Assembly: GCA_009881125.1 (NCBI GenBank)
Contig: WXFH01000011.1
Span: forward strand, 21,700-85,699
Source: Acidaminobacter sp.
Lineage (GTDB): Bacteria > Bacillota_A > Clostridia > Peptostreptococcales > Acidaminobacteraceae
Direction: 5' to 3'
Length of the DNA stretch: 64,000 nt
Part shown: positions 1 to 64,000 of the stretch, in pieces
Numbering within the stretch: the stretch's first letter is position 1
How the letters are laid out: each line of letters opens with the position of its first letter
Translations under genes and position numbers: made by a program
The notes under the pieces: generated by a model
Databases searched by the model: none
Told to the model about the DNA's origin: nothing
The model's input: only the letters and a program-made list of their open reading frames with translations

Positions 1-25
1 AAAACTAACACGTGAACTAATCCAT

Positions 26-77
26 AAAAAAGGTGCAGCGCTCCAGCCAGTAATTGGTCGGAACCCTGCACCTTTTT
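26..77 (-). terminator. Rho-independent terminator after degV
   Basis: The arms at 26-38 and 66-77 are exact complements (AAAAAGGTGCAG / CTGCACCTTTTT) around a 27-nt loop. On the minus strand the stem ends in a U-rich run, 3 nt past the degV stop. Confidence 0.75.
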
Positions 78-80
78 AAG

Positions 81-914
81 TTAAAATGACACTATGATCC
101 CCTGTCGGTCACAATAGAGGCTGCTCAGCCCGTGGGTCTGAACGATAATCACATCTTTAAAGCCACAGTGCTTCTGAATTTCCGTTTTAAGATGCGCCGC
201 TCTCGTAGGATTATTGACATGTGAAATTGCCAATATTTTGTCCTCAACGGCCTTTGCGTTCTCGTAAATCATTTCCAGCAAACGGTCGAAAGCTTTGTTC
301 GAGCCCCGTGCTTTGTCAAACATCTTGATCTCGCCGTCCTCAGCGCCCATGATAGGCTTGATGCTCAGCGCGGTGGCGAACGCACCTTTCAGCTTCGAAA
401 TCCTGCCGTTCTTAATCAAATTGTCCAGGGACTCGGAGACAAAAAAAGTTTTCATGCCATTGACATAAGCCGTAATGGCTTCAACTATCTCGTTGAAGTC
501 CTGCCCTTTTCCAATGAGCTCGTACAGCTTCATGGAGATCAGGGTTTCAGCAATTGAAGCGCTCTTGGAATCTACGAGGTGAATCTTCTTGTCCGGATGA
601 CCCTCAAGGAACATTTCTTTTGCGATTTGGGCGCTGTTGTAGGTTCCGCTCAGCTTGGAGGAGATTGTGACCACAAAGCAGTCCTCCTCGCCTTCAAAAG
701 CTTCGAGAAAATCATTTGGAGAAGGACACGCAGAACGCGGCACATCCTTGGCCGCACTCATATCCGTTATAAACTGAATAGGATCGAGCCGCGCGTCATC
801 CACATATTCTACCCCATCCAAGGTCAGCTTAAAGGGAACGATTTCGACCGGGTATTTCTCATGAAGATCAGGTGACATATCATTAGAGCTGTCCGCAATT
901 ATCTTGAACCCCAT
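81..914 (-). CDS. DegV family fatty-acid-binding protein
   Basis: DegV-family proteins bind a fatty acid and, in Gram-positives, act as FakB partners of the fatty-acid kinase FakA in phospholipid synthesis. The family N-terminus FKIIADSSNDM is present. So is the lipid-contacting segment VTISSKLSGTYNSA near residue 90, and the conserved SLDNLIKNGRISK stretch near 165. The length of 277 residues is normal. An upstream in-frame GTG would give six more residues, but the ATG at 914 is preceded by GAGGTGGG at good spacing and is preferred. It lies 180 nt downstream of fchA with a terminator between, so it is probably its own unit. No fakA is in the window, so the FakB role is inferred. Confidence 0.9.
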   Translation of the reverse strand: MGFKIIADSSNDMSPDLHEKYPVEIVPFKLTLDGVEYVDDARLDPIQFITDMSAAKDVPRSACPSPNDFLEAFEGEEDCFVVTISSKLSGTYNSAQIAKEMFLEGHPDKKIHLVDSKSASIAETLISMKLYELIGKGQDFNEIVEAITAYVNGMKTFFVSESLDNLIKNGRISKLKGAFATALSIKPIMGAEDGEIKMFDKARGSNKAFDRLLEMIYENAKAVEDKILAISHVNNPTRAAHLKTEIQKHCGFKDVIIVQTHGLSSLYCDRQGIIVSF

Positions 915-1048
915 TTGTCCCACCTCACTCAACGTCTTTTTTTAATTATATGGTATTTGGCGACAATTGACAAGTGAACGGGTCAGGTCTGCAGACATGC
1001 GAGGGACTGCATTAAGGCGTCCTGAGCAAGCGAAGTCATAGAGACAAC

Positions 1049-1082
1049 AAAAGCCCTGGAGAAACTGACCCAGGGCTTTCAT
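1049..1082 (-). terminator. Terminator after first fchA
   Basis: The hairpin AAAGCCCTGG / CCAGGGCTTT sits just past the fchA stop on the minus strand. It probably ends the tdh-ftcD-hutI-fchA transcript. Confidence 0.7.
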
Positions 1083-1093
1083 AACTTCATTAA

Positions 1094-1711
1094 TTAGAGC
1101 TTCACTTTTGAAAGAATTCTCGCTTCGATCTCAACGACTTCCTTCTCAATGCGTGCAACTTCAGCAGCAGCCTTCTCAACATACTCTGCGTCCTTAATGG
1201 AGCCGAGGTTGATCTTGACGTTGTAAAGTGCGGAGAGCACAGCTGTACGCGTCATCATAGCCGCAACCGCGCCGTCTGTGACCGCGTTGCTGTTGCCTCT
1301 CTCGACAACCGCTTCGATCATGCCGAGAATTTCCATAGAAGCCTGAGCTGTTTCAAGCGGTACATTGGCAGCGAGCTTCATGCCGTTCTGAATCGCTTCA
1401 GTTCTGGTCTTCTTCTCTTCGTCCGTCTCCTTAGGGAGCTTGAACGCTTTCATAACGTCGTCGAAGGAGGTTGCATCCTTGTCAATGAAATCGACGAACT
1501 TTGGCGTATAGGCGCTCATTTTTTCTGAAATTGCCTTCATTTCATCTTGAACTTCGTCATAACCTTTTTTGCCGATGGTTAAGTTCGCAACCATCTCCGC
1601 AAGGGATGATGCGATCGCTGCAGAAAGTGCTGCAACACTGCCGCCGCCAGGAACCGGAGCATCTGAGGATGTGGCTGCCAAAAATTCGGTAATTTTCATT
1701 GTAGATAACAT
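1094..1711 (-). CDS. fchA: Formimidoyltetrahydrofolate cyclodeaminase (copy 1)
   Basis: Converts 5-formimino-THF to 5,10-methenyl-THF and ammonia, the step after FtcD in histidine catabolism. The 205-residue single-domain protein carries the family signature APVPGGGSVAALSAAIA (residues 18-34), the loop LTIGKKGYDEV, and the C-terminal block VTDGAVAAMM...NVKINLGSI typical of active family members. The ATG at 1711 follows AAGGAGG. It is 71 nt downstream of hutI and on the same strand as ftcD and hutI, giving a complete imidazolonepropionate-to-methenyl-THF cassette. It is the first of three family members in the window; this one and the copy at 62122 keep the canonical motifs. Confidence 0.93.
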   Translation of the reverse strand: MLSTMKITEFLAATSSDAPVPGGGSVAALSAAIASSLAEMVANLTIGKKGYDEVQDEMKAISEKMSAYTPKFVDFIDKDATSFDDVMKAFKLPKETDEEKKTRTEAIQNGMKLAANVPLETAQASMEILGMIEAVVERGNSNAVTDGAVAAMMTRTAVLSALYNVKINLGSIKDAEYVEKAAAEVARIEKEVVEIEARILSKVKL

Positions 1712-1782
1712 GAATTTACTCCTCCTTAAATAATTCTGATATCAGTATACTTCAACTTCAATTAATATGCTATAGAAAGAAT

Positions 1783-3066
1783 TTACAAAATCTCAATTTT
1801 ACAAGCATCAAAAATGAGTCTGCCATTCTTTATCACTTTTTCAACGGTGGAAACGCCAATGTGATAAGGAATATACTGATAAGATGGAAACTCATGGATC
1901 ACAAGATCTGCCTTTTTCCCCGGATCTATACTTCCAATTTCATGAGCGCGCCCAACAGCAGCCGCACCATTCAGGGTCAGACCCGTGATGACTTCTTCTA
2001 TGCGCATGTCCATTTGAAGTGTGGTCAGCGCTATTGCCAGAGGCACAGATTCCGTGAAACAGCTGCCCGGGTTGAAATCTGTCGCCACCGCGACTGCGCA
2101 CCCGCTGTCGATCATATGGCGGGCTCTGGCGTAGTGCTCCTTCAGGCTGAAGGCTGTACAAGGCAGGACTGTCGCCACGACACCCGCTTCCGCCATTTTG
2201 CGGATGCCTTCATCCGACGCCTGCAGCAGATGGTCTGCAGAAACAGCCCCTACTTCGGCTGCCAGTTCCGCACCGCCCAGCTGAACGATTTCATCTGCGT
2301 GGAGTTTGAGTTTGAAGCCCATGTCCTTAGCCGCAGTCAGCAGACGTCTGGATTCCTCGACTGAAAAAACGTTCTTTTCGCAGAAGATGTCGCAGAATTC
2401 AGCTAGGTTTTGTTCCCGGACTAAGGGCATAACCTCAGCGATCAGATATTCGATAAATTCAGCGCCTCGTCCCTTATACTCTGTAGGAACACTGTGAGCG
2501 CCCATGAAAGTGGTCACAAGATCCAGGGAGTGGTCTGTCTGCAGCGCCTTCATAACCTCAAGCTGCTTGAGTTCTGTCTCTTTGTCAAGGCCATAGCCGC
2601 TCTTGGCTTCCACCGTAGTGACACCAAAACGGGTCATGCTGTCGAGGCGTTTCATCCCGGTCTTATACAGCGTTTCAAAAGATGCCTCGCGGGTGCCGCG
2701 TACGGAATTGATAATGCCGCCGCCACGATTCATGATGTCGACGTAGGAATCCCCGCGAAGGCGCCAGTTGTATTCATTTTCTCTATAGCCGCCAAAGACC
2801 AGGTGCGTGTGGGAATCGACGAAGCCAGGCAAAATGGTCTTGCCGGTACAGTCGATCACCGCATCCGGGACTATATCAACCATGGTCTCCCCTGGCAGCA
2901 AGATGCGCTCAATACGGTCACCTTTGACCACAACAGAGCCGCCTTCAATGACGCCAAGTTCCTGCATCTGTAGGCCTTTTTTAGCCTCGAAGCCGCTCAC
3001 CGTTACGATTTGTGCAGCATTTGACAGTAGAAGGACGCGATTTTCATCTGCCTTTTTTTTAGTCAT
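1783..3066 (-). CDS. hutI: Imidazolonepropionase (copy 1)
   Basis: Hydrolyses 4-imidazolone-5-propanoate to N-formimino-L-glutamate, the third step of histidine degradation. It is a cytoplasmic metal-dependent amidohydrolase of 427 residues, the usual length. The metal-binding HxH is seen in GFVDSHTHLVFGGYR near residue 83. The hallmark NRGGGIINSVRGTREAS follows, and later metal ligands are in KLHADEI and SADHL, with the C-terminal ATDFNPGS. Its ATG follows GGAG and lies 4 nt from the ftcD stop, indicating tight co-translation. A diverged second copy lies at 22884-24158. Confidence 0.96.
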   Translation of the reverse strand: MTKKKADENRVLLLSNAAQIVTVSGFEAKKGLQMQELGVIEGGSVVVKGDRIERILLPGETMVDIVPDAVIDCTGKTILPGFVDSHTHLVFGGYRENEYNWRLRGDSYVDIMNRGGGIINSVRGTREASFETLYKTGMKRLDSMTRFGVTTVEAKSGYGLDKETELKQLEVMKALQTDHSLDLVTTFMGAHSVPTEYKGRGAEFIEYLIAEVMPLVREQNLAEFCDIFCEKNVFSVEESRRLLTAAKDMGFKLKLHADEIVQLGGAELAAEVGAVSADHLLQASDEGIRKMAEAGVVATVLPCTAFSLKEHYARARHMIDSGCAVAVATDFNPGSCFTESVPLAIALTTLQMDMRIEEVITGLTLNGAAAVGRAHEIGSIDPGKKADLVIHEFPSYQYIPYHIGVSTVEKVIKNGRLIFDACKIEIL

Positions 3067-3070
3067 GTGT

Positions 3071-3970
3071 TTACTCCATTATTCTTTTTTCGAGAATTTG
3101 ATCCATAGAGAAGACCTCAACACCAAGGTAATATTCCGCTGTGCTGATCAGAGCTTCCATAGGCACAAGTCCGATGACTTCGCTGCCCACAACATTGACG
3201 CCATAACGCTTTGCTTCAATTTTAACGAGCTCAAAGACGCGGTACAAAGGCGTTTTGGTGAAGTCCGTCATATTCATGGAGACCTGAACCTGCCCGCGGT
3301 CAGCAAGGTCGATTCCTATCGCTTTGCAATATCTGAGGCCGCCGGAAAGGAAACGAACATTTTTCGCGATCTTGTTGGCAATTTCAAGGTTGTTTGTGTC
3401 GAGATTGATATTGAAGGCTACGAGCGGCATTCTGGCGCCAATTGCTGTGATGCCTGCAGTTGGATGGATGTCTGTGCCAAAATCCGGCTTCCATTTGTCC
3501 TCTTTGACTTTTTCAGCCATACCCTCGAACTGGCCTTTTCTGAGATCAGCAAGGTTTTCACGGTGTGAAGCGGACGCTGCTTTTTCATATAGGAAAGAAG
3601 GTATGCCGTGCTTTTCATAGACAAGAGCCGCGGTCTCCTTAGCAAGGGCGACACATTCCTCCATAGTAACATTCGTGATCGGAATGAAAGGAACGACGTC
3701 TGTCGCGCCCATTCTAGGGTGCTGACCGCGATGTGTCGTCATATCGATAAGCTCGGATGCGATGCCCATGGCTTCAACCACGGCTGCTTTAAGAGGCTCA
3801 GGCTCACCGACAACAGTGACGACAACGCGGTTATGATCCTCATCATTGCTGTAGTCGAGCAGCTTGACGCCCTCCTTGCCTCTGAATGCCTGAACGATTT
3901 TTTCGATCTTCTCACGATCTTTACCTTCACTGAAGTTAGGGACACATTGTACAATTTTGTTAAACGCCAT
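3071..3970 (-). CDS. ftcD: Glutamate formimidoyltransferase (copy 1)
   Basis: Transfers the formimino group of N-formimino-glutamate to tetrahydrofolate, releasing glutamate. The 299-residue stand-alone transferase has both subdomains. Conserved stretches are QCVPNFSEGKD at the start, LLDYSNDEDHNR, HRGQHPRMGATDVVPF (the folate and catalytic histidine region near residue 85) and AFNINLDTNN. The start follows GGAGG. In animals this activity is fused to the cyclodeaminase; here the two are separate genes in one operon. It has canonical motifs, whereas the copy at 21385 is more diverged. Confidence 0.95.
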   Translation of the reverse strand: MAFNKIVQCVPNFSEGKDREKIEKIVQAFRGKEGVKLLDYSNDEDHNRVVVTVVGEPEPLKAAVVEAMGIASELIDMTTHRGQHPRMGATDVVPFIPITNVTMEECVALAKETAALVYEKHGIPSFLYEKAASASHRENLADLRKGQFEGMAEKVKEDKWKPDFGTDIHPTAGITAIGARMPLVAFNINLDTNNLEIANKIAKNVRFLSGGLRYCKAIGIDLADRGQVQVSMNMTDFTKTPLYRVFELVKIEAKRYGVNVVGSEVIGLVPMEALISTAEYYLGVEVFSMDQILEKRIME

Positions 3971-4017
3971 TTTTAATTGCCTCCATTCGATATTGTTTTA
4001 TTTTGGGGTACTGGCTC

Positions 4018-4956
4018 CTATCGAGATCTGGAACCAAGTACTTTGAGCATGTGAGTTGTCATGGCTGACAGGTCGTATTCAGGCCTCCAGCCCCACTGCG
4101 CCCTGGCGCAGCTGTCATCCAGCGAATTTGGCCACGAGTCGGCAATGGCTTGCTTGACAGGATTGACATCATAGTCCATTCGAAATTCTGGAAGATGCTT
4201 CTGAATTTCCTTTGCCAATTGAGACGGAGAAAAGCTCATGGCGGAAATGTTATAGGCATTGCGATGCTGAAGCTTCGCGGGATCTGCTTCCATCAGCTCA
4301 ACCACCGCTCTAAGAGCGTCCGGCATATACATCATGTCGAGAAAAGTCTCAGGCCCCAGATCACAACTGAATTGACCTGTTTCAATCGCTTTGTAGAAAA
4401 TATGCACCGCGTAATCCGTAGTCCCTCCGCCTGGAAGGGCTTCATGGGAAATCAATCCCGGAAACCGCACCCCCCGTGTGTCTACGCCAAAGTGATGGTG
4501 GTAGTAATCACACAGCAGCTCTCCTGCAACTTTGGAGATGCCATAGATCGTTCTGGGACGCTGAATGGTCAGCTGCGGCGTGTGATCCAGAGGCGTCTCA
4601 GGTCCAAATGCCGCAATGGAGCTCGGCGTGAACACCGCAGCAGAAGTCTCCTTTGCTGCCTCAAGGACATTATAGAGGCCATTCATATTGATCTGCCACA
4701 GTGCTTCAGGATTCTTTTCCCCCTGGGCTGACAATATGGCCGCCAGATGAATGACACTGTCGATTTGATGTTTTCGGATGACCTCAATTAGCTGGACGGC
4801 ACTGAGAACATCGAGTTTTTCATAGATCGCGTGATGACGGATGTCGTCGTGTCTGCCTGAAGCAACCACCTGATCGTGCCCATAGACAGACTGAAGATAA
4901 GTCGTCAGTTCTGTTCCAATTTGTCCGGATGCGCCTGTGATAAGTATTTTTTTCAA
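4018..4956 (-). CDS. tdh: L-threonine 3-dehydrogenase, epimerase-like type
   Basis: Oxidises L-threonine with NAD to 2-amino-3-ketobutyrate. It belongs to the short-chain, UDP-galactose-epimerase-related threonine dehydrogenases, not the zinc alcohol-dehydrogenase type. The Rossmann motif ITGASGQIG is at the N-terminus, the catalytic YGISK comes after FTPSSIAAFGPETP, and the family-specific GLISHEALPGGGTTDYAV follows. An upstream ATG would add a 34-residue tail without family resemblance. The TTG at 4956, 10 nt after AAGGAG, gives the normal 312-residue protein and is preferred. It lies 47 nt ahead of ftcD and is probably co-transcribed with the histidine genes. Confidence 0.88.
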   Translation of the reverse strand: MKKILITGASGQIGTELTTYLQSVYGHDQVVASGRHDDIRHHAIYEKLDVLSAVQLIEVIRKHQIDSVIHLAAILSAQGEKNPEALWQINMNGLYNVLEAAKETSAAVFTPSSIAAFGPETPLDHTPQLTIQRPRTIYGISKVAGELLCDYYHHHFGVDTRGVRFPGLISHEALPGGGTTDYAVHIFYKAIETGQFSCDLGPETFLDMMYMPDALRAVVELMEADPAKLQHRNAYNISAMSFSPSQLAKEIQKHLPEFRMDYDVNPVKQAIADSWPNSLDDSCARAQWGWRPEYDLSAMTTHMLKVLGSRSR

Positions 4957-5098
4957 CTCATACACTCTCCTTGGGTCGCCGGATCCATTCACAGTGTAGA
5001 TCCCGGCTGTCAAAAAAGCGTCAAACCGCTGGAGGATTATCAAAAATAAAACGATCATCCCAACCTGATTGTACCCGAAATTTCAAAAAATCATCGCT

Positions 5099-5128
5099 TT
5101 GACCGGATTCGGATGTTAAACTTATGAA
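5099..5128 (+). promoter_or_regulatory. Likely sigma-A promoter of mgtC-like gene
   Basis: TTGACC at 5099-5104 and TATGAA at 5123-5128 are spaced 18 nt apart, about 35 nt ahead of the start codon. Both boxes have mismatches, so this is a moderate call. Confidence 0.4.
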
Positions 5129-5163
5129 TAATAAAGGTTTATTAGATGCTTGGAGGTCATATT

Positions 5164-5865
5164 ATGCCGGAATTCATGCTCACCTCAGATATGCTGATTA
5201 AACTGCTGCTCTCCTGTATTCTGGGCGGCATGATTGGACTTGAACGCGAAAGCGTTAACCGCCCGGCTGGTTTTCGAACTCACATGCTGGTCAGCATTGG
5301 CTCCACTTTGGTCATGATGATCAACGCCGTCATGATCAGCGCCTATGGTGATATGGTCAATCTTGATCCCGGACGATTTGGCGCGGCGGTCATCAGCGGG
5401 ATAGGCTTTTTAGGTGCCGGCACCATTATCAAAGAAGGTAATTCCGTCAAGGGCTTAACAACTGCAGCGAGCCTCTGGACAGTCGCTTGCATAGGCCTAG
5501 CTATTGGCGCGGGCTACTATTCACTCAGCATTATTACTACGCTGACTGTCCTGGTCATTTTGGAGTTGTTCGCACGGATCGAAAAAAACATCATCAAAAA
5601 ACGCAGACAGCTTGTACTTCGGATAGTATCCGAAAACACACCCGGCCAGATTGGCAAAATTGGAGATGTCACCGGCTTTCACAAGTGTCTGATCCAGGAC
5701 ATTGATCTGGATCATCAGACCGATCAAACCGCTGTCATTACTTTGGCGCTGAAGTATCCCAAAGCTTTTGATCTCACCGGTCTGATGGATGACTTATCCG
5801 CTTTGAGCGGTTTAAAATCCGTTGAGCAGTTAACACCGGTTTACCACGGATCCGTGGAGCATTAA
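5164..5865 (+). CDS. MgtC/SapB family membrane protein
   Basis: The N-terminal 140 residues form the MgtC/SapB membrane domain with about five hydrophobic helices. The hallmark GGMIGLERE is near residue 22, followed by RPAGFRTHMLVSIGS and GIGFLGAGTIIKEG. The remaining 90 residues are a soluble ACT-like tail (ITLALKYPKAFDLTGLM...). Relatives are linked to Mg2+ stress and, in pathogens, to inhibition of the ATP synthase; a role here is not known. The ATG at 5164 follows TTGGAGG and is favoured over an ATG six codons upstream. It is a single gene, divergent from tdh and closed by the terminator at 5944. Confidence 0.9.
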   Translation: MPEFMLTSDMLIKLLLSCILGGMIGLERESVNRPAGFRTHMLVSIGSTLVMMINAVMISAYGDMVNLDPGRFGAAVISGIGFLGAGTIIKEGNSVKGLTTAASLWTVACIGLAIGAGYYSLSIITTLTVLVILELFARIEKNIIKKRRQLVLRIVSENTPGQIGKIGDVTGFHKCLIQDIDLDHQTDQTAVITLALKYPKAFDLTGLMDDLSALSGLKSVEQLTPVYHGSVEH

Positions 5866-5943
5866 TTTGAGTGAAATAGGGATGAAGGCAGCGGGTATCT
5901 GAAGCATAAGCCCATTAAGCTCTGATTGCATATTGTGAACCTG

Positions 5944-5997
5944 AAAAAAGACGGCGTCCTGGGCTGTATAGCCAAGTGACACCGTCTTCCTTTTTTG
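5944..5997. terminator. Bidirectional terminator between mgtC-like gene and asnS
   Basis: The hairpin AAGACGGCGTC / GACACCGTCTT is flanked by A6 on one side and T6 on the other, so it can stop the converging transcripts from both strands. Confidence 0.75.
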
Positions 5998-6018
5998 TCT
6001 TCAGATGCAATCTGTTTC

Positions 6019-7404
6019 CTAAAACTCCGCCGTCTTCACCGTACGAGGGAACGGTATGACATCGCGGATATTGGTTATTCCCGTCAAGTACATGAGGATC
6101 CGTTCAAAACCCAATCCATAGCCTGCGTGGCGGGTCGTGCCGTACTTTCTCAGTTCGAGGTACCACCAGTAGTCCTCTACATGAAGGTTCATGTCCTTAA
6201 TGCGCTGAACCAGGTTATCATAACGCTCCTCGCGCTGGGAGCCGCCTATTATCTCACCAACACCCGGAACCAGAAGATCCATGGCCGCGACAGTCTTGCC
6301 GTCTTCATTCAGTCTCATGTAAAAGGCTTTGATCTCTTTCGGATAGTTGATAACAAAGACAGGCTTCTTGAACACTTTTTCTGTCAGATAACGCTCATGC
6401 TCCGTCTGAAGATCCAGACCCCAGCTGACTGGATAATCGAAAACGACATCTGCTTTTTCAAGAAGTTCAATTGCTTCAGTATAAGTGACCCGCGCGAAGT
6501 CGGAGTTGACGACATGGGTCAGTCTTTCCATCAGTCCTGTATCTATGCGCTCGTTGAAGAAGGCGATCTCTTCAGGACACTCCGCCATGACATACCGGAT
6601 AATGTACTTAATCATTTCTTCCGCGATTTCCATATTGCCATTTAAATCCGTGAATGCCATTTCCGGCTCAATCATCCAGAACTCTGCTGCATGGCGGGCG
6701 GTGTTGGAATTCTCAGCACGGAAAGTCGGACCAAAAGTATAAGTGTTTCTGAAAGCTTGTGCAAAAATTTCTGCTTCAAGCTGACCGCTGACTGTCAGGT
6801 TCGTTTCTTTGCCAAAGAAGTCTTCGGAAAAATCGATCTCACCCGACTCTGTTCTAGGAGGATTCCCGAGCTCTAACGTCGTGACGCGGAACATTTCTCC
6901 GGCACCTTCAGCATCACTGCCTGTGACAATTGGGGTATGCGCATACACAAAACCTTTTTCCTGGAAAAAGCGGTGAATGGCGAACGCCGCGACAGACCTG
7001 ACACGAAACGCAGCTGAAAAGGTATTGCTGCGCGGTCTGAGATGCGCGATCGTTCTCAAATACTCCAGAGTATGTCGTTTTTTCTGAAGCGGATAGTCCG
7101 CATCTGAGGTGCCTTCAATGATGATTTCGGACGCCTTGATTTCAAAGGGCTGCTTGGCCTGAGGCGTCAAAATCATTTCTCCGGTAATGATCAGAGAAGT
7201 TGAAATTGGATACTTCGCTACTTCGTCAAAATTTTCAAGGGTTTTGTCAAACACGATCTGTACGTTTCTGAAGGTCGTGCCGTCATTCAACTCAATAAAT
7301 CCGAAGTTCTTGCTGTCTCTGACGGTTCTGATCCAGCCGCCTATTGTGACCGACTGGCCAGCCAATTCATTGTAGCTGAGCATTAAATCTTTCATCAATT
7401 GCAT
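6019..7404 (-). CDS. asnS: Asparaginyl-tRNA synthetase
   Basis: Class II synthetase charging tRNA-Asn. The 461 residues show an N-terminal OB-fold anticodon-binding domain ([20 protein letters not shown]) and then the catalytic domain. Motif 2 is [20 protein letters not shown] and motif 3 is [16 protein letters not shown] near the C-terminus. The ATG at 7404 has GGAGG seven nt upstream. Expression should be controlled by the T-box leader at 7440-7745. The predicted specifier there is an Asn codon, which matches the gene. Confidence 0.96.
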
Positions 7405-7439
7405 GCAGATTCCTCCATTAATTCATTCAATTCTAATAA

Positions 7440-7745
7440 AATTCTCATTGTTTCCGCCAACAAAAAAACCTTTCGCGCCTGCACTAATGACAAGGGACGA
7501 AAGGTTATTCGCGGTACCACCCTGATTGCCGAGTTCCATGACTCAGCCTCTCAAAACCCTGTAACGAAGGTCAGTCGCCCGAATCTACCAGCTTAGCCCG
7601 GCTTATCAAAAATCCGCTTGTAAGCTTTCGGTCAGGAGCTCAGGGATGTTTTTCATACGGTGACATGACGGCGGGCTCACACCATTCCCGCTTCGCTGGG
7701 GTCAGACAGTCGCATTACTCTTCCCTTCATTGCCAAACACACTAA
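7440..7745 (-). promoter_or_regulatory. T-box leader (tRNA-Asn) of asnS
   Basis: On the minus strand the leader contains the T-box core AGGGTGGTACCGCG (7510-7523). An intrinsic terminator follows (arms AACCTTTCG / CGAAAGGTT plus T7, 7462-7505). Stem I has an AGTAATG-like start, and in the specifier loop AAC (7648-7650) precedes ATCCCTGAGC. AAC is an asparagine codon, in agreement with asnS. Uncharged tRNA-Asn should stabilise the antiterminator and permit transcription. The specifier was placed by pattern matching, not by folding. Confidence 0.9.
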
Positions 7746-7754
7746 ATTACAACT

Positions 7755-7783
7755 ATTATAGTGTAAACCACTTCAATAGTCAA
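7755..7783 (-). promoter_or_regulatory. Sigma-A promoter of asnS leader
   Basis: On the minus strand TTGACT (7778-7783) and TATAAT (7755-7760) are separated by exactly 17 nt, immediately upstream of the T-box leader. Confidence 0.8.
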
Positions 7784-7831
7784 ACAGAGCATGAGTGTAG
7801 TCCAAGGGCCAGCCCTCACCATAATTTCCGG

Positions 7832-8416
7832 CTAAAGCATTGGCTCTACAATTTCTGAGTGCTTAAAGCCATTAGGTACGTTGATGCAAAGGACTTTGAC
7901 CATTCGACTGGTATAGTTGGCCCAGTTGTGAACCGTATTGGACTCAAAGTGTGCGCAGTCTCCGGGATACAGTTCAAAGCGTTCATTATTCAAATATAAG
8001 GTGAAGATGCCTTCCAGAACGTAAATGAATTCTTCTCCTTCATGTTGGTAAGGCGAGAGCAGTTCATCTTCTGACTTAGGCAATATTTCAATGACGCGCG
8101 GCAAAATATCCCTGTTTTCCAGGTCATTGCTCAAATGATAGTGAATGAAGTGCGCGCTGTCTACCCTGGCGACTTCTCTCTCGAAAGAGCGCATGATGAC
8201 GTCATTGCTCCGCTTTTTAAGCGGAAAGAAATAGGAAAGATCCACATCCAGAGCCCTAGCGATTTTTTCCAGAGACGTGATCGCCAGAGCTGTCAGTCCG
8301 CGTTCAACCTGAGAAAGAAATCCAATGGACAATTCTGTCATTTCACTGAGTTCTTTCAAGGTCATTTTTTTAGATAAACGCAGATCCTTGATTTTATCTC
8401 CAATATTATTAGGCAT
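7832..8416 (-). CDS. XRE-family regulator with C-terminal cupin
   Basis: Two-domain transcription factor of 194 residues. The N-terminal helix-turn-helix (IKDLRLSKKMTLKELSEMTE...GFLSQVERG) occupies about residues 8-60. A cupin_2 domain at about 115-185 has the small-ligand barrel motifs SPYQHEGEEFIYVLEG and LYPGDCAHFESNTVHNW. Relatives often control amino-acid, polyamine or sugar catabolism in response to a ligand in the cupin. The ATG at 8416 with GGAG seven nt upstream is preferred over a GTG two codons earlier. It is 115 nt downstream of glutaminase on the same strand, so it may be its regulator; that is inference only. Confidence 0.9.
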   Translation of the reverse strand: MPNNIGDKIKDLRLSKKMTLKELSEMTELSIGFLSQVERGLTALAITSLEKIARALDVDLSYFFPLKKRSNDVIMRSFEREVARVDSAHFIHYHLSNDLENRDILPRVIEILPKSEDELLSPYQHEGEEFIYVLEGIFTLYLNNERFELYPGDCAHFESNTVHNWANYTSRMVKVLCINVPNGFKHSEIVEPML

Positions 8417-8531
8417 AGTCACGCTCCATCCATTAGACTTACTCTCATTATAAACCTATATTAAAATTATTTCCATGTTTTTACGTTATTTTTTAATCAA
8501 GTTAAACAATTTCTTTTATTCGCCTTATTAA

Positions 8532-9446
8532 TTAAAATATATTCAAATCATAGGTGTCAGATAAATCCTTCAGCATTTTGATGCCTACCACTGAGTTCCC
8601 TTTTGAATCCAGCGCCGGTCCATAGACGCCAATGCCCATTCGCCCAGGTGCGACACCCATGATGCCGCCGCCTACACCGGACTTCGCCGGGATACCGACT
8701 TGAATCGCGAACTCCCCGGAGCCATCATACATGCCGCAGGTCACCATATAGGCCTTCGCAATCTTGGCGTATTCTCTCGGGAAGAGTTGTTCCCCCGTCT
8801 CATAGGATTTGCCGTCAAGGGCCAGCACCATTGCCATATTGGCCAGGTCAGAGCAAGTCAGGCTGACTGAGCACTGGCTGAAATAGACTTCCAAAACATC
8901 ATTTGGATCCTGATCAAGGTTTTCCATAGCCCGAAGAAAATGGGCAATAGACCGGTTTCTGTGACCGGTTTCCTTTTCGCTCTGATATACCCTTCTGTCA
9001 ATCTCAATGCTGGGGTTATGAGCGATTTTCCTCATAAATGCCAGCAGACGTTCTATCTTGTGCGCTGGCGAGTCGCCTTTAATCAAAGCAGCAATCGAAA
9101 TTGCGCCGGCATTGATCATAGGATTGAACGGCTTGTGCTTTTCGTAGGTTTCAAGTCGAATCATGGAGTTAAAGGGATCTCCCGTAGGTTCTTTCCCAAC
9201 TTTTTCAAAGATTTTGTCCATACCCCAGTCCATCAATGCCAGAATCAGCACAATAGGCTTGGAGACACTCTGCATGGTAAATTTAACATTGGCATCCCCT
9301 GCACAATACAGACTGTCTTGCCTTCTAACACAAATCCCTATCCCATCAGGACTGACTTTAGCAAGCTCGGGGATATAGGTGGCGACTTTCCCGTCTCGAG
9401 AGGACGGACCATATTTTTTTACCAGTTCCAATAAGTAATCCTGCAT
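8532..9446 (-). CDS. glsA: Glutaminase A
   Basis: Hydrolyses glutamine to glutamate and ammonia. The 304-residue serine-dependent glutaminase shows the nucleophile motif SVSKP near residue 60 (the beta-lactamase-like Ser-x-x-Lys). Conserved NPMINAGAISI, CSVSLTCSDLANMAMVLA and the late PAKSGVGGGIMGV are also present. The start lacks a clear Shine-Dalgarno sequence, so it could be slightly misplaced. It fits a bacterium that ferments the histidine/glutamate family of amino acids. Confidence 0.95.
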   Translation of the reverse strand: MQDYLLELVKKYGPSSRDGKVATYIPELAKVSPDGIGICVRRQDSLYCAGDANVKFTMQSVSKPIVLILALMDWGMDKIFEKVGKEPTGDPFNSMIRLETYEKHKPFNPMINAGAISIAALIKGDSPAHKIERLLAFMRKIAHNPSIEIDRRVYQSEKETGHRNRSIAHFLRAMENLDQDPNDVLEVYFSQCSVSLTCSDLANMAMVLALDGKSYETGEQLFPREYAKIAKAYMVTCGMYDGSGEFAIQVGIPAKSGVGGGIMGVAPGRMGIGVYGPALDSKGNSVVGIKMLKDLSDTYDLNIF

Positions 9447-9787
9447 TATTTGCGGCTTACATTATGCGGACGCATACTCAAGCCTTCTCTCCTCTTCAAA
9501 ATATTTTATGTATGGACCTTTTAAGCCGGAAAAACCGTTTGCCTTGCTATATTTTAGAATTTGTTTCGTTTTAAAAGATTTTTTCAGTTGTTTTAAATAT
9601 AAAAACATCTTTTTTTGTTTAATTCATCTATTACATCATAATTGCAAGGAGCTTTCATTTCAAGTATTTTTCGAAGAAACGCCTCATAAGTTTTTACTCG
9701 CTCTCTCACCCTACCCGTACTGATCAATTCATGCTATAATGACAACAGAATTCGGCACAATCTCCTGTGTCGATTCATTTTAACCAC
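9447..9787. other. AT-rich intergenic region between glsA and modA
   Basis: 341 nt separate the divergent genes glsA and modA. They hold no convincing ORF. A TATAAT hexamer at about 9734-9739 could be the -10 box of the modA promoter, but no good -35 partner is visible. The middle is very T-rich (9540-9620). Confidence 0.5.
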
Positions 9788-9811
9788 CGTTATACTTTAG
9801 AATACATAACG
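9788..9811 (+). promoter_or_regulatory. ModE-like operator upstream of modA
   Basis: A 24-nt inverted repeat, CGTTATACT-N6-TACATAACG, ends 13 nt before the modA start codon and abuts its ribosome-binding site. It resembles the known ModE box (CGTTATAT-spacer-ATATAACG) used for molybdate-dependent repression of mod operons. No modE gene is in the window, so the binding protein is inferred. Confidence 0.65.
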
Positions 9812-9824
9812 AAGGAGCCTCCCC

Positions 9825-10676
9825 ATGAAGACTACGATCCATAGACCCAATACCACCGGCGCGTTATCGAGGGCACACAGCTTTCAACCTGCCTGTTCGC
9901 AGCGTCACCCCAAAATAAGATCTCTAATCCTGTTCCTCCTTGCCGCAGTCACCTTTACCCTCGCCGGCTGCAGTGCCTCCAGTGAAAAAACGGAGCTTAT
10001 TATGGGTGCTGCCTCTTCCCTGACCGAACCTCTAAATGAGCTCTCCGAGCTCTACGCCTTGAAAACCGGCGTCCGCCCCCAAATTTCCTTTGCGTCGTCG
10101 GGCACACTCAGAAAACAGGCTGAGGAAGGCGCACCCTTTGATCTGCTTTTACTTGCCTCCACCTCAGATCTTGATGCCTTGTCTGACGCGGGCCTTCTCC
10201 TTGAAGCTTCCAGGCGCGACCTCTTAAGCAATCAAATTTGTTTTATCTCCACACATCTGGAGATCCCCGCGTCACTCGAAACACTTCCAGACCTTCTTGA
10301 AATGTCCGAACGCATCACACTGGGCGACCCGGCCAGTGTCCCCGTGGGCAAATACGCTGCCCAGTCCCTCGAGAGTCTGGGCGTCTCTCATCTAATTGAA
10401 GATAAGAAACTCTATGCCAAAGACGCTCGACAAGTTCTGCAATATTTGAACTCAGGTGCAGTCGACGCCGGATTTGTCTTCGCAACGGATGTCGCTCTGC
10501 TGGAAATCGAAGTATCCACGCTGATCCTGCCCGACCATACACACCAGCCAATCCTCTATCCTGCCGCCCTAATTTCAGACAGCCCTGAAGCCGCGGCGTT
10601 CCTGGAATTCCTGAGCAGTGAGGAAGCCCTTTCCGTTTTTAAGTCCTATGGCTTTTCCATACCAGACCAAAATTGA
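9825..10676 (+). CDS. modA: Molybdate/tungstate ABC transporter, binding lipoprotein
   Basis: Captures oxyanion outside the cell for ModBC. It has a lipoprotein signal with lipobox TLAGC near residue 49, after an unusually long, basic n-region of about 35 residues. The mature part starts with the ModA pattern LIMGAASSLTEPLNELSE, then ISFASSGTLRKQAEEGAPFD, and later GKYAAQSLESLGV. The ATG has AAGGAG nine nt upstream. If a start nearer the hydrophobic segment were used, the protein would be of the usual length, about 250. It is the first gene of modABC. Mo and W cannot be told apart from sequence here. Confidence 0.92.
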   Translation: MKTTIHRPNTTGALSRAHSFQPACSQRHPKIRSLILFLLAAVTFTLAGCSASSEKTELIMGAASSLTEPLNELSELYALKTGVRPQISFASSGTLRKQAEEGAPFDLLLLASTSDLDALSDAGLLLEASRRDLLSNQICFISTHLEIPASLETLPDLLEMSERITLGDPASVPVGKYAAQSLESLGVSHLIEDKKLYAKDARQVLQYLNSGAVDAGFVFATDVALLEIEVSTLILPDHTHQPILYPAALISDSPEAAAFLEFLSSEEALSVFKSYGFSIPDQN

Positions 10677-10704
10677 CGTATTCCCCTGAATTGGAGTGAT
10701 GACC

Positions 10705-11379
10705 TTGTCCCAGCCCCTGATCCTCAGTGCGGTCCTGCTTTCCCTGAGAATAGCAGCCCTGTCGACCATACTCACCGGCCTCCTGGGTACCTTGCTCGCC
10801 CGAAAATTGTCTCAGACAAAAAAAACTTCCTTTAGAATCATTGAAACCCTGGTAGTTTTGCCGATGGTTCTGCCACCCTCCATTGTAGGTTACCTGCTTC
10901 TTCTGTCTTTAGGAAAAAACAGCTGGCTGGGAAGCTTAATTTATGCAGCCACCGGTAAAACACTCCTTTTCAGCTGGTCAGCCGCCGTCATTGCAGCGGT
11001 TATTGTCTCCCTCCCCTTGATGTATCAAAGCGCCCGCGCCGGATTTCAAGGCGTGGATCAACGTCTTGAAAACGCCGCCAGGACCTTGGGGGCCAGCGAA
11101 TGGCATATTTTCACCGAGATCACGCTTCCTCTGGCTAGACCTAAACTACTGACTGGACTCGCGCTGTCTTTCGCTCGTGCCATTGGAGAATTTGGTGCAA
11201 CCCTCATGGTTGCCGGCAACATTCCCGGTAAAACCCAGACCATTCCCACAGCACTCTATTTCGCTGCCGAAGGCGGCGACCATGCCACTGCAAACACACT
11301 TATGGTGATTTCCCTATTTATTGGCATAACCGCCATGTTCAGTGTCAATTTCATTTTGGACAAGTCCAGGACTCAATAG
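10705..11379 (+). CDS. modB: Molybdate/tungstate ABC transporter, permease
   Basis: Inner-membrane permease of about 224 residues with five to six hydrophobic helices. The ModB signature LPMVLPPSIVGYLLL lies in the first third, and the ABC-coupling EAA loop (ENAARTLGASEWHIFTEITLPLARP) near residue 120. The helix SFARAIGEFGATLMVAGNIPG is highly typical of ModB. Starts at GTG 10696, ATG 10699 and TTG 10705 are possible. Only the TTG has ideal spacing (8 nt) from GGAG. It is 28 nt downstream of modA. Confidence 0.93.
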   Translation: MSQPLILSAVLLSLRIAALSTILTGLLGTLLARKLSQTKKTSFRIIETLVVLPMVLPPSIVGYLLLLSLGKNSWLGSLIYAATGKTLLFSWSAAVIAAVIVSLPLMYQSARAGFQGVDQRLENAARTLGASEWHIFTEITLPLARPKLLTGLALSFARAIGEFGATLMVAGNIPGKTQTIPTALYFAAEGGDHATANTLMVISLFIGITAMFSVNFILDKSRTQ

Positions 11380-11406
11380 TTTAATTTAGTCAAAGGAGCC
11401 TTTTAT

Positions 11407-12126
11407 ATGATAGATTTTCATCTCGTCAAACAGCTGGACGCCTTTACCCTGGATATCGCGCACACCACAGATTCACCTTTTTTGATCTTGATGGGGCCGT
11501 CAGGTTCAGGGAAAACCACATTGCTTAATCTGATTTCCGGACTGACGACGCCGGACAAAGGGTACCTGCGACTAAACGGCAGGCTTCTATACGACCACGA
11601 TACCGGCATCTCCCTTCCGCCGCGGGATCGCCGCATTGGGTATATCTTTCAGTCCCTTGCGCTGTTTCCTCATATGACTGTCCTGCAAAATGTCATGTTT
11701 GGAGTTCGGCACGGACACCGAGGCGAGTTTCACAGTCAGGTTCGGGAGAGGGTGATGAGCCGCGACCATCGGCAAAGCATTCATGAGCAGCTGGACTTTC
11801 TAAAAATTGCGCACCTGTCTTCAAAATACCCGGCGGAGCTGTCCGGCGGCGAACGTCAGAGAGTGGCCATAGCCCGTGCGCTTTCCTCGGAGGCTGACAT
11901 TCTCCTTATGGACGAGCCCTTTGCGTCCCTTGACAGAGCAAACAGGGACAACGCAATCCAGCTTCTGCTTTCTGTACAGGCCCATTATCAGAAGGCCATG
12001 ATTCTCGTCACCCATAGTCCCGAAGAGGCTGACGCCTTTGCCGGAGATCACCTGGAGATCCTCTCCGGCAAGCCTGTGAGTCTCAAAAGGCGGATAGGTT
12101 TTCTTGACGAATCTGTAAATTCTTAA
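11407..12126 (+). CDS. modC: Molybdate/tungstate ABC transporter, ATPase
   Basis: ATP-binding subunit energising ModAB. Visible motifs are Walker A GPSGSGKTT (residues 31-39), Q-loop YIFQSLALFPHM, signature LSGGERQRVAIARAL, Walker B ILLMDEPFASLD and the H-loop THSPEEA. At 239 residues it ends soon after the ATPase core. It lacks the C-terminal oxyanion-sensing TOBE/MOP domain of full-length ModC (about 350 residues), so trans-inhibition by molybdate is not expected. It follows modB by 27 nt with AAAGGAG before the ATG. Confidence 0.93.
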   Translation: MIDFHLVKQLDAFTLDIAHTTDSPFLILMGPSGSGKTTLLNLISGLTTPDKGYLRLNGRLLYDHDTGISLPPRDRRIGYIFQSLALFPHMTVLQNVMFGVRHGHRGEFHSQVRERVMSRDHRQSIHEQLDFLKIAHLSSKYPAELSGGERQRVAIARALSSEADILLMDEPFASLDRANRDNAIQLLLSVQAHYQKAMILVTHSPEEADAFAGDHLEILSGKPVSLKRRIGFLDESVNS

Positions 12127-12144
12127 TTAAATCTTAAAAAACGC

Positions 12145-12173
12145 TTAATTTTCATCTCACTTTCTGGTATGAT
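12145..12173 (+). promoter_or_regulatory. Possible greA promoter
   Basis: TTAATT (12145-12150) and TATGAT (12168-12173) are spaced 17 nt apart, 27 nt before the TTG start of greA. The -35 box is weak. Confidence 0.4.
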
Positions 12174-12199
12174 GGACTCTGTATCGAAGGAGTGATCAC

Positions 12200-12667
12200 T
12201 TGAAGAAACTCATTTTAACCAAGGAAGCAGTTGAAAAATTAGAGCGTGAGCTCGACCTGCTGATTGGAAAGCGCAAAGAAATTTCTGAAGAAATCAAGAA
12301 AGCCCGCGGTTTTGGCGACCTGTCAGAGAATGCTGAGTACCATGCCGCCCGGGAAGCCCAATCCTTGAACGAGACAGAGATTTTGAAAGTCAAAGGCATG
12401 CTTGAAAGCTATGAGCTGGAGGATGCTGGAGATTACACGCATGACCAGGTCAGACTCGGATCACAGGTCGAAGTTCTTTACATCGAAAGTGGCGACCAGG
12501 ATGAATTTACCCTCGTCACTAAAATTGAAGCGGATCCATTTGATGGGATGATTTCAAATGAATCCCCTATTGGTTCGGCCATCATTGGCCGCAAGGCGGG
12601 GGATGTCGTCAACATTTTCACCCCCGGCGGCAGCGTCACTTTGAAAGTCCTGACAGTGACCAACTAA
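12200..12667 (+). CDS. greA: Transcription elongation factor GreA
   Basis: Rescues backtracked RNA polymerase by stimulating transcript cleavage. The 155 residues have the N-terminal coiled-coil finger with the acidic tip (KKARGFGDLSENAEYHAARE, residues 35-54). The C-terminal FKBP-like domain has ISNESPIGSAIIGRKAGD. Translation starts at a TTG at 12200 with AAGGAG eight nt upstream. It is a single gene closed by the hairpin at 12666. Confidence 0.96.
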   Translation: MKKLILTKEAVEKLERELDLLIGKRKEISEEIKKARGFGDLSENAEYHAAREAQSLNETEILKVKGMLESYELEDAGDYTHDQVRLGSQVEVLYIESGDQDEFTLVTKIEADPFDGMISNESPIGSAIIGRKAGDVVNIFTPGGSVTLKVLTVTN

Positions 12668-12739
12668 AAAAAGTAGTATGAAATGAGTGTCAGCCGGCAA
12701 AGGCTGAAGACTCAAGTTCATACTACTTTTTTATTTTTT
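12666..12739. terminator. Bidirectional terminator between greA and guaD
   Basis: The arms AAAAAAGTAGTATGAA (from 12666) and TTCATACTACTTTTTT (to about 12732) are perfect complements. They are flanked by A- and T-runs and serve the two converging genes. Confidence 0.8.
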
Positions 12740-12744
12740 GTTTT

Positions 12745-14016
12745 TTATTTTGTCGGTTCCATGATCTCGTCACCCGAGACAAATCTCGAGATGATATCCC
12801 GGTCATCCCCAATATACAGGAATCTCTGCAGGCGCTCTTCCACCGTCCGGCCTTCTGTGACTCCCAGACGGTGATCATCTATGACCAAAGCATCAAACTC
12901 ATAACCGGGCTCAAAGCTGCCCACCTTGCCAAAATAGGCGCCGCCGCCCTTGGTGCCAAGGTAGAATGCCTCGGACGTGCTGAGAGGTGCCAAGGTCCGG
13001 TCAGAGTTCAGCCAGGCGATCTTGGAAGCTTGAATGGCAGTACTCATGACACTGGCTATAGACACCTTGTGTCCGGCACCGACATCTGTCCCAAGGCCTA
13101 CTTTTACCCCGGCATTCAAAAACTTTCTAACCGGCATAATTCCGCTGGCCAGATTGTAGTTGGCATTTGGGCAATGGGCTGCGAAGACGCCAAGTTTAGA
13201 CATTTTTTCAATTTCTGCATCCGTATTGTGCACACAATGGGCCAGTATGGTTTTATCTCCCATCAAGCCGTGATCCTCATAGACTGTGGCGTAATCCGCA
13301 CTCTCCGGATGCAGCTCTCTCACCCAGTCGACCTCAGCCTGATTCTCGGAAATATGCGTCTGAACCGGCACATTGTACTCAGCGGCCAGGTCTCCCAGCG
13401 CCCGCATCAGCTCAGAAGTGCACGTTGGAACAAATCTCGGTGTAATCAGAGGCTTGACTTTTGGATATAAATTGACTGTGGCTTCTAGCCAGGCTTTTGT
13501 CGCTTCAATAGAGTCCATGGTCGATTCAACAAGGAAGTCCGGACAATTCCGGTCCATGTTGACCTTGCCCACATAGGCGCCCAGACCTGCCCTGTCAAAG
13601 ATCGACATGAGAAGCTGCGTGCTCTCTTTGTGGACGCTGCTGAACAGGACTATGCGGGTTGTTCCCTGACGCCATATTTCTTTGGCCACCCGGGTATAGA
13701 CAGACTCAGCGTAATCCAGATCAGAGTATTTGGCTTCTTCAGGAAAAGTATAGTCTTCCAGCCATGGCAGCAGTTCTTTGTCCAGCCCTAGTCCCAAATT
13801 CGGAAACTGAGGCGCATGGAAATGAAGATCAACAAATCCTGGTATAATCAGTCGATCTCCCATATTGAAAACTTCAAGGGCTTCCAGATTCTCAGGCAAG
13901 GTCTTCAGGACCTCGACCACTTTGCCGTCTTCCACAATAACTGCGCCGTTTTCATAGATCTCAAAACGGTCCGGATCTTTTGTATAAAGGATGTGTCCCT
14001 GATATGCTTTAGCCAT
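12745..14016 (-). CDS. guaD: Guanine deaminase
   Basis: Zinc amidohydrolase converting guanine to xanthine and ammonia. The 423 residues show the metal motif PGFVDLHFHAPQFPNLGLG (residues 60-78), PWLEDYTFPEEAKY typical of guanine deaminases, QTHISENQAEVDWV, LAHCVHNTD, HCPNANYNLASG and GTDVGAGH. The ATG has AAGGAG nine nt upstream. It stands alone on the minus strand. It may supply nitrogen or feed purine fermentation, though no other purine-degradation gene is in the window. Confidence 0.93.
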   Translation of the reverse strand: MAKAYQGHILYTKDPDRFEIYENGAVIVEDGKVVEVLKTLPENLEALEVFNMGDRLIIPGFVDLHFHAPQFPNLGLGLDKELLPWLEDYTFPEEAKYSDLDYAESVYTRVAKEIWRQGTTRIVLFSSVHKESTQLLMSIFDRAGLGAYVGKVNMDRNCPDFLVESTMDSIEATKAWLEATVNLYPKVKPLITPRFVPTCTSELMRALGDLAAEYNVPVQTHISENQAEVDWVRELHPESADYATVYEDHGLMGDKTILAHCVHNTDAEIEKMSKLGVFAAHCPNANYNLASGIMPVRKFLNAGVKVGLGTDVGAGHKVSIASVMSTAIQASKIAWLNSDRTLAPLSTSEAFYLGTKGGGAYFGKVGSFEPGYEFDALVIDDHRLGVTEGRTVEERLQRFLYIGDDRDIISRFVSGDEIMEPTK

Positions 14017-14129
14017 TACACAACGCTCCTTAACCTTCGTTTAGATACACGAACATTGTAACAGAAAGTTGAAAACAGCTCAAAAAAATCTTAGGTTTAC
14101 CACATATTGTATTGTATAAAAGTAACAAA

Positions 14130-14945
14130 CTAAGGCTGCTGACCCTTCATCATCTGCTCAACGCGCTTGGTTCCGGCTTCCATGGCGTTCATGATCGTCG
14201 CTCGGAATTTATCATTTTCAAGACTTTTGAGCGCGACAATAGTTGTACCGCCCGGCGAAGTAACCAGATCTTTTAATTCGCCGGGATGCTTGCCTGTATC
14301 GAGAACCATGCGCGCAGAGCCTTCCACAGTCAAGGCTGCCATTTTGTACGCCAGATCTCTTGGAAGTCCCTGCATGACTCCGCCATCCGCCATTGCCTCA
14401 ATTAAAACGTAGATATAGGCCGGCGCAGACGCACTGATGGACGGAACTACATACATGAGTTTTTCCTCAATTTCCACCACTTCACCGACACATTCGAACA
14501 GCCCGCGGCAGAATGTCATTTCTTCAGCGCTGAGACCCTCGCCATAGGAGATTGCGGTTAAGCCCTTGTTGACGAGGGCCGGCGTGTTTGGCATGGTGAT
14601 GACAGCTTTGACACTGGGATCAATCCAGCGTTTGAGGTGTTCTGTACCTATGCCCGCCGCAATGGAGATGATGACCGTGTCCTTCGAAATTGAATCGCGG
14701 ACTTCTGCCAGCATAGCCGCATATTGATAAGGCTTTATGGCTAGGAGCAGATAATCTGCGCCGCTCACACAATCATAGGGATTGTCAGGCAGTCCAAGAC
14801 CAGGGTATTTTTCCCCCAGCGCCTGGCGTCGTTCAGGTTTACGATCATAAACCGACAACTCGGATGTCGTAAGCTTTTCTGCTTTAAGCACACTTTGCAG
14901 TAAAATTTTTCCCATGTTGCCGCAGCCAATCATAGCTAGCTTCAT
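14130..14945 (-). CDS. proC: Pyrroline-5-carboxylate reductase
   Basis: NAD(P)H-dependent last step of proline synthesis. The 271 residues have the Rossmann start LAMIGCGNMGKILL. Then come YLLLAIKPYQ, RWIDPSVKAVITMPNTPALVNKG and the C-terminal dimer helices, with the conserved DLVTSPGGTTIVALKSLE that binds substrate. The ribosome-binding site is weak. It is a lone gene between guaD and the cyclase-family gene. Confidence 0.96.
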   Translation of the reverse strand: MKLAMIGCGNMGKILLQSVLKAEKLTTSELSVYDRKPERRQALGEKYPGLGLPDNPYDCVSGADYLLLAIKPYQYAAMLAEVRDSISKDTVIISIAAGIGTEHLKRWIDPSVKAVITMPNTPALVNKGLTAISYGEGLSAEEMTFCRGLFECVGEVVEIEEKLMYVVPSISASAPAYIYVLIEAMADGGVMQGLPRDLAYKMAALTVEGSARMVLDTGKHPGELKDLVTSPGGTTIVALKSLENDKFRATIMNAMEAGTKRVEQMMKGQQP

Positions 14946-15108
14946 AATAGCGGAACGCAGGTCTGACCTTTGATCTCGTTATATCACGATCTCATGTCAA
15001 AGCCGCCGGCGTTCCTTCCTCCCTTCTGTCTATCCAATCAGATTCTTTGGGTAAAGGCGCTGCCTGTCCGGCGCTATTGTCCCCTATACAAATCTTTTTT
15101 GTAAGCAT

Positions 15109-15753
15109 CTAACAATTCGTTGACAGGTCGTGGTCGACCAGCGCGAAGGCGCGAACCGGAGAACCATCGGCATCCTCAAGTTTTAGGGGCATTGCGCTGA
15201 AAAGAAAATGCTCAGGCAGCTGATCAAGGCCCTTCAGATTCTCAATAATCACTTTGTCACTGCCAAGCAGCTCTAGATGGACCTCAAAATTCACCGAGTC
15301 CATTGGATCAATGGAGATCGCGTCAACGCCAACACCTTTGAGCGGCAGTCCCGAAAGCCATTTTGCCGCTTCGGGGCTAAGTGTGGGAAACGCACCAAAA
15401 TAGCTTTCAGATCCCCAAAATTGATCCCACCCCGTCCAGAGAATCAGAAATTCGGTTTCAGGTTTGATCAGAGACTCCAGGTGATGTTTCTCGATCCTTT
15501 GAAGACCTCTGGCATCCAACTTTGCAGCAGGTCCAAAAAAAGCAGACGCCGGAACCTGGTCCAAAGTCCATCCCTGAGCTATCATATGGGCTGGTGCATC
15601 CATGTGTGTCCCTGTATGTGAATACATATGAAGCTTTTTCTCCCGAAAACCATCCTTTTCCAGAGTATTCGCCGCCTCGAGAACCGGAGGCTCAGTACCC
15701 GGAAAAACCGGCATACCTTCCTTGATCAGATGTGTCAAATCCACAATTTTCAT
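15109..15753 (-). CDS. Cyclase family protein, kynurenine-formamidase type
   Basis: Metal-dependent hydrolase of the cyclase/KynB superfamily, 214 residues. The zinc-binding motif HTGTHMDAPAHM (residues 45-56) is preceded by VDLTHLIKEGMPVFPGTEPP, and VGVDAISIDPMD comes later. Known members hydrolyse N-formylkynurenine or isatin, or act as other amide hydrolases. A kynureninase gene 25 kb away (40358) makes formylkynurenine an attractive substrate, but sequence alone cannot settle it. The ATG at 15753 after GGGGGAT is preferred over an upstream start that would add 22 non-homologous residues. Confidence 0.85.
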   Translation of the reverse strand: MKIVDLTHLIKEGMPVFPGTEPPVLEAANTLEKDGFREKKLHMYSHTGTHMDAPAHMIAQGWTLDQVPASAFFGPAAKLDARGLQRIEKHHLESLIKPETEFLILWTGWDQFWGSESYFGAFPTLSPEAAKWLSGLPLKGVGVDAISIDPMDSVNFEVHLELLGSDKVIIENLKGLDQLPEHFLFSAMPLKLEDADGSPVRAFALVDHDLSTNC

Positions 15754-15943
15754 GAGCATCCCCCAAATTCTATCGAGAAACACCGGCAGCGATAAGGATT
15801 TTATAAACTTAATGGCCATACGCTGTCGATAAAGTATACATACACATTATTCTACATAATATCACTTTCAGAGGCCCTTGAGAATGACCAAACTCAAAAG
15901 ATCCTTTCAAAAACTCAAAATCCCATGCCGGGCACACAACAGT

Positions 15944-15978
15944 AAATGCCGCACCCATCTGAGATGGGTGCGGCATTT
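15944..15978. terminator. Strong stem-loop after the DUF1846 gene
   Basis: Seventeen base pairs (AAATGCCGCACCCATCT and its complement) around a one-base turn, 21 nt past the stop of the minus-strand gene at 16000. There is little U-tract, so it may be an RNA-stabilising hairpin or a weak terminator. Confidence 0.55.
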
Positions 15979-15999
15979 GCTGTCGATATTATTCTGCTT

Positions 16000-17508
16000 C
16001 TAGTTGTTGTAATACAAGCTCTCTGACGGATATTCCGGATCACAGGTCAAATCGATCCCGATCTTTCTGAAAGTCTGTTCGTCATTGACGCTGAGAATAG
16101 TCGTAGAGTGTGCCTGACAGCCTTTCATCATGGAGAGCTTGTCCAGGGCCACTTGCGCTGTTGGATTCGTCGCTGCGGAAATACTGAGGGCAATCAGAAT
16201 TTCTTCGCAGTCCAGGAGTGTGTTGCGGCTTCCCAGCTTGTTGGCTTTCAGATCGACAATTGGTTCAAGAATGACCGGTGAGATAAGATGAATTTCATCT
16301 GAAATATTGGCCAAATACTTGATGCCGTTCAGAAGCGCCGCTGCCGAGCCGTCCATAAGATTGGAGGTTCTGCCGGTAACAATGGTGCCATCATGCAGTT
16401 CAATGGCTACAACCGGTGACAGCTCGTTCTTGCTGGACAGTTTTCTCAGCTTGGCAGAATACTCACGCGCCGGCATGACGACTTTTCGGTCTTCCTCTTT
16501 CAGATTGAGTTCTTCCATGATCAGCTTGACGCGATTGGAAACATCCTTTTCAACAAAGCCTTTTTTATACTCAGTGCTCGTCTTAAAGTATCTGCGGATG
16601 ATTTCCTGGCGGGAAGCTTCCTTGACCACTTCATCATCAATGATTCCAAAGCCTACGCGGTTGACGCCCATATCCGTAGGGGATTTATATACAGCGGCTT
16701 CACCGGTGATTTTCTCAATGATCCGTCTTAAAACCGGGAACATTTCGATGTCTCGGTTGTAGTTGACCGTCACTTCGTTGTAGGCATCAAAGTGGAAGGA
16801 ATCTATCATGTTGACATCTTTCAGATCCGCGGTAGCCGCTTCATAAGCAATGTTGACCGGGTGCTTCAGAGGCACGTTCCAGATTGGGAAGGTCTCGTAT
16901 TTTGAGTAACCGACTGTGCGGCCAAGTTTGTGCTCATGGTAAAGCTGGCTCAGACAAGTCGCGAGCTTGCCGCTGCCAGGTCCTGGCGCAGTGACCAGTA
17001 CGATTGGCTTAGTCGTGACGATATACGGGTTCTTGCCATAGCCTTCGTCGCTGACGATGGTGTCTACATCCGTTGGGTACCCCTTAGTGGCAGAGTGCTT
17101 GTAGACTTTAATGCCGCGTCTTTCGAGCCGATTTATGAAAAGCGTGGTGGCAGGCTGATTGTCGAAGCGCGTGATCACGACACTGTTCACGTCCAGTTCA
17201 AAAGCTCTGAGGTCGTCGATCAGCCTTAGGACATCCAGATCATAAGTAATGCCAAAGTCGCCCCGGATCTTGTTTCTTTCAATGTCCCCCGCATAGACAC
17301 AAATGATGACCTCAATCTTGTCCTTCAGGTGATGCATCAGTTTGACTTTTGCATTTTCGTCGAAGCCGGGCAGTACGCGCTTTGCGTGAAAGTCCCCCAG
17401 GAGTTTGCCCCCGAATTCCAAATACAGCTTATCATAGTTGTTGACGCGCTCAAGAATAAACTTCGATTGTTCTTCGATGTACTTGTTGTGATCGAACCCG
17501 ATTTTCAA
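16000..17508 (-). CDS. DUF1846 domain-containing protein
   Basis: A 502-residue soluble protein matching DUF1846 over its whole length. The start [18 protein letters not shown] is typical, and [18 protein letters not shown] (near residue 170) resembles a nucleotide-binding loop. Conserved blocks [35 protein letters not shown] and a late [10 protein letters not shown] stretch are present. The family is common in Clostridia and lactic-acid bacteria and has solved structures but no accepted function. It is monocistronic as far as can be seen. Confidence 0.88.
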
Positions 17509-17657
17509 GACAATACCCTCCCATTAATCCACTTGCTGTGCGATCCCGCTCCTCAATTAAAGTAATATTATCACACAGCAATAGTGGAATGTAAAGGGAA
17601 TATCCCAGCCTCTGGAGGTTATCTCGAGTTATTTTTATCTGAACACTCTGCTTTATT

Positions 17658-18833
17658 TCAACAAGCCTTTAAGTTCTCCTGATGCTGCTCCAGCAGCTCA
17701 CAAAAAACTTCGGAGTATCGTCGAGTTCCAAATACAGTGCCCATTGATATGAAGCACGCCTGAAGCGCGTCCAGTGCTGCAGCGATCTTCTCAGCAGAGA
17801 GGTTTTCCCCCATATGACCAATTCGGAAGATCCTGTTTTCAAGAAAATTGAAGCCTCCGCCAATAAGAACGCCGTGGACCGTCTTCATTTGATTAAACAG
17901 CGTCTTAAAGTCCACACCAGAAGGCAAAAGGACCGTCGTCACCGTATTCGACTCATGATCCAGGGCATAAAGCTCAAAACCGAGCTGTTCGAAAGTGCCG
18001 CGCACTGCCTCAGCAAAGATTTTATGACGCTCTGCCAGCGTCTCCACCTCAAGTCGCTCCACCGCTTTGTCCAGCGCTATAAGCATTTGAACCGGCTGTG
18101 TATAAGGAAATGATTTTTTCTCGTAGTAATCCAGCCAGATCGACAGGTTGGCATAATAGGAAGCAATAGGTGTTGTGCGCCCCTTGATGCGCTCCACAGC
18201 CCTTTGGCTTAGGGTCGCCGTGCTCAGTCCGGCTGGTCCGGAAAGCACCTTCTGGGACCCGCTGAGGACCACATCAAGCCCCCAGGCGTCCACATTCAGT
18301 TTTTCCCCGCCAAAGGACGAGACCGCGTCTACTATGGACAGGATGCCATGCCGGTTCAGTACTTTGCCGATGGTCTCAAGATCATTCGTAATCCCGGAAG
18401 GTGTCTCACAGTGCACTACAGTTGCCACTTTGAACGGCCCGTGGTCAATTATGAACCGGTCCAGCTTCACCGGATCGAGTCCCCTGCGCAGATCCCCCTC
18501 ATACATCACCGTCTGAGCGCCATACATCTTGGAAAAATCATCAAAGCCTCTTCCAAAGATGCCGTTGGAAATCGTAAGAACCCGGTCGCCCGGCTCAATC
18601 ATTGATGCGCAGGCAGCTTCAAGTCCCAAAATACCTTCACCTGCCAGAATAAAGGTTGGGCCAGACGCGTTCATTTTTTTGGAGATGTCCTGACATAGTC
18701 TCCTGTAAAACACGAGAAAATCCGAATCCAAATCAGGATTTGTTTCATATTGGGACAACGCACCAAGGACATCCGGATGCATCTGCGTTGGACCCGGTGT
18801 CATAATCAGGTAAGGTTTTTCGTTTTTTCGCAT
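17658..18833 (-). CDS. Class V aminotransferase (alanine-glyoxylate type)
   Basis: PLP enzyme of the alanine-glyoxylate/serine-pyruvate aminotransferase group, 391 residues. The N-terminal MTPGPTQMHPDVL is a family hallmark, and VHCETPSGITNDL and SIVDAVSSFGGEKL hold cofactor contacts. The PLP lysine lies in LSGSQKVLSGPAGL. The true start is the ATG at 18833 behind AGGTGA; upstream frame extension runs through the transporter gene and is spurious. It is 14 nt downstream of the ECF S-component and almost surely co-transcribed with it. The substrate is unknown. Confidence 0.88.
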   Translation of the reverse strand: MRKNEKPYLIMTPGPTQMHPDVLGALSQYETNPDLDSDFLVFYRRLCQDISKKMNASGPTFILAGEGILGLEAACASMIEPGDRVLTISNGIFGRGFDDFSKMYGAQTVMYEGDLRRGLDPVKLDRFIIDHGPFKVATVVHCETPSGITNDLETIGKVLNRHGILSIVDAVSSFGGEKLNVDAWGLDVVLSGSQKVLSGPAGLSTATLSQRAVERIKGRTTPIASYYANLSIWLDYYEKKSFPYTQPVQMLIALDKAVERLEVETLAERHKIFAEAVRGTFEQLGFELYALDHESNTVTTVLLPSGVDFKTLFNQMKTVHGVLIGGGFNFLENRIFRIGHMGENLSAEKIAAALDALQACFISMGTVFGTRRYSEVFCELLEQHQENLKAC

Positions 18834-18847
18834 GATCGTCACCTGCC

Positions 18848-19447
18848 CTATCTCATGAATTTTAAAGCGTTGCTTTTCAGCATTTTTGAAAACGGAATGG
18901 CAATGACCGCGCCCAGTCCAAGCTGTGTCAGATTGCCCGGAATAGATGTCACTGGCGCGATCCAATTGCCATAAAGGATCCCCTCTGTTGCATAATAGCC
19001 CGCCAGCATCCAGATGCCGCCGAGTATAATCGCGGCGGGCGCTTTCCACCATGCGTTCTCAAAGCCTTCTGAAAAGCGTCCGATCAGATAGCCCATGACG
19101 CCCCTGACCACAAAAGTAAAGGGTGCCCACGCGACCCAGCCCGAAACCAGGTCAAACAAACCCATTCCAACCGCGCCTGCCATGGCGCCTTTCTTCTTCC
19201 CAAAGACGAGGGCGACAGTAAACAGTGCCACGTTGCCCATATGGACCAGGCCGCCATTCAGGGAGATGGGAAGTCTGATCTGAATCAGATAGGTGCTGAC
19301 AAAGACGAGTGCGATCAATAATCCATTAAGTGTAACTTCTTTGGCGATGGACCTGGGTTTTTCCATTGTTCCCGAATGTCTCATTACGCCTTTTGAATCC
19401 ATAGTGCCTTCTGCTGCCAATTGTGCTTGTACTTTGATTTCTGTCAT
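18848..19447 (-). CDS. ECF transporter S component
   Basis: Substrate-binding membrane subunit of an energy-coupling-factor vitamin transporter. The 199 residues have a polar N-terminal tail of about 30 and then six hydrophobic helices. Motifs such as GGLVHMGNVALFTVALVFGKKKGAMAGAVG are characteristic of S components for vitamins and related compounds. No EcfA or EcfT gene is in the window, so it would share a module encoded elsewhere. Co-transcription with a PLP-dependent aminotransferase hints at a pyridoxine-like or amine substrate, but this is speculation. Confidence 0.85.
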   Translation of the reverse strand: MTEIKVQAQLAAEGTMDSKGVMRHSGTMEKPRSIAKEVTLNGLLIALVFVSTYLIQIRLPISLNGGLVHMGNVALFTVALVFGKKKGAMAGAVGMGLFDLVSGWVAWAPFTFVVRGVMGYLIGRFSEGFENAWWKAPAAIILGGIWMLAGYYATEGILYGNWIAPVTSIPGNLTQLGLGAVIAIPFSKMLKSNALKFMR

Positions 19448-19598
19448 TTTTACACCCCATTAGTATTAGTCTTGAATTTATTATACATACAAAAGGGGTT
19501 ATGAGAAGCGTTTTGTCGATACAATTTAGCTTTTAGACACAGTGTATGCATACAATTTTGTGGTGTAAAGGGGTAAATAGGCGTCAGTTGCAGAAAAA

Positions 19599-19640
19599 AA
19601 AACTCGGGGTCAATAGGCACCAGCCACAGACACCGAGTTT
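19599..19640. repeat. Dispersed palindromic repeat (GTGTC family, long form)
   Basis: Outer arms AAACTCGG / CCGAGTTT enclose ATAGGCACCAGCCAC and AGACACC. This is a diverged copy of the repeat seen at 21242, 21301 and 61755. It lies between the ends of hutH and the start of the ECF gene and may act as a terminator for neither strand in particular. Confidence 0.7.
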
Positions 19641-19687
19641 CACTTTGGGGGCTATTTTGCAAATGCTCTACATCCTCTTTCTTAACA

Positions 19688-21220
19688 TTATTCCAATTCA
19701 CCAACAACCGATTCCACCGCGTCCACCAATACACCGCTGTGGATCAGGGATACCGACTGATCCATATCCGGATAAATGATCCGGTCACTCTCCATAAAGG
19801 TCACACTGGCGCGGATAGTTTCATAGGCCGCGCGGCTGCCTTTACCAAGGCGTTCTTTGTCTTTGAAGTCAACGGCTTGCGCCGCGCAGAGCCACTCAAT
19901 GCCCAGGACATATTCCACGTGCCCCAATATTTCCCTCGCCTTTCTCGCCGCTATGGTACCCATGCTGACGTGGTCTTCCTGATTGGCAGAGGTCGGAATG
20001 GAGTCAACGCTGGCCGGATGGGCCAGGATCTTGTTCTCGGAGACGACTGCAGCTGCCGCGTACTGAGGCACCATAAAGCCGCAGTTAAGGCCGCCGTTTT
20101 TCACCAGGAACGCTGGCAGTCCACTCAAAGTCGGATTGACCAATCTTTCAATCCGGCGTTCGGAAACATTACCCAGCTCCGCTACAGCTATGCCAAGTGT
20201 ATCCATGGCAATAGCAACTGGCTGGCCGTGGAAGTTGCCGCCTGAAATTACAGCTGCTTCGCCATCAGGGAAAATTAGCGGATTATCTGTCGCTGCATTG
20301 ATCTCATTCTCAATGACCTGACGCACGTATTCATAGGCAGGTCTGCTGGCACCGTGGATCTGAGGCACACAGCGGAGCGTATAGCCATCCTGCATTCTCT
20401 GTTCGCCTTGAGAGGTGGTCAAGGTGCTCCCCTCCGAGAGTCTCAGAAGGTTTCGCGCGACGGCTTCCTGCCATTTTTGGTTGCGTGCTTGATGGACTCT
20501 CGGATCAAAGGCGTCCTTGATTCCTTCTAGGGCTTCAACCGTAAGTGTTGCCACAATATCCGCCGTCTTGAGAAGATTCAGGGCATCATAAACGGTCAAA
20601 GTCGCCACACCCATCATAGCGCAGGTGCCGTTGATCAAAGCCAAGCCTTCTTTAGCCTTGAGCACAACCGGCGTTATGCCTGCTTTAGCCATGGCTTCTG
20701 CCCCAGGCATGACAACCCCCTCATACTCCGCTTCACCCTCGCCTATCATGACGAGAACCAGATGAGCAAGGGGACAGAGATCCCCACTGGAGCCTACAGA
20801 GCCCTTTTCGCGAATGATTGGATGCACGCGTTTATTGACCATTTCAATCAGGGTTTCTACCGTAGACAGCCTGATCCCTGAAAATCCCTTGGCCAGGGCA
20901 TTCGCCCTGAGTACCATGATAGAACGAACTATCTCCGTATCGAAAGGCCGTCCAATGCCGACCGCATCCGCATAAATCAGGTTTTTCTGAAGCTCATCCA
21001 GCTGATCCGCCGTAATGGCCACATCACTGAATTTTCCAAAACCGGTGTTCAGACCATAAATGGCTTTACCTTCCGCTATAAATTTTTCCACACAAGCACG
21101 GGATTTATTGATTCTTTCTTTGGCATCTTCCGCAAGTACTGCCGGTTTGCCAAAGCGCGCAATATTTACAACGTCTTCAAGACTGACGTTATTGCCATCC
21201 AAGACTATATACTCTGCCAC
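19688..21220 (-). CDS. hutH: Histidine ammonia-lyase
   Basis: First step of histidine degradation: non-oxidative deamination to urocanate. The 510 residues match the MIO-dependent lyase family: YGLNTGFGKFSDVAI at about 58, GSVGSSGDLCPLAHLVLVMI around 140, and later QDGYTLRCVPQIHG with INAATDNPLIF. The MIO cofactor normally forms from Ala-Ser-Gly; here the triad reads Ser-Ser-Gly, a variant compatible with cyclisation. It follows ftcD copy 2 after a 165-nt repeat-rich gap and is the only hutH in the window, serving both gene sets. Confidence 0.96.
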   Translation of the reverse strand: MAEYIVLDGNNVSLEDVVNIARFGKPAVLAEDAKERINKSRACVEKFIAEGKAIYGLNTGFGKFSDVAITADQLDELQKNLIYADAVGIGRPFDTEIVRSIMVLRANALAKGFSGIRLSTVETLIEMVNKRVHPIIREKGSVGSSGDLCPLAHLVLVMIGEGEAEYEGVVMPGAEAMAKAGITPVVLKAKEGLALINGTCAMMGVATLTVYDALNLLKTADIVATLTVEALEGIKDAFDPRVHQARNQKWQEAVARNLLRLSEGSTLTTSQGEQRMQDGYTLRCVPQIHGASRPAYEYVRQVIENEINAATDNPLIFPDGEAAVISGGNFHGQPVAIAMDTLGIAVAELGNVSERRIERLVNPTLSGLPAFLVKNGGLNCGFMVPQYAAAAVVSENKILAHPASVDSIPTSANQEDHVSMGTIAARKAREILGHVEYVLGIEWLCAAQAVDFKDKERLGKGSRAAYETIRASVTFMESDRIIYPDMDQSVSLIHSGVLVDAVESVVGELE

Positions 21221-21241
21221 TTTTTTTCCTGCCTTTCTGAT

Positions 21242-21377
21242 GAAACTTGGGGTTGACAGGCGCTAGCCGCTGACACCCAATTTCTTGATTTTGATGAGTT
21301 GAAACTCAGGGTTGATAGGCGCTAGCCGCTGACACCCGGTTTCTTCCTGATGAAACTCGGTGTCTGACACCCAGTTC
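21242..21377. repeat. Three tandem dispersed repeats
   Basis: Two long units (21242-21285 and 21301-21342) share GAAACT, AGGCGCTAGCCGCTGACACCC and TTTC. A third, short unit (21352-21377) has only GAAACTCGGTGTC / TGACACCCAGTTC without the central insert. They fill the gap between hutH and ftcD copy 2. Confidence 0.85.
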
Positions 21378-21384
21378 CTTGCTT

Positions 21385-22257
21385 CTAATAAAGCTGCTCC
21401 ATATTAAAGCTGTAGCATCTGAGATAGAACTTCATCATGTCCTCTAGGGCCATCACCGGAACCGGACCTACGAGCTCGGTGTCCGCAATGAGAATTCCCC
21501 TGCTCTCTGTCTCTGATTTAATCGTCTCAAAGACCCGGTGAATAGGCGTCTTTTGATATTGCGTCAGGTTCATGGAGATTTGAACCATTTTCTTGTCCGG
21601 AATCTCAAGGGCAATCGCTCTGACATTCTGATAGCCGCCTGTCGCCGCACGTACTGCTTTGACAATCTGCTTGGCCGCCGCCAAATCATCCGTTCTGAGG
21701 TTGACATTAAAGGCCACCAGCGGGAACCTGACACCCGTCACAGTCGCGCCGCTCTTTGGCACAAATTCAAACGGACCTTCATCCGGACGCCACTCGTCCT
21801 TGGTCATTTTCTCAGGGAAGGATTCGTACTCACCCCGCCTTATGTCGACCAGGCTCTTGCGTTCGGGTTTAGTCGCAGCCTCTTCATAGTAATAGACCGG
21901 TACGCCTAGGCTTCCCAGAAAAGTGCCAAATGCACGTGCGACTTCAAGGGCCTCCTCCTGAGTGACATCCCTCGCCGGAATAAATGGTACGACATCCACC
22001 GCGCCCATTCTCGGATGGGCACCTGTATGCTTCGTCATATCGATCAGCTCGATTGCCTTCGCGGCGAGACGCTTAGTCCCTTCGAGCACTTCTTCAGGCT
22101 CCCCGCTATACGTAAAGACGGTCCGGTTGTGATCCTTGTCCGAGTTGACCTCGAGCAGACGGAGCACAGCACCCTCCATTAAAGCGGACTTCATTTCTTC
22201 AATTAAACCAATATTTCTGCCTTCGCTGACATTGACTTCTGCCAATAACACTTTCAC
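21385..22257 (-). CDS. ftcD: Glutamate formimidoyltransferase (copy 2)
   Basis: Second, diverged paralogue (290 residues) of the transferase at 3071. It keeps EVNVSEGRN, LEVNSDKDHNR, HTGAHPRMGAVDVVPF with the catalytic-region histidines, and AFNVNLRTDD, but differs in the C-terminal half. It lies in the string hutU-hutI-fchA-ftcD-hutH, 23 nt after fchA copy 2. It should carry the same reaction, formimino transfer from formiminoglutamate to THF. A shift in substrate, for example towards a related formimino compound, cannot be excluded. Confidence 0.9.
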   Translation of the reverse strand: MKVLLAEVNVSEGRNIGLIEEMKSALMEGAVLRLLEVNSDKDHNRTVFTYSGEPEEVLEGTKRLAAKAIELIDMTKHTGAHPRMGAVDVVPFIPARDVTQEEALEVARAFGTFLGSLGVPVYYYEEAATKPERKSLVDIRRGEYESFPEKMTKDEWRPDEGPFEFVPKSGATVTGVRFPLVAFNVNLRTDDLAAAKQIVKAVRAATGGYQNVRAIALEIPDKKMVQISMNLTQYQKTPIHRVFETIKSETESRGILIADTELVGPVPVMALEDMMKFYLRCYSFNMEQLY

Positions 22258-22280
22258 GAGTGTTCCCTCCCGGTCTTTTA

Positions 22281-22862
22281 TTATAATCTGCTGTTCAACT
22301 GGATAATATAATTCTTGAGGGCTTCAATCTGCCCGGCGTCTTTGATGAGCGGCATGTTGGCTTCCATGTTCATGATGCAGCCTTTCACGCCAATCTCAGA
22401 GAGCTGCAGGCCGATCAAAAGGTCTGAGCCAGCCGCCGGATTCGAGACATTTTTGATCTTTCTGCCAAGTTCCAGAACCTCAAGGGCCTTCTTCGCATTT
22501 TCATAAGGCGTCAGCGCCGCCTGAACCGCTGCGTCATTGATCGCTTTCGCTCTGGCCAGCTTTTCGTCATCTGTTTCTTTTGGCAATCCAAATGCCGCTT
22601 TGATCATGGCAAAAGCCGCCATGTCGTCCAGCGAGCCCTGCATCAGCCCGGGCGCCAGAACGTCACAGCGCTCTGCCACTTCCAGGTGGGCCTCTGCGCT
22701 AAGTCCGTAGTCCTTTTTCGTCGACAGTCTGGCCACCATGCCAATCAGCCCGGCCGCCATGGCTGCCGATATTGCTGACGCGGATCCGCCGCCTACGGTA
22801 ACGTCCTGGGTGTCCAGGATTAAATCCAGTGCTTTATAATTGAATGTCTCTTTTTGAGTCAT
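22281..22862 (-). CDS. fchA: Cyclodeaminase/cyclohydrolase family protein (copy 2)
   Basis: Diverged member of the formimino-THF cyclodeaminase family, 193 residues. The Gly-rich signature is altered: TVGGGSASAISAAMAAGL lacks the usual Pro-x-Pro ahead of the glycines. The late NVxIN motif reads GCIMNMEANMPLI. GSDLLIGLQL is kept in place of the usual SDVG block. Its place directly between hutI and ftcD copy 2 argues that it works in the same pathway, either as the active cyclodeaminase of this set or as a partner with changed chemistry. Confidence 0.82.
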   Translation of the reverse strand: MTQKETFNYKALDLILDTQDVTVGGGSASAISAAMAAGLIGMVARLSTKKDYGLSAEAHLEVAERCDVLAPGLMQGSLDDMAAFAMIKAAFGLPKETDDEKLARAKAINDAAVQAALTPYENAKKALEVLELGRKIKNVSNPAAGSDLLIGLQLSEIGVKGCIMNMEANMPLIKDAGQIEALKNYIIQLNSRL

Positions 22863-22883
22863 TGTGTCTCACCTTTCCGCAGC

Positions 22884-24158
22884 TTATCGACTGACTATCG
22901 GCTGCCCGTTTTTGATTACCATCTCCACGAGGTTGGCCCCCTGACGGTAGATAATATTTTCATACCGGTCCGTGCTCCAGACCTGTAAATCCGCGCGCTT
23001 GCCCACTTCAATACTGCCCCGGTCCTCCTGAAGCCCCAGTGCCAGTGCCCCGCCGATTGTCGCGGCCCGTATCGCTTCCTCCGGGGTCATGCCATGGCGT
23101 CTGCAGGCGAGGACCAGAATCCACGCCATGGATTCCACGTAATTCCCGGGATTAAGGTTCGTCGCGAGGGCGAGGGTCATACCTGCCTTCAGCATCAGCC
23201 CCGGCTGAGTGAGGACGGGATGCTGGACGTTGAAGTCCGTCCCCGGGAGCAGGACGCCGGGAATGCCGGCGGCCGCCATTTTTTCCATGATGTCATAGGT
23301 CGTGTAATTCAAGTGATCCGCAGAAAGCATGCCCATCTCAATGGCAAGCTCCGAACCGCCAATCAGCGAGTAGGCATCTGTGTGGATCTTAGGCTTCATG
23401 CCAAAATCCAGCGCCTTGGAGAGAATTTTCCCGGACTCCGCTGCGGTGTAGTAGCCGTCGTCACACCAGACATCACAGGCTGTGGCAAGGCCGGAACGAC
23501 CCACTTCCGGAATCATTTCCGACATCAGAATGTCCATGTAAGCCTCTTTAGTCATGTCTGGCGGCCAGCCGTGAGCGCCCAGGAAGGTCGCGTGGAGATC
23601 GACGGGCTGCAGGGCTTTCAATTTCTGAATGACCCTGAGCTGTTTGAGCTCGTGTTCGGCGGTAAAGCCGTAACCGCTTTTGATTTCAGCTGTAGTTACG
23701 CCTGAGGACATGAGGTTTTTAAGCCGGTGTCCCGCACTTTCCACAAGGGCCTCCTCGGTCTCCGCTCTGGTCATTGCCATGGAGGCCGCCAGCCCTGTTG
23801 GAATGCCGCGTTTCTTCAGTGACTCAGCGTCCCCCCGTGGAAGCTTGGCCACATATTCATCCACACGGGAGCCGCCAAACACCAGGTGGGTGTGACAGTC
23901 GACGAATCCAGGCGCCAGGACTTTACCTGTCAGCGAAACTTCTTCAGGGTTGCTGAAATCAAGGCCGCTGGTGTGCCTGAACACCTCGAGGGCTTTCGCC
24001 CCTTGTCCGACACCGGCTATACGGTCGCCTGTGATGACGACCCAGCCATCGGCAAGGACCTCAAGGTGACTGGGATTGCTGCCGGCGCAGGTCAGCAGCT
24101 GTGCTGCGTCCTTCAGAATGAGGGTGGCTTTTTTAGCAGATTCAACCGGAGTGTTCAT
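22884..24158 (-). CDS. hutI: Imidazolonepropionase (copy 2)
   Basis: Second HutI, 424 residues, clearly diverged from copy 1. The metal motif GFVDCHTHLVFGGSRVDEY is present, as are TTAEIKSGYGFTAEHELKQL, LGAHGWPPDMTKEAY and LATNLNPGNYVESM, where Asn replaces the Asp of the usual ATDFNPG. HTDAYSLIGGSELA corresponds to KLHADEI of copy 1. These exchanges sit at metal-ligand regions, so activity or specificity may differ. It is followed 21 nt later by fchA copy 2. Confidence 0.9.
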   Translation of the reverse strand: MNTPVESAKKATLILKDAAQLLTCAGSNPSHLEVLADGWVVITGDRIAGVGQGAKALEVFRHTSGLDFSNPEEVSLTGKVLAPGFVDCHTHLVFGGSRVDEYVAKLPRGDAESLKKRGIPTGLAASMAMTRAETEEALVESAGHRLKNLMSSGVTTAEIKSGYGFTAEHELKQLRVIQKLKALQPVDLHATFLGAHGWPPDMTKEAYMDILMSEMIPEVGRSGLATACDVWCDDGYYTAAESGKILSKALDFGMKPKIHTDAYSLIGGSELAIEMGMLSADHLNYTTYDIMEKMAAAGIPGVLLPGTDFNVQHPVLTQPGLMLKAGMTLALATNLNPGNYVESMAWILVLACRRHGMTPEEAIRAATIGGALALGLQEDRGSIEVGKRADLQVWSTDRYENIIYRQGANLVEMVIKNGQPIVSR

Positions 24159-24189
24159 GTTAAACCATCCTTTTTTTGCTTGTGACTTT

Positions 24190-24230
24190 GTTTAATCAAA
24201 GAAACCGGCGATGCGTCGCACATCGCCGGT
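24190..24230 (-). terminator. Attenuator or terminator between hutU and hutI copy 2
   Basis: The hairpin ACCGGCGATG / CATCGCCGGT is followed on the minus strand by TTTCTTTG. It lies 55 nt after the hutU stop and 45 nt before the hutI start, so it may reduce expression of the downstream genes relative to hutU. Confidence 0.6.
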
Positions 24231-24285
24231 CGTGGTCAATGAACCGCTGAAATCAGCCTATCATTTTGGTGTTTGAAAGTTTTGA

Positions 24286-26001
24286 CTATCTTGGAGGCAT
24301 GCCGGTTGGGCCAAAGGTGACTTTGTCCGCAGGCTCCCACCAGAGCGGCACTTTAATGCTGTCTGTGGTCAGCTTGCCTTTGCCGTTGGCGACATCTTTA
24401 GCTGCCTCATAGCCTGCTTGCGCGTGGCGGATGACGCCTATGCCGGAGTCGACGGTCAGAGACGCTTCAAGTCTGAGATCCGCTTCCTCTGTGCCGTCCG
24501 CGATCATGGTGACGCCGGTGTGAACCGCTTCGCCCATGGAGTAGTTCGCCTGGATGGCGATCAGGTCGCAGCCTGCCGCGCAGTTAAGGAGGCCGTTCAG
24601 GTATGGCCAGTCGGAGATCAGGTCGCCGCCGTCTTTCATGTTCTCAGATTCGAAGGTTGGATTCACAATGGAACCGGAGTCGAGGTTGTCGCGGGAGAAC
24701 GCTACCGGACCCTTGATTTCGCCTTTCTTAATGAGGTCGTTGACAGCGAGGCCAAAGCGCTTACGCTGTCCGAAGCCCATGTAGCAGATTCTCGCAGGGA
24801 GTGCCTCAATTGGAAGGTGCTTTCTGGCAAGCTTGATCCAGCGCTCTACGAGCGGATCGCCGGCACAGATTTCAAGAGCGAGATCGTCGAGGCGAGCGAG
24901 GTCGGAGGCTTCACCGGAGATGCAAGTCCAGCGGAACGGTCCGCGGCCTTCGCAGAAGAGCGGACGAATGTAGGCGGCGACAAATCCAAGGATCTGCTTC
25001 GCTTCTTCAGGCGGCATGCCCGCGTCCATACACTCTTTGCGGATGCTGGTGCCGTACTCGAAGACTTCAGCGCCCTTCTTGGAGAACGCGATCATGGCGC
25101 GAAGCTGACTGATCATAGTGGCGCGGGCGTCTTCAAGGTAAGCTTTTCTGTCGCGGGCACGGTATTCATCGGCCTGCTCGCCTGTATAACCGGATGGAAT
25201 GTAGGAAATTGGGTCATGGCATGGGCACATTTCGCTGACAATGTCAGGCTGGAAGCCTTTTTCGTAAGCTTCCCAATAGATGTCAGCAGCGTTGCCTACG
25301 ATCCCGATTGAAAGCGGTTTCTTGGCTGCGGCATGCTCTTCAGCAATTTTTCTGGCTTCATCAAAGGAATGGACGTATTGGTCCAGATAGTTCTTTTCAA
25401 TTCTGCGCTTGAGGACACGCTCGTCCGCGTCGACGATGATCGCAACGCCGCCATGCATCTTCATAGCCCAGCTCTGGTTGCCGCCCATGCCGCCTGCGCC
25501 GGCTGTCAGATAGATTTTGCCGCCGAGGTCGTTGTCAAAGCGTTTGATTGCAATGGCTGAAAGCGTCTCAAAAGTGCCCTGGATTACGCCTTGTGTGCCA
25601 ATATATTCCCACGGCGCCGCAGTATACTGAGCGAACATGGTCAGGTTTTTGTCTTGAAGGTCATAGAACACTTCCCAGGTTGCCTTCATGATATTGGTGG
25701 TCGCCATGACAACGCGAGGCGCCAGCTTGTGGGTCTTGAAGATTGCCACAGGCATGCCGGACTGAATGACGAGGGTCTCGTTGTCCTCAAGCTCCTTCAG
25801 GGACTTGACGATTGCATGGTAGGATTCCCAGTTGCGCGCACATTTGCCATTGCCGCCGTAGATGACGAGAAGCTCAGGGATCTCAGCATTCTCCATATTG
25901 TTTTCCAGCATTCTGAGAATGGTTTCCTGCTTCCAGCCTTTGCAGCGTAAGGTGTCACCGCGCTGTGCCTTAACCGAATAAAGAATCTCTGCGTTTGCCA
26001 C
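24286..26001 (-). CDS. hutU: Urocanate hydratase (copy 1)
   Basis: Adds water to urocanate to give imidazolonepropionate, using tightly bound NAD+. The 571 residues show TNIMKATWEVFYDLQ, APWEYIGTQGVIQGTFET, the nucleotide-binding GAGGMGGNQSWAM, and CPCHDPISYIPSGYTGEQ. The N-terminus is the GTG at 26001, 8 nt after AAGGAGG; the twin gene has the same start. A sigma-54 promoter lies 57 nt upstream. It is a close duplicate of copy 2 at 26304, with differences such as ILGFVAAYIRP against IPGFVSEYIRP. Confidence 0.95.
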   Translation of the reverse strand: MANAEILYSVKAQRGDTLRCKGWKQETILRMLENNMENAEIPELLVIYGGNGKCARNWESYHAIVKSLKELEDNETLVIQSGMPVAIFKTHKLAPRVVMATTNIMKATWEVFYDLQDKNLTMFAQYTAAPWEYIGTQGVIQGTFETLSAIAIKRFDNDLGGKIYLTAGAGGMGGNQSWAMKMHGGVAIIVDADERVLKRRIEKNYLDQYVHSFDEARKIAEEHAAAKKPLSIGIVGNAADIYWEAYEKGFQPDIVSEMCPCHDPISYIPSGYTGEQADEYRARDRKAYLEDARATMISQLRAMIAFSKKGAEVFEYGTSIRKECMDAGMPPEEAKQILGFVAAYIRPLFCEGRGPFRWTCISGEASDLARLDDLALEICAGDPLVERWIKLARKHLPIEALPARICYMGFGQRKRFGLAVNDLIKKGEIKGPVAFSRDNLDSGSIVNPTFESENMKDGGDLISDWPYLNGLLNCAAGCDLIAIQANYSMGEAVHTGVTMIADGTEEADLRLEASLTVDSGIGVIRHAQAGYEAAKDVANGKGKLTTDSIKVPLWWEPADKVTFGPTGMPPR

Positions 26002-26057
26002 TTTAACGTCCTCCTTATAATCATGAAAGTGTAGGTTGTTGCTCAATGCTTTATATA

Positions 26058-26074
26058 AGCAAGTCGTGTGCCAA
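26058..26074 (-). promoter_or_regulatory. Sigma-54 promoter of hutU copy 1
   Basis: The minus strand reads TTGGCACACGACTTGCT, a full match to the -24 TGGCAC and -12 TTGCT elements with the required spacing. An AT-rich stretch follows, and the hutU start is 57 nt downstream. Confidence 0.88.
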
Positions 26075-26203
26075 CTTGCCGAAAGTTCTGAATTTTCTCT
26101 GCAGCCATTGGAATTAGAGGTTTTTGTGAAATGGGTGATTTAAGATAATACTAAGGGTGTCTATTTTTTATACAGTTAAACACAAGAAATGAGTGAAATT
26201 GGG

Positions 26204-26240
26204 TGTAAAATATTTTACATAGTTGTATATATTTTGTACA
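26204..26240. promoter_or_regulatory. Putative activator-binding palindromes upstream of hutU copy 1
   Basis: A perfect 16-nt palindrome TGTAAAATATTTTACA (26204-26219) is followed by the looser TGTATATATTTTGTACA (26224-26240). They lie 130-165 nt upstream of the sigma-54 promoter, the usual enhancer distance. The form matches the TyrR-box layout TGTAAA-N4/6-TTTACA. A weaker copy is at 26158-26174. Confidence 0.65.
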
Positions 26241-26245
26241 CCGGT

Positions 26246-26296
26246 GAAACTGGGTGTCTGACACCCAGTTTCCCTCTCGGTGTCAGACACCTTTTT
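26246..26296. repeat. Dispersed GTGTCAGACAC repeats
   Basis: A 27-nt palindrome (26246-26272; arms GAAACTGGGTGTC / GACACCCAGTTTC) is followed by CTCGGTGTCAGACACC and T5. The second part may also end hutU copy 2 transcription weakly. Confidence 0.8.
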
Positions 26297-26303
26297 CCAC
26301 TTC

Positions 26304-28019
26304 CTATCTCGGCGGCATTCCGGATGGACCAAAGGTCACCTTATCCGCAGGCTCCCACCAGAGCGGCACTTTAATGCTGTCGGTAGTCAGCTTTCCTTTG
26401 CCGTTGCAAACGTCCTTAGCCGCCTGATAACCCGCCTGTGCGTGACGAATGACGCCTATGCCTGAGTCGACTGTCAGGGATGCCTCAAGGCGAAGGTCTG
26501 CCTCTTCCGTGCCGTCCGCGATCATGGTGACGCCGGTGTGAACCGCTTCACCCATGGAGTAGTTCGCCTGGATAGCGATCAGGTCGCAGCCCGCCGCGCA
26601 GTTGAGGAGGCCGTTCAGGTATGGCCAGTCAGAGATCAGGTCGCCGCCGTCCAGCATATTTTCAGACTCAAAGGTAGGATTGACAATGGAGCCAGAGTCG
26701 AGGTTGTCTCTGGAAAACGCCACAGGACCCTTGACTTCGCCTTTTTTGATAAGGTCGTTGACCGCGAGGCCAAAGCGCTTACGCTGGCCAAAGCCCATGT
26801 AGCAGATTCTTGCAGGGAGCGCCTCAATAGGCAGATTCTTTCTGGCAAGCTTGATCCAGCGCTCTACGAGGGGGTCGCCGGCGCAGATTTCAAGGGCAAG
26901 GTCGTCGAGACGGGCGAGGTCGGAGGCTTCTCCGGAGGTGCAGATCCATCGGAATGGGCCGCGGCCTTCGCAGAAGAGCGGGCGAATGTATTCAGAGACA
27001 AAGCCAGGGATCTGCTTCGCTTCTTCCGGCGGCATGCCTGCATCCATACACTCTTTGCGGATGCTCGTGCCATACTCAAAGACCTCAACGCCTTTCTTTG
27101 AGAAGGCAATCATGGCGCGCAGCTGCTTCTGCATGGACTCCCGGGCGTCAGTCAGGTAAGCCTTTCTGTCGCGGGCACGATACTCGTCCGCCTGCTCCCC
27201 CGTGTAACCGGCCGGGATATAGGAAATTGGATCATGGCACGGGCACATTTCGCTGACAATGTCCGGCTGGAAGCCCTTATCATAAGCCTCCCAGAAGATC
27301 TCCGCCGCGTTGCCCACGACGCCGATCGATAACGGCTTTTTAGCCGCGGCATGCTCTTCTGCAATTTTTCTAGCCTCATCAAAAGAATGTACCATCATGT
27401 CCATGTAGTTCTTGTCTATTCTGCGCTGAATGACGCGCTCGTCAGCGTCGACAATGATCGCGACGCCGCCGTGCATCTTCATGGCCCAGCTCTGGTTGCC
27501 GCCCATGCCGCCAGCGCCGGCTGTTAGATAAATCCTTCCGGCAAGGTCATTGTCAAAACGCTTAATAGCAATGGCAGACAAGGTCTCAAAGGTCCCCTGA
27601 ATAACCCCTTGTGTGCCGATGTATTCCCAAGGCGCCGCCGTATAGTTGGCAAACATGGTGAGGTTTTTGTCCTGTAGATCGTAAAAAGTCTCCCAAGTGG
27701 CTTTCATGATATTGGTGGTCGCCATGACAACGCGCGGCGCGAGTTTGTGGGTCTTAAAAATCGCAACCGGCATGCCGGACTGAACGACTAAAGTTTCATT
27801 GTCCTCCAGCTCTTTGAGAGACTGGACGATCGCATGATAGGACTCCCAGTTTCGGGCGCACTTGCCGTTTCCGCCGTAAATGACGAGAAGCTCAGGAATT
27901 TCCGCGTTCTCCATGTTGTTTTCCAGCATCCTGAGGATCGTTTCCTGCTTCCAGCCTTTGCAGCGAAGGGTATCTCCGCGCTGAGCCTTAACCGAGTAAA
28001 GAATTTCTGCGTTTGCCAC
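26304..28019 (-). CDS. hutU: Urocanate hydratase (copy 2)
   Basis: Tandem duplicate of the gene at 24286. It has the same length (571 residues), the same GTG start behind AAAGGAGG and near-identical sequence over long stretches, including GAGGMGGNQSWAM and CPCHDPISYIPAGYTGEQ. Scattered exchanges (IVQSLKE for IVKSLKE, FRWICTSGEA for FRWTCISGEA) show they are real paralogues, not an assembly repeat. It has its own sigma-54 promoter and upstream palindromes. Together the two copies suggest a dosage need or differently tuned isozymes. Confidence 0.95.
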   Translation of the reverse strand: MANAEILYSVKAQRGDTLRCKGWKQETILRMLENNMENAEIPELLVIYGGNGKCARNWESYHAIVQSLKELEDNETLVVQSGMPVAIFKTHKLAPRVVMATTNIMKATWETFYDLQDKNLTMFANYTAAPWEYIGTQGVIQGTFETLSAIAIKRFDNDLAGRIYLTAGAGGMGGNQSWAMKMHGGVAIIVDADERVIQRRIDKNYMDMMVHSFDEARKIAEEHAAAKKPLSIGVVGNAAEIFWEAYDKGFQPDIVSEMCPCHDPISYIPAGYTGEQADEYRARDRKAYLTDARESMQKQLRAMIAFSKKGVEVFEYGTSIRKECMDAGMPPEEAKQIPGFVSEYIRPLFCEGRGPFRWICTSGEASDLARLDDLALEICAGDPLVERWIKLARKNLPIEALPARICYMGFGQRKRFGLAVNDLIKKGEVKGPVAFSRDNLDSGSIVNPTFESENMLDGGDLISDWPYLNGLLNCAAGCDLIAIQANYSMGEAVHTGVTMIADGTEEADLRLEASLTVDSGIGVIRHAQAGYQAAKDVCNGKGKLTTDSIKVPLWWEPADKVTFGPSGMPPR

Positions 28020-28078
28020 TGATGGTTCCTCCTTTTATTGGGTGTTTCATGGATTTTTGTTTCTTGCCAAACTATATA

Positions 28079-28095
28079 AGCAAGTGGCGTGCCAA
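28079..28095 (-). promoter_or_regulatory. Sigma-54 promoter of hutU copy 2
   Basis: The minus strand reads TTGGCACGCCACTTGCT, a perfect -24/-12 element of the same layout as the one at 26058. It is 60 nt upstream of the GTG start. Confidence 0.9.
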
Positions 28096-28182
28096 GTTTA
28101 GCGACCATCGGCAAATATCTTTGAAAGCGTTGGAAATGCTGGATATAAATTTTACAACGCCAACAGAATAACACACCCCCAA

Positions 28183-28235
28183 AAAAACGAAAGACAGCAG
28201 CATGTATAAATTTCATACACGTTGCTGTCTTTACG
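28183..28235 (-). terminator. Terminator after sigma-54 activator with embedded palindrome
   Basis: The arms AAAGACAGCA / TGCTGTCTTT flank TGTATAAATTTCATACA (28203-28219). On the minus strand the stem is followed by TTTCGTTTTTTT. It stops transcription of the activator gene before the hutU promoter, and its centre is also a candidate activator site. Confidence 0.7.
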
Positions 28236-28249
28236 CCTTAAACTCTGAG

Positions 28250-28265
28250 TGTATAATATTTTACA
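28250..28265. promoter_or_regulatory. Putative activator-binding palindrome upstream of hutU copy 2
   Basis: TGTATAATATTTTACA is a 16-nt inverted repeat with one mismatched pair. It lies about 155 nt upstream of the sigma-54 promoter and is of the same form as the palindrome at 26204. Confidence 0.6.
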
Positions 28266-28289
28266 CCCTGTATAAAAACTTCACGGGTG

Positions 28290-29741
28290 TCAGGACGTCA
28301 CTTTTTCAATCCCCAGCCGCTTCATTTTGTAAAGCAGGCTCTGGCGGATGATCCCAAGCTCCCGGGAGGTGGAGGAAATGTTGTAGCCGTTGCGGCCGAG
28401 CGCTTCCAAAATAATTTCCCGCTCGAAATGATCCATGCGGTCATTGAGCCCTTCCCGTTTGACCTGCTTTGGCCGCTCCGCCTTGGGGTCAATTTTGAGC
28501 GAGGCCTTCAGATAAGAGGGCAGATGTGTTCCCTCCAGCACCCGGTTTTGCTCATCGTTATGGACCATCAGGTTTTCTATGACGTGTTCCAGCTCCCTGA
28601 CGTTGCCCGGCCATTCATAGTTTTCAAATGCCCGTTCGAGAACCTCGGAAAGCTGCTCCACATGGGTATTGAGCATGTGATTGTACTTTTGAATGAAGAA
28701 GCGGGTCAGACACCGGACATCCTCCGGGCGTTCCCTGAGGGGTGAAATGTAAAGGCTCAGGCCCCCAATCCTGTAATACAGGTCTTGTCTCAGCTTGCCC
28801 TCGCTGATCAATTTCATGGGATCCTCGTTCATAGCGCAGACGACGCGGCACTTGACGGGAACAAACTCAGATCCTCCTACCCGGTTGACCTTGCGCTCCT
28901 GTAAAACCCGCAGCAGCTTGGTCTGCATGGACACCGGCATGGAGTTGAGCTCATCCAGAAAGAGCGTTCCGCTCCTGGCGTCCTCGAAAAGCCCGCTTCG
29001 GTCCATTGCGCCGGTGTAGGCGCCTTTGACCGTACCAAACAGAATGCCCTCCAGAAGGTTTTCAGGAATCGCGGCGCAGTTGATGCCTATGAAGGGCTCT
29101 TTGTGCTTCTTCCCGTGGTTGTGAATGCTCTGGGCAAACACTTCTTTGCCGGTGCCGGTTTCCCCGACAATCAAGACGTTGTTGTCGAGCCAGGCGATCT
29201 TCTGGGCTTCCTTGATGAGCTGCCGGGTGGCCTCGCTGTCACCAATGAGGTTGGTAAAATTGTACCGCGTGCCATTGCCTGCGTCCTCCACCGGCTCCTG
29301 ATGGTCTGGGTCCAGGCTCAGGAAGCGGCGCTTGAGCTCGATGGCCTCTTCCAAGAGGGAGTGCAGCTTGGTTTCATTCTTGCTGATCGAAAAGACACCG
29401 ATAGCCTCTCCGTTTCGAAGCACAGGGTAGGTGCTGTAGGACACATATTTGGGGATGCCGTTGTTGACGGCATGGGCTTCGTAGCGGTTTTCAATCGCCT
29501 TGCCGCTGGTCAGGACTTTACGGTGCTCTGACTCGTTGTCAGGATCGTAACCATAGGCTTCCCAGAGGGGTTTGCCTATGATGTCCTCGCCATGAAGCTC
29601 TTCCAGCTTTTCCTGGGCGTGATTGTAGACGATCAGCCGGCCATCGGCATCACTCATGACGACGCCGTCTGAAATTGAGTCAAGTATTTTCTGAAACGCG
29701 AAGAGCAGCATTTCAGGGTCTGCTTTAGCATAGACAGCCAT
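28290..29741 (-). CDS. Sigma-54-dependent activator (PAS-AAA+-Fis)
   Basis: Enhancer-binding protein that remodels sigma-54 polymerase by ATP hydrolysis. The 483 residues have an N-terminal PAS sensor (about 8-125, GVVMSDADGRLIVYNH...). The AAA+ domain (about 165-400) has Walker A GETGTGKE, the sigma-54 contact loop GAYTGA, and LFLDELNSMP as Walker B. A Fis-type helix-turn-helix (NISSTSRELGIIRQSLLYK) is at the C-terminus. It has the layout of the RocR/TyrR-like activators of amino-acid catabolism. It sits directly upstream of the two hutU genes with sigma-54 promoters, so it is very likely their regulator, sensing a histidine metabolite or redox state by the PAS domain. Confidence 0.95.
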   Translation of the reverse strand: MAVYAKADPEMLLFAFQKILDSISDGVVMSDADGRLIVYNHAQEKLEELHGEDIIGKPLWEAYGYDPDNESEHRKVLTSGKAIENRYEAHAVNNGIPKYVSYSTYPVLRNGEAIGVFSISKNETKLHSLLEEAIELKRRFLSLDPDHQEPVEDAGNGTRYNFTNLIGDSEATRQLIKEAQKIAWLDNNVLIVGETGTGKEVFAQSIHNHGKKHKEPFIGINCAAIPENLLEGILFGTVKGAYTGAMDRSGLFEDARSGTLFLDELNSMPVSMQTKLLRVLQERKVNRVGGSEFVPVKCRVVCAMNEDPMKLISEGKLRQDLYYRIGGLSLYISPLRERPEDVRCLTRFFIQKYNHMLNTHVEQLSEVLERAFENYEWPGNVRELEHVIENLMVHNDEQNRVLEGTHLPSYLKASLKIDPKAERPKQVKREGLNDRMDHFEREIILEALGRNGYNISSTSRELGIIRQSLLYKMKRLGIEKVTS

Positions 29742-29845
29742 GACTGAAGGCCTCCTTAAGTGCGAAGAGTGGTGCCAGGAGGAACATGGAAATGGTGCCG
29801 GGCGCCTTTTCCTCCTGGTTATGAAACGTCAGCGAATTTCTTCAG

Positions 29846-30982
29846 TTACCGGGGATCTTCAATCCTGCCAAATCTCAGAATTTTTTCGTGAAAGGTTACG
29901 GACAGGTCCTCTTCCAGGGTCTTCAGGAAGGAAAGGTCCTGGGCTGTGGCCAGAACAATGGCATAGCCCTCGTTGGCATAGCGGGCGGTGCGGCCGACAC
30001 GGTGAACGTACTCCTCGGTCTTCTTTGGCACATCCGCGCTGACGACGACATTGAGCCCAGCTATATCCAGCCCCCGCGCCGCGAGGTCCGACGCGATCAG
30101 CACCTGGTAGCGGCCGGATCTGAAGCCTTCCATGGCATCCTTTCGGTCCTGTCGCTCAGAAGCGCCGTATATGGCCTTGGCGCTGACCTTGTGATGAATC
30201 AGGAATTTTTCCATATTCTGAATATGGTCATTCTTATTGAGGAACACCAGAATTTTCTCCGGCTTCAGCGCGCTGGCGATCTTTCTGACAGCGTCGGCTT
30301 TATCCCTGAGATCGCATTCCACGTAGAGGTGCGTGATGTTTGGATTGACCAGCGTCCCTTCCAGCCGGATGACCTGGGGTGTTTTCATCATTTCTGTGAG
30401 CACGGTCTCGGCCTGTGGGGTTATAGAGGCTGAAAACGCCATGAGCTGACGGTCACGCAGCGTCGCCTTGATCACGGTCCGGCAGTCCGCCAGCTTGGTG
30501 TCGTCCATCAGCCGGTCCGCCTCGTCGAGAACGATGGTTTTAACCTCATGCATCTTAAGCTTTTTCATGGCAATCAGCTCGGTCATTCTCCCCGGCGAAC
30601 CCACCACGATCTGCGGCTTGCTCTTCAAGGCTTCCACCTGCCGCTTCAGGCTGGTTTCACCAATAAGCACCTGACACTGAAGCGCCAGCCCCGCATTTTG
30701 AGCGAGTTTCTTGACCTCGTTGGCGATTTGAACGCTGAGCTCATGGGTCGGACTGAGCACGACCGCTTGAAGCGCTTTGGAAGTCACATCAATAGATTCA
30801 AAAATGGGCAGCAGATAGGCCAGCGTCTTGCCGGAACCGGTGACAGACTGAGCAATGACGTCCTGACGGGCCAGCCCTGTAGGGATCACCGCGCCCTGAA
30901 TCTCTGTAGGGGTGACGATACCGGCTTTCGACAGGCCTGTGATTAAGGCGTCTGAGATGCCGAGTTCTTTAAATGTTTTCAT
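29846..30982 (-). CDS. DEAD-box RNA helicase
   Basis: ATP-dependent RNA-unwinding protein of 378 residues holding both RecA-like domains with little extra tail. The Q-motif region TPTEIQGAVIP, motif I VTGSGKT, motif II VLDEADRLMDD, motif III FSASIT, and the C-terminal IASDLAARGLDI and HRVGRTARY are seen. It lacks the long basic C-terminal tail of CshA/DbpA types, so it is a minimal helicase of unclear target, perhaps ribosome assembly or cold-shock RNA handling. The ATG follows AGGAGG. Confidence 0.94.
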   Translation of the reverse strand: MKTFKELGISDALITGLSKAGIVTPTEIQGAVIPTGLARQDVIAQSVTGSGKTLAYLLPIFESIDVTSKALQAVVLSPTHELSVQIANEVKKLAQNAGLALQCQVLIGETSLKRQVEALKSKPQIVVGSPGRMTELIAMKKLKMHEVKTIVLDEADRLMDDTKLADCRTVIKATLRDRQLMAFSASITPQAETVLTEMMKTPQVIRLEGTLVNPNITHLYVECDLRDKADAVRKIASALKPEKILVFLNKNDHIQNMEKFLIHHKVSAKAIYGASERQDRKDAMEGFRSGRYQVLIASDLAARGLDIAGLNVVVSADVPKKTEEYVHRVGRTARYANEGYAIVLATAQDLSFLKTLEEDLSVTFHEKILRFGRIEDPR

Positions 30983-31029
30983 GGAATCCTCCTGATGGGC
31001 CTTTAAAAGGCCGTTCCTCTAAATTTAAG

Positions 31030-31046
31030 TGTATAAAGATTATACA
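31030..31046. promoter_or_regulatory. TGTA-TACA palindrome upstream of helicase gene
   Basis: TGTATAA-AGA-TTATACA is a perfect 17-nt inverted repeat, 48 nt upstream of the helicase start. It resembles the palindromes upstream of hutU and could be a site for the same or a related regulator. Confidence 0.45.
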
Positions 31047-31131
31047 CACTTTAACACATGTTGTCTTCTAAATCTACGTTTGAATTATTACAGATGCTTC
31101 CCGCAACCCTTTTGAAACCCTTTTCAAGACG

Positions 31132-31206
31132 TTTGCCGATGGTCGATAATATTACAATTTCATTACCGCCCCGTCACCAAGTTGAAAGTTGTCCGCGTCA
31201 CCAAGT
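31132..31206. repeat. Short dispersed repeats between helicase and lipoprotein genes
   Basis: TTTGCCGATGGTC (31132-31144) is a copy of the GCCGATGGTC repeat. It is followed by two copies of GTCACCAAGTT (from 31173 and 31197), the second within GTCCGCGTCACCAAGTT, which recurs at 50802 and 58098. No gene is seen in 30983-31294. Confidence 0.6.
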
Positions 31207-31294
31207 TAAAGTTCTGGAACCGTTGGCGGATGAGTTTCGTCTAAACCATTGAACGCCAGATCCATTGGCAGATAGCTCCACGGAGGTGAATAGA

Positions 31295-31831
31295 ATGACA
31301 AAATTAAAAACTATCATGACGCTGACAGGACTTGCGCTGCTGATCCTTGTGATGGTCCTCGTCAGCGGATGCACTGGACAAAAGACAGATCCAAACGGAA
31401 CCATAGAGCCTTCCGAAACCACAAATGGTTTTGTGCCTCTGGCAGAAGTACCGGAGGACTACCCTTTTGAAACCGCTGTGGAACGCGGTGACGTCGTCAA
31501 TCTACACGGCGAGCTGACCAATACAGAAGCTTATGAAAAGTTTAAGAGCACCCTGGAAAAGGGCGAACCGACCTTCATGCGCTTTGTGGCATTTACCATT
31601 GAAGGCGACCCCATTCTTATGGATGTCAATTATGACGGAACTGTATTTCATCTCACCCAGGATGTGAGCCGCGATGCTTTCTCGGGCGGCATAGACAAGG
31701 TCATGAGCTATACTTATGACGCTTATGAGATCCTGGCGGATGGACGGATCAGAGTTTTCGATGCGGCTGCAGAGCAGCCTGTTCCACAGACTGAGACCCC
31801 GGAAGAGGTGATCTTGCCGATTGGAATGTAA
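31295..31831 (+). CDS. DUF4362-like lipoprotein
   Basis: A 178-residue membrane-anchored lipoprotein. A hydrophobic signal is followed by the lipobox VSGC near residue 27. The mature part contains ERGDVVNLHGELTNTEAYEKF, then FTIEGDPILMDVNYDGTVFHLTQDVSRDAF, the pattern of DUF4362 (small secreted proteins of Bacillota, function unknown). The ATG at 31295 follows GGAGGTG; an upstream TTG is less likely. It precedes another exported protein but with 132 nt between them. Confidence 0.75.
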   Translation: MTKLKTIMTLTGLALLILVMVLVSGCTGQKTDPNGTIEPSETTNGFVPLAEVPEDYPFETAVERGDVVNLHGELTNTEAYEKFKSTLEKGEPTFMRFVAFTIEGDPILMDVNYDGTVFHLTQDVSRDAFSGGIDKVMSYTYDAYEILADGRIRVFDAAAEQPVPQTETPEEVILPIGM

Positions 31832-31963
31832 TTATCAGATTGAGGTCTTTTAAGACAGACTGTCATCAAAGGAAGTTATAAGGGTACTAATGTAGCGAGT
31901 CATGGAACAATCTCCAATTAAACAGTTAAGCACTCCATCAACCCAAAAAAGGATGTGAGCCAA

Positions 31964-34354
31964 GTGAAAAAAATGCTATCCATTTTGATGCTGGTCGTGC
32001 TGGCATTAACAGCCGCTGTGCCGGCTATGGCCGAAACGACCGCCGGAGACGGATCGATTGCGCTCTATATAGGCAGCCCGCTGACGCTCTCAAACGGTGT
32101 CGTCAGCCCACTGGATCCGGATAATCCTAACGTGGCAGCCATTGTCCACAAAGACAGGACACTGGTTCCAGCACGTGCCGTGGCGGAGCACTTTGGCGCC
32201 AAAGTCAGCTACGACGCGCCTAAACAAGCCGCTGTGATCGAATACGGCGGCAAAATGTTCATCTTCTACTTCAACAAAAACTATTACGACCTGATCGTAA
32301 CCGGTCAGCCGGCTAAACGCGTCACCTTCGATACCGAGACCCTCGTGATCGAAAACCGTTCCATGCTGCCGCTGCGCGTCATCTGTGAAGATGTACTCGG
32401 CAAAGCAGTCAGCTACGACAGCAACGTGGTCCTCATTGGCGACAAACTCGTCAATCTCGCGGCAGATCAAACGCTGCGGGAAAGTATCCGCGCCAAAATT
32501 GGTCAAGCTGTCAAAGTGTCCTCACTCTGGCAGTTGAAGACGCTGCTTTCCAGCAGCATTAACCAGTATGGCTACAGCGGCGGCTTGAAAGATGCCGTTC
32601 CTGAAACTGCCGCTCCTGCAGCTGAGTCGCCTGCTGAAGCCCCAGCACCATCCGCGCCTGCAGAGGATTCGGCCTCCGGTGGCGGCGACAGGGACTTCTC
32701 CAGCACCAACGAGCAGGTCGAGGGCATTGAAGAAGCTGACGTCGTAAAAACCGACGGCAAATTCATCTATGTCGCGTCCGGCAACGTCGTCAGCATAGTC
32801 CGCGCTGATGGCAGCGACATGAAACTCACCGATACCATTCGCATGCCAATAGATGAAAAATATGGCCAGGGCATTCACATTTCTGAGCTCTATATTGACA
32901 GCGGCCGTCTCGTGATCCTGGGCTCAAGGAGCCTCCCGCAAGTTCGGCCTGTGGATCTTCCATTGATGGAGTCCGGTACGGTGACAGAACCTGCCCCAAT
33001 GCCTGCTATGGATGGCGACACCAGAATCGGCATCATGCCGCCTTACTACAGCAAGAGTTTTGTCTATACCGGTGTCTATACTATCAGCGACACAGGCAAA
33101 GCGGAACTCCTGAAGGAATTTGAGCTTGAAGGCAATTTGCTCTCCAGCCGCAAAAAAGACGACACTGTTTACTTGGCCGTCAACAAATATAACTACTACT
33201 ATATTATGGAGGATGTCCTCCCAATCCTTCGAGATACCGTGAAGAGCGATGCATACAAACCACTCAGCATCAACCAGATCATGTACTATCCGGGCAACAC
33301 GACACCGGAATATCTGATGGTGGCTGCAATAGACATTCGCGATGAAGGCACCCCTTCCACCGTGGAAGCTATTCTCGGAAGCGGCACTCAGATTTATATG
33401 AATGATCAGGCACTGTATATCGCGCGTCAGGATTACAGCGACATGTCCGGCTCCACCACCAGCCTTTCCAAGTTCAGCATAGACGGACTCAAGATTGGCT
33501 TCGCAGGCGGCGGCAAAGTCAAAGGCACGCTGCTCAACCAGTTTTCCATGGATGAACACAACGGTTACCTGCGCTTGGCGACAACGCGCTGGGCTATGGA
33601 AACCACCAATGCAGTCTATGTCCTCGACGATCAGCTTAACGTCGTTGGCGCCGTCGAAAATATGGCACCGGGTGAAACCATCTACTCCGCAAGATTCATG
33701 GGCGACAAGGGTTACGTGGTCACCTTCAGACAGATTGACCCGCTCTTCGTCCTCGATCTGTCTAATCCAAAAGCGCCTAGAATTACCGGGGAACTTAAGG
33801 TTCCGGGCTTCTCCAACTATCTCCACCCGGTTGAAGAAGACTTGATCCTTGGCATTGGCCAGGGCACTCAAGACATTTACACCAGAGACTCCAACGGTGA
33901 AGAAATCGTCGTTGGCACCCGCACCGCAGGTATTAAATTCTCACTCTTTGATGTCTCTGACATGGGTAAGCCTAAAGAAATCCAAACACTGACACTGGGC
34001 GGTTCCGGCAGCTATGCCGAAATGCTCTACAACCACAAAGCGATTATGTTCGATCTCAAAAACCAAATGATTGCTTTTGATGGTACTATTTCAGATCAGG
34101 ACAGCCCAGACAAGACCAGAGTGGATTATTTCAACGGCGCAGTGGTCATGACCTATGACGCCCAGGATGGATTCGATGTCAAAGGCCAAATCGAAAGCCT
34201 GCCTGCGCTCTCCTCCCCTGACAACATCTACTATTATTCATGGGTTCGCCGCCTCTGCTACATTGGCGACACCCTCTACTATGTTCAGGACGGCCGCATT
34301 CGCGCTTTCGACAAAACCACCCTTGAATCCGAGGGAAGTATTACAATTTATTGA
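31964..34354 (+). CDS. Secreted beta-propeller protein with CAO-N domain
   Basis: Exported protein of about 796 residues. A signal peptide ends near VPAMAE. Residues 25-170 form a copper-amine-oxidase N-terminal-like domain (RTLVPARAVAEHFGAKVSYD, NRSMLPLRVICEDVLGKAV), which in Bacillota often anchors or decorates extracellular proteins. An Ala/Pro/Ser linker at 205-240 follows. The rest is a secreted beta-propeller domain beginning TNEQVEGIEEADVVKTDGKFIYVASG, with repeated ...VLDLSNPKAPRITGELKVPGFSNYLH. Such proteins may bind wall polymers or metals; the function is unknown. GTG at 31964 is preferred (AAAGGA ten nt upstream). Confidence 0.88.
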   Translation: MKKMLSILMLVVLALTAAVPAMAETTAGDGSIALYIGSPLTLSNGVVSPLDPDNPNVAAIVHKDRTLVPARAVAEHFGAKVSYDAPKQAAVIEYGGKMFIFYFNKNYYDLIVTGQPAKRVTFDTETLVIENRSMLPLRVICEDVLGKAVSYDSNVVLIGDKLVNLAADQTLRESIRAKIGQAVKVSSLWQLKTLLSSSINQYGYSGGLKDAVPETAAPAAESPAEAPAPSAPAEDSASGGGDRDFSSTNEQVEGIEEADVVKTDGKFIYVASGNVVSIVRADGSDMKLTDTIRMPIDEKYGQGIHISELYIDSGRLVILGSRSLPQVRPVDLPLMESGTVTEPAPMPAMDGDTRIGIMPPYYSKSFVYTGVYTISDTGKAELLKEFELEGNLLSSRKKDDTVYLAVNKYNYYYIMEDVLPILRDTVKSDAYKPLSINQIMYYPGNTTPEYLMVAAIDIRDEGTPSTVEAILGSGTQIYMNDQALYIARQDYSDMSGSTTSLSKFSIDGLKIGFAGGGKVKGTLLNQFSMDEHNGYLRLATTRWAMETTNAVYVLDDQLNVVGAVENMAPGETIYSARFMGDKGYVVTFRQIDPLFVLDLSNPKAPRITGELKVPGFSNYLHPVEEDLILGIGQGTQDIYTRDSNGEEIVVGTRTAGIKFSLFDVSDMGKPKEIQTLTLGGSGSYAEMLYNHKAIMFDLKNQMIAFDGTISDQDSPDKTRVDYFNGAVVMTYDAQDGFDVKGQIESLPALSSPDNIYYYSWVRRLCYIGDTLYYVQDGRIRAFDKTTLESEGSITIY

Positions 34355-34380
34355 CAAAGCTCTGGCACCAAAGTGAACTT

Positions 34381-34561
34381 GGTGTCAGACACCAATCTAA
34401 ACTGAGTGTCAGACACCAATCTAAACTGAGTGTCAGACACCAATCTAAACTGAGTGTCAGACACCAATCTAAACTGAGTGTCAGACACCGACCTAAACTG
34501 AGTGTCAGACACCGACCTAAACTGAGTGTCAGACACCGACCTAAACTGAGTGTCAGACACC
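34381..34561. repeat. 24-bp tandem array with GTGTCAGACAC palindromes
   Basis: It starts with GGTGTCAGACACC (34381-34393), then seven exact-length 24-bp units ending GTGTCAGACACC. Four units begin AATCTAAACTGA and three begin GACCTAAACTGA, so the array shows block-wise sequence drift. There are eight palindromes in 181 nt. No cas genes are nearby and spacers are not unique, so it is not a CRISPR. Confidence 0.92.
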
Positions 34562-34567
34562 AAATTG

Positions 34568-34613
34568 AAAAAGGCGGCAGGGACAAAAGTTCGATTTGTC
34601 CCTGCCGCCTTTT
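34568..34613. terminator. Strong bidirectional terminator
   Basis: The arms AAAAGGCGGCAGGGACAAA / TTTGTCCCTGCCGCCTTTT form a 19-bp stem between the converging beta-propeller and hydrolase genes. Confidence 0.85.
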
Positions 34614-34632
34614 ATGGTGCCATAATTTTCGT

Positions 34633-35778
34633 TCACTTCCACCGCTCAAGAAACCGCCCCATCCTGCAGGCGACCTCAATCCGTTTATTCTGGAAGCCGT
34701 GATCACTTTCCAGCAGATGCGCTTCCAGCAGCACGCCGGAAGCCTCCAGCGCTGCCCTCAGAGGCTCGTAGTGCACCGCCGGCGGCCCGTCCACATCCCG
34801 TGAGCCCGCCATTAGCAGAACAGGACGGTTCTTAAGACGACCGGCCTTGCCGCTTATATCCCAGTCCCCTTGGTGATCCAGCACTTCTTGAGTCAGTGCC
34901 TCCACAGATCCGCCGATGGTCGGGATCACGCAAGCAGCAAACATCGACTTCATCTCGCCTTCCGCCACCGTATCCTTCTGAATCAGCTCACCCATTCTCC
35001 CCAAATCATAGACCGACAAGGCTATGCACCCTTTAATCTCAGGATCCTCCTGAGCGGCCAAAATCGCTGCAAATCCGCCGAAGCTGTTGCCCCCAATAAA
35101 AAGGTTCTGAGGATTCACCCCGAACGCCTGAATGGCGGCTTCAGAGCGAAGATAAGCAATGGCGGCCCGGATGTCCTCAAGCGCATTCTCAAACGTAAAC
35201 ACCCCATCACTGCCCCAGGTGCCCCGGTAGTGGAAGATCATGACATTCCATCCCAGCCGCCTGACGGCATGGGCCAGATCAAAGTTTCGCTCGTTGCCCG
35301 GGAATCCATGAAGCAGCAGCAGCGTAGGCCTCGACCCACTCCCGCCGCCTGCCGAAAACATGACCCCGAAGCGCCTTTCCCCATCCAGCTCCAGGATCAG
35401 CTGATGCAGATCCTGTGCAGGCTCCAGCGCCTCCGAAGGATCCCGCAGCATCCGGGCACATGGATCCTGGTCCAACGTGACTTCAGATAGTTTTTCAACC
35501 CCATCCATTCCATCCTTATAGAACGCCCCGTCACTTCCGTCCTGCCAGAGTTCAAACCGCCGCACGCGTACGCCATCGCGTTCGATGTCTTCCAGAAACA
35601 TCTCCAGCGGGCGGACCCAGAGACCATACTCGCCGTAGAGTGCTTGATAGATGACCATCGGCAAACCGTTTTCTGAATGCCTCGCGACCTCCAGCACTTT
35701 ATAGAATTTCCCCTTGAAGTGACGATAGATCCCACCTGGTACTACTAGCTCCTGACCGATTAGCTTCTCCTCAATCAC
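34633..35778 (-). CDS. DUF1653-alpha/beta hydrolase fusion
   Basis: Two-part protein of about 381 residues. Residues about 15-80 are a DUF1653 module (GGIYRHFKGKFYKVLEVARH...ALYGEYGLWVRPLEMFLEDI), usually a stand-alone 65-80 residue protein. Residues about 150-380 are an alpha/beta hydrolase: oxyanion LLLHGFPGNERN, nucleophile elbow GGNSFGGFAA, acid MAGSRDVDGP and histidine ESDHGF. The substrate is probably a small ester or peptide. GTG at 35778 with AAGGGGG upstream is chosen. The fusion is unusual, and the domain border near residue 100 has no obvious frameshift. Confidence 0.82.
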   Translation of the reverse strand: MIEEKLIGQELVVPGGIYRHFKGKFYKVLEVARHSENGLPMVIYQALYGEYGLWVRPLEMFLEDIERDGVRVRRFELWQDGSDGAFYKDGMDGVEKLSEVTLDQDPCARMLRDPSEALEPAQDLHQLILELDGERRFGVMFSAGGGSGSRPTLLLLHGFPGNERNFDLAHAVRRLGWNVMIFHYRGTWGSDGVFTFENALEDIRAAIAYLRSEAAIQAFGVNPQNLFIGGNSFGGFAAILAAQEDPEIKGCIALSVYDLGRMGELIQKDTVAEGEMKSMFAACVIPTIGGSVEALTQEVLDHQGDWDISGKAGRLKNRPVLLMAGSRDVDGPPAVHYEPLRAALEASGVLLEAHLLESDHGFQNKRIEVACRMGRFLERWK

Positions 35779-35825
35779 GACGCGCCGCCCCCTTACAAAC
35801 ACTCTTATAAACCTTCCGAAAAGGT

Positions 35826-36347
35826 CTAAACACCAGAAACCCGCTCATAATTCACATACTGATAAACCAGATCCTCCTGGCTGTAACGCCTTGACGTCCA
35901 CACGGTTGCCCAGTCAGGATCTTCATCCAGATTGGGAATCAGAGTATCCGCGTCAAAGCGCCGGAACACTTTAGTAATAAGGGCATGAGCGCACCATGGC
36001 AGACACTGCCTGGCCAGCTCCCCTCCGCCTATCAAAAAAGGCCTGAGATCACCGCCGCTGTCCGCCACCAGCCCGTCCACCAAGGACTTGAGCGCATCGA
36101 GATCATGTACCACCGTCACACCCTCCCGCCGGTAAGCCCGGTCCCGGGTGACCACAATATTGACGCGGTTGGGCAGCGGACGCTGCTCAGGAAGTGACTC
36201 GAAGGTCTTGCGACCCATGATGATCAGATTAGACTGCGTCATCCTTCGGAAACGTCTCAGGTCAGCGTGAATCTTGAACAGCATATCGCCATCATAGCCA
36301 ATATTCCAGTCGAGATCCACAGCAAAAATCATAGTCCACGCAGTCAT
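35826..36347 (-). CDS. folA: Dihydrofolate reductase
   Basis: Reduces dihydrofolate to tetrahydrofolate with NADPH. The 173 residues show IFAVDLDWNIGYDGDMLFKI, IIMGRKTFESLP (NADPH binding), NIVVTRD and the late FLIGGGELARQCLPW. The start codon overlaps the stop of the upstream transporter by one base, so the two are translationally coupled. THF supply fits the heavy use of folate in the histidine route. Confidence 0.93.
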   Translation of the reverse strand: MTAWTMIFAVDLDWNIGYDGDMLFKIHADLRRFRRMTQSNLIIMGRKTFESLPEQRPLPNRVNIVVTRDRAYRREGVTVVHDLDALKSLVDGLVADSGGDLRPFLIGGGELARQCLPWCAHALITKVFRRFDADTLIPNLDEDPDWATVWTSRRYSQEDLVYQYVNYERVSGV

Positions 36348-37216
36348 CAGGATACCACCTTTCTAAAGTCAGGCTTCAATTCTATCAGCAACAGGCTCGC
36401 CAGCATCAGCACCGCCCCGGCATAGCCCCTGAGAGACAGGATTTCGCCAAGAAAAATATAAGCAATAAGTACCGAAAACAGCGGCTCAAAGGTGAAGATC
36501 AATCCCGTATGAGTTGCCGTGGTGTACTTCTGCGCGACAGTCTGAGTGACAAAGGCAATCGCTGTCGAAAAGACGCTGAGTCCCAGGACGACCATCCAAT
36601 TCGAAACAGACACCGGAAGGGTTGGCGTCTCAAGCATAAAACTGAAGACCACAGCGTAAACACCAACGAATCCCAGCTGAATCACGCCCAGCGCAACCGA
36701 GTCCACGTCTCGTGTCAGCCGTTCCGTCACCAGGATGTGGACAGCAAACGCTACAGAGCACAGAATACATAATATATCCCCTAAATTAAAAGTAAGTGAG
36801 GTGCCCGCGATCAATAGCCAAACGCCCGCGAGCGCCATCAGAATGCTTATTACGGTCAGCTTATCCTGCTTGATCTTAAAGACCGCGAAGTTGATCATGG
36901 GTACGATGATCCCCGAAAGACAGGTCAGAAATCCGGCATTGGACACCGTCGTATGCCTGACCCCAAACGTCGCGAAAATGAAAACACAAAAGAGGATGAC
37001 CGACAGCATTGCTGCGCGCTTCACGGTTATAAGATCAACCGCCGCCAGTCGCCTTCGAAAGATCACAGCCGTCAGCGCGAACGCAATGACAAAGCGCAGG
37101 GCAATCAGATTAAATTCGCTTAAATCACCAAGGCCAACCTTAGTCAATAAATTTGAGGTCCCCCAGAACATGACCACCATAATTAAGGCCAAATCAGCCT
37201 TTCTTTGAAGTTTCAT
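36347..37216 (-). CDS. DMT/EamA family transporter
   Basis: Ten-helix drug/metabolite transporter of 289 residues made of two EamA repeats. The first starts ADLALIMVVMFWGTSNLLTK; the second is around GDILCILCSVAFAVHILVTERL and ends IFTFEPLFSVLIAYIFLGE. It probably exports or imports a small metabolite or amino acid. The ATG at 37216 with AGGGGTGA five nt upstream is preferred over a GTG three codons earlier. It overlaps folA by one base. Confidence 0.9.
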   Translation of the reverse strand: MKLQRKADLALIMVVMFWGTSNLLTKVGLGDLSEFNLIALRFVIAFALTAVIFRRRLAAVDLITVKRAAMLSVILFCVFIFATFGVRHTTVSNAGFLTCLSGIIVPMINFAVFKIKQDKLTVISILMALAGVWLLIAGTSLTFNLGDILCILCSVAFAVHILVTERLTRDVDSVALGVIQLGFVGVYAVVFSFMLETPTLPVSVSNWMVVLGLSVFSTAIAFVTQTVAQKYTTATHTGLIFTFEPLFSVLIAYIFLGEILSLRGYAGAVLMLASLLLIELKPDFRKVVS

Positions 37217-37249
37217 TGAAATCACCCCTAAATATCTAAAACAGCGACC

Positions 37250-37588
37250 CTACTTCAAAATCACCACGGTCACGCCTTCGTTACCGTAAATTCTTCTCTC
37301 AAACTTCTCCAAATCCTTACAGATGGCCAGTGCCTCTTTCTTTTTCCAGGACCAGGCACTTCCACTAAACCAAAAGCGCACCAGCCCTCGCATTTGATCC
37401 TCGTCCAAGGTCTTTTGAACCGCGCCTCTGATGGCACCGCCCACCCCGCTGGAACCGTAGCCGTGAATGACAACCACCGCCTTGACACCCTGTCGTTTCG
37501 CGGTCACAAGGCCATCCTTGAGCCGCCGGACTGCCGTTGCCACCTCCGGCATGCCGCGTTCCAAATTCAGTTCGTTCACTTTTTGCAC
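37250..37588 (-). CDS. Smr-domain-like protein
   Basis: Small protein of about 112 residues resembling the Smr (small MutS-related) domain: an N-terminal helix with ELNLERGMPEVATAVRRLKDGL, then VKAVVVIHGYGSSGVGGAIR. The latter corresponds to the IHGxGxG loop of Smr nucleases. The family cleaves DNA or RNA; the canonical LDLHG motif reads ELNLERG here, so activity is uncertain. The start is placed at GTG 37588, eight nt after GGGAG. It is 33 nt upstream of the transporter gene and probably co-transcribed with it and folA. Confidence 0.7.
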   Translation of the reverse strand: MQKVNELNLERGMPEVATAVRRLKDGLVTAKRQGVKAVVVIHGYGSSGVGGAIRGAVQKTLDEDQMRGLVRFWFSGSAWSWKKKEALAICKDLEKFERRIYGNEGVTVVILK

Positions 37589-37764
37589 AACCCACACTCC
37601 CAGCGGCTATCTCAAAACGAAACATAGCACCTTCATAAAAACCATAAAAACCATATTTCAAGGCAACACTGACCAAACTTCTAATTCCATTCTACCTTTT
37701 CATTCCCAAATTCATAGGTTTATTAACATACCTCCGACGAAAAACATAATAAACCCTATAATAG

Positions 37765-37824
37765 AAAAAGAAAGCCGCTGCCCCCTCGCATCCTTTTGGG
37801 ATTCGAAGCCTCAGCGGCTTTTTT
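37765..37824. terminator. Terminator after corA
   Basis: The hairpin AAAGCCGCTG / CAGCGGCTTT with a long internal loop is bounded by A-rich and T-rich tails. It lies 52 nt past the corA stop and could act in both directions. Confidence 0.65.
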
Positions 37825-37875
37825 GCGCCTTCACGGCTCACTGGCCGAACATTTCGCTCACACCCGGCCTTCAAT

Positions 37876-38811
37876 TCAAAACAGCTTCTTCTTCCACATT
37901 ACAAAAGTCGACAGCACAGCCAGGCCTACGGTCATCATTATGATCACCACAAACGCCCAGGCGTTTCCTTCAAGCGGCACCGGCACGTTCATGCCGAAAA
38001 AGCTCGCGATCATGGTCGGAATAGCCATAACAATAGTGATAGATGTCAACAGCTTCATGACTATGTTGAGATTGTTCGAAATGACCGACGCGAAGGCGTC
38101 CATGGTCCCGCTCAAAATATTGCTGTAGATGGTTGCCATCTCAATGGCCTGCTTATTCTCAATGATAACGTCTTCCAGGAGATCCTCATCCTCAGGATAC
38201 TTCTTGATGGCGTCCAGCCTCAGCATCCGCTCCAGCACAACCTCATTTGCCCTCAGGGACGTCGAAAAGTATACCAGGCTCTTTTCCAGCTCAAGCAGCT
38301 GAATCAGCTCCTTGTTCTTCATGGATTTGTGAAGCTCCCGCTCAATCTGACTGCTCCTTCGGTCGATCTGCTTCAGGAACATCAGATAATAGGACGCATT
38401 TTTATACAAAACTTGAAGAATAAAACGCGTTTTCTTAAACGTGTAAAAACTGCGAATGCTCCCGCCCGCAAAATCCTTGATCAGCGGCACATCCTGCGTA
38501 CACACGGTGATAATCGAATCCCCAGCCAGGATGATGCCCAGCGGCAGCGTATTGTAGTATTTGTTGTTCTCCGACGGCTCGATCATAGGCACGTCCACCA
38601 GTATCAGAGTCGAGCCCGGCTCAATCTCGATCCTCGCCCGTTCCTCTTCGTCCAGCGCCGCCCTCAGGTGCGTCGGGTCCATGTCCGGAAAATTTCTGCA
38701 GATATCCTGCAGTTCCTGCTCTGTGGGCGCCGTCATGTGGATCCAGCAGCCGTCCCCGTTCATCTCAACCGTTTCAAGCTTTTCGCCGATGGTTTTAAAA
38801 ATTTGAATCAT
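37876..38811 (-). CDS. corA: CorA family magnesium/divalent cation transporter
   Basis: Pentameric membrane channel for Mg2+ or Co2+. The 311 residues have a large cytoplasmic N-terminal domain and two C-terminal helices. The pore signature is FFGMNVPVPLEG, with Phe in place of the first Tyr of YGMN but GMN intact. The ATG at 38811 follows AAGGAG; an upstream frame extension of 14 residues is ignored. It is a single gene ended by the hairpin at 37765. Confidence 0.93.
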   Translation of the reverse strand: MIQIFKTIGEKLETVEMNGDGCWIHMTAPTEQELQDICRNFPDMDPTHLRAALDEEERARIEIEPGSTLILVDVPMIEPSENNKYYNTLPLGIILAGDSIITVCTQDVPLIKDFAGGSIRSFYTFKKTRFILQVLYKNASYYLMFLKQIDRRSSQIERELHKSMKNKELIQLLELEKSLVYFSTSLRANEVVLERMLRLDAIKKYPEDEDLLEDVIIENKQAIEMATIYSNILSGTMDAFASVISNNLNIVMKLLTSITIVMAIPTMIASFFGMNVPVPLEGNAWAFVVIIMMTVGLAVLSTFVMWKKKLF

Positions 38812-39100
38812 CGCATTCGCTCCTTCTCGGCGTCCTGCGCTTGGCAAAGCCAAGCCAAAAGTCGAGCGCGATGATCATTTACCGGATCCTGCGTCAACAT
38901 CCGCCTGGAATTACCCTGTGCAGAGCCGCCATTCATATTTTGTTTTCGGCATTCTACTCGGTCCAGCGTCCATGACGCTTCACACTCCTTTTCGTCTTTT
39001 CGAATGAGGTGATGGTGTACTCCTTTCCTATCGTACCCTTTTGGGGCCAGCAGTTCAAGATATTTTAAAAGCGGATTATATTACCGTCCGCGTCCCCAGA

Positions 39101-39199
39101 ATACGCGAAGGCTAACAGACGTGCACAAAGAAAAATGAGCTCGATTGAAGATAGCTTGCTCTCTGAAGTTCGAGCTCATTTTTCTTTGTATAGGGCGCA
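39101..39199. repeat. Hairpin repeat element, copy 1
   Basis: About 98 bp: a left flank ACGCGAAGGCTAACAGACGT, then a perfect 20-bp inverted repeat (39125-39144 with 39170-39189), a 25-nt loop containing AGCTTGCTCTCTGAAG, and a right flank TTTGTATAGGGCGC. The flanks and loop recur at 57363-57461, but the stem arms there have a different sequence that still pairs. The rest of the 38812-39355 gap holds a further hairpin around CCATAAA/TTTATGG (39220-39247) and no gene. Confidence 0.85.
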
Positions 39200-39286
39200 G
39201 CCCGTGACCGAAGCGCAGCCATAAATCTCGCGCAGCGGGGTTTATGGCGTAGCGAGGTGCACGCCTTATAGAAACATCAACACAAA

Positions 39287-39331
39287 TAAAAAGCCCCCTG
39301 GATGAAAGCTTTCCGCTCATTCCAAAGGGCT
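39287..39331 (-). terminator. Terminator after speD
   Basis: On the minus strand the stem AGCCC-TTTGGA / TCCAGGGGGCT is followed by TTTTTA, 25 nt past the speD stop. The stem contains a small bulge. Confidence 0.65.
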
Positions 39332-39355
39332 GATCCACTCATGTGATTAAAACGG

Positions 39356-40153
39356 CTACAGATAATTCTTTCTGTAATAAATCTCTTCCATTTCGTAACG
39401 CAGGCGCTTAGTAACCAAACGCCGCTCTTCAGGGCTCAGATCCAGTTTTTCTGTTGAAAACAGATAGTTGTCCAGATCAAACTTCCTGAGCAGCATCTTG
39501 GTGTGGAAGATATTTTCCTGATAGACGTTGGTGTCTATGGCATTATATCGATCCAAAACATCCGGCGAGATATAGTCCTGAATAGAGGTGATCTTATGAT
39601 CGATGTAAAACTTCTGACCATTTGTGTCTCTGGTAAAACCGCGAACGCGGTAGTCCAGATTGATGATGTCCGAGTCAAAGGACTCAATCAGATAATTGAG
39701 CGCCTTCAGCGGCGAAATTTCGCCACAAGTCGAGACATCTATGTCCACGCGAAAGGTCGAGATGCCATCCTGGGGATGACTTTCCGGATAGGTGTGAACG
39801 GTAATATGACTCTTGTCCAGGTGACCGACGACAGAATCCTTATAGACCAGCTGCCCCAAATTGCAGGAGGCGTCGAGTTCACTGACCCGGACCGGCGTTT
39901 CCGAAATCAGAATAGTGACACTGGCCCCTTCCGGATCATAGTCCTGCTTCGCGATATTCAGAATGCAGGCCCCAATCATTTCGGTGACCTCTGTCAAAAT
40001 TTTCGTCAAACGTCTGGCGTTGTATTGTTCATCGATATAATCGATGTATTTTTTTTGGTCATCCCTGCTGTGCGTGTAACAAATATCAAAGATGTTGAAG
40101 CTCAACGTCTTTGTCAGATTGTTAAACCCATACAGTTTGAGTTTTTCATTCAA
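39356..40153 (-). CDS. speD: S-adenosylmethionine decarboxylase
   Basis: Proenzyme of the E. coli-type (about 265-residue) SAM decarboxylase, producing the aminopropyl donor for spermidine. Self-cleavage at Lys-Ser in [16 protein letters not shown] (near residue 114) yields the pyruvoyl group. [20 protein letters not shown] and [12 protein letters not shown] are family blocks. Translation starts with TTG at 40153, eight nt after AAGGGGG. No spermidine synthase is in the window. Confidence 0.93.
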
Positions 40154-40357
40154 CGATTCGACCCCCTTCTGTGAAACCTCTTACAATCTCATATTACATC
40201 ATAAAAGGACACAAAGATCAAATTATTTGTTGAACCTTATGAAAAAAACTCAAGACCTTAGTCCGCCGCGCTGACAATCTCGCTTTCAACTACGCTGACA
40301 ACCACTCTCCAGCCACGCTGCAGTCAGCATTCCCAGCCCCGCTCAAGAACTCCTGTT
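40154..40357. other. Intergenic region between kynU and speD
   Basis: 204 nt without a supported gene. It contains several CGCTGACAA-like words (40270-40330) and no clear terminator. Confidence 0.4.
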
Positions 40358-41638
40358 TTAAGCGACCGTCCCCCGCATCGAGGAATAATTTTCATACAGT
40401 TTTTCATCCATAATCCTGACGAGAGTTTCCACGACTCTAAAGACTTCCGTAAAGGACGTGTACAGCGCGATAGGCGCCAGGCGGATGACATTTGGCGCCC
40501 TGAAGTCCGGCATGACCCCGTTGTCTTTTAGTGCCTGGTTGATCCGCACCGCATCTGAATGCTCCAGCGCCACATGGCCGCCCCTGCGGTGCGGCTCCCG
40601 TGGGTTTCCAACACTGAACCCGTATCCGGTAAGTTTGTCGTCGATCAAAGCCATGAGGTAATCCGTCAGCTTCAGGGACTTTTCACGAATGTTCTCCACC
40701 CCGACCCGGTTGAAGAGCTCAAGAGACCCTTCCAGCGGTGCCATGCTGAAAATGTTCTGAGTACCGGACTGCCAGCCCCCTGCATTTCTGACCGGCTCAA
40801 AAGTATTGAGCAGGTCAAACTGCTTGTCCTTGACGTAGCCCTGCCAGCCGGCGAGGCCCGGATGCAGGCCAAAATGCCGCTTGTTTAAATACAGCGCCGC
40901 GTTCGACCCCGGTCCCCCGTTCAGATATTTATAGGTACACCAGACCGCGAAGTCCACGTCCCACTTTGAAAATTCGTGAGGCACCGCGCCAACCCCGTGA
41001 CAGCAGTCAAACCCTATGATGATGCCACGTTCATGAGCTGTCTGGGTCAGCCTCGCCACATCCAGCAGCTGCCCGCTGCGGTATAGCACGGACGGAAACA
41101 CCGCTATGGCCACATCCTCAGTCATGGCCTCGATCAGCCTGTCCTCATCCAGCGTCCTGCCATCCAGGCTCTTTACTTCCTTGAGCGCCTCCTCAGGCGC
41201 CAGGCCTTTCAGTCTCAGCTGGCTTTCAATGGCGTAGCGGCTTGTTGGAAAGGTCAAGTCGTCGACCAAAATCTTAAAACGCTCAGCCGATGGTTTATAA
41301 AACGTCGCAATCATGGAATGCAGATTCAGTGTCGTATTTGACATAATAGTCACTTCTTCCGGCGAAGCGCCCACCAAACTTGCCATCAGCGCCCCAAGGT
41401 GATCCTGATAGAGAAACAGCTGCGGATTTGTCTTTGTCCAGCAATCAATCCCCATGCGCTTGTAATCCTCCAGGACTCTCAGCAGAGAAGCCTCAGCCGC
41501 TTTCGGAAAAAGTCCAAGTGAATTGCCATCCATATAAATGACCTCATCATTCAGATAAAATTCCTGACGGATCCCTTTCAATGGATCCACGCCGTCCATC
41601 TCAGAAGCAAACATAACACCTTGATCATAGACACCCAT
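40358..41638 (-). CDS. kynU: Kynureninase
   Basis: PLP enzyme cleaving kynurenine to anthranilate and alanine. The 426 residues show IYMDGNSLGLFPKAAE, MSNTTLNLHSMIATFY, IGFDCCHGVGAVPHEF, and the PLP lysine in WCTYKYLNGGPGSNAALY. RRGGHVALEHSDA and IRLAPIALYTSF follow. The MarR-family gene upstream and an operator-like palindrome at its promoter suggest substrate-controlled expression. No tryptophan dioxygenase is present, as expected in an anaerobe. Kynurenine would therefore come from outside, with the formamidase-type gene at 15109 a possible partner. Confidence 0.94.
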   Translation of the reverse strand: MGVYDQGVMFASEMDGVDPLKGIRQEFYLNDEVIYMDGNSLGLFPKAAEASLLRVLEDYKRMGIDCWTKTNPQLFLYQDHLGALMASLVGASPEEVTIMSNTTLNLHSMIATFYKPSAERFKILVDDLTFPTSRYAIESQLRLKGLAPEEALKEVKSLDGRTLDEDRLIEAMTEDVAIAVFPSVLYRSGQLLDVARLTQTAHERGIIIGFDCCHGVGAVPHEFSKWDVDFAVWCTYKYLNGGPGSNAALYLNKRHFGLHPGLAGWQGYVKDKQFDLLNTFEPVRNAGGWQSGTQNIFSMAPLEGSLELFNRVGVENIREKSLKLTDYLMALIDDKLTGYGFSVGNPREPHRRGGHVALEHSDAVRINQALKDNGVMPDFRAPNVIRLAPIALYTSFTEVFRVVETLVRIMDEKLYENYSSMRGTVA

Positions 41639-41660
41639 TTATCGCACCCCTTTAAATTTT

Positions 41661-41707
41661 TAGTTCGTACCCTAACTATATAATAGCACTAAACGCTATA
41701 AAATCAA
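41661..41707 (-). promoter_or_regulatory. kynU promoter with MarR-type operator
   Basis: On the minus strand TTGATT (41702-41707) and TATTAT (41680-41685) are spaced 16 nt apart. The inverted repeat TAGTT-N8-AACTA (41661-41678) directly abuts the -10 box, a typical place for a repressor. A close relative, TAATTCGTACCCAAAGTA, lies upstream of marR (42308-42325). Confidence 0.6.
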
Positions 41708-41738
41708 GTTATTTCTCCAAATTAATTTCGCGCCCTAA

Positions 41739-42182
41739 TTAAATACTCTTCAAGTGCTCGTTAATCAGCCTCAGCCACTTCAGCATCAGGCCAGACTCTT
41801 CCTCCGGCAGAAGCCTCAGCTCCTCCCGCTCATAAGCCATCACAACCTCGAAGGCCCGCCCCCGAATCTCCGCCCCCGCCTCCGTCAGGCGAATCTTTTT
41901 AGAGCGCGTGTCCAACTCATCCGTGGTCCGCTGAATCCAGCCCTTCTTCTCCATCAGCTGCAGCATTGGCGTCAGCGTCGCCGCGGACAGCGTCAGCACG
42001 TCCCCCAGCGCCTTCTGGGTCATTTCCTCCTCAACCCAGAGCCTCGACACCACCCTGTACTGCGCAAACGTGATGCCCAGCGGCTCCAGCTGCTTGCTGA
42101 CCGCCACCTGAATTTTCCTGGCAATTTCAATAAAATTGAATCCCATCAAATGGTCATATCCCTGCTTCATCCAACCACTCAC
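41739..42182 (-). CDS. MarR family transcriptional regulator
   Basis: Winged-helix dimeric repressor of about 147 residues. FAQYRVVSRLWVEEEMTQKALGDVLTLSAATLTPML forms the helix-turn-helix, and KKGWIQRTTDELDTRSKKIRLTEAG the wing. It lies 100 nt upstream of kynU on the same strand. The shared operator-like sequence before both genes suggests it represses kynU and itself and responds to kynurenine or a related aromatic. The start (GTG 42182 or ATG four codons later) is not decided by a strong ribosome-binding site. Confidence 0.9.
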   Translation of the reverse strand: MSGWMKQGYDHLMGFNFIEIARKIQVAVSKQLEPLGITFAQYRVVSRLWVEEEMTQKALGDVLTLSAATLTPMLQLMEKKGWIQRTTDELDTRSKKIRLTEAGAEIRGRAFEVVMAYEREELRLLPEEESGLMLKWLRLINEHLKSI

Positions 42183-42206
42183 TTTCTGAAAGGCTTAGGA
42201 ACTCAC

Positions 42207-42267
42207 GACCATCGGCATCAGCTTTAAAAGCTTTTAAAGCTTTTAAAACTTTTCTCTGCCGATGGTC
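42207..42267. repeat. Inverted pair of GCCGATGGTC repeats
   Basis: GACCATCGGC (42207-42216) and GCCGATGGTC (42258-42267) face each other across an AT-rich, self-complementary stretch made of AAAGCTTTTAAAGC words. It lies just upstream of marR. Confidence 0.7.
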
Positions 42268-42307
42268 ACCCGCCCCCACCACGCTCATTCCCAATTTCTC
42301 GGTCAAA

Positions 42308-42325
42308 TAATTCGTACCCAAAGTA
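42308..42325. promoter_or_regulatory. Candidate MarR operator upstream of marR
   Basis: TAATTCGTACCCAAAGTA shares 14 of 18 positions with the operator-like palindrome at the kynU promoter (41661-41678). Confidence 0.45.
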
Positions 42326-42447
42326 AATCCATTGACACTATTCGACGCAGAAAACTAAAGTCCTCTTCATAAAAAGAGTTTATCTTCTACAAAAATTTTA
42401 TTTTTTATAAAATATTTCAAATCTTTTTGAATTCTCTGGCATTTTGC

Positions 42448-42476
42448 TTGACACGTCCGCAAGACAAGCCTATAAT
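42448..42476 (+). promoter_or_regulatory. Sigma-A promoter of Phe T-box leader
   Basis: TTGACA (42448-42453), a 17-nt spacer and TATAAT (42471-42476) form a perfect consensus promoter that opens the T-box leader. Confidence 0.9.
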
Positions 42477-42482
42477 CACGTC

Positions 42483-42845
42483 AATGAGTTCAGTTCAGGC
42501 TCGCGACCAATTCAAATTGTCATCCAAACAGACGTTGACGGAGAAAAGTACTCGTGCCAAGGCCTTTCAGGGAGGGAATGTCCCAGACTGTAAGCGTTCC
42601 CAGGATCCCGCGCGGCGAAGTTCTCTCCTGAGTTTTCAAGCTGAACCCATCCGCTGTAGGCTTGAACGGTTGCCCCCGTTATAGGGCAGAGGATCCGGAA
42701 TTTGAGCCAGGAAGGCTTTAGTTTCCCGTCTTTCAAAAGTGGGCTTATGGCCTATTGGGGTGGTACCGCGGAAAAACCTTTCGTCCCTTTGCAGAGTTTC
42801 TATTGCAGGGAGAAGGTTTATTTTTTTGTCCCGAAACGAGTAAAG
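42483..42845 (+). promoter_or_regulatory. T-box leader (tRNA-Phe) of paaK-ACT operon
   Basis: Contains the T-box GGTGGTACCGCGG (42759-42771) and an intrinsic terminator (arms AACCTT..CCCT..GCA / TGC..AGGG..AAGGTT, then T7, 42775-42828). In the specifier loop, the position equivalent to AAC in the asnS leader reads TTC (42621-42623), before TCTCCTGAG. TTC is a phenylalanine codon. The leader should therefore allow expression when tRNA-Phe is uncharged. Confidence 0.85.
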
Positions 42846-42902
42846 TCAGTCTGTCTATAGATCTTAAAAGCCATCAGACAAAGCGCACAGGAGGAATCAA
42901 TT

Positions 42903-44207
42903 ATGACAAAGTACTGGAATGAGCCAAAGGAATGCATGACTAAAGAGGATAAGGACCAGCTGCAGCTTGAGCGCCTGCAGGAAACGCTGTCCCGGGCCTA
43001 CCACAATGTGCCCCACTATCGCCGCCTGTTTCAGAAGCAGGGCATTGATCCGGAGGACGTGCAAAGTCTGAGGGATCTCGCCAATCTGCCGTTTACCTAT
43101 AAGACGGATCTGCGCGACAACTATCCTTATGATATGTTTGCTGTCAGCCTCGCAGAGGTCGTCCGGATTCACTCCTCTTCAGGCACTACCGGCAAACCAA
43201 CTGTTGTAGGCTACACCCGCCGCGACCTGAACACCTGGTCGGAGCTCATGGCCAGAGCCCTCACCAGCGGCGGCGCCACTCGACACGACGTCATTCAGAA
43301 TGCTTATGGTTACGGTCTGTTCACGGGCGGTCTGGGTGTTCATTATGGCGGCGAGAAAATTGGCGCGTCCATCATCCCAATCAGCGGCGGCAACACCGAC
43401 CGTCAGGTCATGATCATGAAGGATTATGGCAGCACCATTCTGGCATGTACGCCATCTTATGCGTTATTTCTTGCTGAGACTCTTGAAGATCTGGGTATAA
43501 AGCCGGAAGAGCTGAAACTGAAGTTTGGCATCTTCGGCGCAGAGCCTTGGTCAGAAAATATGCGTCGCGAGATCGAAACCAGGTTAAAGATCAAAGCTTT
43601 GGATATCTATGGACTAAGCGAAATCATTGGACCGGGTGTCGCGGTGGAATGCCTGGAGCAAAAAGGGCTTCACGTCATGGAGGATCATTTCATTGTAGAG
43701 GTTATTGATCCGGCGACCGGAGAAGTGCTTCCAGAAGGGGAAAGCGGCGAGTTGGTCTTCACTTCTCTTACCAAGGAAGCGCTTCCAATTATCCGTTACC
43801 GCACCGGTGATATTTCCCGCATTATTCCGGAGCCTTGTGCCTGCGGCAGAACCCTTCGAAGAATTGGCCGCATCCAGGGCAGAACGGATGACATGCTGAT
43901 CATTCGCGGCGTCAACGTCTTCCCTTCCCAGATCGAGCACGTCCTGCTGCAAATGGGGGATGTTCAGCCGCACTACCAGCTGATTGTAGACCGCGTTGGC
44001 CAGCTTGACCAGCTTGAGGTTCACGTTGAAGTTTCTGAAACCTTCCTCTTTGACGAGGTCCGTGCTCTGGAAGAAACGGCGAGTCAGATCCGCTCCCGAA
44101 TTGAGAGCCTGCTTGGCATCTCAGTCAAGGTCAGGCTGGTAGAACCTAAAACGCTGCCGCGCAGCGAAGGCAAAGCCAAACGCGTCATTGACAACCGAAA
44201 ACTGTAA
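42903..44207 (+). CDS. paaK: Phenylacetate-CoA ligase
   Basis: AMP-forming aryl-acetate:CoA ligase of 434 residues. The P-loop motif [20 protein letters not shown] (from residue 81) is present, as are [50 protein letters not shown], and the C-terminal domain [20 protein letters not shown]. Members accept phenylacetate or indoleacetate. The start follows AGGAGG. It is under a Phe-type T-box and is followed 23 nt later by an ACT protein, an arrangement typical of anaerobes with indolepyruvate/phenylpyruvate ferredoxin oxidoreductases. It could run in the synthetic direction to supply phenylacetyl-CoA for phenylalanine formation. Confidence 0.93.
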
Positions 44208-44230
44208 TCAAGACTGAAGGAGGATTTTTT

Positions 44231-44680
44231 ATGCTGATCAAACAACTGTCCGTCTTTCTCGATAACTCGCCGGGAAGGCTCAACGCCGCCACCAAAGTCC
44301 TTTCTGAAGCCGGAATCAATATGCGCGCGCTTACGCTGGCGGATACTTCTGATTTTGGTGTTCTGCGCGTCATAGTCGACAAGCCCGAGGAGGCTATGTC
44401 CATCCTCAGAAGTCACAACTTCGCGGCAAAAATGACGGAAGTACTCGTCGTCGAAATGGAGGATACACCGGGAGGGCTTACAAAAATTCTCGATATCCTG
44501 GAGGAAGGCGGCATCAACATTGAGTATATGTACGCCTTCGTAGGCACAAAACCGCGCAAAGCGCTGATGATCTTCCGCGTCAATAAGCCAGATGTTGCAA
44601 TAGCGCTTTTGAAATCCAAGGAGGTCCGCTTGTTCAGCACGGAAGAGGACATTGAAGAACTCATCCACGTTTATTGGTAA
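44231..44680 (+). CDS. Tandem ACT-domain protein
   Basis: Small protein (149 residues) of two ACT domains. The first is IKQLSVFLDNSPGRLNAATKVLSEAGINMRAL; the second is EVLVVEMEDTPGGLTKILDILEEGGINIEYMY. ACT domains bind amino acids; in this setting phenylalanine or another aromatic is the likely ligand. It is co-transcribed with paaK after GGAGG. It probably acts as an allosteric or sensing partner. Confidence 0.92.
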   Translation: MLIKQLSVFLDNSPGRLNAATKVLSEAGINMRALTLADTSDFGVLRVIVDKPEEAMSILRSHNFAAKMTEVLVVEMEDTPGGLTKILDILEEGGINIEYMYAFVGTKPRKALMIFRVNKPDVAIALLKSKEVRLFSTEEDIEELIHVYW

Positions 44681-44705
44681 ACACGTCTACTATTGTGTCC
44701 ATTCA

Positions 44706-44737
44706 AAAAAACCGCTTCATAGGAGCGGTTTTTTTAT
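44706..44737 (+). terminator. Terminator of paaK-ACT operon
   Basis: AAAAACCGCT / AGCGGTTTTT hairpin with seven T, 26 nt after the ACT gene stop. Confidence 0.85.
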
Positions 44738-44949
44738 GCCATGAAAATTATTTATAAAATAATTCAATTATTCGAAAAAATTTTGTTCGTTCGGGTCTTT
44801 AAGTTTTTCGGATGAAATGATATTATAAAAAAGGCGGCATAGGATATAGACTTGTACCGTCATCCCACATTATATTTAATCTTCAGATTTCCATAGTCTA
44901 GTACCCTGTAAATTCTAAAACTATAATATAATTAAAAGGAGAATGTTCA

Positions 44950-45447
44950 ATGAACGCCATGCTTAAAAAACTGGTTGATCAAGGCTTCATGAATGAAGCA
45001 CAAGGCGCGTACCTTGAAGAGGCAATGGCCCGCAAGGAATCCATGATCGTTTCAGGCCACAAAGGCTGGGGAATCCTGCCTTTGTTCGCGACTATGAGCG
45101 CAGTCGCAAAATCAAGCTTCAGCATCAAGCAAGTCAAAGGCTTTGAAGACCTCGGCGGCGACACACAGTATTATGTCATCGCTGACCTCAAAGACATTGA
45201 TTATGGCAAATTGATTTCCGACGCTATGATGATTCCTGACACTGGCATGATTTGCCTTAAGGATCCGGATCACCCGTACTCCATCATGAAAATTTTTGGC
45301 GACGTCAAGAAGGCCGGCATCGACCAAAGCAAGGTTTTCCAAGTCCTTGAGTGCGCAAAAGAAAACGACGTCAAGTTTCTTGCGAAAATCACCCGCATGG
45401 GCTGGGATGAAAATGGCAAGTTAGTTAAGGAAGATTTTAAAGGCTAA
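44950..45447 (+). CDS. Unknown protein, secretion-ATPase-like without P-loop
   Basis: A 165-residue cytoplasmic protein with a good start (AAAAGGAG before the ATG). Its pattern is YLEEAMARKESMIVSGHKGW, then a GFEDLGGD block, then LISDAMMIPDTGMICLKDPD and HPYSIMKIFGDV. The order and spacing resemble the core of VirB11/CpaF-type secretion ATPases (a SGGTGSGKT loop, an acidic box, then LVRxALRMRPD). The P-loop Gly-Lys-Thr is replaced and no catalytic set remains. I do not recognise a named family. It is monocistronic, with a terminator right after. Confidence 0.75.
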   Translation: MNAMLKKLVDQGFMNEAQGAYLEEAMARKESMIVSGHKGWGILPLFATMSAVAKSSFSIKQVKGFEDLGGDTQYYVIADLKDIDYGKLISDAMMIPDTGMICLKDPDHPYSIMKIFGDVKKAGIDQSKVFQVLECAKENDVKFLAKITRMGWDENGKLVKEDFKG

Positions 45448-45466
45448 GACCCTTAAATCGTTAAGG

Positions 45467-45514
45467 AAGTCCAGGAACATGGCATTCGCCAAGTCCCTGG
45501 ACTTTTATTTTTTT
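45467..45514 (+). terminator. Terminator after orphan gene
   Basis: AAGTCCAGG / CCTGGACTT hairpin followed by TTATTTTTTT, 20 nt after the stop at 45447. Confidence 0.85.
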
Positions 45515-45526
45515 AAATTCAAGTGA

Positions 45527-45551
45527 AAACTCGGTGTCTGACACCGAGTTT
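45527..45551. repeat. GTGTCAGACAC repeat, single palindrome
   Basis: A 25-nt palindrome with arms AAACTCGGTGTC / GACACCGAGTTT around one central base. It lies between converging genes. Confidence 0.8.
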
Positions 45552-45573
45552 ACAACAGCCCCTTACATCTTTT

Positions 45574-46557
45574 TCACTTCCCCCAAACCACATTCACCGG
45601 ATCTCCCTGCAGAAAGTGTTCCAAATTTTCCACGGCAATCTCCATGAGTCTGGCGCGAGCTTCCCATGGCGCCCAGGCTATATGTGGCGTGATAAACAGG
45701 TTTGGAGCTGTAAGCAGCGGATTATCCGCCATCGGGGGTTCAGCGGACAGAACGTCTACCCCTGCGGCGGCGATTTTTCCGGAGCGGAGACTATCGGCTA
45801 AATCCTGCTCGTTGATAAGACCTCCGCGGGACATATTGAGCAAAATGACGCCATCTTTCATTCGGCTGATGCTTTCAGCGCAAATGAGGCCCTGGGTTTC
45901 CGGCGTCTGAGGACAATGCAGGGTGATGACGTCTGACGTCTTGTAAAGTGTCTCGAGTGAAACGAAGTTATAAGGCAGACCCTCTCTCTGCCCTCTCCCC
46001 TGCCGGTCAAGAACCAGGATCTCCATACCGAAGGCCTGTCCAATCTGCGCCACTCTGGCACCGATCCTGCCAAAGCCTATAATTCCAAGCTTTTTGCCAG
46101 CTAACTCGATTAAAGGAAAGTGCCAGAAACTATAATCTTTGGAGCTTACCCATTCCCCACTGCGGACGGCGGCATCATGGGCACCCACGTGATGGCAAAT
46201 TTCGAGGAGATGCGCAAAGACGATTTGAGCAACTGAGTCTGTACCATAGGTCGGGACATTTGTCACCGGGATGCCTCTGTGCTTTGCGGCCTGCACATCC
46301 ACAATATTGTAACCGGTAGCCAGAACACCTATATAGCGGAGATCCGCAGCTTCAGGGCAGTTCAGAGTCTCTGCGGTCAATGGGGTTTTATTGGTCATTA
46401 CAATTTGCGCACCACGAATCCTCTGACGAATCTCCTCCGGTGACGTCCTGTCATGGACAGTAATTTTTCCAAGCTTGGCGAAGCCGTCCCAGCTCAGGTC
46501 GCCGGGGTTCAGGGTGTAGCCGTCGAGGACGACGATGTTTAGCGGTTTTTCTGGCAT
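45574..46557 (-). CDS. D-2-hydroxyacid dehydrogenase (glycerate dehydrogenase-like)
   Basis: NAD-dependent reductase of 2-oxoacids, 327 residues. GVLATGYNIVDVQAA is in the substrate half, the Rossmann LGIIGFGRIGARVAQIG in the cofactor half, and SRGGLINEQDL and FITPHIAWAPWEAR hold the catalytic Glu/His region. It is nearest to glycerate or hydroxypyruvate reductases (HprA-like). In an amino-acid fermenter it could also reduce aromatic or branched 2-oxoacids. GGAGG precedes the ATG; it is a lone minus-strand gene divergent from glnA. Confidence 0.9.
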   Translation of the reverse strand: MPEKPLNIVVLDGYTLNPGDLSWDGFAKLGKITVHDRTSPEEIRQRIRGAQIVMTNKTPLTAETLNCPEAADLRYIGVLATGYNIVDVQAAKHRGIPVTNVPTYGTDSVAQIVFAHLLEICHHVGAHDAAVRSGEWVSSKDYSFWHFPLIELAGKKLGIIGFGRIGARVAQIGQAFGMEILVLDRQGRGQREGLPYNFVSLETLYKTSDVITLHCPQTPETQGLICAESISRMKDGVILLNMSRGGLINEQDLADSLRSGKIAAAGVDVLSAEPPMADNPLLTAPNLFITPHIAWAPWEARARLMEIAVENLEHFLQGDPVNVVWGK

Positions 46558-46659
46558 AGTATTTACCTCCTAACGTAATAGCTGAACGTGTCATGCTGTA
46601 AGCCCGGTTTCAATATTCCATAGAACGAAATTATTCCCACGGATTTACAGTCATTGCTC

Positions 46660-46687
46660 TTGACTCTTTTCTAACAAAGTTTAGAAT
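46660..46687 (+). promoter_or_regulatory. Sigma-A promoter of glnA
   Basis: TTGACT (46660-46665) and TAGAAT (46682-46687) with 16-nt spacing, about 85 nt before the glnA start. Confidence 0.55.
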
Positions 46688-46772
46688 TAAATTATAAGTG
46701 CTCAATTTAATTGGAATTTCAGCAAGTGCATCGAACTACCCTTGTACCCAAAATTTCAAGGAGGCGCACAAT

Positions 46773-48212
46773 ATGAAAGCATTCCAAAACGTGGCGGAGG
46801 TCCAGTCGTTTATTGCCGAGGAGGACATCCGGATCATCGACTTCAAGGTCATTGACATGAAAGGCAGATGGCACCATCTCTCCATTCCCTTCGAACGCTT
46901 TAATGACAGTGTCTTAACCTCAGGCATAGGCTTTGACGGGTCCAGCTATGGCTTTCTGACTGTCGAAAAATCCGACATGGTGTTCATTCCCGACCTCAGC
47001 ACCGGTTTTGTGGATCCCTTCGCGGATGAGAAGACACTGGTCTTCATTGCGAACATTTACCGTCTGAAAGACGGGGAGCGGGTTAGATTTGAAGACGACC
47101 CGCGCTTCCTGGCCGAGAAGGCCGAGAACTATCTAAAGGCAGAAGGTATCTGCGACCGAGCGCTCTTTGGCCCGGAATTCGAGTTCTACGTCCTGAACCA
47201 CATCTCCTACCGGACTGATACCCACCATATGGAGGTGCGCATCGATTCTGAGCAGGCAGACTGGAACACAGGCAATACAAAATATCAAAATCTTGGTGCC
47301 AAGGTGCCGCCTCATGGCGGGTACCACGTGGATTTACCCATGGATTCCAGCTACAATTTCCGCAGCAACACGGTCAGACTATTGGAAGAACATGGTGTCC
47401 CCGTGAAGTATCATCACTCTGAGAATGGCGGACCGGGTCAGGTCGAAATTGAAGTGGAATTCGCGACGCTTAAGGAAATGGCCGACCGCACCATGAAGCT
47501 CAAATATATTCTTAAAAATAACGCTCACCTTTTTGGCTTAACGACCACCTTCATGCCTAAGCCCTTCTGGAATGAGGCCGGCAGCGGCATGCACATCCAT
47601 ATGCACTTTTTTGACGGCGACAAACCGCTCTTTTTCGACCCAAATGGCTATAGCCAGATGAGCGAAACAGCCCTATACGCCATAGGCGGGATTCTGAAGC
47701 ACGCCGCGGCACTGATGCCGTTTACCAATCCAAGCACCAATTCCTACAAGCGACTGGTGCCGGGTTACGAGGCGCCTGTAAGCATCTGCTACGGTACCGC
47801 GAACCGCAGTGCCGTCATCCGGATCCCCGGCTATGCTACGGAGCCGCATACCAAACGCTTTGAGCTGCGCTCACCGGATGCCACTTCCAATCCTTATCTG
47901 GCGTTTACTGCTATGCTTATGGCAGCTATTGATGGCATTGAGAACAAAATTGATCCGGTGGCAGAGGGCTATGGTCCGTTTGATGTCAACCTTTACAAGC
48001 TGCCTGATTCTGAGCGAGGCAAAGTCAAAGGGCTTCCGGCTAATCTGATTGAGGCCTGCCAGGCACTTGAAGCAGACAAAGAGTTTTTGCTGAAGGGCGG
48101 TGTCTTTTCTGAGATCTTGATTAAAAACCAAATTGAGCGGCTCACGAAAGAGCATTATCAGATCAGCGCCCTGCCGCATCCTGAGGAATTCAGATTGTAT
48201 TATGAACTGTAA
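46773..48212 (+). CDS. glnA: Glutamine synthetase (GlnA type)
   Basis: ATP-dependent ligase making glutamine from glutamate and ammonia, 479 residues. It shows the beta-grasp start and GIGFDGSSYGFLTVEKSDM, then PEFEFYVLN, ENGGPGQVEIEVEF, KPFWNEAGSGMHIHM, YKRLVPGYEAPV and RFELRSPDATSNPYLAF. It is longer than the 440-residue GSI-alpha enzymes through an insert after the EFEFY block. The ATG at 46773 has AAGGAGG eight nt upstream; a longer frame from 46698 is not needed. It recycles ammonia released by histidine degradation. Confidence 0.93.
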   Translation: MKAFQNVAEVQSFIAEEDIRIIDFKVIDMKGRWHHLSIPFERFNDSVLTSGIGFDGSSYGFLTVEKSDMVFIPDLSTGFVDPFADEKTLVFIANIYRLKDGERVRFEDDPRFLAEKAENYLKAEGICDRALFGPEFEFYVLNHISYRTDTHHMEVRIDSEQADWNTGNTKYQNLGAKVPPHGGYHVDLPMDSSYNFRSNTVRLLEEHGVPVKYHHSENGGPGQVEIEVEFATLKEMADRTMKLKYILKNNAHLFGLTTTFMPKPFWNEAGSGMHIHMHFFDGDKPLFFDPNGYSQMSETALYAIGGILKHAAALMPFTNPSTNSYKRLVPGYEAPVSICYGTANRSAVIRIPGYATEPHTKRFELRSPDATSNPYLAFTAMLMAAIDGIENKIDPVAEGYGPFDVNLYKLPDSERGKVKGLPANLIEACQALEADKEFLLKGGVFSEILIKNQIERLTKEHYQISALPHPEEFRLYYEL

Positions 48213-48242
48213 TTGAAATTTGCCATGAAATGTAGGTAAGGA

Positions 48243-48287
48243 AGACCTTGCGTCTGTTGTAACTCAGCGGACGCAAGGTCTTTTGTT
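48243..48287 (+). terminator. Terminator after glnA
   Basis: AAGACCTTGCGTC / GACGCAAGGTCTT hairpin followed by TTGTTTG. It could also serve the converging AOR transcript. Confidence 0.8.
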
Positions 48288-48325
48288 TGTGAATGGGGTG
48301 GAGGTGCCATGACCATCGGCAAAAG

Positions 48326-50074
48326 TTATTCTGCTTTGGTGAAGAGGGTCTGACATTTTTCGTCGTAGTCGCGGATGAGACGGTTCAGGACGTCTTCTTC
48401 GAGTTGAGTGCCGCCGCCCGGGGTCTCGAAAAATCGTTTTGGAAGTTTCATGGCGGTCTGATCGAAGCCCATGCGCTTTTTAAGTCTGAGTTTATTTTTG
48501 TAGATTTCTGCGGCTGCCTGCTTCAAGGATTCTTCCGTGTGGGTTTCGCCTATGGACGCCATAGCGGTGACGATGGTCCCGCGGTCGTACAGGCGGCGCC
48601 CAAAGAGACAGGCAATCATGGAATTGAGGAGACAGCGGTGGAGTTCTTCGTCAAAGACACGATCCACAAGGGTATCCATGCTGAAGTCGTCTGCCTGGTC
48701 GAAGCCGTAACCGCCGTTGCACAGGTGGGAGTGGCGCGCGCCAACCGCGGCGCCCAGCACAGAGCCGTATCCGGTGTGGTAGCCGGCCATCTCATTGCCC
48801 GCCAGCTGCATGGCAAAATCTTCGCCGCCGTATAGTTTGGCAGCTGCGGCGCTGCCGTCGCCAAGTGTAGTGTAGAAATCGTTTGTCCGGTCGGAGATGT
48901 GCTTCAAGGCTTTCAAGTAATTTTTCTGGTCTCCAAAGGCCAGGGGCACAAGGGTTTGGGCTTCGGTGATCAGGCCTTTTTGAAATGCTTCCGTAGCCCA
49001 GCCCAGGACGACGCCCGCGGAGATGGCATCGAGGCCATAGGCTTCAACGGCTTCGATCATTTCCAGGACTTCGTCGCTGGTCTTCAGGCCCAGGAAGGTG
49101 CCCAGGCTGAAGATGAGCTCGTAGTCGTAGCTCACACTGATGGCTTCGTATTCATACCCCGGACCAAACTCGCGGCGGAACTGGCCAATGTGGATGCAGC
49201 CCACCGGACAACCGGCGCAGGCGGTTTTTCTTATGAGGTTGCGCTGGGCAAAGGCCTCACCGGTGAGGGCGCTGATGTCTTCATAGAAGGTGGTCTGAAG
49301 GTTCAGGGTCGGAATGCTCTTGTTGGCGTTCATGCCTGAGACGCCAATTGGCGTACCCAGGTCGTGATATTTTTTCATGAGGTCGGTGGTCAGCGCCTTT
49401 TGGTGAATGTCGCTGAAAGCCTTGAAATAGGCCTTGCGGTCTTTGATTTCATGACTGCCCTTTCCATAGATGCAGATGGCTTTCAGGTGCTTGCTGCCCA
49501 TGACGGTGCCCAGCCCCAGGCGGCCGAAGTGACGGTAGGTATCCACGCAGACGCTGGCGTAGCGGACGAGGTTTTCGCCTGCCGGACCAATTCTGAGGAT
49601 ACTGCGCTTGCCGGCTCCCGGTTCCCGTTCCCGGATGATTCGGCCGACTTCGTCCGACTCCAGTCCCCACATAGCTGCTGCGTCCTTGAATTCGACACTG
49701 TGTCCGCTGATGGAGAGGTAAATGGGCTTTTTGGCGCGGCCCTTTATGACAATAGCATCATAGCGGGCCATGAACATGGTCAGGGCCATGCGGCCGCCGG
49801 CGTAGCTTTCTCCAAGCTCGCCTGTCAGCGGCGACCAGAACATGGCCACCGTCTTGGTGACTATGGGGAAAATGGTGGAGAGGGCGCCTATGGCGAATAC
49901 GATGCACTGCTCAGAATCCAGCACCGGTTTGTCTTCTTTTAAATGCTCCTCCAGAAGCTTTGAGGCAATGCCGACGCCGCCAAGGAAGGCTTTCAGGTCC
50001 TTGCGCTGGCTGATGACATAGGTTTCCTCTGTGAGGTCAATGGTCAGTACTCTTATGTAATCCTGATAGATCAT
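48326..50074 (-). CDS. aor: Aldehyde:ferredoxin oxidoreductase
   Basis: Tungsten (or molybdenum) bis-pterin enzyme oxidising aldehydes to acids with ferredoxin, or reducing acids under reducing conditions. The 582 residues show the N-terminal LTIDLTEETY, GELGESYAGGRMALTMFMARYDAIVIKG, GLGTVMGSKHLKAI, the 4Fe-4S motif CAGCPVGC (near residue 290) and the distant cluster ligand in SHLCNGGY. In amino-acid fermenters it detoxifies aldehydes from 2-oxoacid decarboxylation. It overlaps the ferredoxin gene by 4 nt (ATGA). Confidence 0.94.
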   Translation of the reverse strand: MIYQDYIRVLTIDLTEETYVISQRKDLKAFLGGVGIASKLLEEHLKEDKPVLDSEQCIVFAIGALSTIFPIVTKTVAMFWSPLTGELGESYAGGRMALTMFMARYDAIVIKGRAKKPIYLSISGHSVEFKDAAAMWGLESDEVGRIIREREPGAGKRSILRIGPAGENLVRYASVCVDTYRHFGRLGLGTVMGSKHLKAICIYGKGSHEIKDRKAYFKAFSDIHQKALTTDLMKKYHDLGTPIGVSGMNANKSIPTLNLQTTFYEDISALTGEAFAQRNLIRKTACAGCPVGCIHIGQFRREFGPGYEYEAISVSYDYELIFSLGTFLGLKTSDEVLEMIEAVEAYGLDAISAGVVLGWATEAFQKGLITEAQTLVPLAFGDQKNYLKALKHISDRTNDFYTTLGDGSAAAAKLYGGEDFAMQLAGNEMAGYHTGYGSVLGAAVGARHSHLCNGGYGFDQADDFSMDTLVDRVFDEELHRCLLNSMIACLFGRRLYDRGTIVTAMASIGETHTEESLKQAAAEIYKNKLRLKKRMGFDQTAMKLPKRFFETPGGGTQLEEDVLNRLIRDYDEKCQTLFTKAE

Positions 50075-50583
50075 GACTTTGCCTCCCCTTCTTTCGGGTG
50101 TGTTGTCTCAGGGGTTGGCGAAGATGTTTTTGACGTTTCGAGCGCTTCAGCCTCTATAGCCTCCACAACCTCTGCAATCTCTTCAACTTCTTCCATCCAG
50201 AGACACTGATGGGGACAAAATCTGGTACAGGTGCCGCAGTGCCGGCAAATGACCGGTTGATCCAGCTTTTCGCTGTACTGGACCGCGCCAATAGCGCAGG
50301 CCTTGACGCAGAGTCTGCAGCTGATGCATTTGCTCTTGTCAAAGAGGACCCCGCCTCCGGGCCTCGCTCTCAGGGCACCGGTTCTGCAAGCCTCAAGACA
50401 AGCAATGTTTTCTTTGCAGGCGACGCAAACCACGCAGACGTAAGGGCTCTGAAGGCCCCCTTTGGTTTTTATGTAGATCGCACTTTCACTCAATGAATGC
50501 TGCCCCAGCAGTGTTGAGCACACCAGCGAACAGGTCTGGCAGCCAATGCAGGCATTCATGTTGTAGCGCAGACGCTTTGCCAC
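50071..50583 (-). CDS. Multi-cluster ferredoxin, AOR partner
   Basis: Electron-carrier subunit of 170 residues with four cysteine-rich segments: CIGCQTCSLVCS, CVVCVACKENIACLEAC, CISCRLCVKAC and CRHCGTCTRFCP. It can therefore hold up to four iron-sulfur clusters, as in AorB-type proteins. The start is the GTG at 50583 behind AGAGGTGGG. The open frame continues upstream to 50799, but that part is a translated repeat array and is left out. The C-terminal tail is acidic and Glu-rich. It is directly coupled to aor. Confidence 0.9.
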   Translation of the reverse strand: MAKRLRYNMNACIGCQTCSLVCSTLLGQHSLSESAIYIKTKGGLQSPYVCVVCVACKENIACLEACRTGALRARPGGGVLFDKSKCISCRLCVKACAIGAVQYSEKLDQPVICRHCGTCTRFCPHQCLWMEEVEEIAEVVEAIEAEALETSKTSSPTPETTHPKEGEAKS

Positions 50584-50683
50584 AGTGGATCCCACCTCTC
50601 GTTTTTTCTTCCGTGTAATTTCTACCCTGTCGAATGTGAAGAGCTTCAAAAAGTTTTTAATGCAGGTGAAGTGAGTTGTGATG

Positions 50684-50818
50684 AGTGTCTGGCCCCGAAT
50701 TGAGATGAGTGTCAGACACTCGTTCAGGATTGGTGTCAGACACTCACTCAACTTCAGTGTCAGACACTCACTCAACTTCAGTGACAGGCACTCACTCAAA
50801 ACCTGTCCGCGTCACCAA
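50684..50818. repeat. Degenerate 24-bp array with GTGTCAGACAC
   Basis: The best units are 50707-50721, 50732-50743 and 50757-50767, with worn copies at 50684 and 50781, at about 24-25 bp pitch. The flank CACTCACTCAACTTCA recurs, and CCTGTCCGCGTCACCAA follows at 50802. The array sits upstream of the ferredoxin gene. The rest of 50584-50937 shows no gene. Confidence 0.85.
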
Positions 50819-50937
50819 CCCCCAAACTTGTCTAAACCCACCTGAAAATGTTACACTTTACATACGCGTTGTAAAGCTTTGCTGACTTAAGGCCTATAAA
50901 CCATAATAAATATCCAATACTAAAGGAGTGTCAACCA

Positions 50938-51447
50938 ATGACTTCATTTAAATCGATTCCACCGGAAACCATTGAGAAAAACGCCTTTGAAATGATCGGG
51001 AAAGACTGGATGCTGGTCACCGCAGAGGCAGGCGGCAAGGCTAATACCATGACAGCCAGCTGGGGCGGTCTTGGCATCCTATGGAACAAAAACGTCGCCT
51101 ATGTGTTCATCCGCCCTCAGCGTCACACCAAGTCCTTTGTCGATCAGGCGGATACCTTTACGCTGACCTTCTTTGGGGAAGAGCACCGCAAAACCCTCAG
51201 TTATTTGGGCAGTGTTTCCGGTAAAGACGAAGACAAAATTGCGAAGTCCGGCCTCACCATCAAACATTTGGACGGTACGCCCTACTTTGAAGAAGCCAAC
51301 CTGGTGCTCCGCTGCAAGAAACTGTTTGCCCAGCCATTGACATCAGAGAGCTTTATTGAGACAGAGCTGATTGACAAGATTTATCCGACCCGCGACTTCC
51401 ATACGATGTATGTTGCTGAAATCATGGAAGTCTTCAGCAAAGAATGA
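50938..51447 (+). CDS. Flavin reductase family (FMN-binding) protein
   Basis: FMN-binding split-barrel protein of 169 residues. MTASWGGLGILWNKNVAYVFIRPQRHTKSFVD is the flavin-binding core typical of flavin reductase-like proteins of anaerobes. The C-terminal YPTRDFHTMYVAEIMEV is also conserved. It probably reduces or carries FMN as an electron-transfer flavoprotein. AAAGGAG precedes the ATG. It is monocistronic with a strong terminator. Confidence 0.9.
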   Translation: MTSFKSIPPETIEKNAFEMIGKDWMLVTAEAGGKANTMTASWGGLGILWNKNVAYVFIRPQRHTKSFVDQADTFTLTFFGEEHRKTLSYLGSVSGKDEDKIAKSGLTIKHLDGTPYFEEANLVLRCKKLFAQPLTSESFIETELIDKIYPTRDFHTMYVAEIMEVFSKE

Positions 51448-51467
51448 TGTGGATGGGCTTTCAAAAA

Positions 51468-51518
51468 AAAGAAGGTGCAGAGAAACCCGGGGGACTGGGT
51501 TTCTCTGCACCTTCTTAC
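51468..51518. terminator. Strong bidirectional hairpin
   Basis: The stem AAGAAGGTGCAGAGAAACCC pairs perfectly with its complement around an 8-nt loop between the converging genes at 50938 and 51523. Confidence 0.85.
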
Positions 51519-51522
51519 TATT

Positions 51523-51837
51523 TCAGATCACCTGAAAACGCGACTGAAACACCCCATAAAGTTCCAGGATCAGCGCCTCTTCAAACATAGAGTCAAGCAA
51601 CTGCGCCACAAAGATAAATTGCTTCGTCCTAATTTCAATTTCCGTGTTGATCTGATCTTTTCTATTCATAGTAATTCCAACAATCTCATCCAGCTCCAGT
51701 TCAACAGAGGGATGGTGAAGATCTTCAAGCGGTGTCATGATCAGCAGCGTTTCATCCAAAGTCAGTTCACAGTCGACTGTTTTAAAGAAACCCTCTTTGA
51801 GCTTGATTTTCCATGCCATTGTCAATGTCATCGCCAT
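51523..51837 (-). CDS. Small hypothetical protein
   Basis: About 104 residues, ATG at 51837 six nt after AAGGAAGG. Alternating hydrophobic strands (AWKIKLKEGFFKTVDCELTL, LLIMTPLEDLHHPS, QFIFVAQLLDSMF) suggest a small beta-sandwich, perhaps PH-like. It has no signal peptide, membrane segment or catalytic motif. It is divergent from the XRE gene across a region with two palindromes, so the pair may be co-regulated. The family is not recognised. Confidence 0.6.
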   Translation of the reverse strand: MAMTLTMAWKIKLKEGFFKTVDCELTLDETLLIMTPLEDLHHPSVELELDEIVGITMNRKDQINTEIEIRTKQFIFVAQLLDSMFEEALILELYGVFQSRFQVI

Positions 51838-51898
51838 CACCAGCCTTCCTTGATTCCATAATACACCTAATTATTTCTATGTCATCAGTGTGTCAACA

Positions 51899-51934
51899 TT
51901 TGTCAATGACAAATTTATGTCACGTTTCGTGACA
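51899..51934. promoter_or_regulatory. Two operator-like palindromes
   Basis: TTTGTCAATGACAAA (51899-51913) and TGTCACGTTTCGTGACA (51918-51934) are perfect inverted repeats with single-base or 3-nt centres, 4 nt apart. They lie midway between two divergent genes and share TGTCA half-sites. Confidence 0.7.
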
Positions 51935-52034
51935 AAACATGAAAGTCATTCGAAAAAATGGGTATTAGGAAAATACATTAACCTGTTCTTCAAGACTTAT
52001 ACTAAATCCAGCTTCGCCAGGGAGGATGACGGAC

Positions 52035-53654
52035 TTGTTATTTTCTGAAAAACTCGATTTGCTCATGAACTTGTCCGGCACCTCAAACAGTGGGCTGGCC
52101 AGACATATAAACCTCGACGCTTCTTACATAAGCCGCCTGAGACGCGGCGACCGAGCACCTTCAAAAAACGAGAACTACTTGCTGGCCATCAGCCAGTATT
52201 TCGCGAAGTTTATGGCCGTTGACACCTTTAGGTCAGGACTTTGTCATGCGCTTCAGACCCCGCCGTCCCAGATTCCCATTGACCTTGAACCTGCAAGCGC
52301 CATGATCCTCGGCTGGCTGTACGATCAGAAGGTGTTGGAGACAAAGTCCATCGGCAAGCTGCTGGAACAGGTCTCGCACTTTACTTTCCCCACCTCAAAT
52401 GCGGTCTTTGACCTGGCTTCACTTTTTGGGACACTGAATCCAAAGGAAACAAGCACCTACTTAGACTTGAGCGGCAAACGCGAAGCGGTATTAACGCTGC
52501 TGGCGACAGCACTCATGAGCGAAGCCAATGAAACCCTCTACCTTTACAGTGACGAATCCATGGAGTGGCTTATTGGGGACAAAAAATTCACGAGTCAATG
52601 GTCTGTGCTGATGTCGAAAGTCATTCAAAAAGGGCACAAAATAGTCATTGTTCATACGGTCAACCGTGGCCTGGACGAGATGCTGACAGCCATTCGCGAA
52701 TGGCTGCCCCTCTATATGACAGGCTCAATTGAGCCCTACTATTACCCGAGAACGCGGGATGATGTCTACAAGCATACACTTTTTATTCTTGAAAAGAAGA
52801 CCGCGCTGATCAGCCGCTCAGTCAGCCGCTCAACAAATCCGCCCATCGTCCACGTGTTCAACGAGCCGCGGACAGTTGCCCATTATCAGAACGAATTTCA
52901 GGATTACCTGAACCTCTGCCGACCTCTAATGAAGATCATAACGGTCAAGCACAACGGCGCGGTTCTGGAAATGATTGAGGAGTTCGAGGCGGAGGCTTCC
53001 AATATCATAACCCTCAGGGAGGGGCTGCCTTCCTTAACAATGCCCATAGCCACCGCGGAATCCATAATGAACAGATCCGGTCTCGAGCCACAGCAGATCC
53101 AGTATATGTCCGGGATTCAAAGAAAACGGCATGAGAGACTTTTGAAACAGCTTGAGGTTTTTGATCATACAGATCTGCTGCTGCTCCCGGATAAAAAGGA
53201 ACTTCTGGAGCTGGCTAAAGCTGCAGATGCAAACGGATTGCATAAAGATCCCGAAACAAACAAAATACCGGACGCACTTCGCCTGAGGTTCCTGGGACTT
53301 GTGGGTTTGTCGGACGTCTTCTACACTCTCCAGGAATACCGCGAACACCTGGCTCATACAATTCACCTGATGAAAACCTATCCAAACTATCACGTGATCT
53401 TGCTGGAGGACAGCTATTCATCAGATTGTACTGTATACATCCACGAAAACGTGGGCGTTCTGGTGATCAAAGACAATGCCCCTAACGTGCTCTTCGCCAT
53501 CAATGAAAGCCGTCTTACTGCGGCATTTCTCGACTTTACCACCGAAATCACCGGCAAAGTCCGGCTTAACGGCACCGAACGAAAGGCTGTGCTGAGGCGG
53601 CTTGAAGGCATGTATGCAGCCCTTAAGGGCCGTCGCCCTCGGCAAACGCCATAG
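52035..53654 (+). CDS. Large XRE-type regulator with unknown sensor region
   Basis: About 539 residues. The first 60 form a helix-turn-helix (SNSGLARHINLDASYISRLRRGDR). The remaining 480 match no named domain I know. They include a possible alpha/beta part (ETLYLYSDESMEWLIGDKK, GHKIVIVHTVNRGLDEML) and a C-terminal part (HVILLEDSYSSDCTVYIHEN). Such long XRE-headed proteins recur in Clostridia with no known ligand. The TTG at 52035 has GGAGG ten nt upstream; the ATG at 52026 directly abuts it and is less likely. The twin palindromes just upstream are candidate sites. Confidence 0.82.
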   Translation: MLFSEKLDLLMNLSGTSNSGLARHINLDASYISRLRRGDRAPSKNENYLLAISQYFAKFMAVDTFRSGLCHALQTPPSQIPIDLEPASAMILGWLYDQKVLETKSIGKLLEQVSHFTFPTSNAVFDLASLFGTLNPKETSTYLDLSGKREAVLTLLATALMSEANETLYLYSDESMEWLIGDKKFTSQWSVLMSKVIQKGHKIVIVHTVNRGLDEMLTAIREWLPLYMTGSIEPYYYPRTRDDVYKHTLFILEKKTALISRSVSRSTNPPIVHVFNEPRTVAHYQNEFQDYLNLCRPLMKIITVKHNGAVLEMIEEFEAEASNIITLREGLPSLTMPIATAESIMNRSGLEPQQIQYMSGIQRKRHERLLKQLEVFDHTDLLLLPDKKELLELAKAADANGLHKDPETNKIPDALRLRFLGLVGLSDVFYTLQEYREHLAHTIHLMKTYPNYHVILLEDSYSSDCTVYIHENVGVLVIKDNAPNVLFAINESRLTAAFLDFTTEITGKVRLNGTERKAVLRRLEGMYAALKGRRPRQTP

Positions 53655-53683
53655 CACCAATCTGTATAATACGAATCCATACA

Positions 53684-53735
53684 AAAAAACGGCGCAGCGA
53701 CAGTCGAGTTTCCCAACTGTCGCTGCGCCTGTTTT
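53684..53735. terminator. Bidirectional terminator
   Basis: GGCGCAGCGACAGT / ACTGTCGCTGCGCC hairpin with A7 before and T4 after. It separates the XRE gene and the converging ubiA gene. Confidence 0.85.
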
Positions 53736-53741
53736 ATATGG

Positions 53742-54722
53742 TTATGACGCCAGTGCAAGCACTGCAATCATAATGCTGTTAAAAGCAATGTGCAGCAGGT
53801 TGGTAATCCGGATCCCACTGGTTTTTGGCATCGAGACCTTATTGTAAGACTTGACGGCCAGCGGCAGCGTCACGAAGACCGCAAGTGCAGCTGCAGGCAG
53901 CCGTCCGAGCACCACCATCCCCGCTGTCATACCGTAAGCCACCGCCAGAAGCCCCAGATAGATCCCCTTTCCAGCCCGGATTCCCACCATGACTGTCAAT
54001 GTCCGTATGCCCAAAGCACCATCCCTCTCAACATCTCTAATTTCATTAGACATCATGAGCAGCGGAATCATCAGGCTGGCCGGCATGGCCAGCACCACCG
54101 GCTCCCAGCTGTACGCCCCGCTGACCGCGACATAAGCCCCAAGCACCATGAGCGGCCCCATCAGCACAAAAGACAGCACGGCCCCCAGTCCCCGCTTCTT
54201 GTACACAAACGGTTCCCCGGTATAGGCATACGCCCCCGCCATACCCGCTATTCCTACATAAATGAGGCTCGGCGCGCTGAGCTTCATCAGCACAAGCCCA
54301 ATCAGCCCGGTCCCGGCCAGACACAGCATGCTGAACCCAAACACCGCGAGATCAAAAGCCGTCCGTTCATATTTCAAAAATTTATAAGTCCTTTCTCCTG
54401 GCCGATGGTATTTGAACGAACCCTCATAAAAATCATTCACAAGGTTTGCGCACGCCTGAACCAGCATGCCGCCGATGGTCACCAGCGCAATCCTCGCCCA
54501 AATCAGGGCCGCGCCGTCCTCAATCAGCATCCCGCTGCGCCACGCCACCAGAATGCCAAGGGTCGTCGAGCTGACCGCCAGCGTCAGCGAAAGAGGTCTG
54601 AGCGCGATCCAGAGGTCTTTCACAATTTTCTTTTTCGAAATTCTCTCTTTTGTTTCGATTGTCTCTGTATATTTCATTGTCTTGTCGCCCGCCTTACTCG
54701 ATAATTTTTTGTCACAATCCAT
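53742..54722 (-). CDS. UbiA family prenyltransferase
   Basis: Membrane prenyltransferase, 326 residues with eight to nine helices. The two Mg-diphosphate motifs are NLVNDFYE (near residue 98) and NEIRDVERD (near residue 215), as in MenA/UbiA. It would attach a polyprenyl tail to an aromatic acceptor such as dihydroxynaphthoate. No other quinone gene is in the window. The ATG at 54722 has GAGG six nt upstream. It is divergent from the SsuABC-like transporter, which may import an acceptor precursor, but that is speculative. Confidence 0.88.
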   Translation of the reverse strand: MDCDKKLSSKAGDKTMKYTETIETKERISKKKIVKDLWIALRPLSLTLAVSSTTLGILVAWRSGMLIEDGAALIWARIALVTIGGMLVQACANLVNDFYEGSFKYHRPGERTYKFLKYERTAFDLAVFGFSMLCLAGTGLIGLVLMKLSAPSLIYVGIAGMAGAYAYTGEPFVYKKRGLGAVLSFVLMGPLMVLGAYVAVSGAYSWEPVVLAMPASLMIPLLMMSNEIRDVERDGALGIRTLTVMVGIRAGKGIYLGLLAVAYGMTAGMVVLGRLPAAALAVFVTLPLAVKSYNKVSMPKTSGIRITNLLHIAFNSIMIAVLALAS

Positions 54723-54837
54723 AGTATACCTCATGACACCAGTGTCTTGGAAATTTGGTTATATTGTTAATATTGAAACAATCCAAAAGCCATTATACAA
54801 TAGGAGTGTTAATTCGAACTAGAAAGGTGGATCCTAC

Positions 54838-55803
54838 TTGAAAAAATCATCGTACTTATCACTCCTGCTGGCATTCCTGCTGGTCACCGCCCTTATAGTC
54901 ACAGGCTGTCAGAAACCTGAAGCTGAAATACCTGCTGAGCCGACGGTTTCGGAACCATCGGCAGAAAGCACTAAAAATGAGCCGGCTACCTTAAAAATTG
55001 GGGTCATGCCTGCCGTAGACTCCGCGCCTATCTTTTTAGCCGCGAAAAAAGGCTATTTCGAAGAACTTGGCCTGACCGTGGACGTCCAGGTCTACACCAA
55101 TGCCATGAACCGCCAGAGCGCGCTCCAGAGCGGCGAACTGGACGGGGCCATGACGGACATGATCGCCCTGGTCAACAACGTCCAGAATGGTTTTGACATC
55201 AAAGTCACGACGAGCACAGACGGTGCGTTCCCCTTCCTGATCAAAGGCGAGCTGAAGGACGGCGGCGCTGTCAAAGTGGGCATGATGGAAGTCAGCGTGT
55301 CGAACTACCTGTCAGACAGAAGTCTGGAAGGCCGTTACGACGTCGAGAAAATCTACATTAACGAAATTCCAGCGCGCCTTGAAATGATTGGCAAAGGCGA
55401 GCTGGATATGGCCGTTATCCCTGAGCCTATGGCGTCCATGGGGGAACTTAACGGCCTGACGAAGCAGCTCATTGAGAATCCGGACGCGTTTTCGCCGGAT
55501 GTCATGGTGTTTACAGGTAAAGCCATCAGCGACAAGGCTTCGGCGGTGCAGCGGTTTCACGATGCCTACAACAAGGCCATTGCTGACATTCAGAAGGATG
55601 ACAGCGAAGCCCGGGCGCTCCTCGTCGAAGTGCTGAAGCTGAAGCCTGAAATCACCGACAAGATCCTCATGCCCGAGTACCACCTGGCGCGGGTGCCGGA
55701 TGAGGCTTATCTCAAGACCATCATGGACTGGAACGAGCGCGTCCTGGGCAAAAAAATCGAGCTCGGGTACGAAGACCTGATTGAAGGGAAGTTTGTGCAG
55801 TGA
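54838..55803 (+). CDS. ABC transporter binding lipoprotein (SsuA/NMT1 type)
   Basis: Lipoprotein with lipobox VTGC near residue 24, then a Glu/Ser/Pro-rich linker and an NMT1/SsuA-type binding domain: LKIGVMPAVDSAPIFLAAKKGYFEELGLTVDV, SALQSGELDGAMTDM, and GELDMAVIPEPMASMG. The family takes sulfonates, nitrate, pyrimidine precursors of thiamine, or riboflavin; the ligand here is open. Translation starts at TTG 54838 behind AAAGGTGGA. It is the first gene of a three-gene transporter, overlapping the ATPase gene. Confidence 0.9.
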   Translation: MKKSSYLSLLLAFLLVTALIVTGCQKPEAEIPAEPTVSEPSAESTKNEPATLKIGVMPAVDSAPIFLAAKKGYFEELGLTVDVQVYTNAMNRQSALQSGELDGAMTDMIALVNNVQNGFDIKVTTSTDGAFPFLIKGELKDGGAVKVGMMEVSVSNYLSDRSLEGRYDVEKIYINEIPARLEMIGKGELDMAVIPEPMASMGELNGLTKQLIENPDAFSPDVMVFTGKAISDKASAVQRFHDAYNKAIADIQKDDSEARALLVEVLKLKPEITDKILMPEYHLARVPDEAYLKTIMDWNERVLGKKIELGYEDLIEGKFVQ

Positions 55804-56528
55804 TAGAGATCCGCGACCTGGAAGTGGCCTATGATCAGGACATTGCTCTGAAAGAACTTAATTTGAGCGTGCCGGCGCACTCGACCTGCGCTGTCATTGG
55901 GTCTTCCGGGTGCGGCAAGACGACGCTGCTCTACGCGCTGGCGGGGCTGGTCAGGCCCCAGTCCGGGTCTATAGTCATTGGCGGCAAATCCGTCAGCGGG
56001 ATCCGCAAGGAGACAGGGCTTGTGCTCCAGGACTATGGCCTGCTGCCATGGAAGACCGTGCGGGATAATCTGGCATTTCCGCTGAAGGCGCGGGGCTTTG
56101 GCGCTGTGGAGACGAGCGAGCGGGTGGGCGCCATGCTGGAGGAGTTAGGTCTGGAAAGCCTCGGACACCGGCTGCCGGGGGAACTCAGCGGGGGTCAGAA
56201 GCAGCGGGTAGCCATCGGCCGGACTTTGGTCCTGGAGCCGGACGTGCTGCTCATGGACGAGGCGTCCTCGGCGCTGGACGCCATGACCAAGGAGCTGATC
56301 CAGAATCTGGTGCTGCGGCTGCACCGGGAGCGGCAGTTTACCCTGGTGCTGGTGACGCACAACATTGAGGAAGCGGTATTCCTGGGACAGCGCATCCTGG
56401 TGATGGCCGATGGTCGCGTTCAGGAACAAATTGACAATCCATATTTTGGAGAGGCGGACTTCAGGGATCATCCGTCTTTTTTTGAGATGAGCCTGAAGAT
56501 TCGGAGGCGGTTGTATGAGCAGGCTTAA
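55800..56528 (+). CDS. ABC transporter ATPase (SsuB/TauB type)
   Basis: 242 residues with Walker A GSSGCGKTT, Q-loop LVLQDYGLLPWKTV, signature LSGGQKQRVAIGRTL, Walker B LLMDEASSALDA and the H-loop THNIEEA. The start GTG overlaps the binding-protein stop (GTGA), so translation is coupled. The first Gly of the D-E-P box reads DEA, a common change in this subgroup. Confidence 0.92.
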   Translation: MIEIRDLEVAYDQDIALKELNLSVPAHSTCAVIGSSGCGKTTLLYALAGLVRPQSGSIVIGGKSVSGIRKETGLVLQDYGLLPWKTVRDNLAFPLKARGFGAVETSERVGAMLEELGLESLGHRLPGELSGGQKQRVAIGRTLVLEPDVLLMDEASSALDAMTKELIQNLVLRLHRERQFTLVLVTHNIEEAVFLGQRILVMADGRVQEQIDNPYFGEADFRDHPSFFEMSLKIRRRLYEQA

Positions 56529-57393
56529 GGGCGAAATGCGGCAGCTGGGCGGAGACAGGGCGCAGAGCGGCGACAGGACGAAGAGCGACGACAAGAGTCA
56601 ACGGCGTTTGCGCTCGAGTGCCAGTCTGAGCGGGAGTTGGCTGCAGACCCTCTACGGCATGCTGGCGATCCTCCTGTTTTGGTATGTGATGCATATTTCG
56701 GTGGGCTCCGCGGCCATTCCGGCGCCTCATACAGCGATCCTGCATTTTCTCAGGATCTTTCCGGGAGAATTGAGCAAGCACCTGCTGGTCAGCCTCGGGC
56801 GGATTTCTGTGGCGCTGCTGGTCTCACTGGTGCTTGGCGGCGCTTTAGGACTTTGGATGGGGGTCAGCGAGCGGGCGGACCGTTGGCTCAGCCCCGTGGT
56901 CTATCTGCTGTACCCTCTGCCCAAAATTGCTTTTCTGCCGGTGCTGATGATTCTGTTCGGACTGGGGGAAACCTCTAAGATAATGCTGATTATCATCATT
57001 ATTATTTTTCAGATTTTGGTGGCGGCCAGAGACGGCGTCCGGGAGATTTCCAAGGAACTGTACTATTCAGTGCTGTCTCTGGGGATTGGCCGAAGCGGGC
57101 TGTACCGGCATCTGATCCTGCCGGCGACGCTGCCCAAGATTATGACAGCCCTGCGCATCTGCGTGGGGGTCAGCATTTCCATTTTGTTCTTTGGAGAAAA
57201 CTATGCGACAACCTACGGCATAGGCTATTTCATCATGAACAGCTGGCTTATGGCCGACTACGTGGAAATGTTCAGCGGGATTCTGGCCCTGAGTTTGATG
57301 GGATTTCTGCTGTTTAAAGGGATTGACCTCCTGGAGGCCCGTTGGTGCCGGTGGACACGGCTTACGCGAAGGCTAACAGACGTGCATAAATAA
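56515..57393 (+). CDS. ABC transporter permease (SsuC/TauC type)
   Basis: 292 residues with a polar N-terminal tail and about six helices. The coupling segment is SKELYYSVLSLGIGRSGLYRHLILPATLPKI. It overlaps the ATPase gene by 14 nt. The last residues, LTDVHK and the stop, are encoded by the left flank of the hairpin element at 57363. The native C-terminus may therefore have been replaced by the insertion, although the domain itself looks complete. Confidence 0.9.
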   Translation: MSRLKGEMRQLGGDRAQSGDRTKSDDKSQRRLRSSASLSGSWLQTLYGMLAILLFWYVMHISVGSAAIPAPHTAILHFLRIFPGELSKHLLVSLGRISVALLVSLVLGGALGLWMGVSERADRWLSPVVYLLYPLPKIAFLPVLMILFGLGETSKIMLIIIIIIFQILVAARDGVREISKELYYSVLSLGIGRSGLYRHLILPATLPKIMTALRICVGVSISILFFGENYATTYGIGYFIMNSWLMADYVEMFSGILALSLMGFLLFKGIDLLEARWCRWTRLTRRLTDVHK

Positions 57394-57461
57394 AGATGTC
57401 GCTGCATTTCAGAGAGCTTGCTCTCTGAAGTGTGGCGTCATCTTTATTTGTATAGCGCGCT
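57363..57461. repeat. Hairpin repeat element, copy 2
   Basis: It has the same left flank ACGCGAAGGCTAACAGACGTGCA and right flank TTTGTATAG.GCGC as the copy at 39101. The stem arms here read ATAAATAAAGATG and CATCTTTATTTGT. The loop holds a perfect hairpin TTCAGAGAG-CTTG-CTCTCTGAA. It lies across the ends of a transporter permease gene and a hepT-like gene. Confidence 0.85.
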
Positions 57462-57588
57462 GTATTAATTCATCTTCTAAGAACAGATTTTTATCTAAAG
57501 TGATACACCAGGTCTCAATTAGATCAATTTCACTAAGAATTTTCTTTAGTATTTGTTGATCTCGATTTTCAAGAAAATTATTGTCCAT
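57409..57588 (-). pseudogene. Truncated HEPN toxin (hepT-like)
   Basis: A 59-codon frame not long enough to stand out. It begins MDNNFLENRDQQILKKIL and continues FLEDELIQRAI, the N-terminal half of HEPN/DUF86 toxins. After RAI the reading frame enters the hairpin element and stops at 57409, so the second half, with the catalytic R-x4-6-H, is missing. Its ATG overlaps the mntA-like gene by 11 nt, the usual arrangement of the pair. It is most likely inactivated by the insertion. Confidence 0.8.
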
Positions 57589-57865
57589 ACACTCTGACCA
57601 CCTTTTTAGGAATGATCAAAGCATTTTTATCCAGAGGAGCGTGCACAACATCCACTTTCATGTTCAAGCGATCTTCAATGCTATATTTAAAGTCAATTAT
57701 TGTAAAGAGTGAAACTTCCGGCGTATGAAATTCAACTAACAAGTCCAAATCGCTCTTATCTGTGGCTGATCCATCAGCATAAGAACCAAAAATTGAAACC
57801 TTTTTGACTTTGTACTCTTCGGCAACTTCTTTAATTACATTTTCAATTTGTGGCAGATTTAACAT
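57578..57865 (-). CDS. MntA-like minimal nucleotidyltransferase antitoxin
   Basis: 95 residues with the nucleotidyltransferase motif SIFGSYADGSATDKSDLDLLVEF. MntA-type antitoxins adenylylate the HEPN RNase partner on a tyrosine. The partner gene at 57409 is truncated, so this antitoxin probably guards nothing and may be a relic. The ATG follows GAGGTGAG. Confidence 0.9.
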   Translation of the reverse strand: MLNLPQIENVIKEVAEEYKVKKVSIFGSYADGSATDKSDLDLLVEFHTPEVSLFTIIDFKYSIEDRLNMKVDVVHAPLDKNALIIPKKVVRVYGQ

Positions 57866-57937
57866 AAACTCACCTCGTTTTCGCTTCTTATTACATTACA
57901 TTCATTATACCCCTTTAAGTACATAATTGAACATTAT

Positions 57938-57994
57938 AAAAACAGGCCCATACCTACCCCAAGACAGCTTTGAGGTGCGGATGAGCCTGTTTTC
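57938..57994 (-). terminator. Terminator after rib operon
   Basis: The arms AAAACAGGC / GCCTGTTTT with a long imperfect loop. On the minus strand the stem ends in TTTTTATAA, suiting the ribH transcript. It is 180 nt past the ribH stop, with a repeat between. Confidence 0.55.
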
Positions 57995-58097
57995 GTTTTT
58001 TCGCTTAAATCTTTTTGTTAAAAATCTCGAAATCCATTGCGGCTCATGCTCTCCCGGGCTTACTGAACACTTAAGCTCTGGCCCCGGTTTCAAACCT

Positions 58098-58158
58098 GTC
58101 CGCGTCACCAAACTAAAAGTTGTCCGCGCGGCTGGCGCCTATTGCGGCTGGCGCCTAT
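58098..58158. repeat. Composite short repeats near ribH
   Basis: GTCCGCGTCACCAAACTAAAAG, then two copies of GCGGCTGGCGCCTAT, the inverted core of the ATAGGCGCTAGCCGC element seen at 21242 and 61755. No ORF is supported between 57866 and 58174. Confidence 0.7.
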
Positions 58159-58174
58159 CGCCCCCAAGCAAAAA

Positions 58175-58639
58175 TTACTTCAGCTGCTCAATCAAATTTA
58201 CCATCTCAATGGCAGTAACAGCAGCATCGAAACCTTTATTCCCCGCTTTAGTGCCGGCGCGCTCAATGGCCTGCTCAATGGTATCCGTAGTCAGAACCCC
58301 AAAAATCACCGGAATCCCCGTATCCAGGGACACATGGGCAACACCCTTGGTGACTTCGCTGGAAACGTAGTCAAAGTGCGGCGTGGAACCCCTGATAACC
58401 GCGCCCAGGCAAATTACGGCGTCATAGCGGCCGCTTGACGCCATTTTCTTCGCAATCAAAGGAATCTCAAAGGCCCCCGGTACCCAGGCAATCTCAACCT
58501 GATCCTCAGAAGCCCCATGTCGCTTCAGTGCGTCCAGAGCGCCGCCCAAAAGCTTGCCGCCAATAAACTCATTGAACCGCCCAACAATGATCCCATATCG
58601 CTGTTTGTCAGATACTAATTTGCCCTCATAAACCTTCAT
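58175..58639 (-). CDS. ribH: 6,7-dimethyl-8-ribityllumazine synthase
   Basis: Condenses the ribityl-pyrimidine with dihydroxybutanone phosphate, the penultimate step to riboflavin. The 154 residues show [51 protein letters not shown] and the late [15 protein letters not shown], all family-typical. The start overlaps ribBA by 4 nt and follows GAGGAGG. It is the last gene of the rib operon. Confidence 0.97.
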
Positions 58640-59847
58640 TTCTTTTCCTCCTCAAAGTTAAGCTCGTGGCCCATTTTTTCTTTTTTAGTCTTCAGATAAA
58701 ACTCATTCCGCTCATTATGATTGAGCTGGATGTGCACACGCTCCACGATCTCCAGCCCATAGCCGGACAGCCCCGTAATCTTCTGAGGGTTATTGGTCAT
58801 CAGCCGGATCTTGTGAAGCCCAAGCTCCATCAGGATCTGCGCCCCAATGCCATAATCCCTGAGGTCATCCTCAAAGCCCAGCATGCGGTTGGCCTGCACC
58901 GTATCATACCCCTGGTCCTGCAGCGCATAGGCTTTGATCTTATTGATCAGGCCAATGCCGCGACCCTCCTGGCGCATGTACAGAAGCACTCCACGGCCCT
59001 CCGCCTCAATGCGCTTCATGGCTTCGGCATACTGCTCGCCGCAGTCACAGCGCAGTGACCCAAAGGCATCCCCCGTCAGGCACTCCGAATGCACTCGGAC
59101 CAGGACCGGTTCCTCCGTCGCCACATCCCCCTTGACCAGCGCCACGTGGTGCTCGCCATTCAAACGGTTGATGAACCCAATCATCCTGAAATCGCCATAC
59201 TTCGTGGGCATGTCTGCCTCTGCCACCCGTTCCACCAAAACCTCCGACTTGCGTCGAAACCGAATCAGTTCCTCAATGGTAATCATCTTAAGGCCATGCT
59301 TCCTGGAGTACTCAATCAGCTCCGGCACGCGTGCCATGGTCCCGTCGTCATTCATGATCTCGCAGATGACGCCCGCAGGCTGAAAGCCCGCCAGCTTCGC
59401 CAGATCCACAGCGGCTTCTGTGTGACCCGCACGTCGCAGTACCCCGCCTTCCTTGGCCACCAGTGGAAAGATGTGCCCCGGACGCATAAAGTCCGCCGGC
59501 TTTGCTTCTTCCTCCAGCAAGTGCTGGATCGTCATGGCCCGCTCCCCTGCGGAAATGCCCGTGGTGCAGCGCATGGAGTCCACCGACACCGTAAACGCTG
59601 TCTGCTTCGGATCCGTATTGCGGTCGATCATGTCGTAAATGCCCAGCGCGTTCAGACGCTCCCGGAGCATAGGCACGCAAATCAGCCCCCGTCCGTGCTT
59701 GGCCATGAAGTTGATGGCCTCCGGCGTCGCCTTTTCGGCGGCCATGAGCAGATCCCCTTCGTTTTCCCTGTCCTCATCGTCCACGACGACGATCATTTCC
59801 CCAGCCTTTAAGGCCTCTATCGCTTCTTCAATCGTACAAAATCCCAT
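58636..59847 (-). CDS. ribBA: Bifunctional DHBP synthase/GTP cyclohydrolase II
   Basis: 403 residues with two domains. RibB (1-205) makes 3,4-dihydroxy-2-butanone 4-phosphate: [36 protein letters not shown]. RibA (206-400) opens GTP and binds zinc by [34 protein letters not shown] is also seen. The ATG at 59847 follows GGGAGGT; a longer upstream start lacks homology. It sits between ribE and ribH as in most Bacillota. Confidence 0.97.
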
Positions 59848-59895
59848 TGGCAGGACACCTCCCGTTTTCAATCGTTCATAAACCAAAGACTTTAG

Positions 59896-59935
59896 TTTTT
59901 GCCGATGGTCACGTTAACGTCACCATCGGCAAAAA
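59896..59935. repeat. 40-bp palindrome of two GCCGATGGTC repeats
   Basis: TTTTTGCCGATGGTC and ACCATCGGCAAAAA face each other around ACGTTAACGT, with only one mismatched pair over 40 nt. It lies between ribBA and ribE in the middle of the operon. Confidence 0.85.
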
Positions 59936-59950
59936 GCTTCTAATAAGCTT

Positions 59951-60595
59951 TTATGCGAATCCATTCTGTTTTAGAAAGTCCATGGTCAATGGGCTCTTTT
60001 TCTCCGGCGCGAACTGCAATAACCGCTCCACATATTTGCCCACCAGGTCGCATTCAAGGTTCACCTCGTCGCCGACCCGCTTCCGCAGGAGAATCGTCTC
60101 ATCCTTGGTCACCGGAATGATCGACACGCTGAACGCCGCGCCCTCCAGTTGGGCCACCGTCAGGCTGGTGCCGTCCATAGCTATGGACCCCTTCTGAATG
60201 ATGTAGCGCAGCAGCGCCTCAGGCGGCTCCACCGTCATCCAGGTGGCGTTGCCCTCTTGCCGCAGCGCCCGGATCACGCCCACGCCGTCAATGTGCCCGG
60301 ACACCATGTGCCCGCCAAAGCGGCCGTTCGCGCTCATGGCCCGCTCCAGGTTCACCGGGCTGCCCTTTTTCAGCGCCCCGAGGTTCGAATACCGCAGCGT
60401 CTCCGGCATGACGTCCGCCGTAAACGTGTCCTTCGTGAACCGCACCACCGTCAGGCACACCCCGTTGGTGCTGATGCTGTCCCCATTTCTCACGTCCCCG
60501 AGCACCGTCGACGCCCGCACGGTCAGTTGCGCCGCAGGACCCGACCGTGCGATTCCTTCGACAACGCCAATCTCTTCAATGATGCCAGTAAACAT
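59951..60595 (-). CDS. ribE: Riboflavin synthase alpha chain
   Basis: Dismutates two lumazines to riboflavin. The 214 residues form two repeated lumazine-binding barrels: MFTGIIEEIGVVEGI, SISTNGVCLTVVRF and MSANGRFGGHMVSGHIDGVG in the first, then SIAMDGTSLTVA in the second. Both active-site regions are intact. It stands between ribD and ribBA, with GCCGATGGTC repeats on both sides. Confidence 0.97.
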   Translation of the reverse strand: MFTGIIEEIGVVEGIARSGPAAQLTVRASTVLGDVRNGDSISTNGVCLTVVRFTKDTFTADVMPETLRYSNLGALKKGSPVNLERAMSANGRFGGHMVSGHIDGVGVIRALRQEGNATWMTVEPPEALLRYIIQKGSIAMDGTSLTVAQLEGAAFSVSIIPVTKDETILLRKRVGDEVNLECDLVGKYVERLLQFAPEKKSPLTMDFLKQNGFA

Positions 60596-60614
60596 CTTCC
60601 ACTACCCCTTTTTA

Positions 60615-60631
60615 TTTTTGCCGATGGTCAC
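60615..60631. repeat. GCCGATGGTC repeat between ribE and ribD
   Basis: TTTTTGCCGATGGTCAC, a single copy filling the gap. It is identical over 15 nt to the left arm of the palindrome at 59896. Confidence 0.75.
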
Positions 60632-61732
60632 TCAAATTCGCGCCTCAATCAGCAGGTCATCTCCTATTTCGACGGCCTTCATCCCTTTCAGGCGAACCGC
60701 ATTCTCGAGAACCTCTATACCGCTTCCGCCTACCGGGGTCGGCGCATTCTGCCCTCCCAGGATCTTGGGCGCTATAAACATCAGAACTTTGTCCACGATT
60801 TTGCTTTCCAGGGCTGAGGCATTCAGCGTCGCGCCGCCTTCCAGAAGCAGACTGTCAATGCCCTGCTCTCCAAGGACAAACATGAGATAGTCCAGGTCGA
60901 CCTTACCGTCCTTTTGAGGCGTAATGATCAGCTTTACGCCCGGCATGGACTGAAGCGCGGTTGCCTTTTCACTGTCCGCACGGTCTGTGGTCGCGATCAG
61001 GGTCGGCGCGTCTGAGTCCAGATGCAGTATTTTGGCGTTCAGCGGAATCTTCAGGGTCGAATCCACCACAACCCTGATTGGATCTCTGCCCTGCTTGCCT
61101 TTCAGCCTCGTGGTCAGCTTAGGGTCATCCTTGAGGACCGTTCCAATGCCCACCATGATAGCCTTCAGTTCGTGACGAAGCTGATGCACATATTCCCTGG
61201 CAGCCTCAGAGGTAATCCATTGTGATTCACCGGTGACCGTGGCTATCTTTCCATCCAGGGTCATGGCTGCCTTCATGACGCAGAAAGGCTTTTTAGTGGT
61301 GATGTATTTGATGAAGACTTCATTGAGGGCTTTTGCTTTTTCTTCCAGCAGTCCCACTTCGACCTCAATGCCCTGTTTTCTCAGCATCTGGATGCCCCTG
61401 CCTGCGACAAGGGGATTCGGATCCTCCATAGCAATATAGACTTTTGAGAAGCGGTTCTCAATCAGCTTTAAGGCGCAAGGCGGGGTTTTGCCATAGTGGG
61501 AGCACGGCTCCAGGGTGACATAGATTTCAGCGCCCTCAACAGACTCAGACGCATTCTCAATGGCATTCACCTCTGCGTGAGGCCCGCCGTACATGGCATG
61601 ATACCCTTCACCAATAACCCTGCCCTCTTTGACGATAACCGCTCCGACCAAAGGATTCGGGCTGGTCCTTCCCGCCCCGAGTTTTGCCAGCTCAAGCGCA
61701 CGCTGCATGTGCTGAATATGATAGGCGTTCAT
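60632..61732 (-). CDS. ribD: Bifunctional pyrimidine deaminase/reductase
   Basis: 366 residues. The N-terminal zinc deaminase (GGPHAEVNAIENA, TLEPCSHYGKTPPC) and the C-terminal NADPH reductase (KAAMTLDGKIATVTGESQWITS, LLLEGGATLNAS) are both complete. It performs steps two and three of riboflavin synthesis. The ATG at 61732 follows GAGGAGG. It is the first gene of ribD-ribE-ribBA-ribH, controlled by the FMN riboswitch. Confidence 0.97.
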   Translation of the reverse strand: MNAYHIQHMQRALELAKLGAGRTSPNPLVGAVIVKEGRVIGEGYHAMYGGPHAEVNAIENASESVEGAEIYVTLEPCSHYGKTPPCALKLIENRFSKVYIAMEDPNPLVAGRGIQMLRKQGIEVEVGLLEEKAKALNEVFIKYITTKKPFCVMKAAMTLDGKIATVTGESQWITSEAAREYVHQLRHELKAIMVGIGTVLKDDPKLTTRLKGKQGRDPIRVVVDSTLKIPLNAKILHLDSDAPTLIATTDRADSEKATALQSMPGVKLIITPQKDGKVDLDYLMFVLGEQGIDSLLLEGGATLNASALESKIVDKVLMFIAPKILGGQNAPTPVGGSGIEVLENAVRLKGMKAVEIGDDLLIEARI

Positions 61733-61754
61733 CAGTGTTCCCTCCTCTTTAAAT

Positions 61755-61797
61755 GAAACTGGGGGTCGATAGGCGCTAGCCGCTGACACCGAGTTTC
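61755..61797. repeat. Dispersed palindromic repeat (long form)
   Basis: GAAACT and AGTTTC ends around GATAGGCGCTAGCCGCTGACACC, the same unit as at 21242 and 21301. It lies between the riboswitch terminator and ribD. Confidence 0.85.
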
Positions 61798-61824
61798 TTC
61801 CCCAACTTCAGCTTTTTTTGAAAA

Positions 61825-61857
61825 TAAAAAACCCTGAAGCGTTGTTCTTCAGGGTTT
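61825..61857 (-). terminator. Riboswitch expression-platform terminator
   Basis: On the minus strand AAACCCTGAAG / CTTCAGGGTTT is followed by TTTATTTT, downstream of the RFN aptamer and upstream of ribD. FMN binding should favour this hairpin. A GCCGATGGTC repeat (61892-61908) lies between aptamer and terminator. Confidence 0.85.
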
Positions 61858-61911
61858 GACAATACAGCTTTGATCGAGGGTGCGGGGAAACAGCACCATC
61901 GGCAAAAAATC

Positions 61912-62026
61912 AATCTTCTTCCATCCAGACTTTACTGTCGGTTCTGGAATTGCACCAGATCAACCGCGGGAGCGGCTCGTGGACTGTACCACCGGTCGGG
62001 AATTTCACCCTGCCCTGAAGATGTTA
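61912..62026 (-). promoter_or_regulatory. FMN riboswitch (RFN element)
   Basis: On the minus strand the conserved RFN blocks run in order: ATCTTCAGGGCAGGGTGAAA, TTCCCGACCGGTGGTACAG, TCCACGAGCC, GGTTGATCTGGTGCAATTCC and CCGACAGTAAAGTCTGGATG, ending GAAGAAGAT. It represses the rib operon when FMN is plentiful. Confidence 0.96.
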
Positions 62027-62039
62027 TGAAATTATCCTA

Positions 62040-62068
62040 ATGATAATATGAATCAGTCATGTTGTCAA
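62040..62068 (-). promoter_or_regulatory. Sigma-A promoter of rib operon
   Basis: On the minus strand TTGACA (62063-62068), a 17-nt spacer and TATCAT (62040-62045), shortly upstream of the RFN element. Confidence 0.75.
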
Positions 62069-62121
62069 ATTAATATCATCTTCGAACAATTATAATGCTA
62101 TATCTTTCTGACCATTTAACT

Positions 62122-62751
62122 TTATGAATGGCTCAGCTCTGATTCGACCTGATGAAATATTTCTAACGCTGACTTTGTTCCAATTTCTGCAAGTTCATGT
62201 ACTTCTCTTTCAATTCGATTCTTTTGTTCTTGATCTTTCATGATCTTTGTATTAATTAAAACATTGAGTTTTGCACCCTGAAGTGCCGCCATACAAAATA
62301 TTACACCGACGCCGACATCACTGATCGCAAGTTTCGTACCTTTCTGCGCATATTCCCTATGAAACTCGATCGCCTCACAACAGCATCTTGCGATTTCCAG
62401 AGGCACCAGGGTAGCTTGAATCAAAGCACTCTGGAGTGCTTCATCCTTAGTTTTTCTCTCGTTGTCTGTAATGGCGGCCATGCCATATGCCTTAGAAAGA
62501 GGCAAAAAAACCTTTGCGTCTTCTTCAACAAGAAACTTCAGTCTTTCCAAAATCAAAGAGGATTTATTCTGCAATTCAATTAAATCCTGCTCAAAGGCTT
62601 GATATTTCTTTTTGCCGATGGTCAGGTTTCCCACCATCATCCCCAGCGCCATGCCCTGCGCACCGACATAGGCAGAAGCGCCGCCACCCCCCGGAACTGG
62701 CGATTTTGAGCTCAGCTCATCCAAAAATACGTTGCAACTGCTATCCAGCAT
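62122..62751 (-). CDS. fchA: Formimidoyltetrahydrofolate cyclodeaminase (copy 3)
   Basis: Third family member, 209 residues, with canonical motifs SPVPGGGGASAYVGAQGMAL, LTIGKKKYQAFE, SDVGVGVIFCMAAL and NVLINTKIM. It follows fhs and folD on the minus strand. It thus links formimino-THF from histidine to methenyl-THF, formyl-THF and formate with ATP synthesis. The start follows AGAGGTGGG. It is the copy most clearly placed in the one-carbon pathway. Confidence 0.93.
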   Translation of the reverse strand: MLDSSCNVFLDELSSKSPVPGGGGASAYVGAQGMALGMMVGNLTIGKKKYQAFEQDLIELQNKSSLILERLKFLVEEDAKVFLPLSKAYGMAAITDNERKTKDEALQSALIQATLVPLEIARCCCEAIEFHREYAQKGTKLAISDVGVGVIFCMAALQGAKLNVLINTKIMKDQEQKNRIEREVHELAEIGTKSALEIFHQVESELSHS

Positions 62752-62780
62752 CTTCCCACCTCTTTCGATTATTGATCTTC

Positions 62781-62820
62781 CATGCCATAGAGGCTGATGA
62801 GGGTCTGCCTCTATGGCATG
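62781..62820. other. Stem-loop between folD and fchA
   Basis: CATGCCATAGAGGC and GCCTCTATGGCATG form a perfect 14-bp stem with a 12-nt loop. It has no T-tract, so it is more likely an mRNA stability or processing site than a terminator. Confidence 0.6.
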
Positions 62821-62831
62821 AAATAGTCAAG

Positions 62832-63683
62832 CTAAGGGTTCATTCGTTCACAGGCAAGCACCACATTATTCAGCAGTACTGTCGTTGTAACAGCACCAAC
62901 GCCGCCAACTGCTGGTGTAATTGCCTGCACATGGTCCGCAACTGCTTCGAAGTCTACATCTCCACAGATCCTGCCCAATTCATCCACATTAATGCCAACG
63001 TCGATAACAACTGCGTCCTTTCGAAAATAACCAGCATCCATAAACTTGGCTTTTCCAACTGCAGCGATCACTACATCCGCGTTCGAAGTGACAGTGGCCA
63101 TGTCTTTAGTCTTGGAATGGCAAATCTGAACTGTTGCATGCTCATCCAGCAATAACATTGCGAGTGGTTTTCCGACGACGAGACTTCTGCCCACTACAGC
63201 AACCTTGGCACCCTGAATCGGTACTTCGTAAAATTTGAGAACTTCGACGGCCGCTTGAGCAGTACACGGTACGAAGCTTTTAGACCCGCCTTCGAACACA
63301 TGAACCAGATTGTCAGGCGACATGCAGTCAATGTCTTTACCCGGATGAATCAGTTTAATGATTTCTTCTTGATTAATTTGGGGTGGAAGCGGCCTGAAAA
63401 GCATGATGCCATGAACTCTGTCATCAATATTGGCTGCCCTTAAAACAGCTTTTAAGGTTTCTGCATTTGCGTCTGCTGATAGTGCTTCAACCTCAGCATT
63501 TATCCCTAGTGCCTTACAATTTTTCAATATCCCTTTTTCATACGAAAGATCATCTTCTCGCTCACCCACTCGAATGATCAACATTTTAGGGGTTATGCCC
63601 CTCATTTTGAGTTGGTCAATACGTTCGATCATGTCTGCCTTCATGTGCTGGGCAACAATTTTTCCGTCCAGAATTTTGCTCAT
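62832..63683 (-). CDS. folD: Methylene-THF dehydrogenase/methenyl-THF cyclohydrolase
   Basis: Interconverts methylene-, methenyl- and 10-formyl-THF. The 283 residues show the active-site region LSYEKGILKNCKALGI (Tyr and Lys), MLFRPLPPQINQEEIIKLIHPGKDIDC, and the cofactor-binding VVGRSLVVGKPLAMLLL, ending TPAVGGVGAVTT. AGGAGG precedes the ATG. It is 9 nt after the fhs stop, so the genes are in one operon. Confidence 0.96.
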   Translation of the reverse strand: MSKILDGKIVAQHMKADMIERIDQLKMRGITPKMLIIRVGEREDDLSYEKGILKNCKALGINAEVEALSADANAETLKAVLRAANIDDRVHGIMLFRPLPPQINQEEIIKLIHPGKDIDCMSPDNLVHVFEGGSKSFVPCTAQAAVEVLKFYEVPIQGAKVAVVGRSLVVGKPLAMLLLDEHATVQICHSKTKDMATVTSNADVVIAAVGKAKFMDAGYFRKDAVVIDVGINVDELGRICGDVDFEAVADHVQAITPAVGGVGAVTTTVLLNNVVLACERMNP

Positions 63684-63692
63684 AACAGCCTC

Positions 63693-64000
63693 CTAAAATA
63701 ACCCTACAATCTCTCCGCTTTCGAGGATGTCGATATGGTTCGCGGATGGTACCTTAGGCAGACCAGGCATTCTCATGATCTCCCCGGCAAGGGCTACCAG
63801 GAAGCCTGCGCCAACAGACGCCTTGACTTCGCGCACCGTAATCTTGAAGCCGCTTGGTCTTCCAAGCTTTGTTGGGTCATCTGTCAGAGAGTACTGGGTT
63901 TTAGCCATACAGATTGGGAGGTGGCCTACGCCGTCTTCTTCAAACTTCTTAATATCCTTAAGCGCTTTCGATGTAAACTCCACACCGTCTGCCCCGTAGA
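63693..64000 (-). CDS. fhs: Formate-tetrahydrofolate ligase, C-terminal part
   Basis: Only the last 102 or so codons are inside the window; the gene continues past the right edge. The frame reads YGADGVEFTSKALKDI, then PICMAKTQYSLTDDPTKLGR, VREVKASVGAGFLVALAGEI and MRMPGLPKVPSANHIDI, the diagnostic C-terminus of formyl-THF synthetase. Run in reverse it makes ATP and formate from formyl-THF, the energy step of histidine fermentation. An in-frame GTG inside the window is internal, not the start. Confidence 0.95.
   Translation of the reverse strand, partial: YGADGVEFTSKALKDIKKFEEDGVGHLPICMAKTQYSLTDDPTKLGRPSGFKITVREVKASVGAGFLVALAGEIMRMPGLPKVPSANHIDILESGEIVGLF

Follow-up and report, generated by a model that had tools for sequence, protein, structure and literature searches.

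Why should a gene for a presumed phenylacetate-CoA ligase, an enzyme readily taken as catabolic, be switched by the supply of phenylalanine? The question is raised by a stretch of 64,000 nucleotides from Acidaminobacter sp. (hereafter the window), in which a paaK gene and a gene for an ACT-domain protein follow a T-box leader. A sequence-only reading of this locus had proposed an anabolic answer, in which phenylacetate is activated and then reductively carboxylated to phenylpyruvate, giving phenylalanine. Here we examine the leader, its recurrence in related bacteria, and the enzymes that such a route would need.

Results

The paaK leader and its specifier

The features of the locus are collected in Table 1. 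A consensus promoter and a complete T-box leader do precede paaK, as had been claimed: the promoter agrees with the consensus at every position, and the leader matches the T-box model over its full length, above the gathering score of 93 bits. The asnS leader that had been named in the same window was likewise recovered with its AAC specifier, and the column of the Rfam alignment that holds AAC in asnS holds UUC in the paaK leader. As such, the assignment of a Phe codon, made at first by analogy between these two leaders, is upheld by the covariance-model alignment, and also by 24 related leaders, with doubt about the register in one of them (L082). Downstream, the terminator-like hairpin behind the ACT gene would close a two-gene operon; it is absent from the list of our terminator scan, perhaps because its stem continues into the T run.

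Table 1. Features of the paaK-ACT locus and other elements of the window (positions are those of the window).
Feature	Position	Strand	Evidence
T-box leader of asnS, specifier AAC	7490-7739	-	RF00230, 102.5 bits
Kynureninase gene, near the operon	40358-41638	-	TIGR01814, 358.5 bits (cut-off 246.4)
MarR-type regulator, flank	41739-42182	opposite to operon	
Sigma-70-type promoter, TTGACA-17 nt-TATAAT	42448-42476	+	12/12 consensus letters
T-box leader, Stem I to antiterminator	42526-42791	+	RF00230, 108 bits, E 6.7e-23, model positions 1-219
Specifier codon UUC (Phe)	42621-42623	+	Rfam alignment column homologous to asnS AAC
T-box sequence with UGGU (acceptor-end pairing; discriminator A of tRNA-Phe)	42758-42770	+	by sequence
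Terminator hairpin and U run, overlapping the antiterminator 3' arm	42774-42828	+	-16.2 kcal/mol, z -3.16
paaK, phenylacetate-CoA ligase-like, AMP-forming, 434 aa	42903-44207	+	Pfam AMP-binding, AMP-binding_C_2
Tandem-ACT protein, 149 aa (ACT_8)	44231-44680	+	PF19571, 91.4 bits
Terminator-like hairpin (AACCGCT..AGCGGTT, T run) 3' of the ACT gene	44710-44736	+	read directly from sequence
165-aa frame, flank	44950-45447		without family match
FMN riboswitch	61909-62026	-	117.9 bits

The nearest genome (G001) is near-identical to the window, with the same leader and the same 149-aa ACT protein, and served as a control set for reading specifiers; among named relatives, Acidaminobacter hydrogenoformans (L025) is the nearest, with 92% identity in the ACT protein and 94% in PaaK. 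G001 has 24 T-boxes, of which 15 exceed the cut-off. In nearly all of the 24 the specifier, read by eye, fits the downstream gene, e.g. serS (UCC), ileS (AUC), metS (AUG), tyrS (UAC), trpE (UGG) and glyS (GGC), where the gene names are what we take the proteins to be by recognition. The register that fits this set is the triplet, one nucleotide, and then the 3' strand of the stem; GAA and the triplet are sometimes directly adjacent, without the nucleotide that otherwise separates them (serS, proS, glyS). Less clear readings are those of L007, with no long gene found downstream, and L022, an ilvB-like gene with a CUC-like triplet, while the CGC of the argS-like L019 follows from the spacing rule only. 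UUC occurs in this set before pheS and paaK only, in both cases within GAAGUUC, and GAAGTTCNCTCCTGAG is present in the pheS and paaK leaders alone among 134 loci compared. The tRNA-Phe of G001, judged by its sequence, has the anticodon GAA and a 3' end A-CCA that fit the UUC and the UGGU of the leader, respectively. The idea that the paaK leader was copied from that of pheS finds no support, since their identity of 0.58 lies within the flat range of 0.46-0.60 that the paaK leader shows to the other 23 leaders of this genome; for the same reason, no origin of the leader can be named. When folded alone, the antiterminator does no better than shuffled sequences, 176 of 200 of which fold as well, which is to be expected of an element that is stabilised by tRNA. 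Taken together, we hold phenylalanine control of the paaK-ACT operon to be very likely real.

The ligase and its ACT partner

Against TIGR02155, the NCBIfam model for PaaK, the ligase scores 617.6 bits, under the cut-off of 646.3, and it is therefore described here as PaaK-like rather than as a proven member. Among solved structures, those closest to it in sequence are phenylacetate-CoA ligases (PDB 2y4o, 484.9 bits), and it probably activates phenylacetate. The ACT protein is well above the gathering score of its family (23.5 bits) and also matches PDB 2f06 (102 bits); by this family match, it may sense an aromatic compound such as phenylalanine. Three genomes (G001, G002 and G044) have, besides the T-box pair (L025 in the case of G002), another paaK-ACT pair that lacks a T-box motif. 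In G001 this second pair (L221:5725-7439, minus strand, contig G001:C65) is divergent from genes which we presume to be glutamate mutase-like, and its different control suggests that its substrate is another aryl acid.

Recurrence of the leader on paaK-ACT pairs

Searching with the ACT protein yielded 80 loci (genome records with titles), and in 71 of them paaK lies directly before the ACT gene. A T-box is found upstream of paaK in at least 20 of these 71, which is a lower bound because in six loci (L041, L057, L072, L093, L101 and L102) paaK is preceded by under 450 nt; a looser motif scan had found eight T-boxes beyond those of the first scan. All 20 leaders match the covariance model over its whole length and lie at the same place. 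Nine are above the gathering score (L025, L026, L032, L033, L039, L055, L056, L073 and L082) and the other 11 score 72.7-89.7 bits, with E 7.5e-14 or better. The specifier is plainly UUC in 19 of the 20, with an extra A before the triplet in L073, and in L082 it is UUC by the spacing rule and UCC (Ser) by the Rfam columns or by counting from GAA.

Among 61 related genomes, ten have a relative of the ACT protein, and these add three UUC leaders (loci L219, L220 and L223), in G040 (132.4 bits), G051, and one of the two copies of G044 (123.9 bits). Throughout the class, a relative is present in 165 of 293 genomes. From the matches listed there, 40 places were hand-picked down the ranking; paaK adjoins the ACT gene in 26 of these 40, and a T-box precedes just one of the 26 (L323 in G149, UUU or UUC, 107.5 bits). 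The leader is thus uncommon in the class sample. Like L219 and L223, L323 has a full-length leader, and every one of the 25 leaders read, that of the window included, has a Phe specifier, with L082 as the doubtful case.

In a PaaK tree of 101 rows, the T-box label needs six changes, at least five of which are forced by well-supported branches, and the T-box loci are spread over about five PaaK lineages. They form an Acidaminobacter-Tindallia-type group and a group of uncultured Bacillota, and stand as single rows in [Clostridium] viride (L082), G149 (L323) and G044 (L223, whose place is unsure). L057, a row labelled as neither type inside the uncultured-Bacillota group, has only 153 nt upstream. 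As a separate observation, three loci have a second T-box on the plus strand several kb after paaK-ACT (L033:16449-16661, L055:19039-19284 and L056:16349-16601), at 92.1, 67.6 and 57.5 bits, none of them reaching the cut-off.

Oxidoreductases for the proposed carboxylating step

Reductive carboxylation of phenylacetyl-CoA would call for an oxidoreductase such as IorAB. The iorA gene lies beside paaK-ACT in 29 of the 80 loci, and within 5 kb on the same strand in 18 of the 26 paaK-ACT loci of the class sample, among the matches listed. This frequent linkage ties the PaaK-ACT family as a whole to the interconversion of arylpyruvates and arylacetates. None of the 29 carries a T-box, and a motif search found none in, or up to 2.5 kb before, the iorA-linked operon in 52 loci, 46 of which have more than 500 nt before iorA; a weak motif in L326 was discarded, as Rfam gives it no support. 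Some loci of the two samples behind this count come from one genome (e.g. L065 and L306). The paaK-ACT copies under T-box control are thus the stand-alone ones.

The check for iorAB in the genome, proposed in the sequence-only reading, finds these genes in G001; in the wider set the picture is mixed. Full-length IorA is present in nine of 12 T-box genomes, eight times over the curated cut-off, and was found in none of eight further ones at E 1e-30. The search thus left 11 of the 20 T-box genomes, which may be incomplete, without a full-length IorA. These 11 are the genome of L033 and ten that fall into a single sub-group of the tree, and there the route would have to rely on a different oxidoreductase or a different step. 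POR_N oxidoreductases occur in all 12 genomes tested (the same 11 and G064). Among them is a separate alpha subunit, encoded by a frame of 342-375 aa, which in G067 and G073 stands with beta- and gamma-like subunits; no kinase gene was recognised beside them. According to the available text of PMC13285125, an archaeal VOR is known that acts on phenylpyruvate, though with lower activity, and the step could thus conceivably be done without IorA.

In G001 itself, the stronger IorAB follows a phosphotransacylase gene, an order that looks catabolic and fermentative. Four other genomes (G066, G069, G068 and G070; loci L195, L196, L198 and L199) have clusters of IorA, IorB and a PaaK-like ligase that is 41-45% identical to that of the window. 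These clusters adjoin transporter-like genes, and the same genomes also have a paaK-ACT pair with a Phe T-box.

The shikimate branch

The sequence-only reading had placed the phenylacetate route as an alternative to shikimate and looked for an incomplete shikimate branch. This part has to be given up. Prephenate dehydratase (PF00800) was found under all 25 genome handles, which stand for 24 distinct genomes (G002 being the same as G062); 13 of these are T-box genomes, and they cover the genomes of 12 of the 20 T-box loci. In G001, an aro-tyrA-pheA cluster at about 24 kb from paaK encodes prephenate dehydratase, DAHP synthase, prephenate dehydrogenase, EPSP synthase, chorismate mutase, shikimate kinase and dehydroquinase. 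The 24 T-boxes found in this genome all lie outside that cluster. Replacement of shikimate is therefore rejected. With these genes present, a phenylacetate route can only be a supplement, and no genetic need for it is visible.

Discussion

How, then, may the operon serve phenylalanine supply? Uncharged tRNA-Phe(GAA) would pair with the UUC specifier and stabilise the antiterminator, so that the operon would be transcribed when phenylalanine is short; the leader, the specifier and the matching tRNA are seen in the sequences, and the switching is what the T-box family leads one to expect. The ligase would then turn phenylacetate, which probably comes from outside the cell, into phenylacetyl-CoA. 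This would be carboxylated to phenylpyruvate by a 2-oxoacid:ferredoxin oxidoreductase, which would be IorAB here and presumably another type in genomes without IorA, and an aminotransferase would make phenylalanine from the phenylpyruvate. The tandem-ACT partner would probably exert phenylalanine feedback on the ligase, and the whole would run beside the shikimate-prephenate pathway as a supplement. That the operon has a role in phenylalanine supply we consider likely. Salvage of phenylacetate through ligation, reductive carboxylation and transamination is the best single mechanism for this role, and somewhat better than an even guess; its substrate and the direction of its reactions are deduced from the genes and their control. 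The anabolic logic of the sequence-only reading has gained from the repeated Phe T-box control and from the linkage of PaaK-ACT to iorAB, and the available text of PMC13285125 suggests the same direction.

The strongest competitor keeps the response to phenylalanine starvation and gives the ligase another aryl acid, or another step, without reductive carboxylation of phenylacetyl-CoA. This would agree with the ligase being under the PaaK cut-off, with the 11 T-box genomes in which full-length IorA was not found, and with the T-box copies never being linked to iorA by motif search in 52 loci. On the other hand, iorA is a frequent neighbour of the PaaK-ACT family (29 of 80 loci, and 18 of 26 among the matches listed), POR_N oxidoreductases are there in each of the 12 T-box genomes tested, including the 11 without IorA, and phenylacetate-CoA ligases are the nearest solved structures by sequence. 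On balance, we consider this alternative unlikely, while giving it more room than those that follow.

A second alternative is catabolic, with the ligase used in phenylacetate degradation or phenylalanine fermentation and the T-box being incidental. Acidaminobacter is an amino-acid fermenter, and the IorAB beside the phosphotransacylase gene in G001 would suit such a use, but induction by phenylalanine shortage has the wrong sign for it, and the Phe specifier recurs in 25 of 25 leaders (one with a doubtful register) over about five PaaK lineages. PMC13285125, in its available text, bears on both sides: it has IOR involved in the conversion of phenylalanine to phenylacetate in B. thetaiotaomicron, and it describes fermentation clusters as using kinases or ADP-forming ligases. 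A catabolic use is thus improbable. Finally, a decayed or chance T-box without a role, for which nothing speaks except the poor fold of the antiterminator alone, is hardly credible against a match over 219 model positions, the stable terminator, the matching tRNA end, and the full-length leader that stands at the same place in every one of the 20 T-box loci as well as in L219, L223 and L323.

Phenylacetate salvage, the mechanism we prefer, has several relatives among known systems. One is the Phe T-box of pheS type (RF00230), which has the same Stem I, specifier loop, antiterminator/terminator arrangement and UUC within GAAGUUC; there the controlled gene is a synthetase, shikimate gene or transporter, whereas here it is a CoA-ligase-like gene. 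The iorAB-paaK-ACT operons of anaerobes (e.g. the Ruminiclostridium loci L061, L065, L080 and L100) contain a related paaK and tandem-ACT gene in the same order, but with iorAB adjoining and no T-box motif found, whereas the paaK-ACT pair of the window has no iorAB beside it and follows a Phe T-box. The proposed sequence from phenylacetate via phenylpyruvate to phenylalanine is that of the aryl-acid route of methanogens and rumen bacteria, for which T-box control was not met in the literature searched, as far as its available text goes; here the route is proposed from the genes. Phenylalanine can be made from phenylacetate in the rumen, as the available text of PMC7356843 has it, and PMC13285125 cites an IOR operating in reverse in a methanogen.

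The closest comparison is that same paper (PMC13285125, Adv Sci 2026), in whose available text a Bacteroides arylacetate-CoA ligase of the AMP-forming type is described next to IOR. The paper states that AMP-forming ligases typically favour acyl-CoA synthesis and that IOR acts on arylpyruvates, and it suggests a function in aromatic amino acid biosynthesis. The ligase type and the suggested anabolic direction are as in our proposal, whereas the Bacteroides ligase is colocalised with IOR and a T-box is nowhere mentioned in that text. The paper also cites IOR for the opposite conversion, so that arylpyruvate oxidoreductase and arylacetate-CoA ligase may work in either physiological direction in anaerobes. 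A Phe T-box on several ligase lineages, of Phe type in every case read, adds regulatory evidence for the biosynthetic direction. It also suggests that labels such as 'phenylacetate degradation' on genes of this kind can mislead, and that in some anaerobic bacteria phenylacetate is turned back into phenylalanine while the usual pathway is also in place.

As for precedence, no T-box control of paaK or of phenylacetate was met in the literature searched, in so far as its main text was available, so an earlier mention is possible; the term 'phenylacet' is absent from the main text of Wels 2008 and Sun 2013.

In its widest form, our proposal would be that several anaerobic Bacillota lineages have independently placed a dedicated paaK-ACT pair under a Phe T-box, as a tRNA-controlled salvage with shikimate intact, and that together with an Ile-type case in [Clostridium] viride they belong to a broader and so far unrecognised class of T-box-controlled routes that lead, by reductive carboxylation, from fermentation acids back to amino acids. 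We put this forward tentatively, as an idea that may well prove too broad. The Ile-type case is a T-box-like leader in [Clostridium] viride (contig G072:C1, L344:1672-1897, plus strand) with the specifier AUC, which at 81.8 bits is below the gathering score. It precedes a ferredoxin oxidoreductase of the pyruvate/2-ketoisovalerate family, with matched gamma, alpha and beta subunits and a small frame. If real, it would be a second T-box-controlled step of oxidoreductase type in this genome; it could equally serve pyruvate supply, and a possible reading is that of an Ile-controlled reductive carboxylation.
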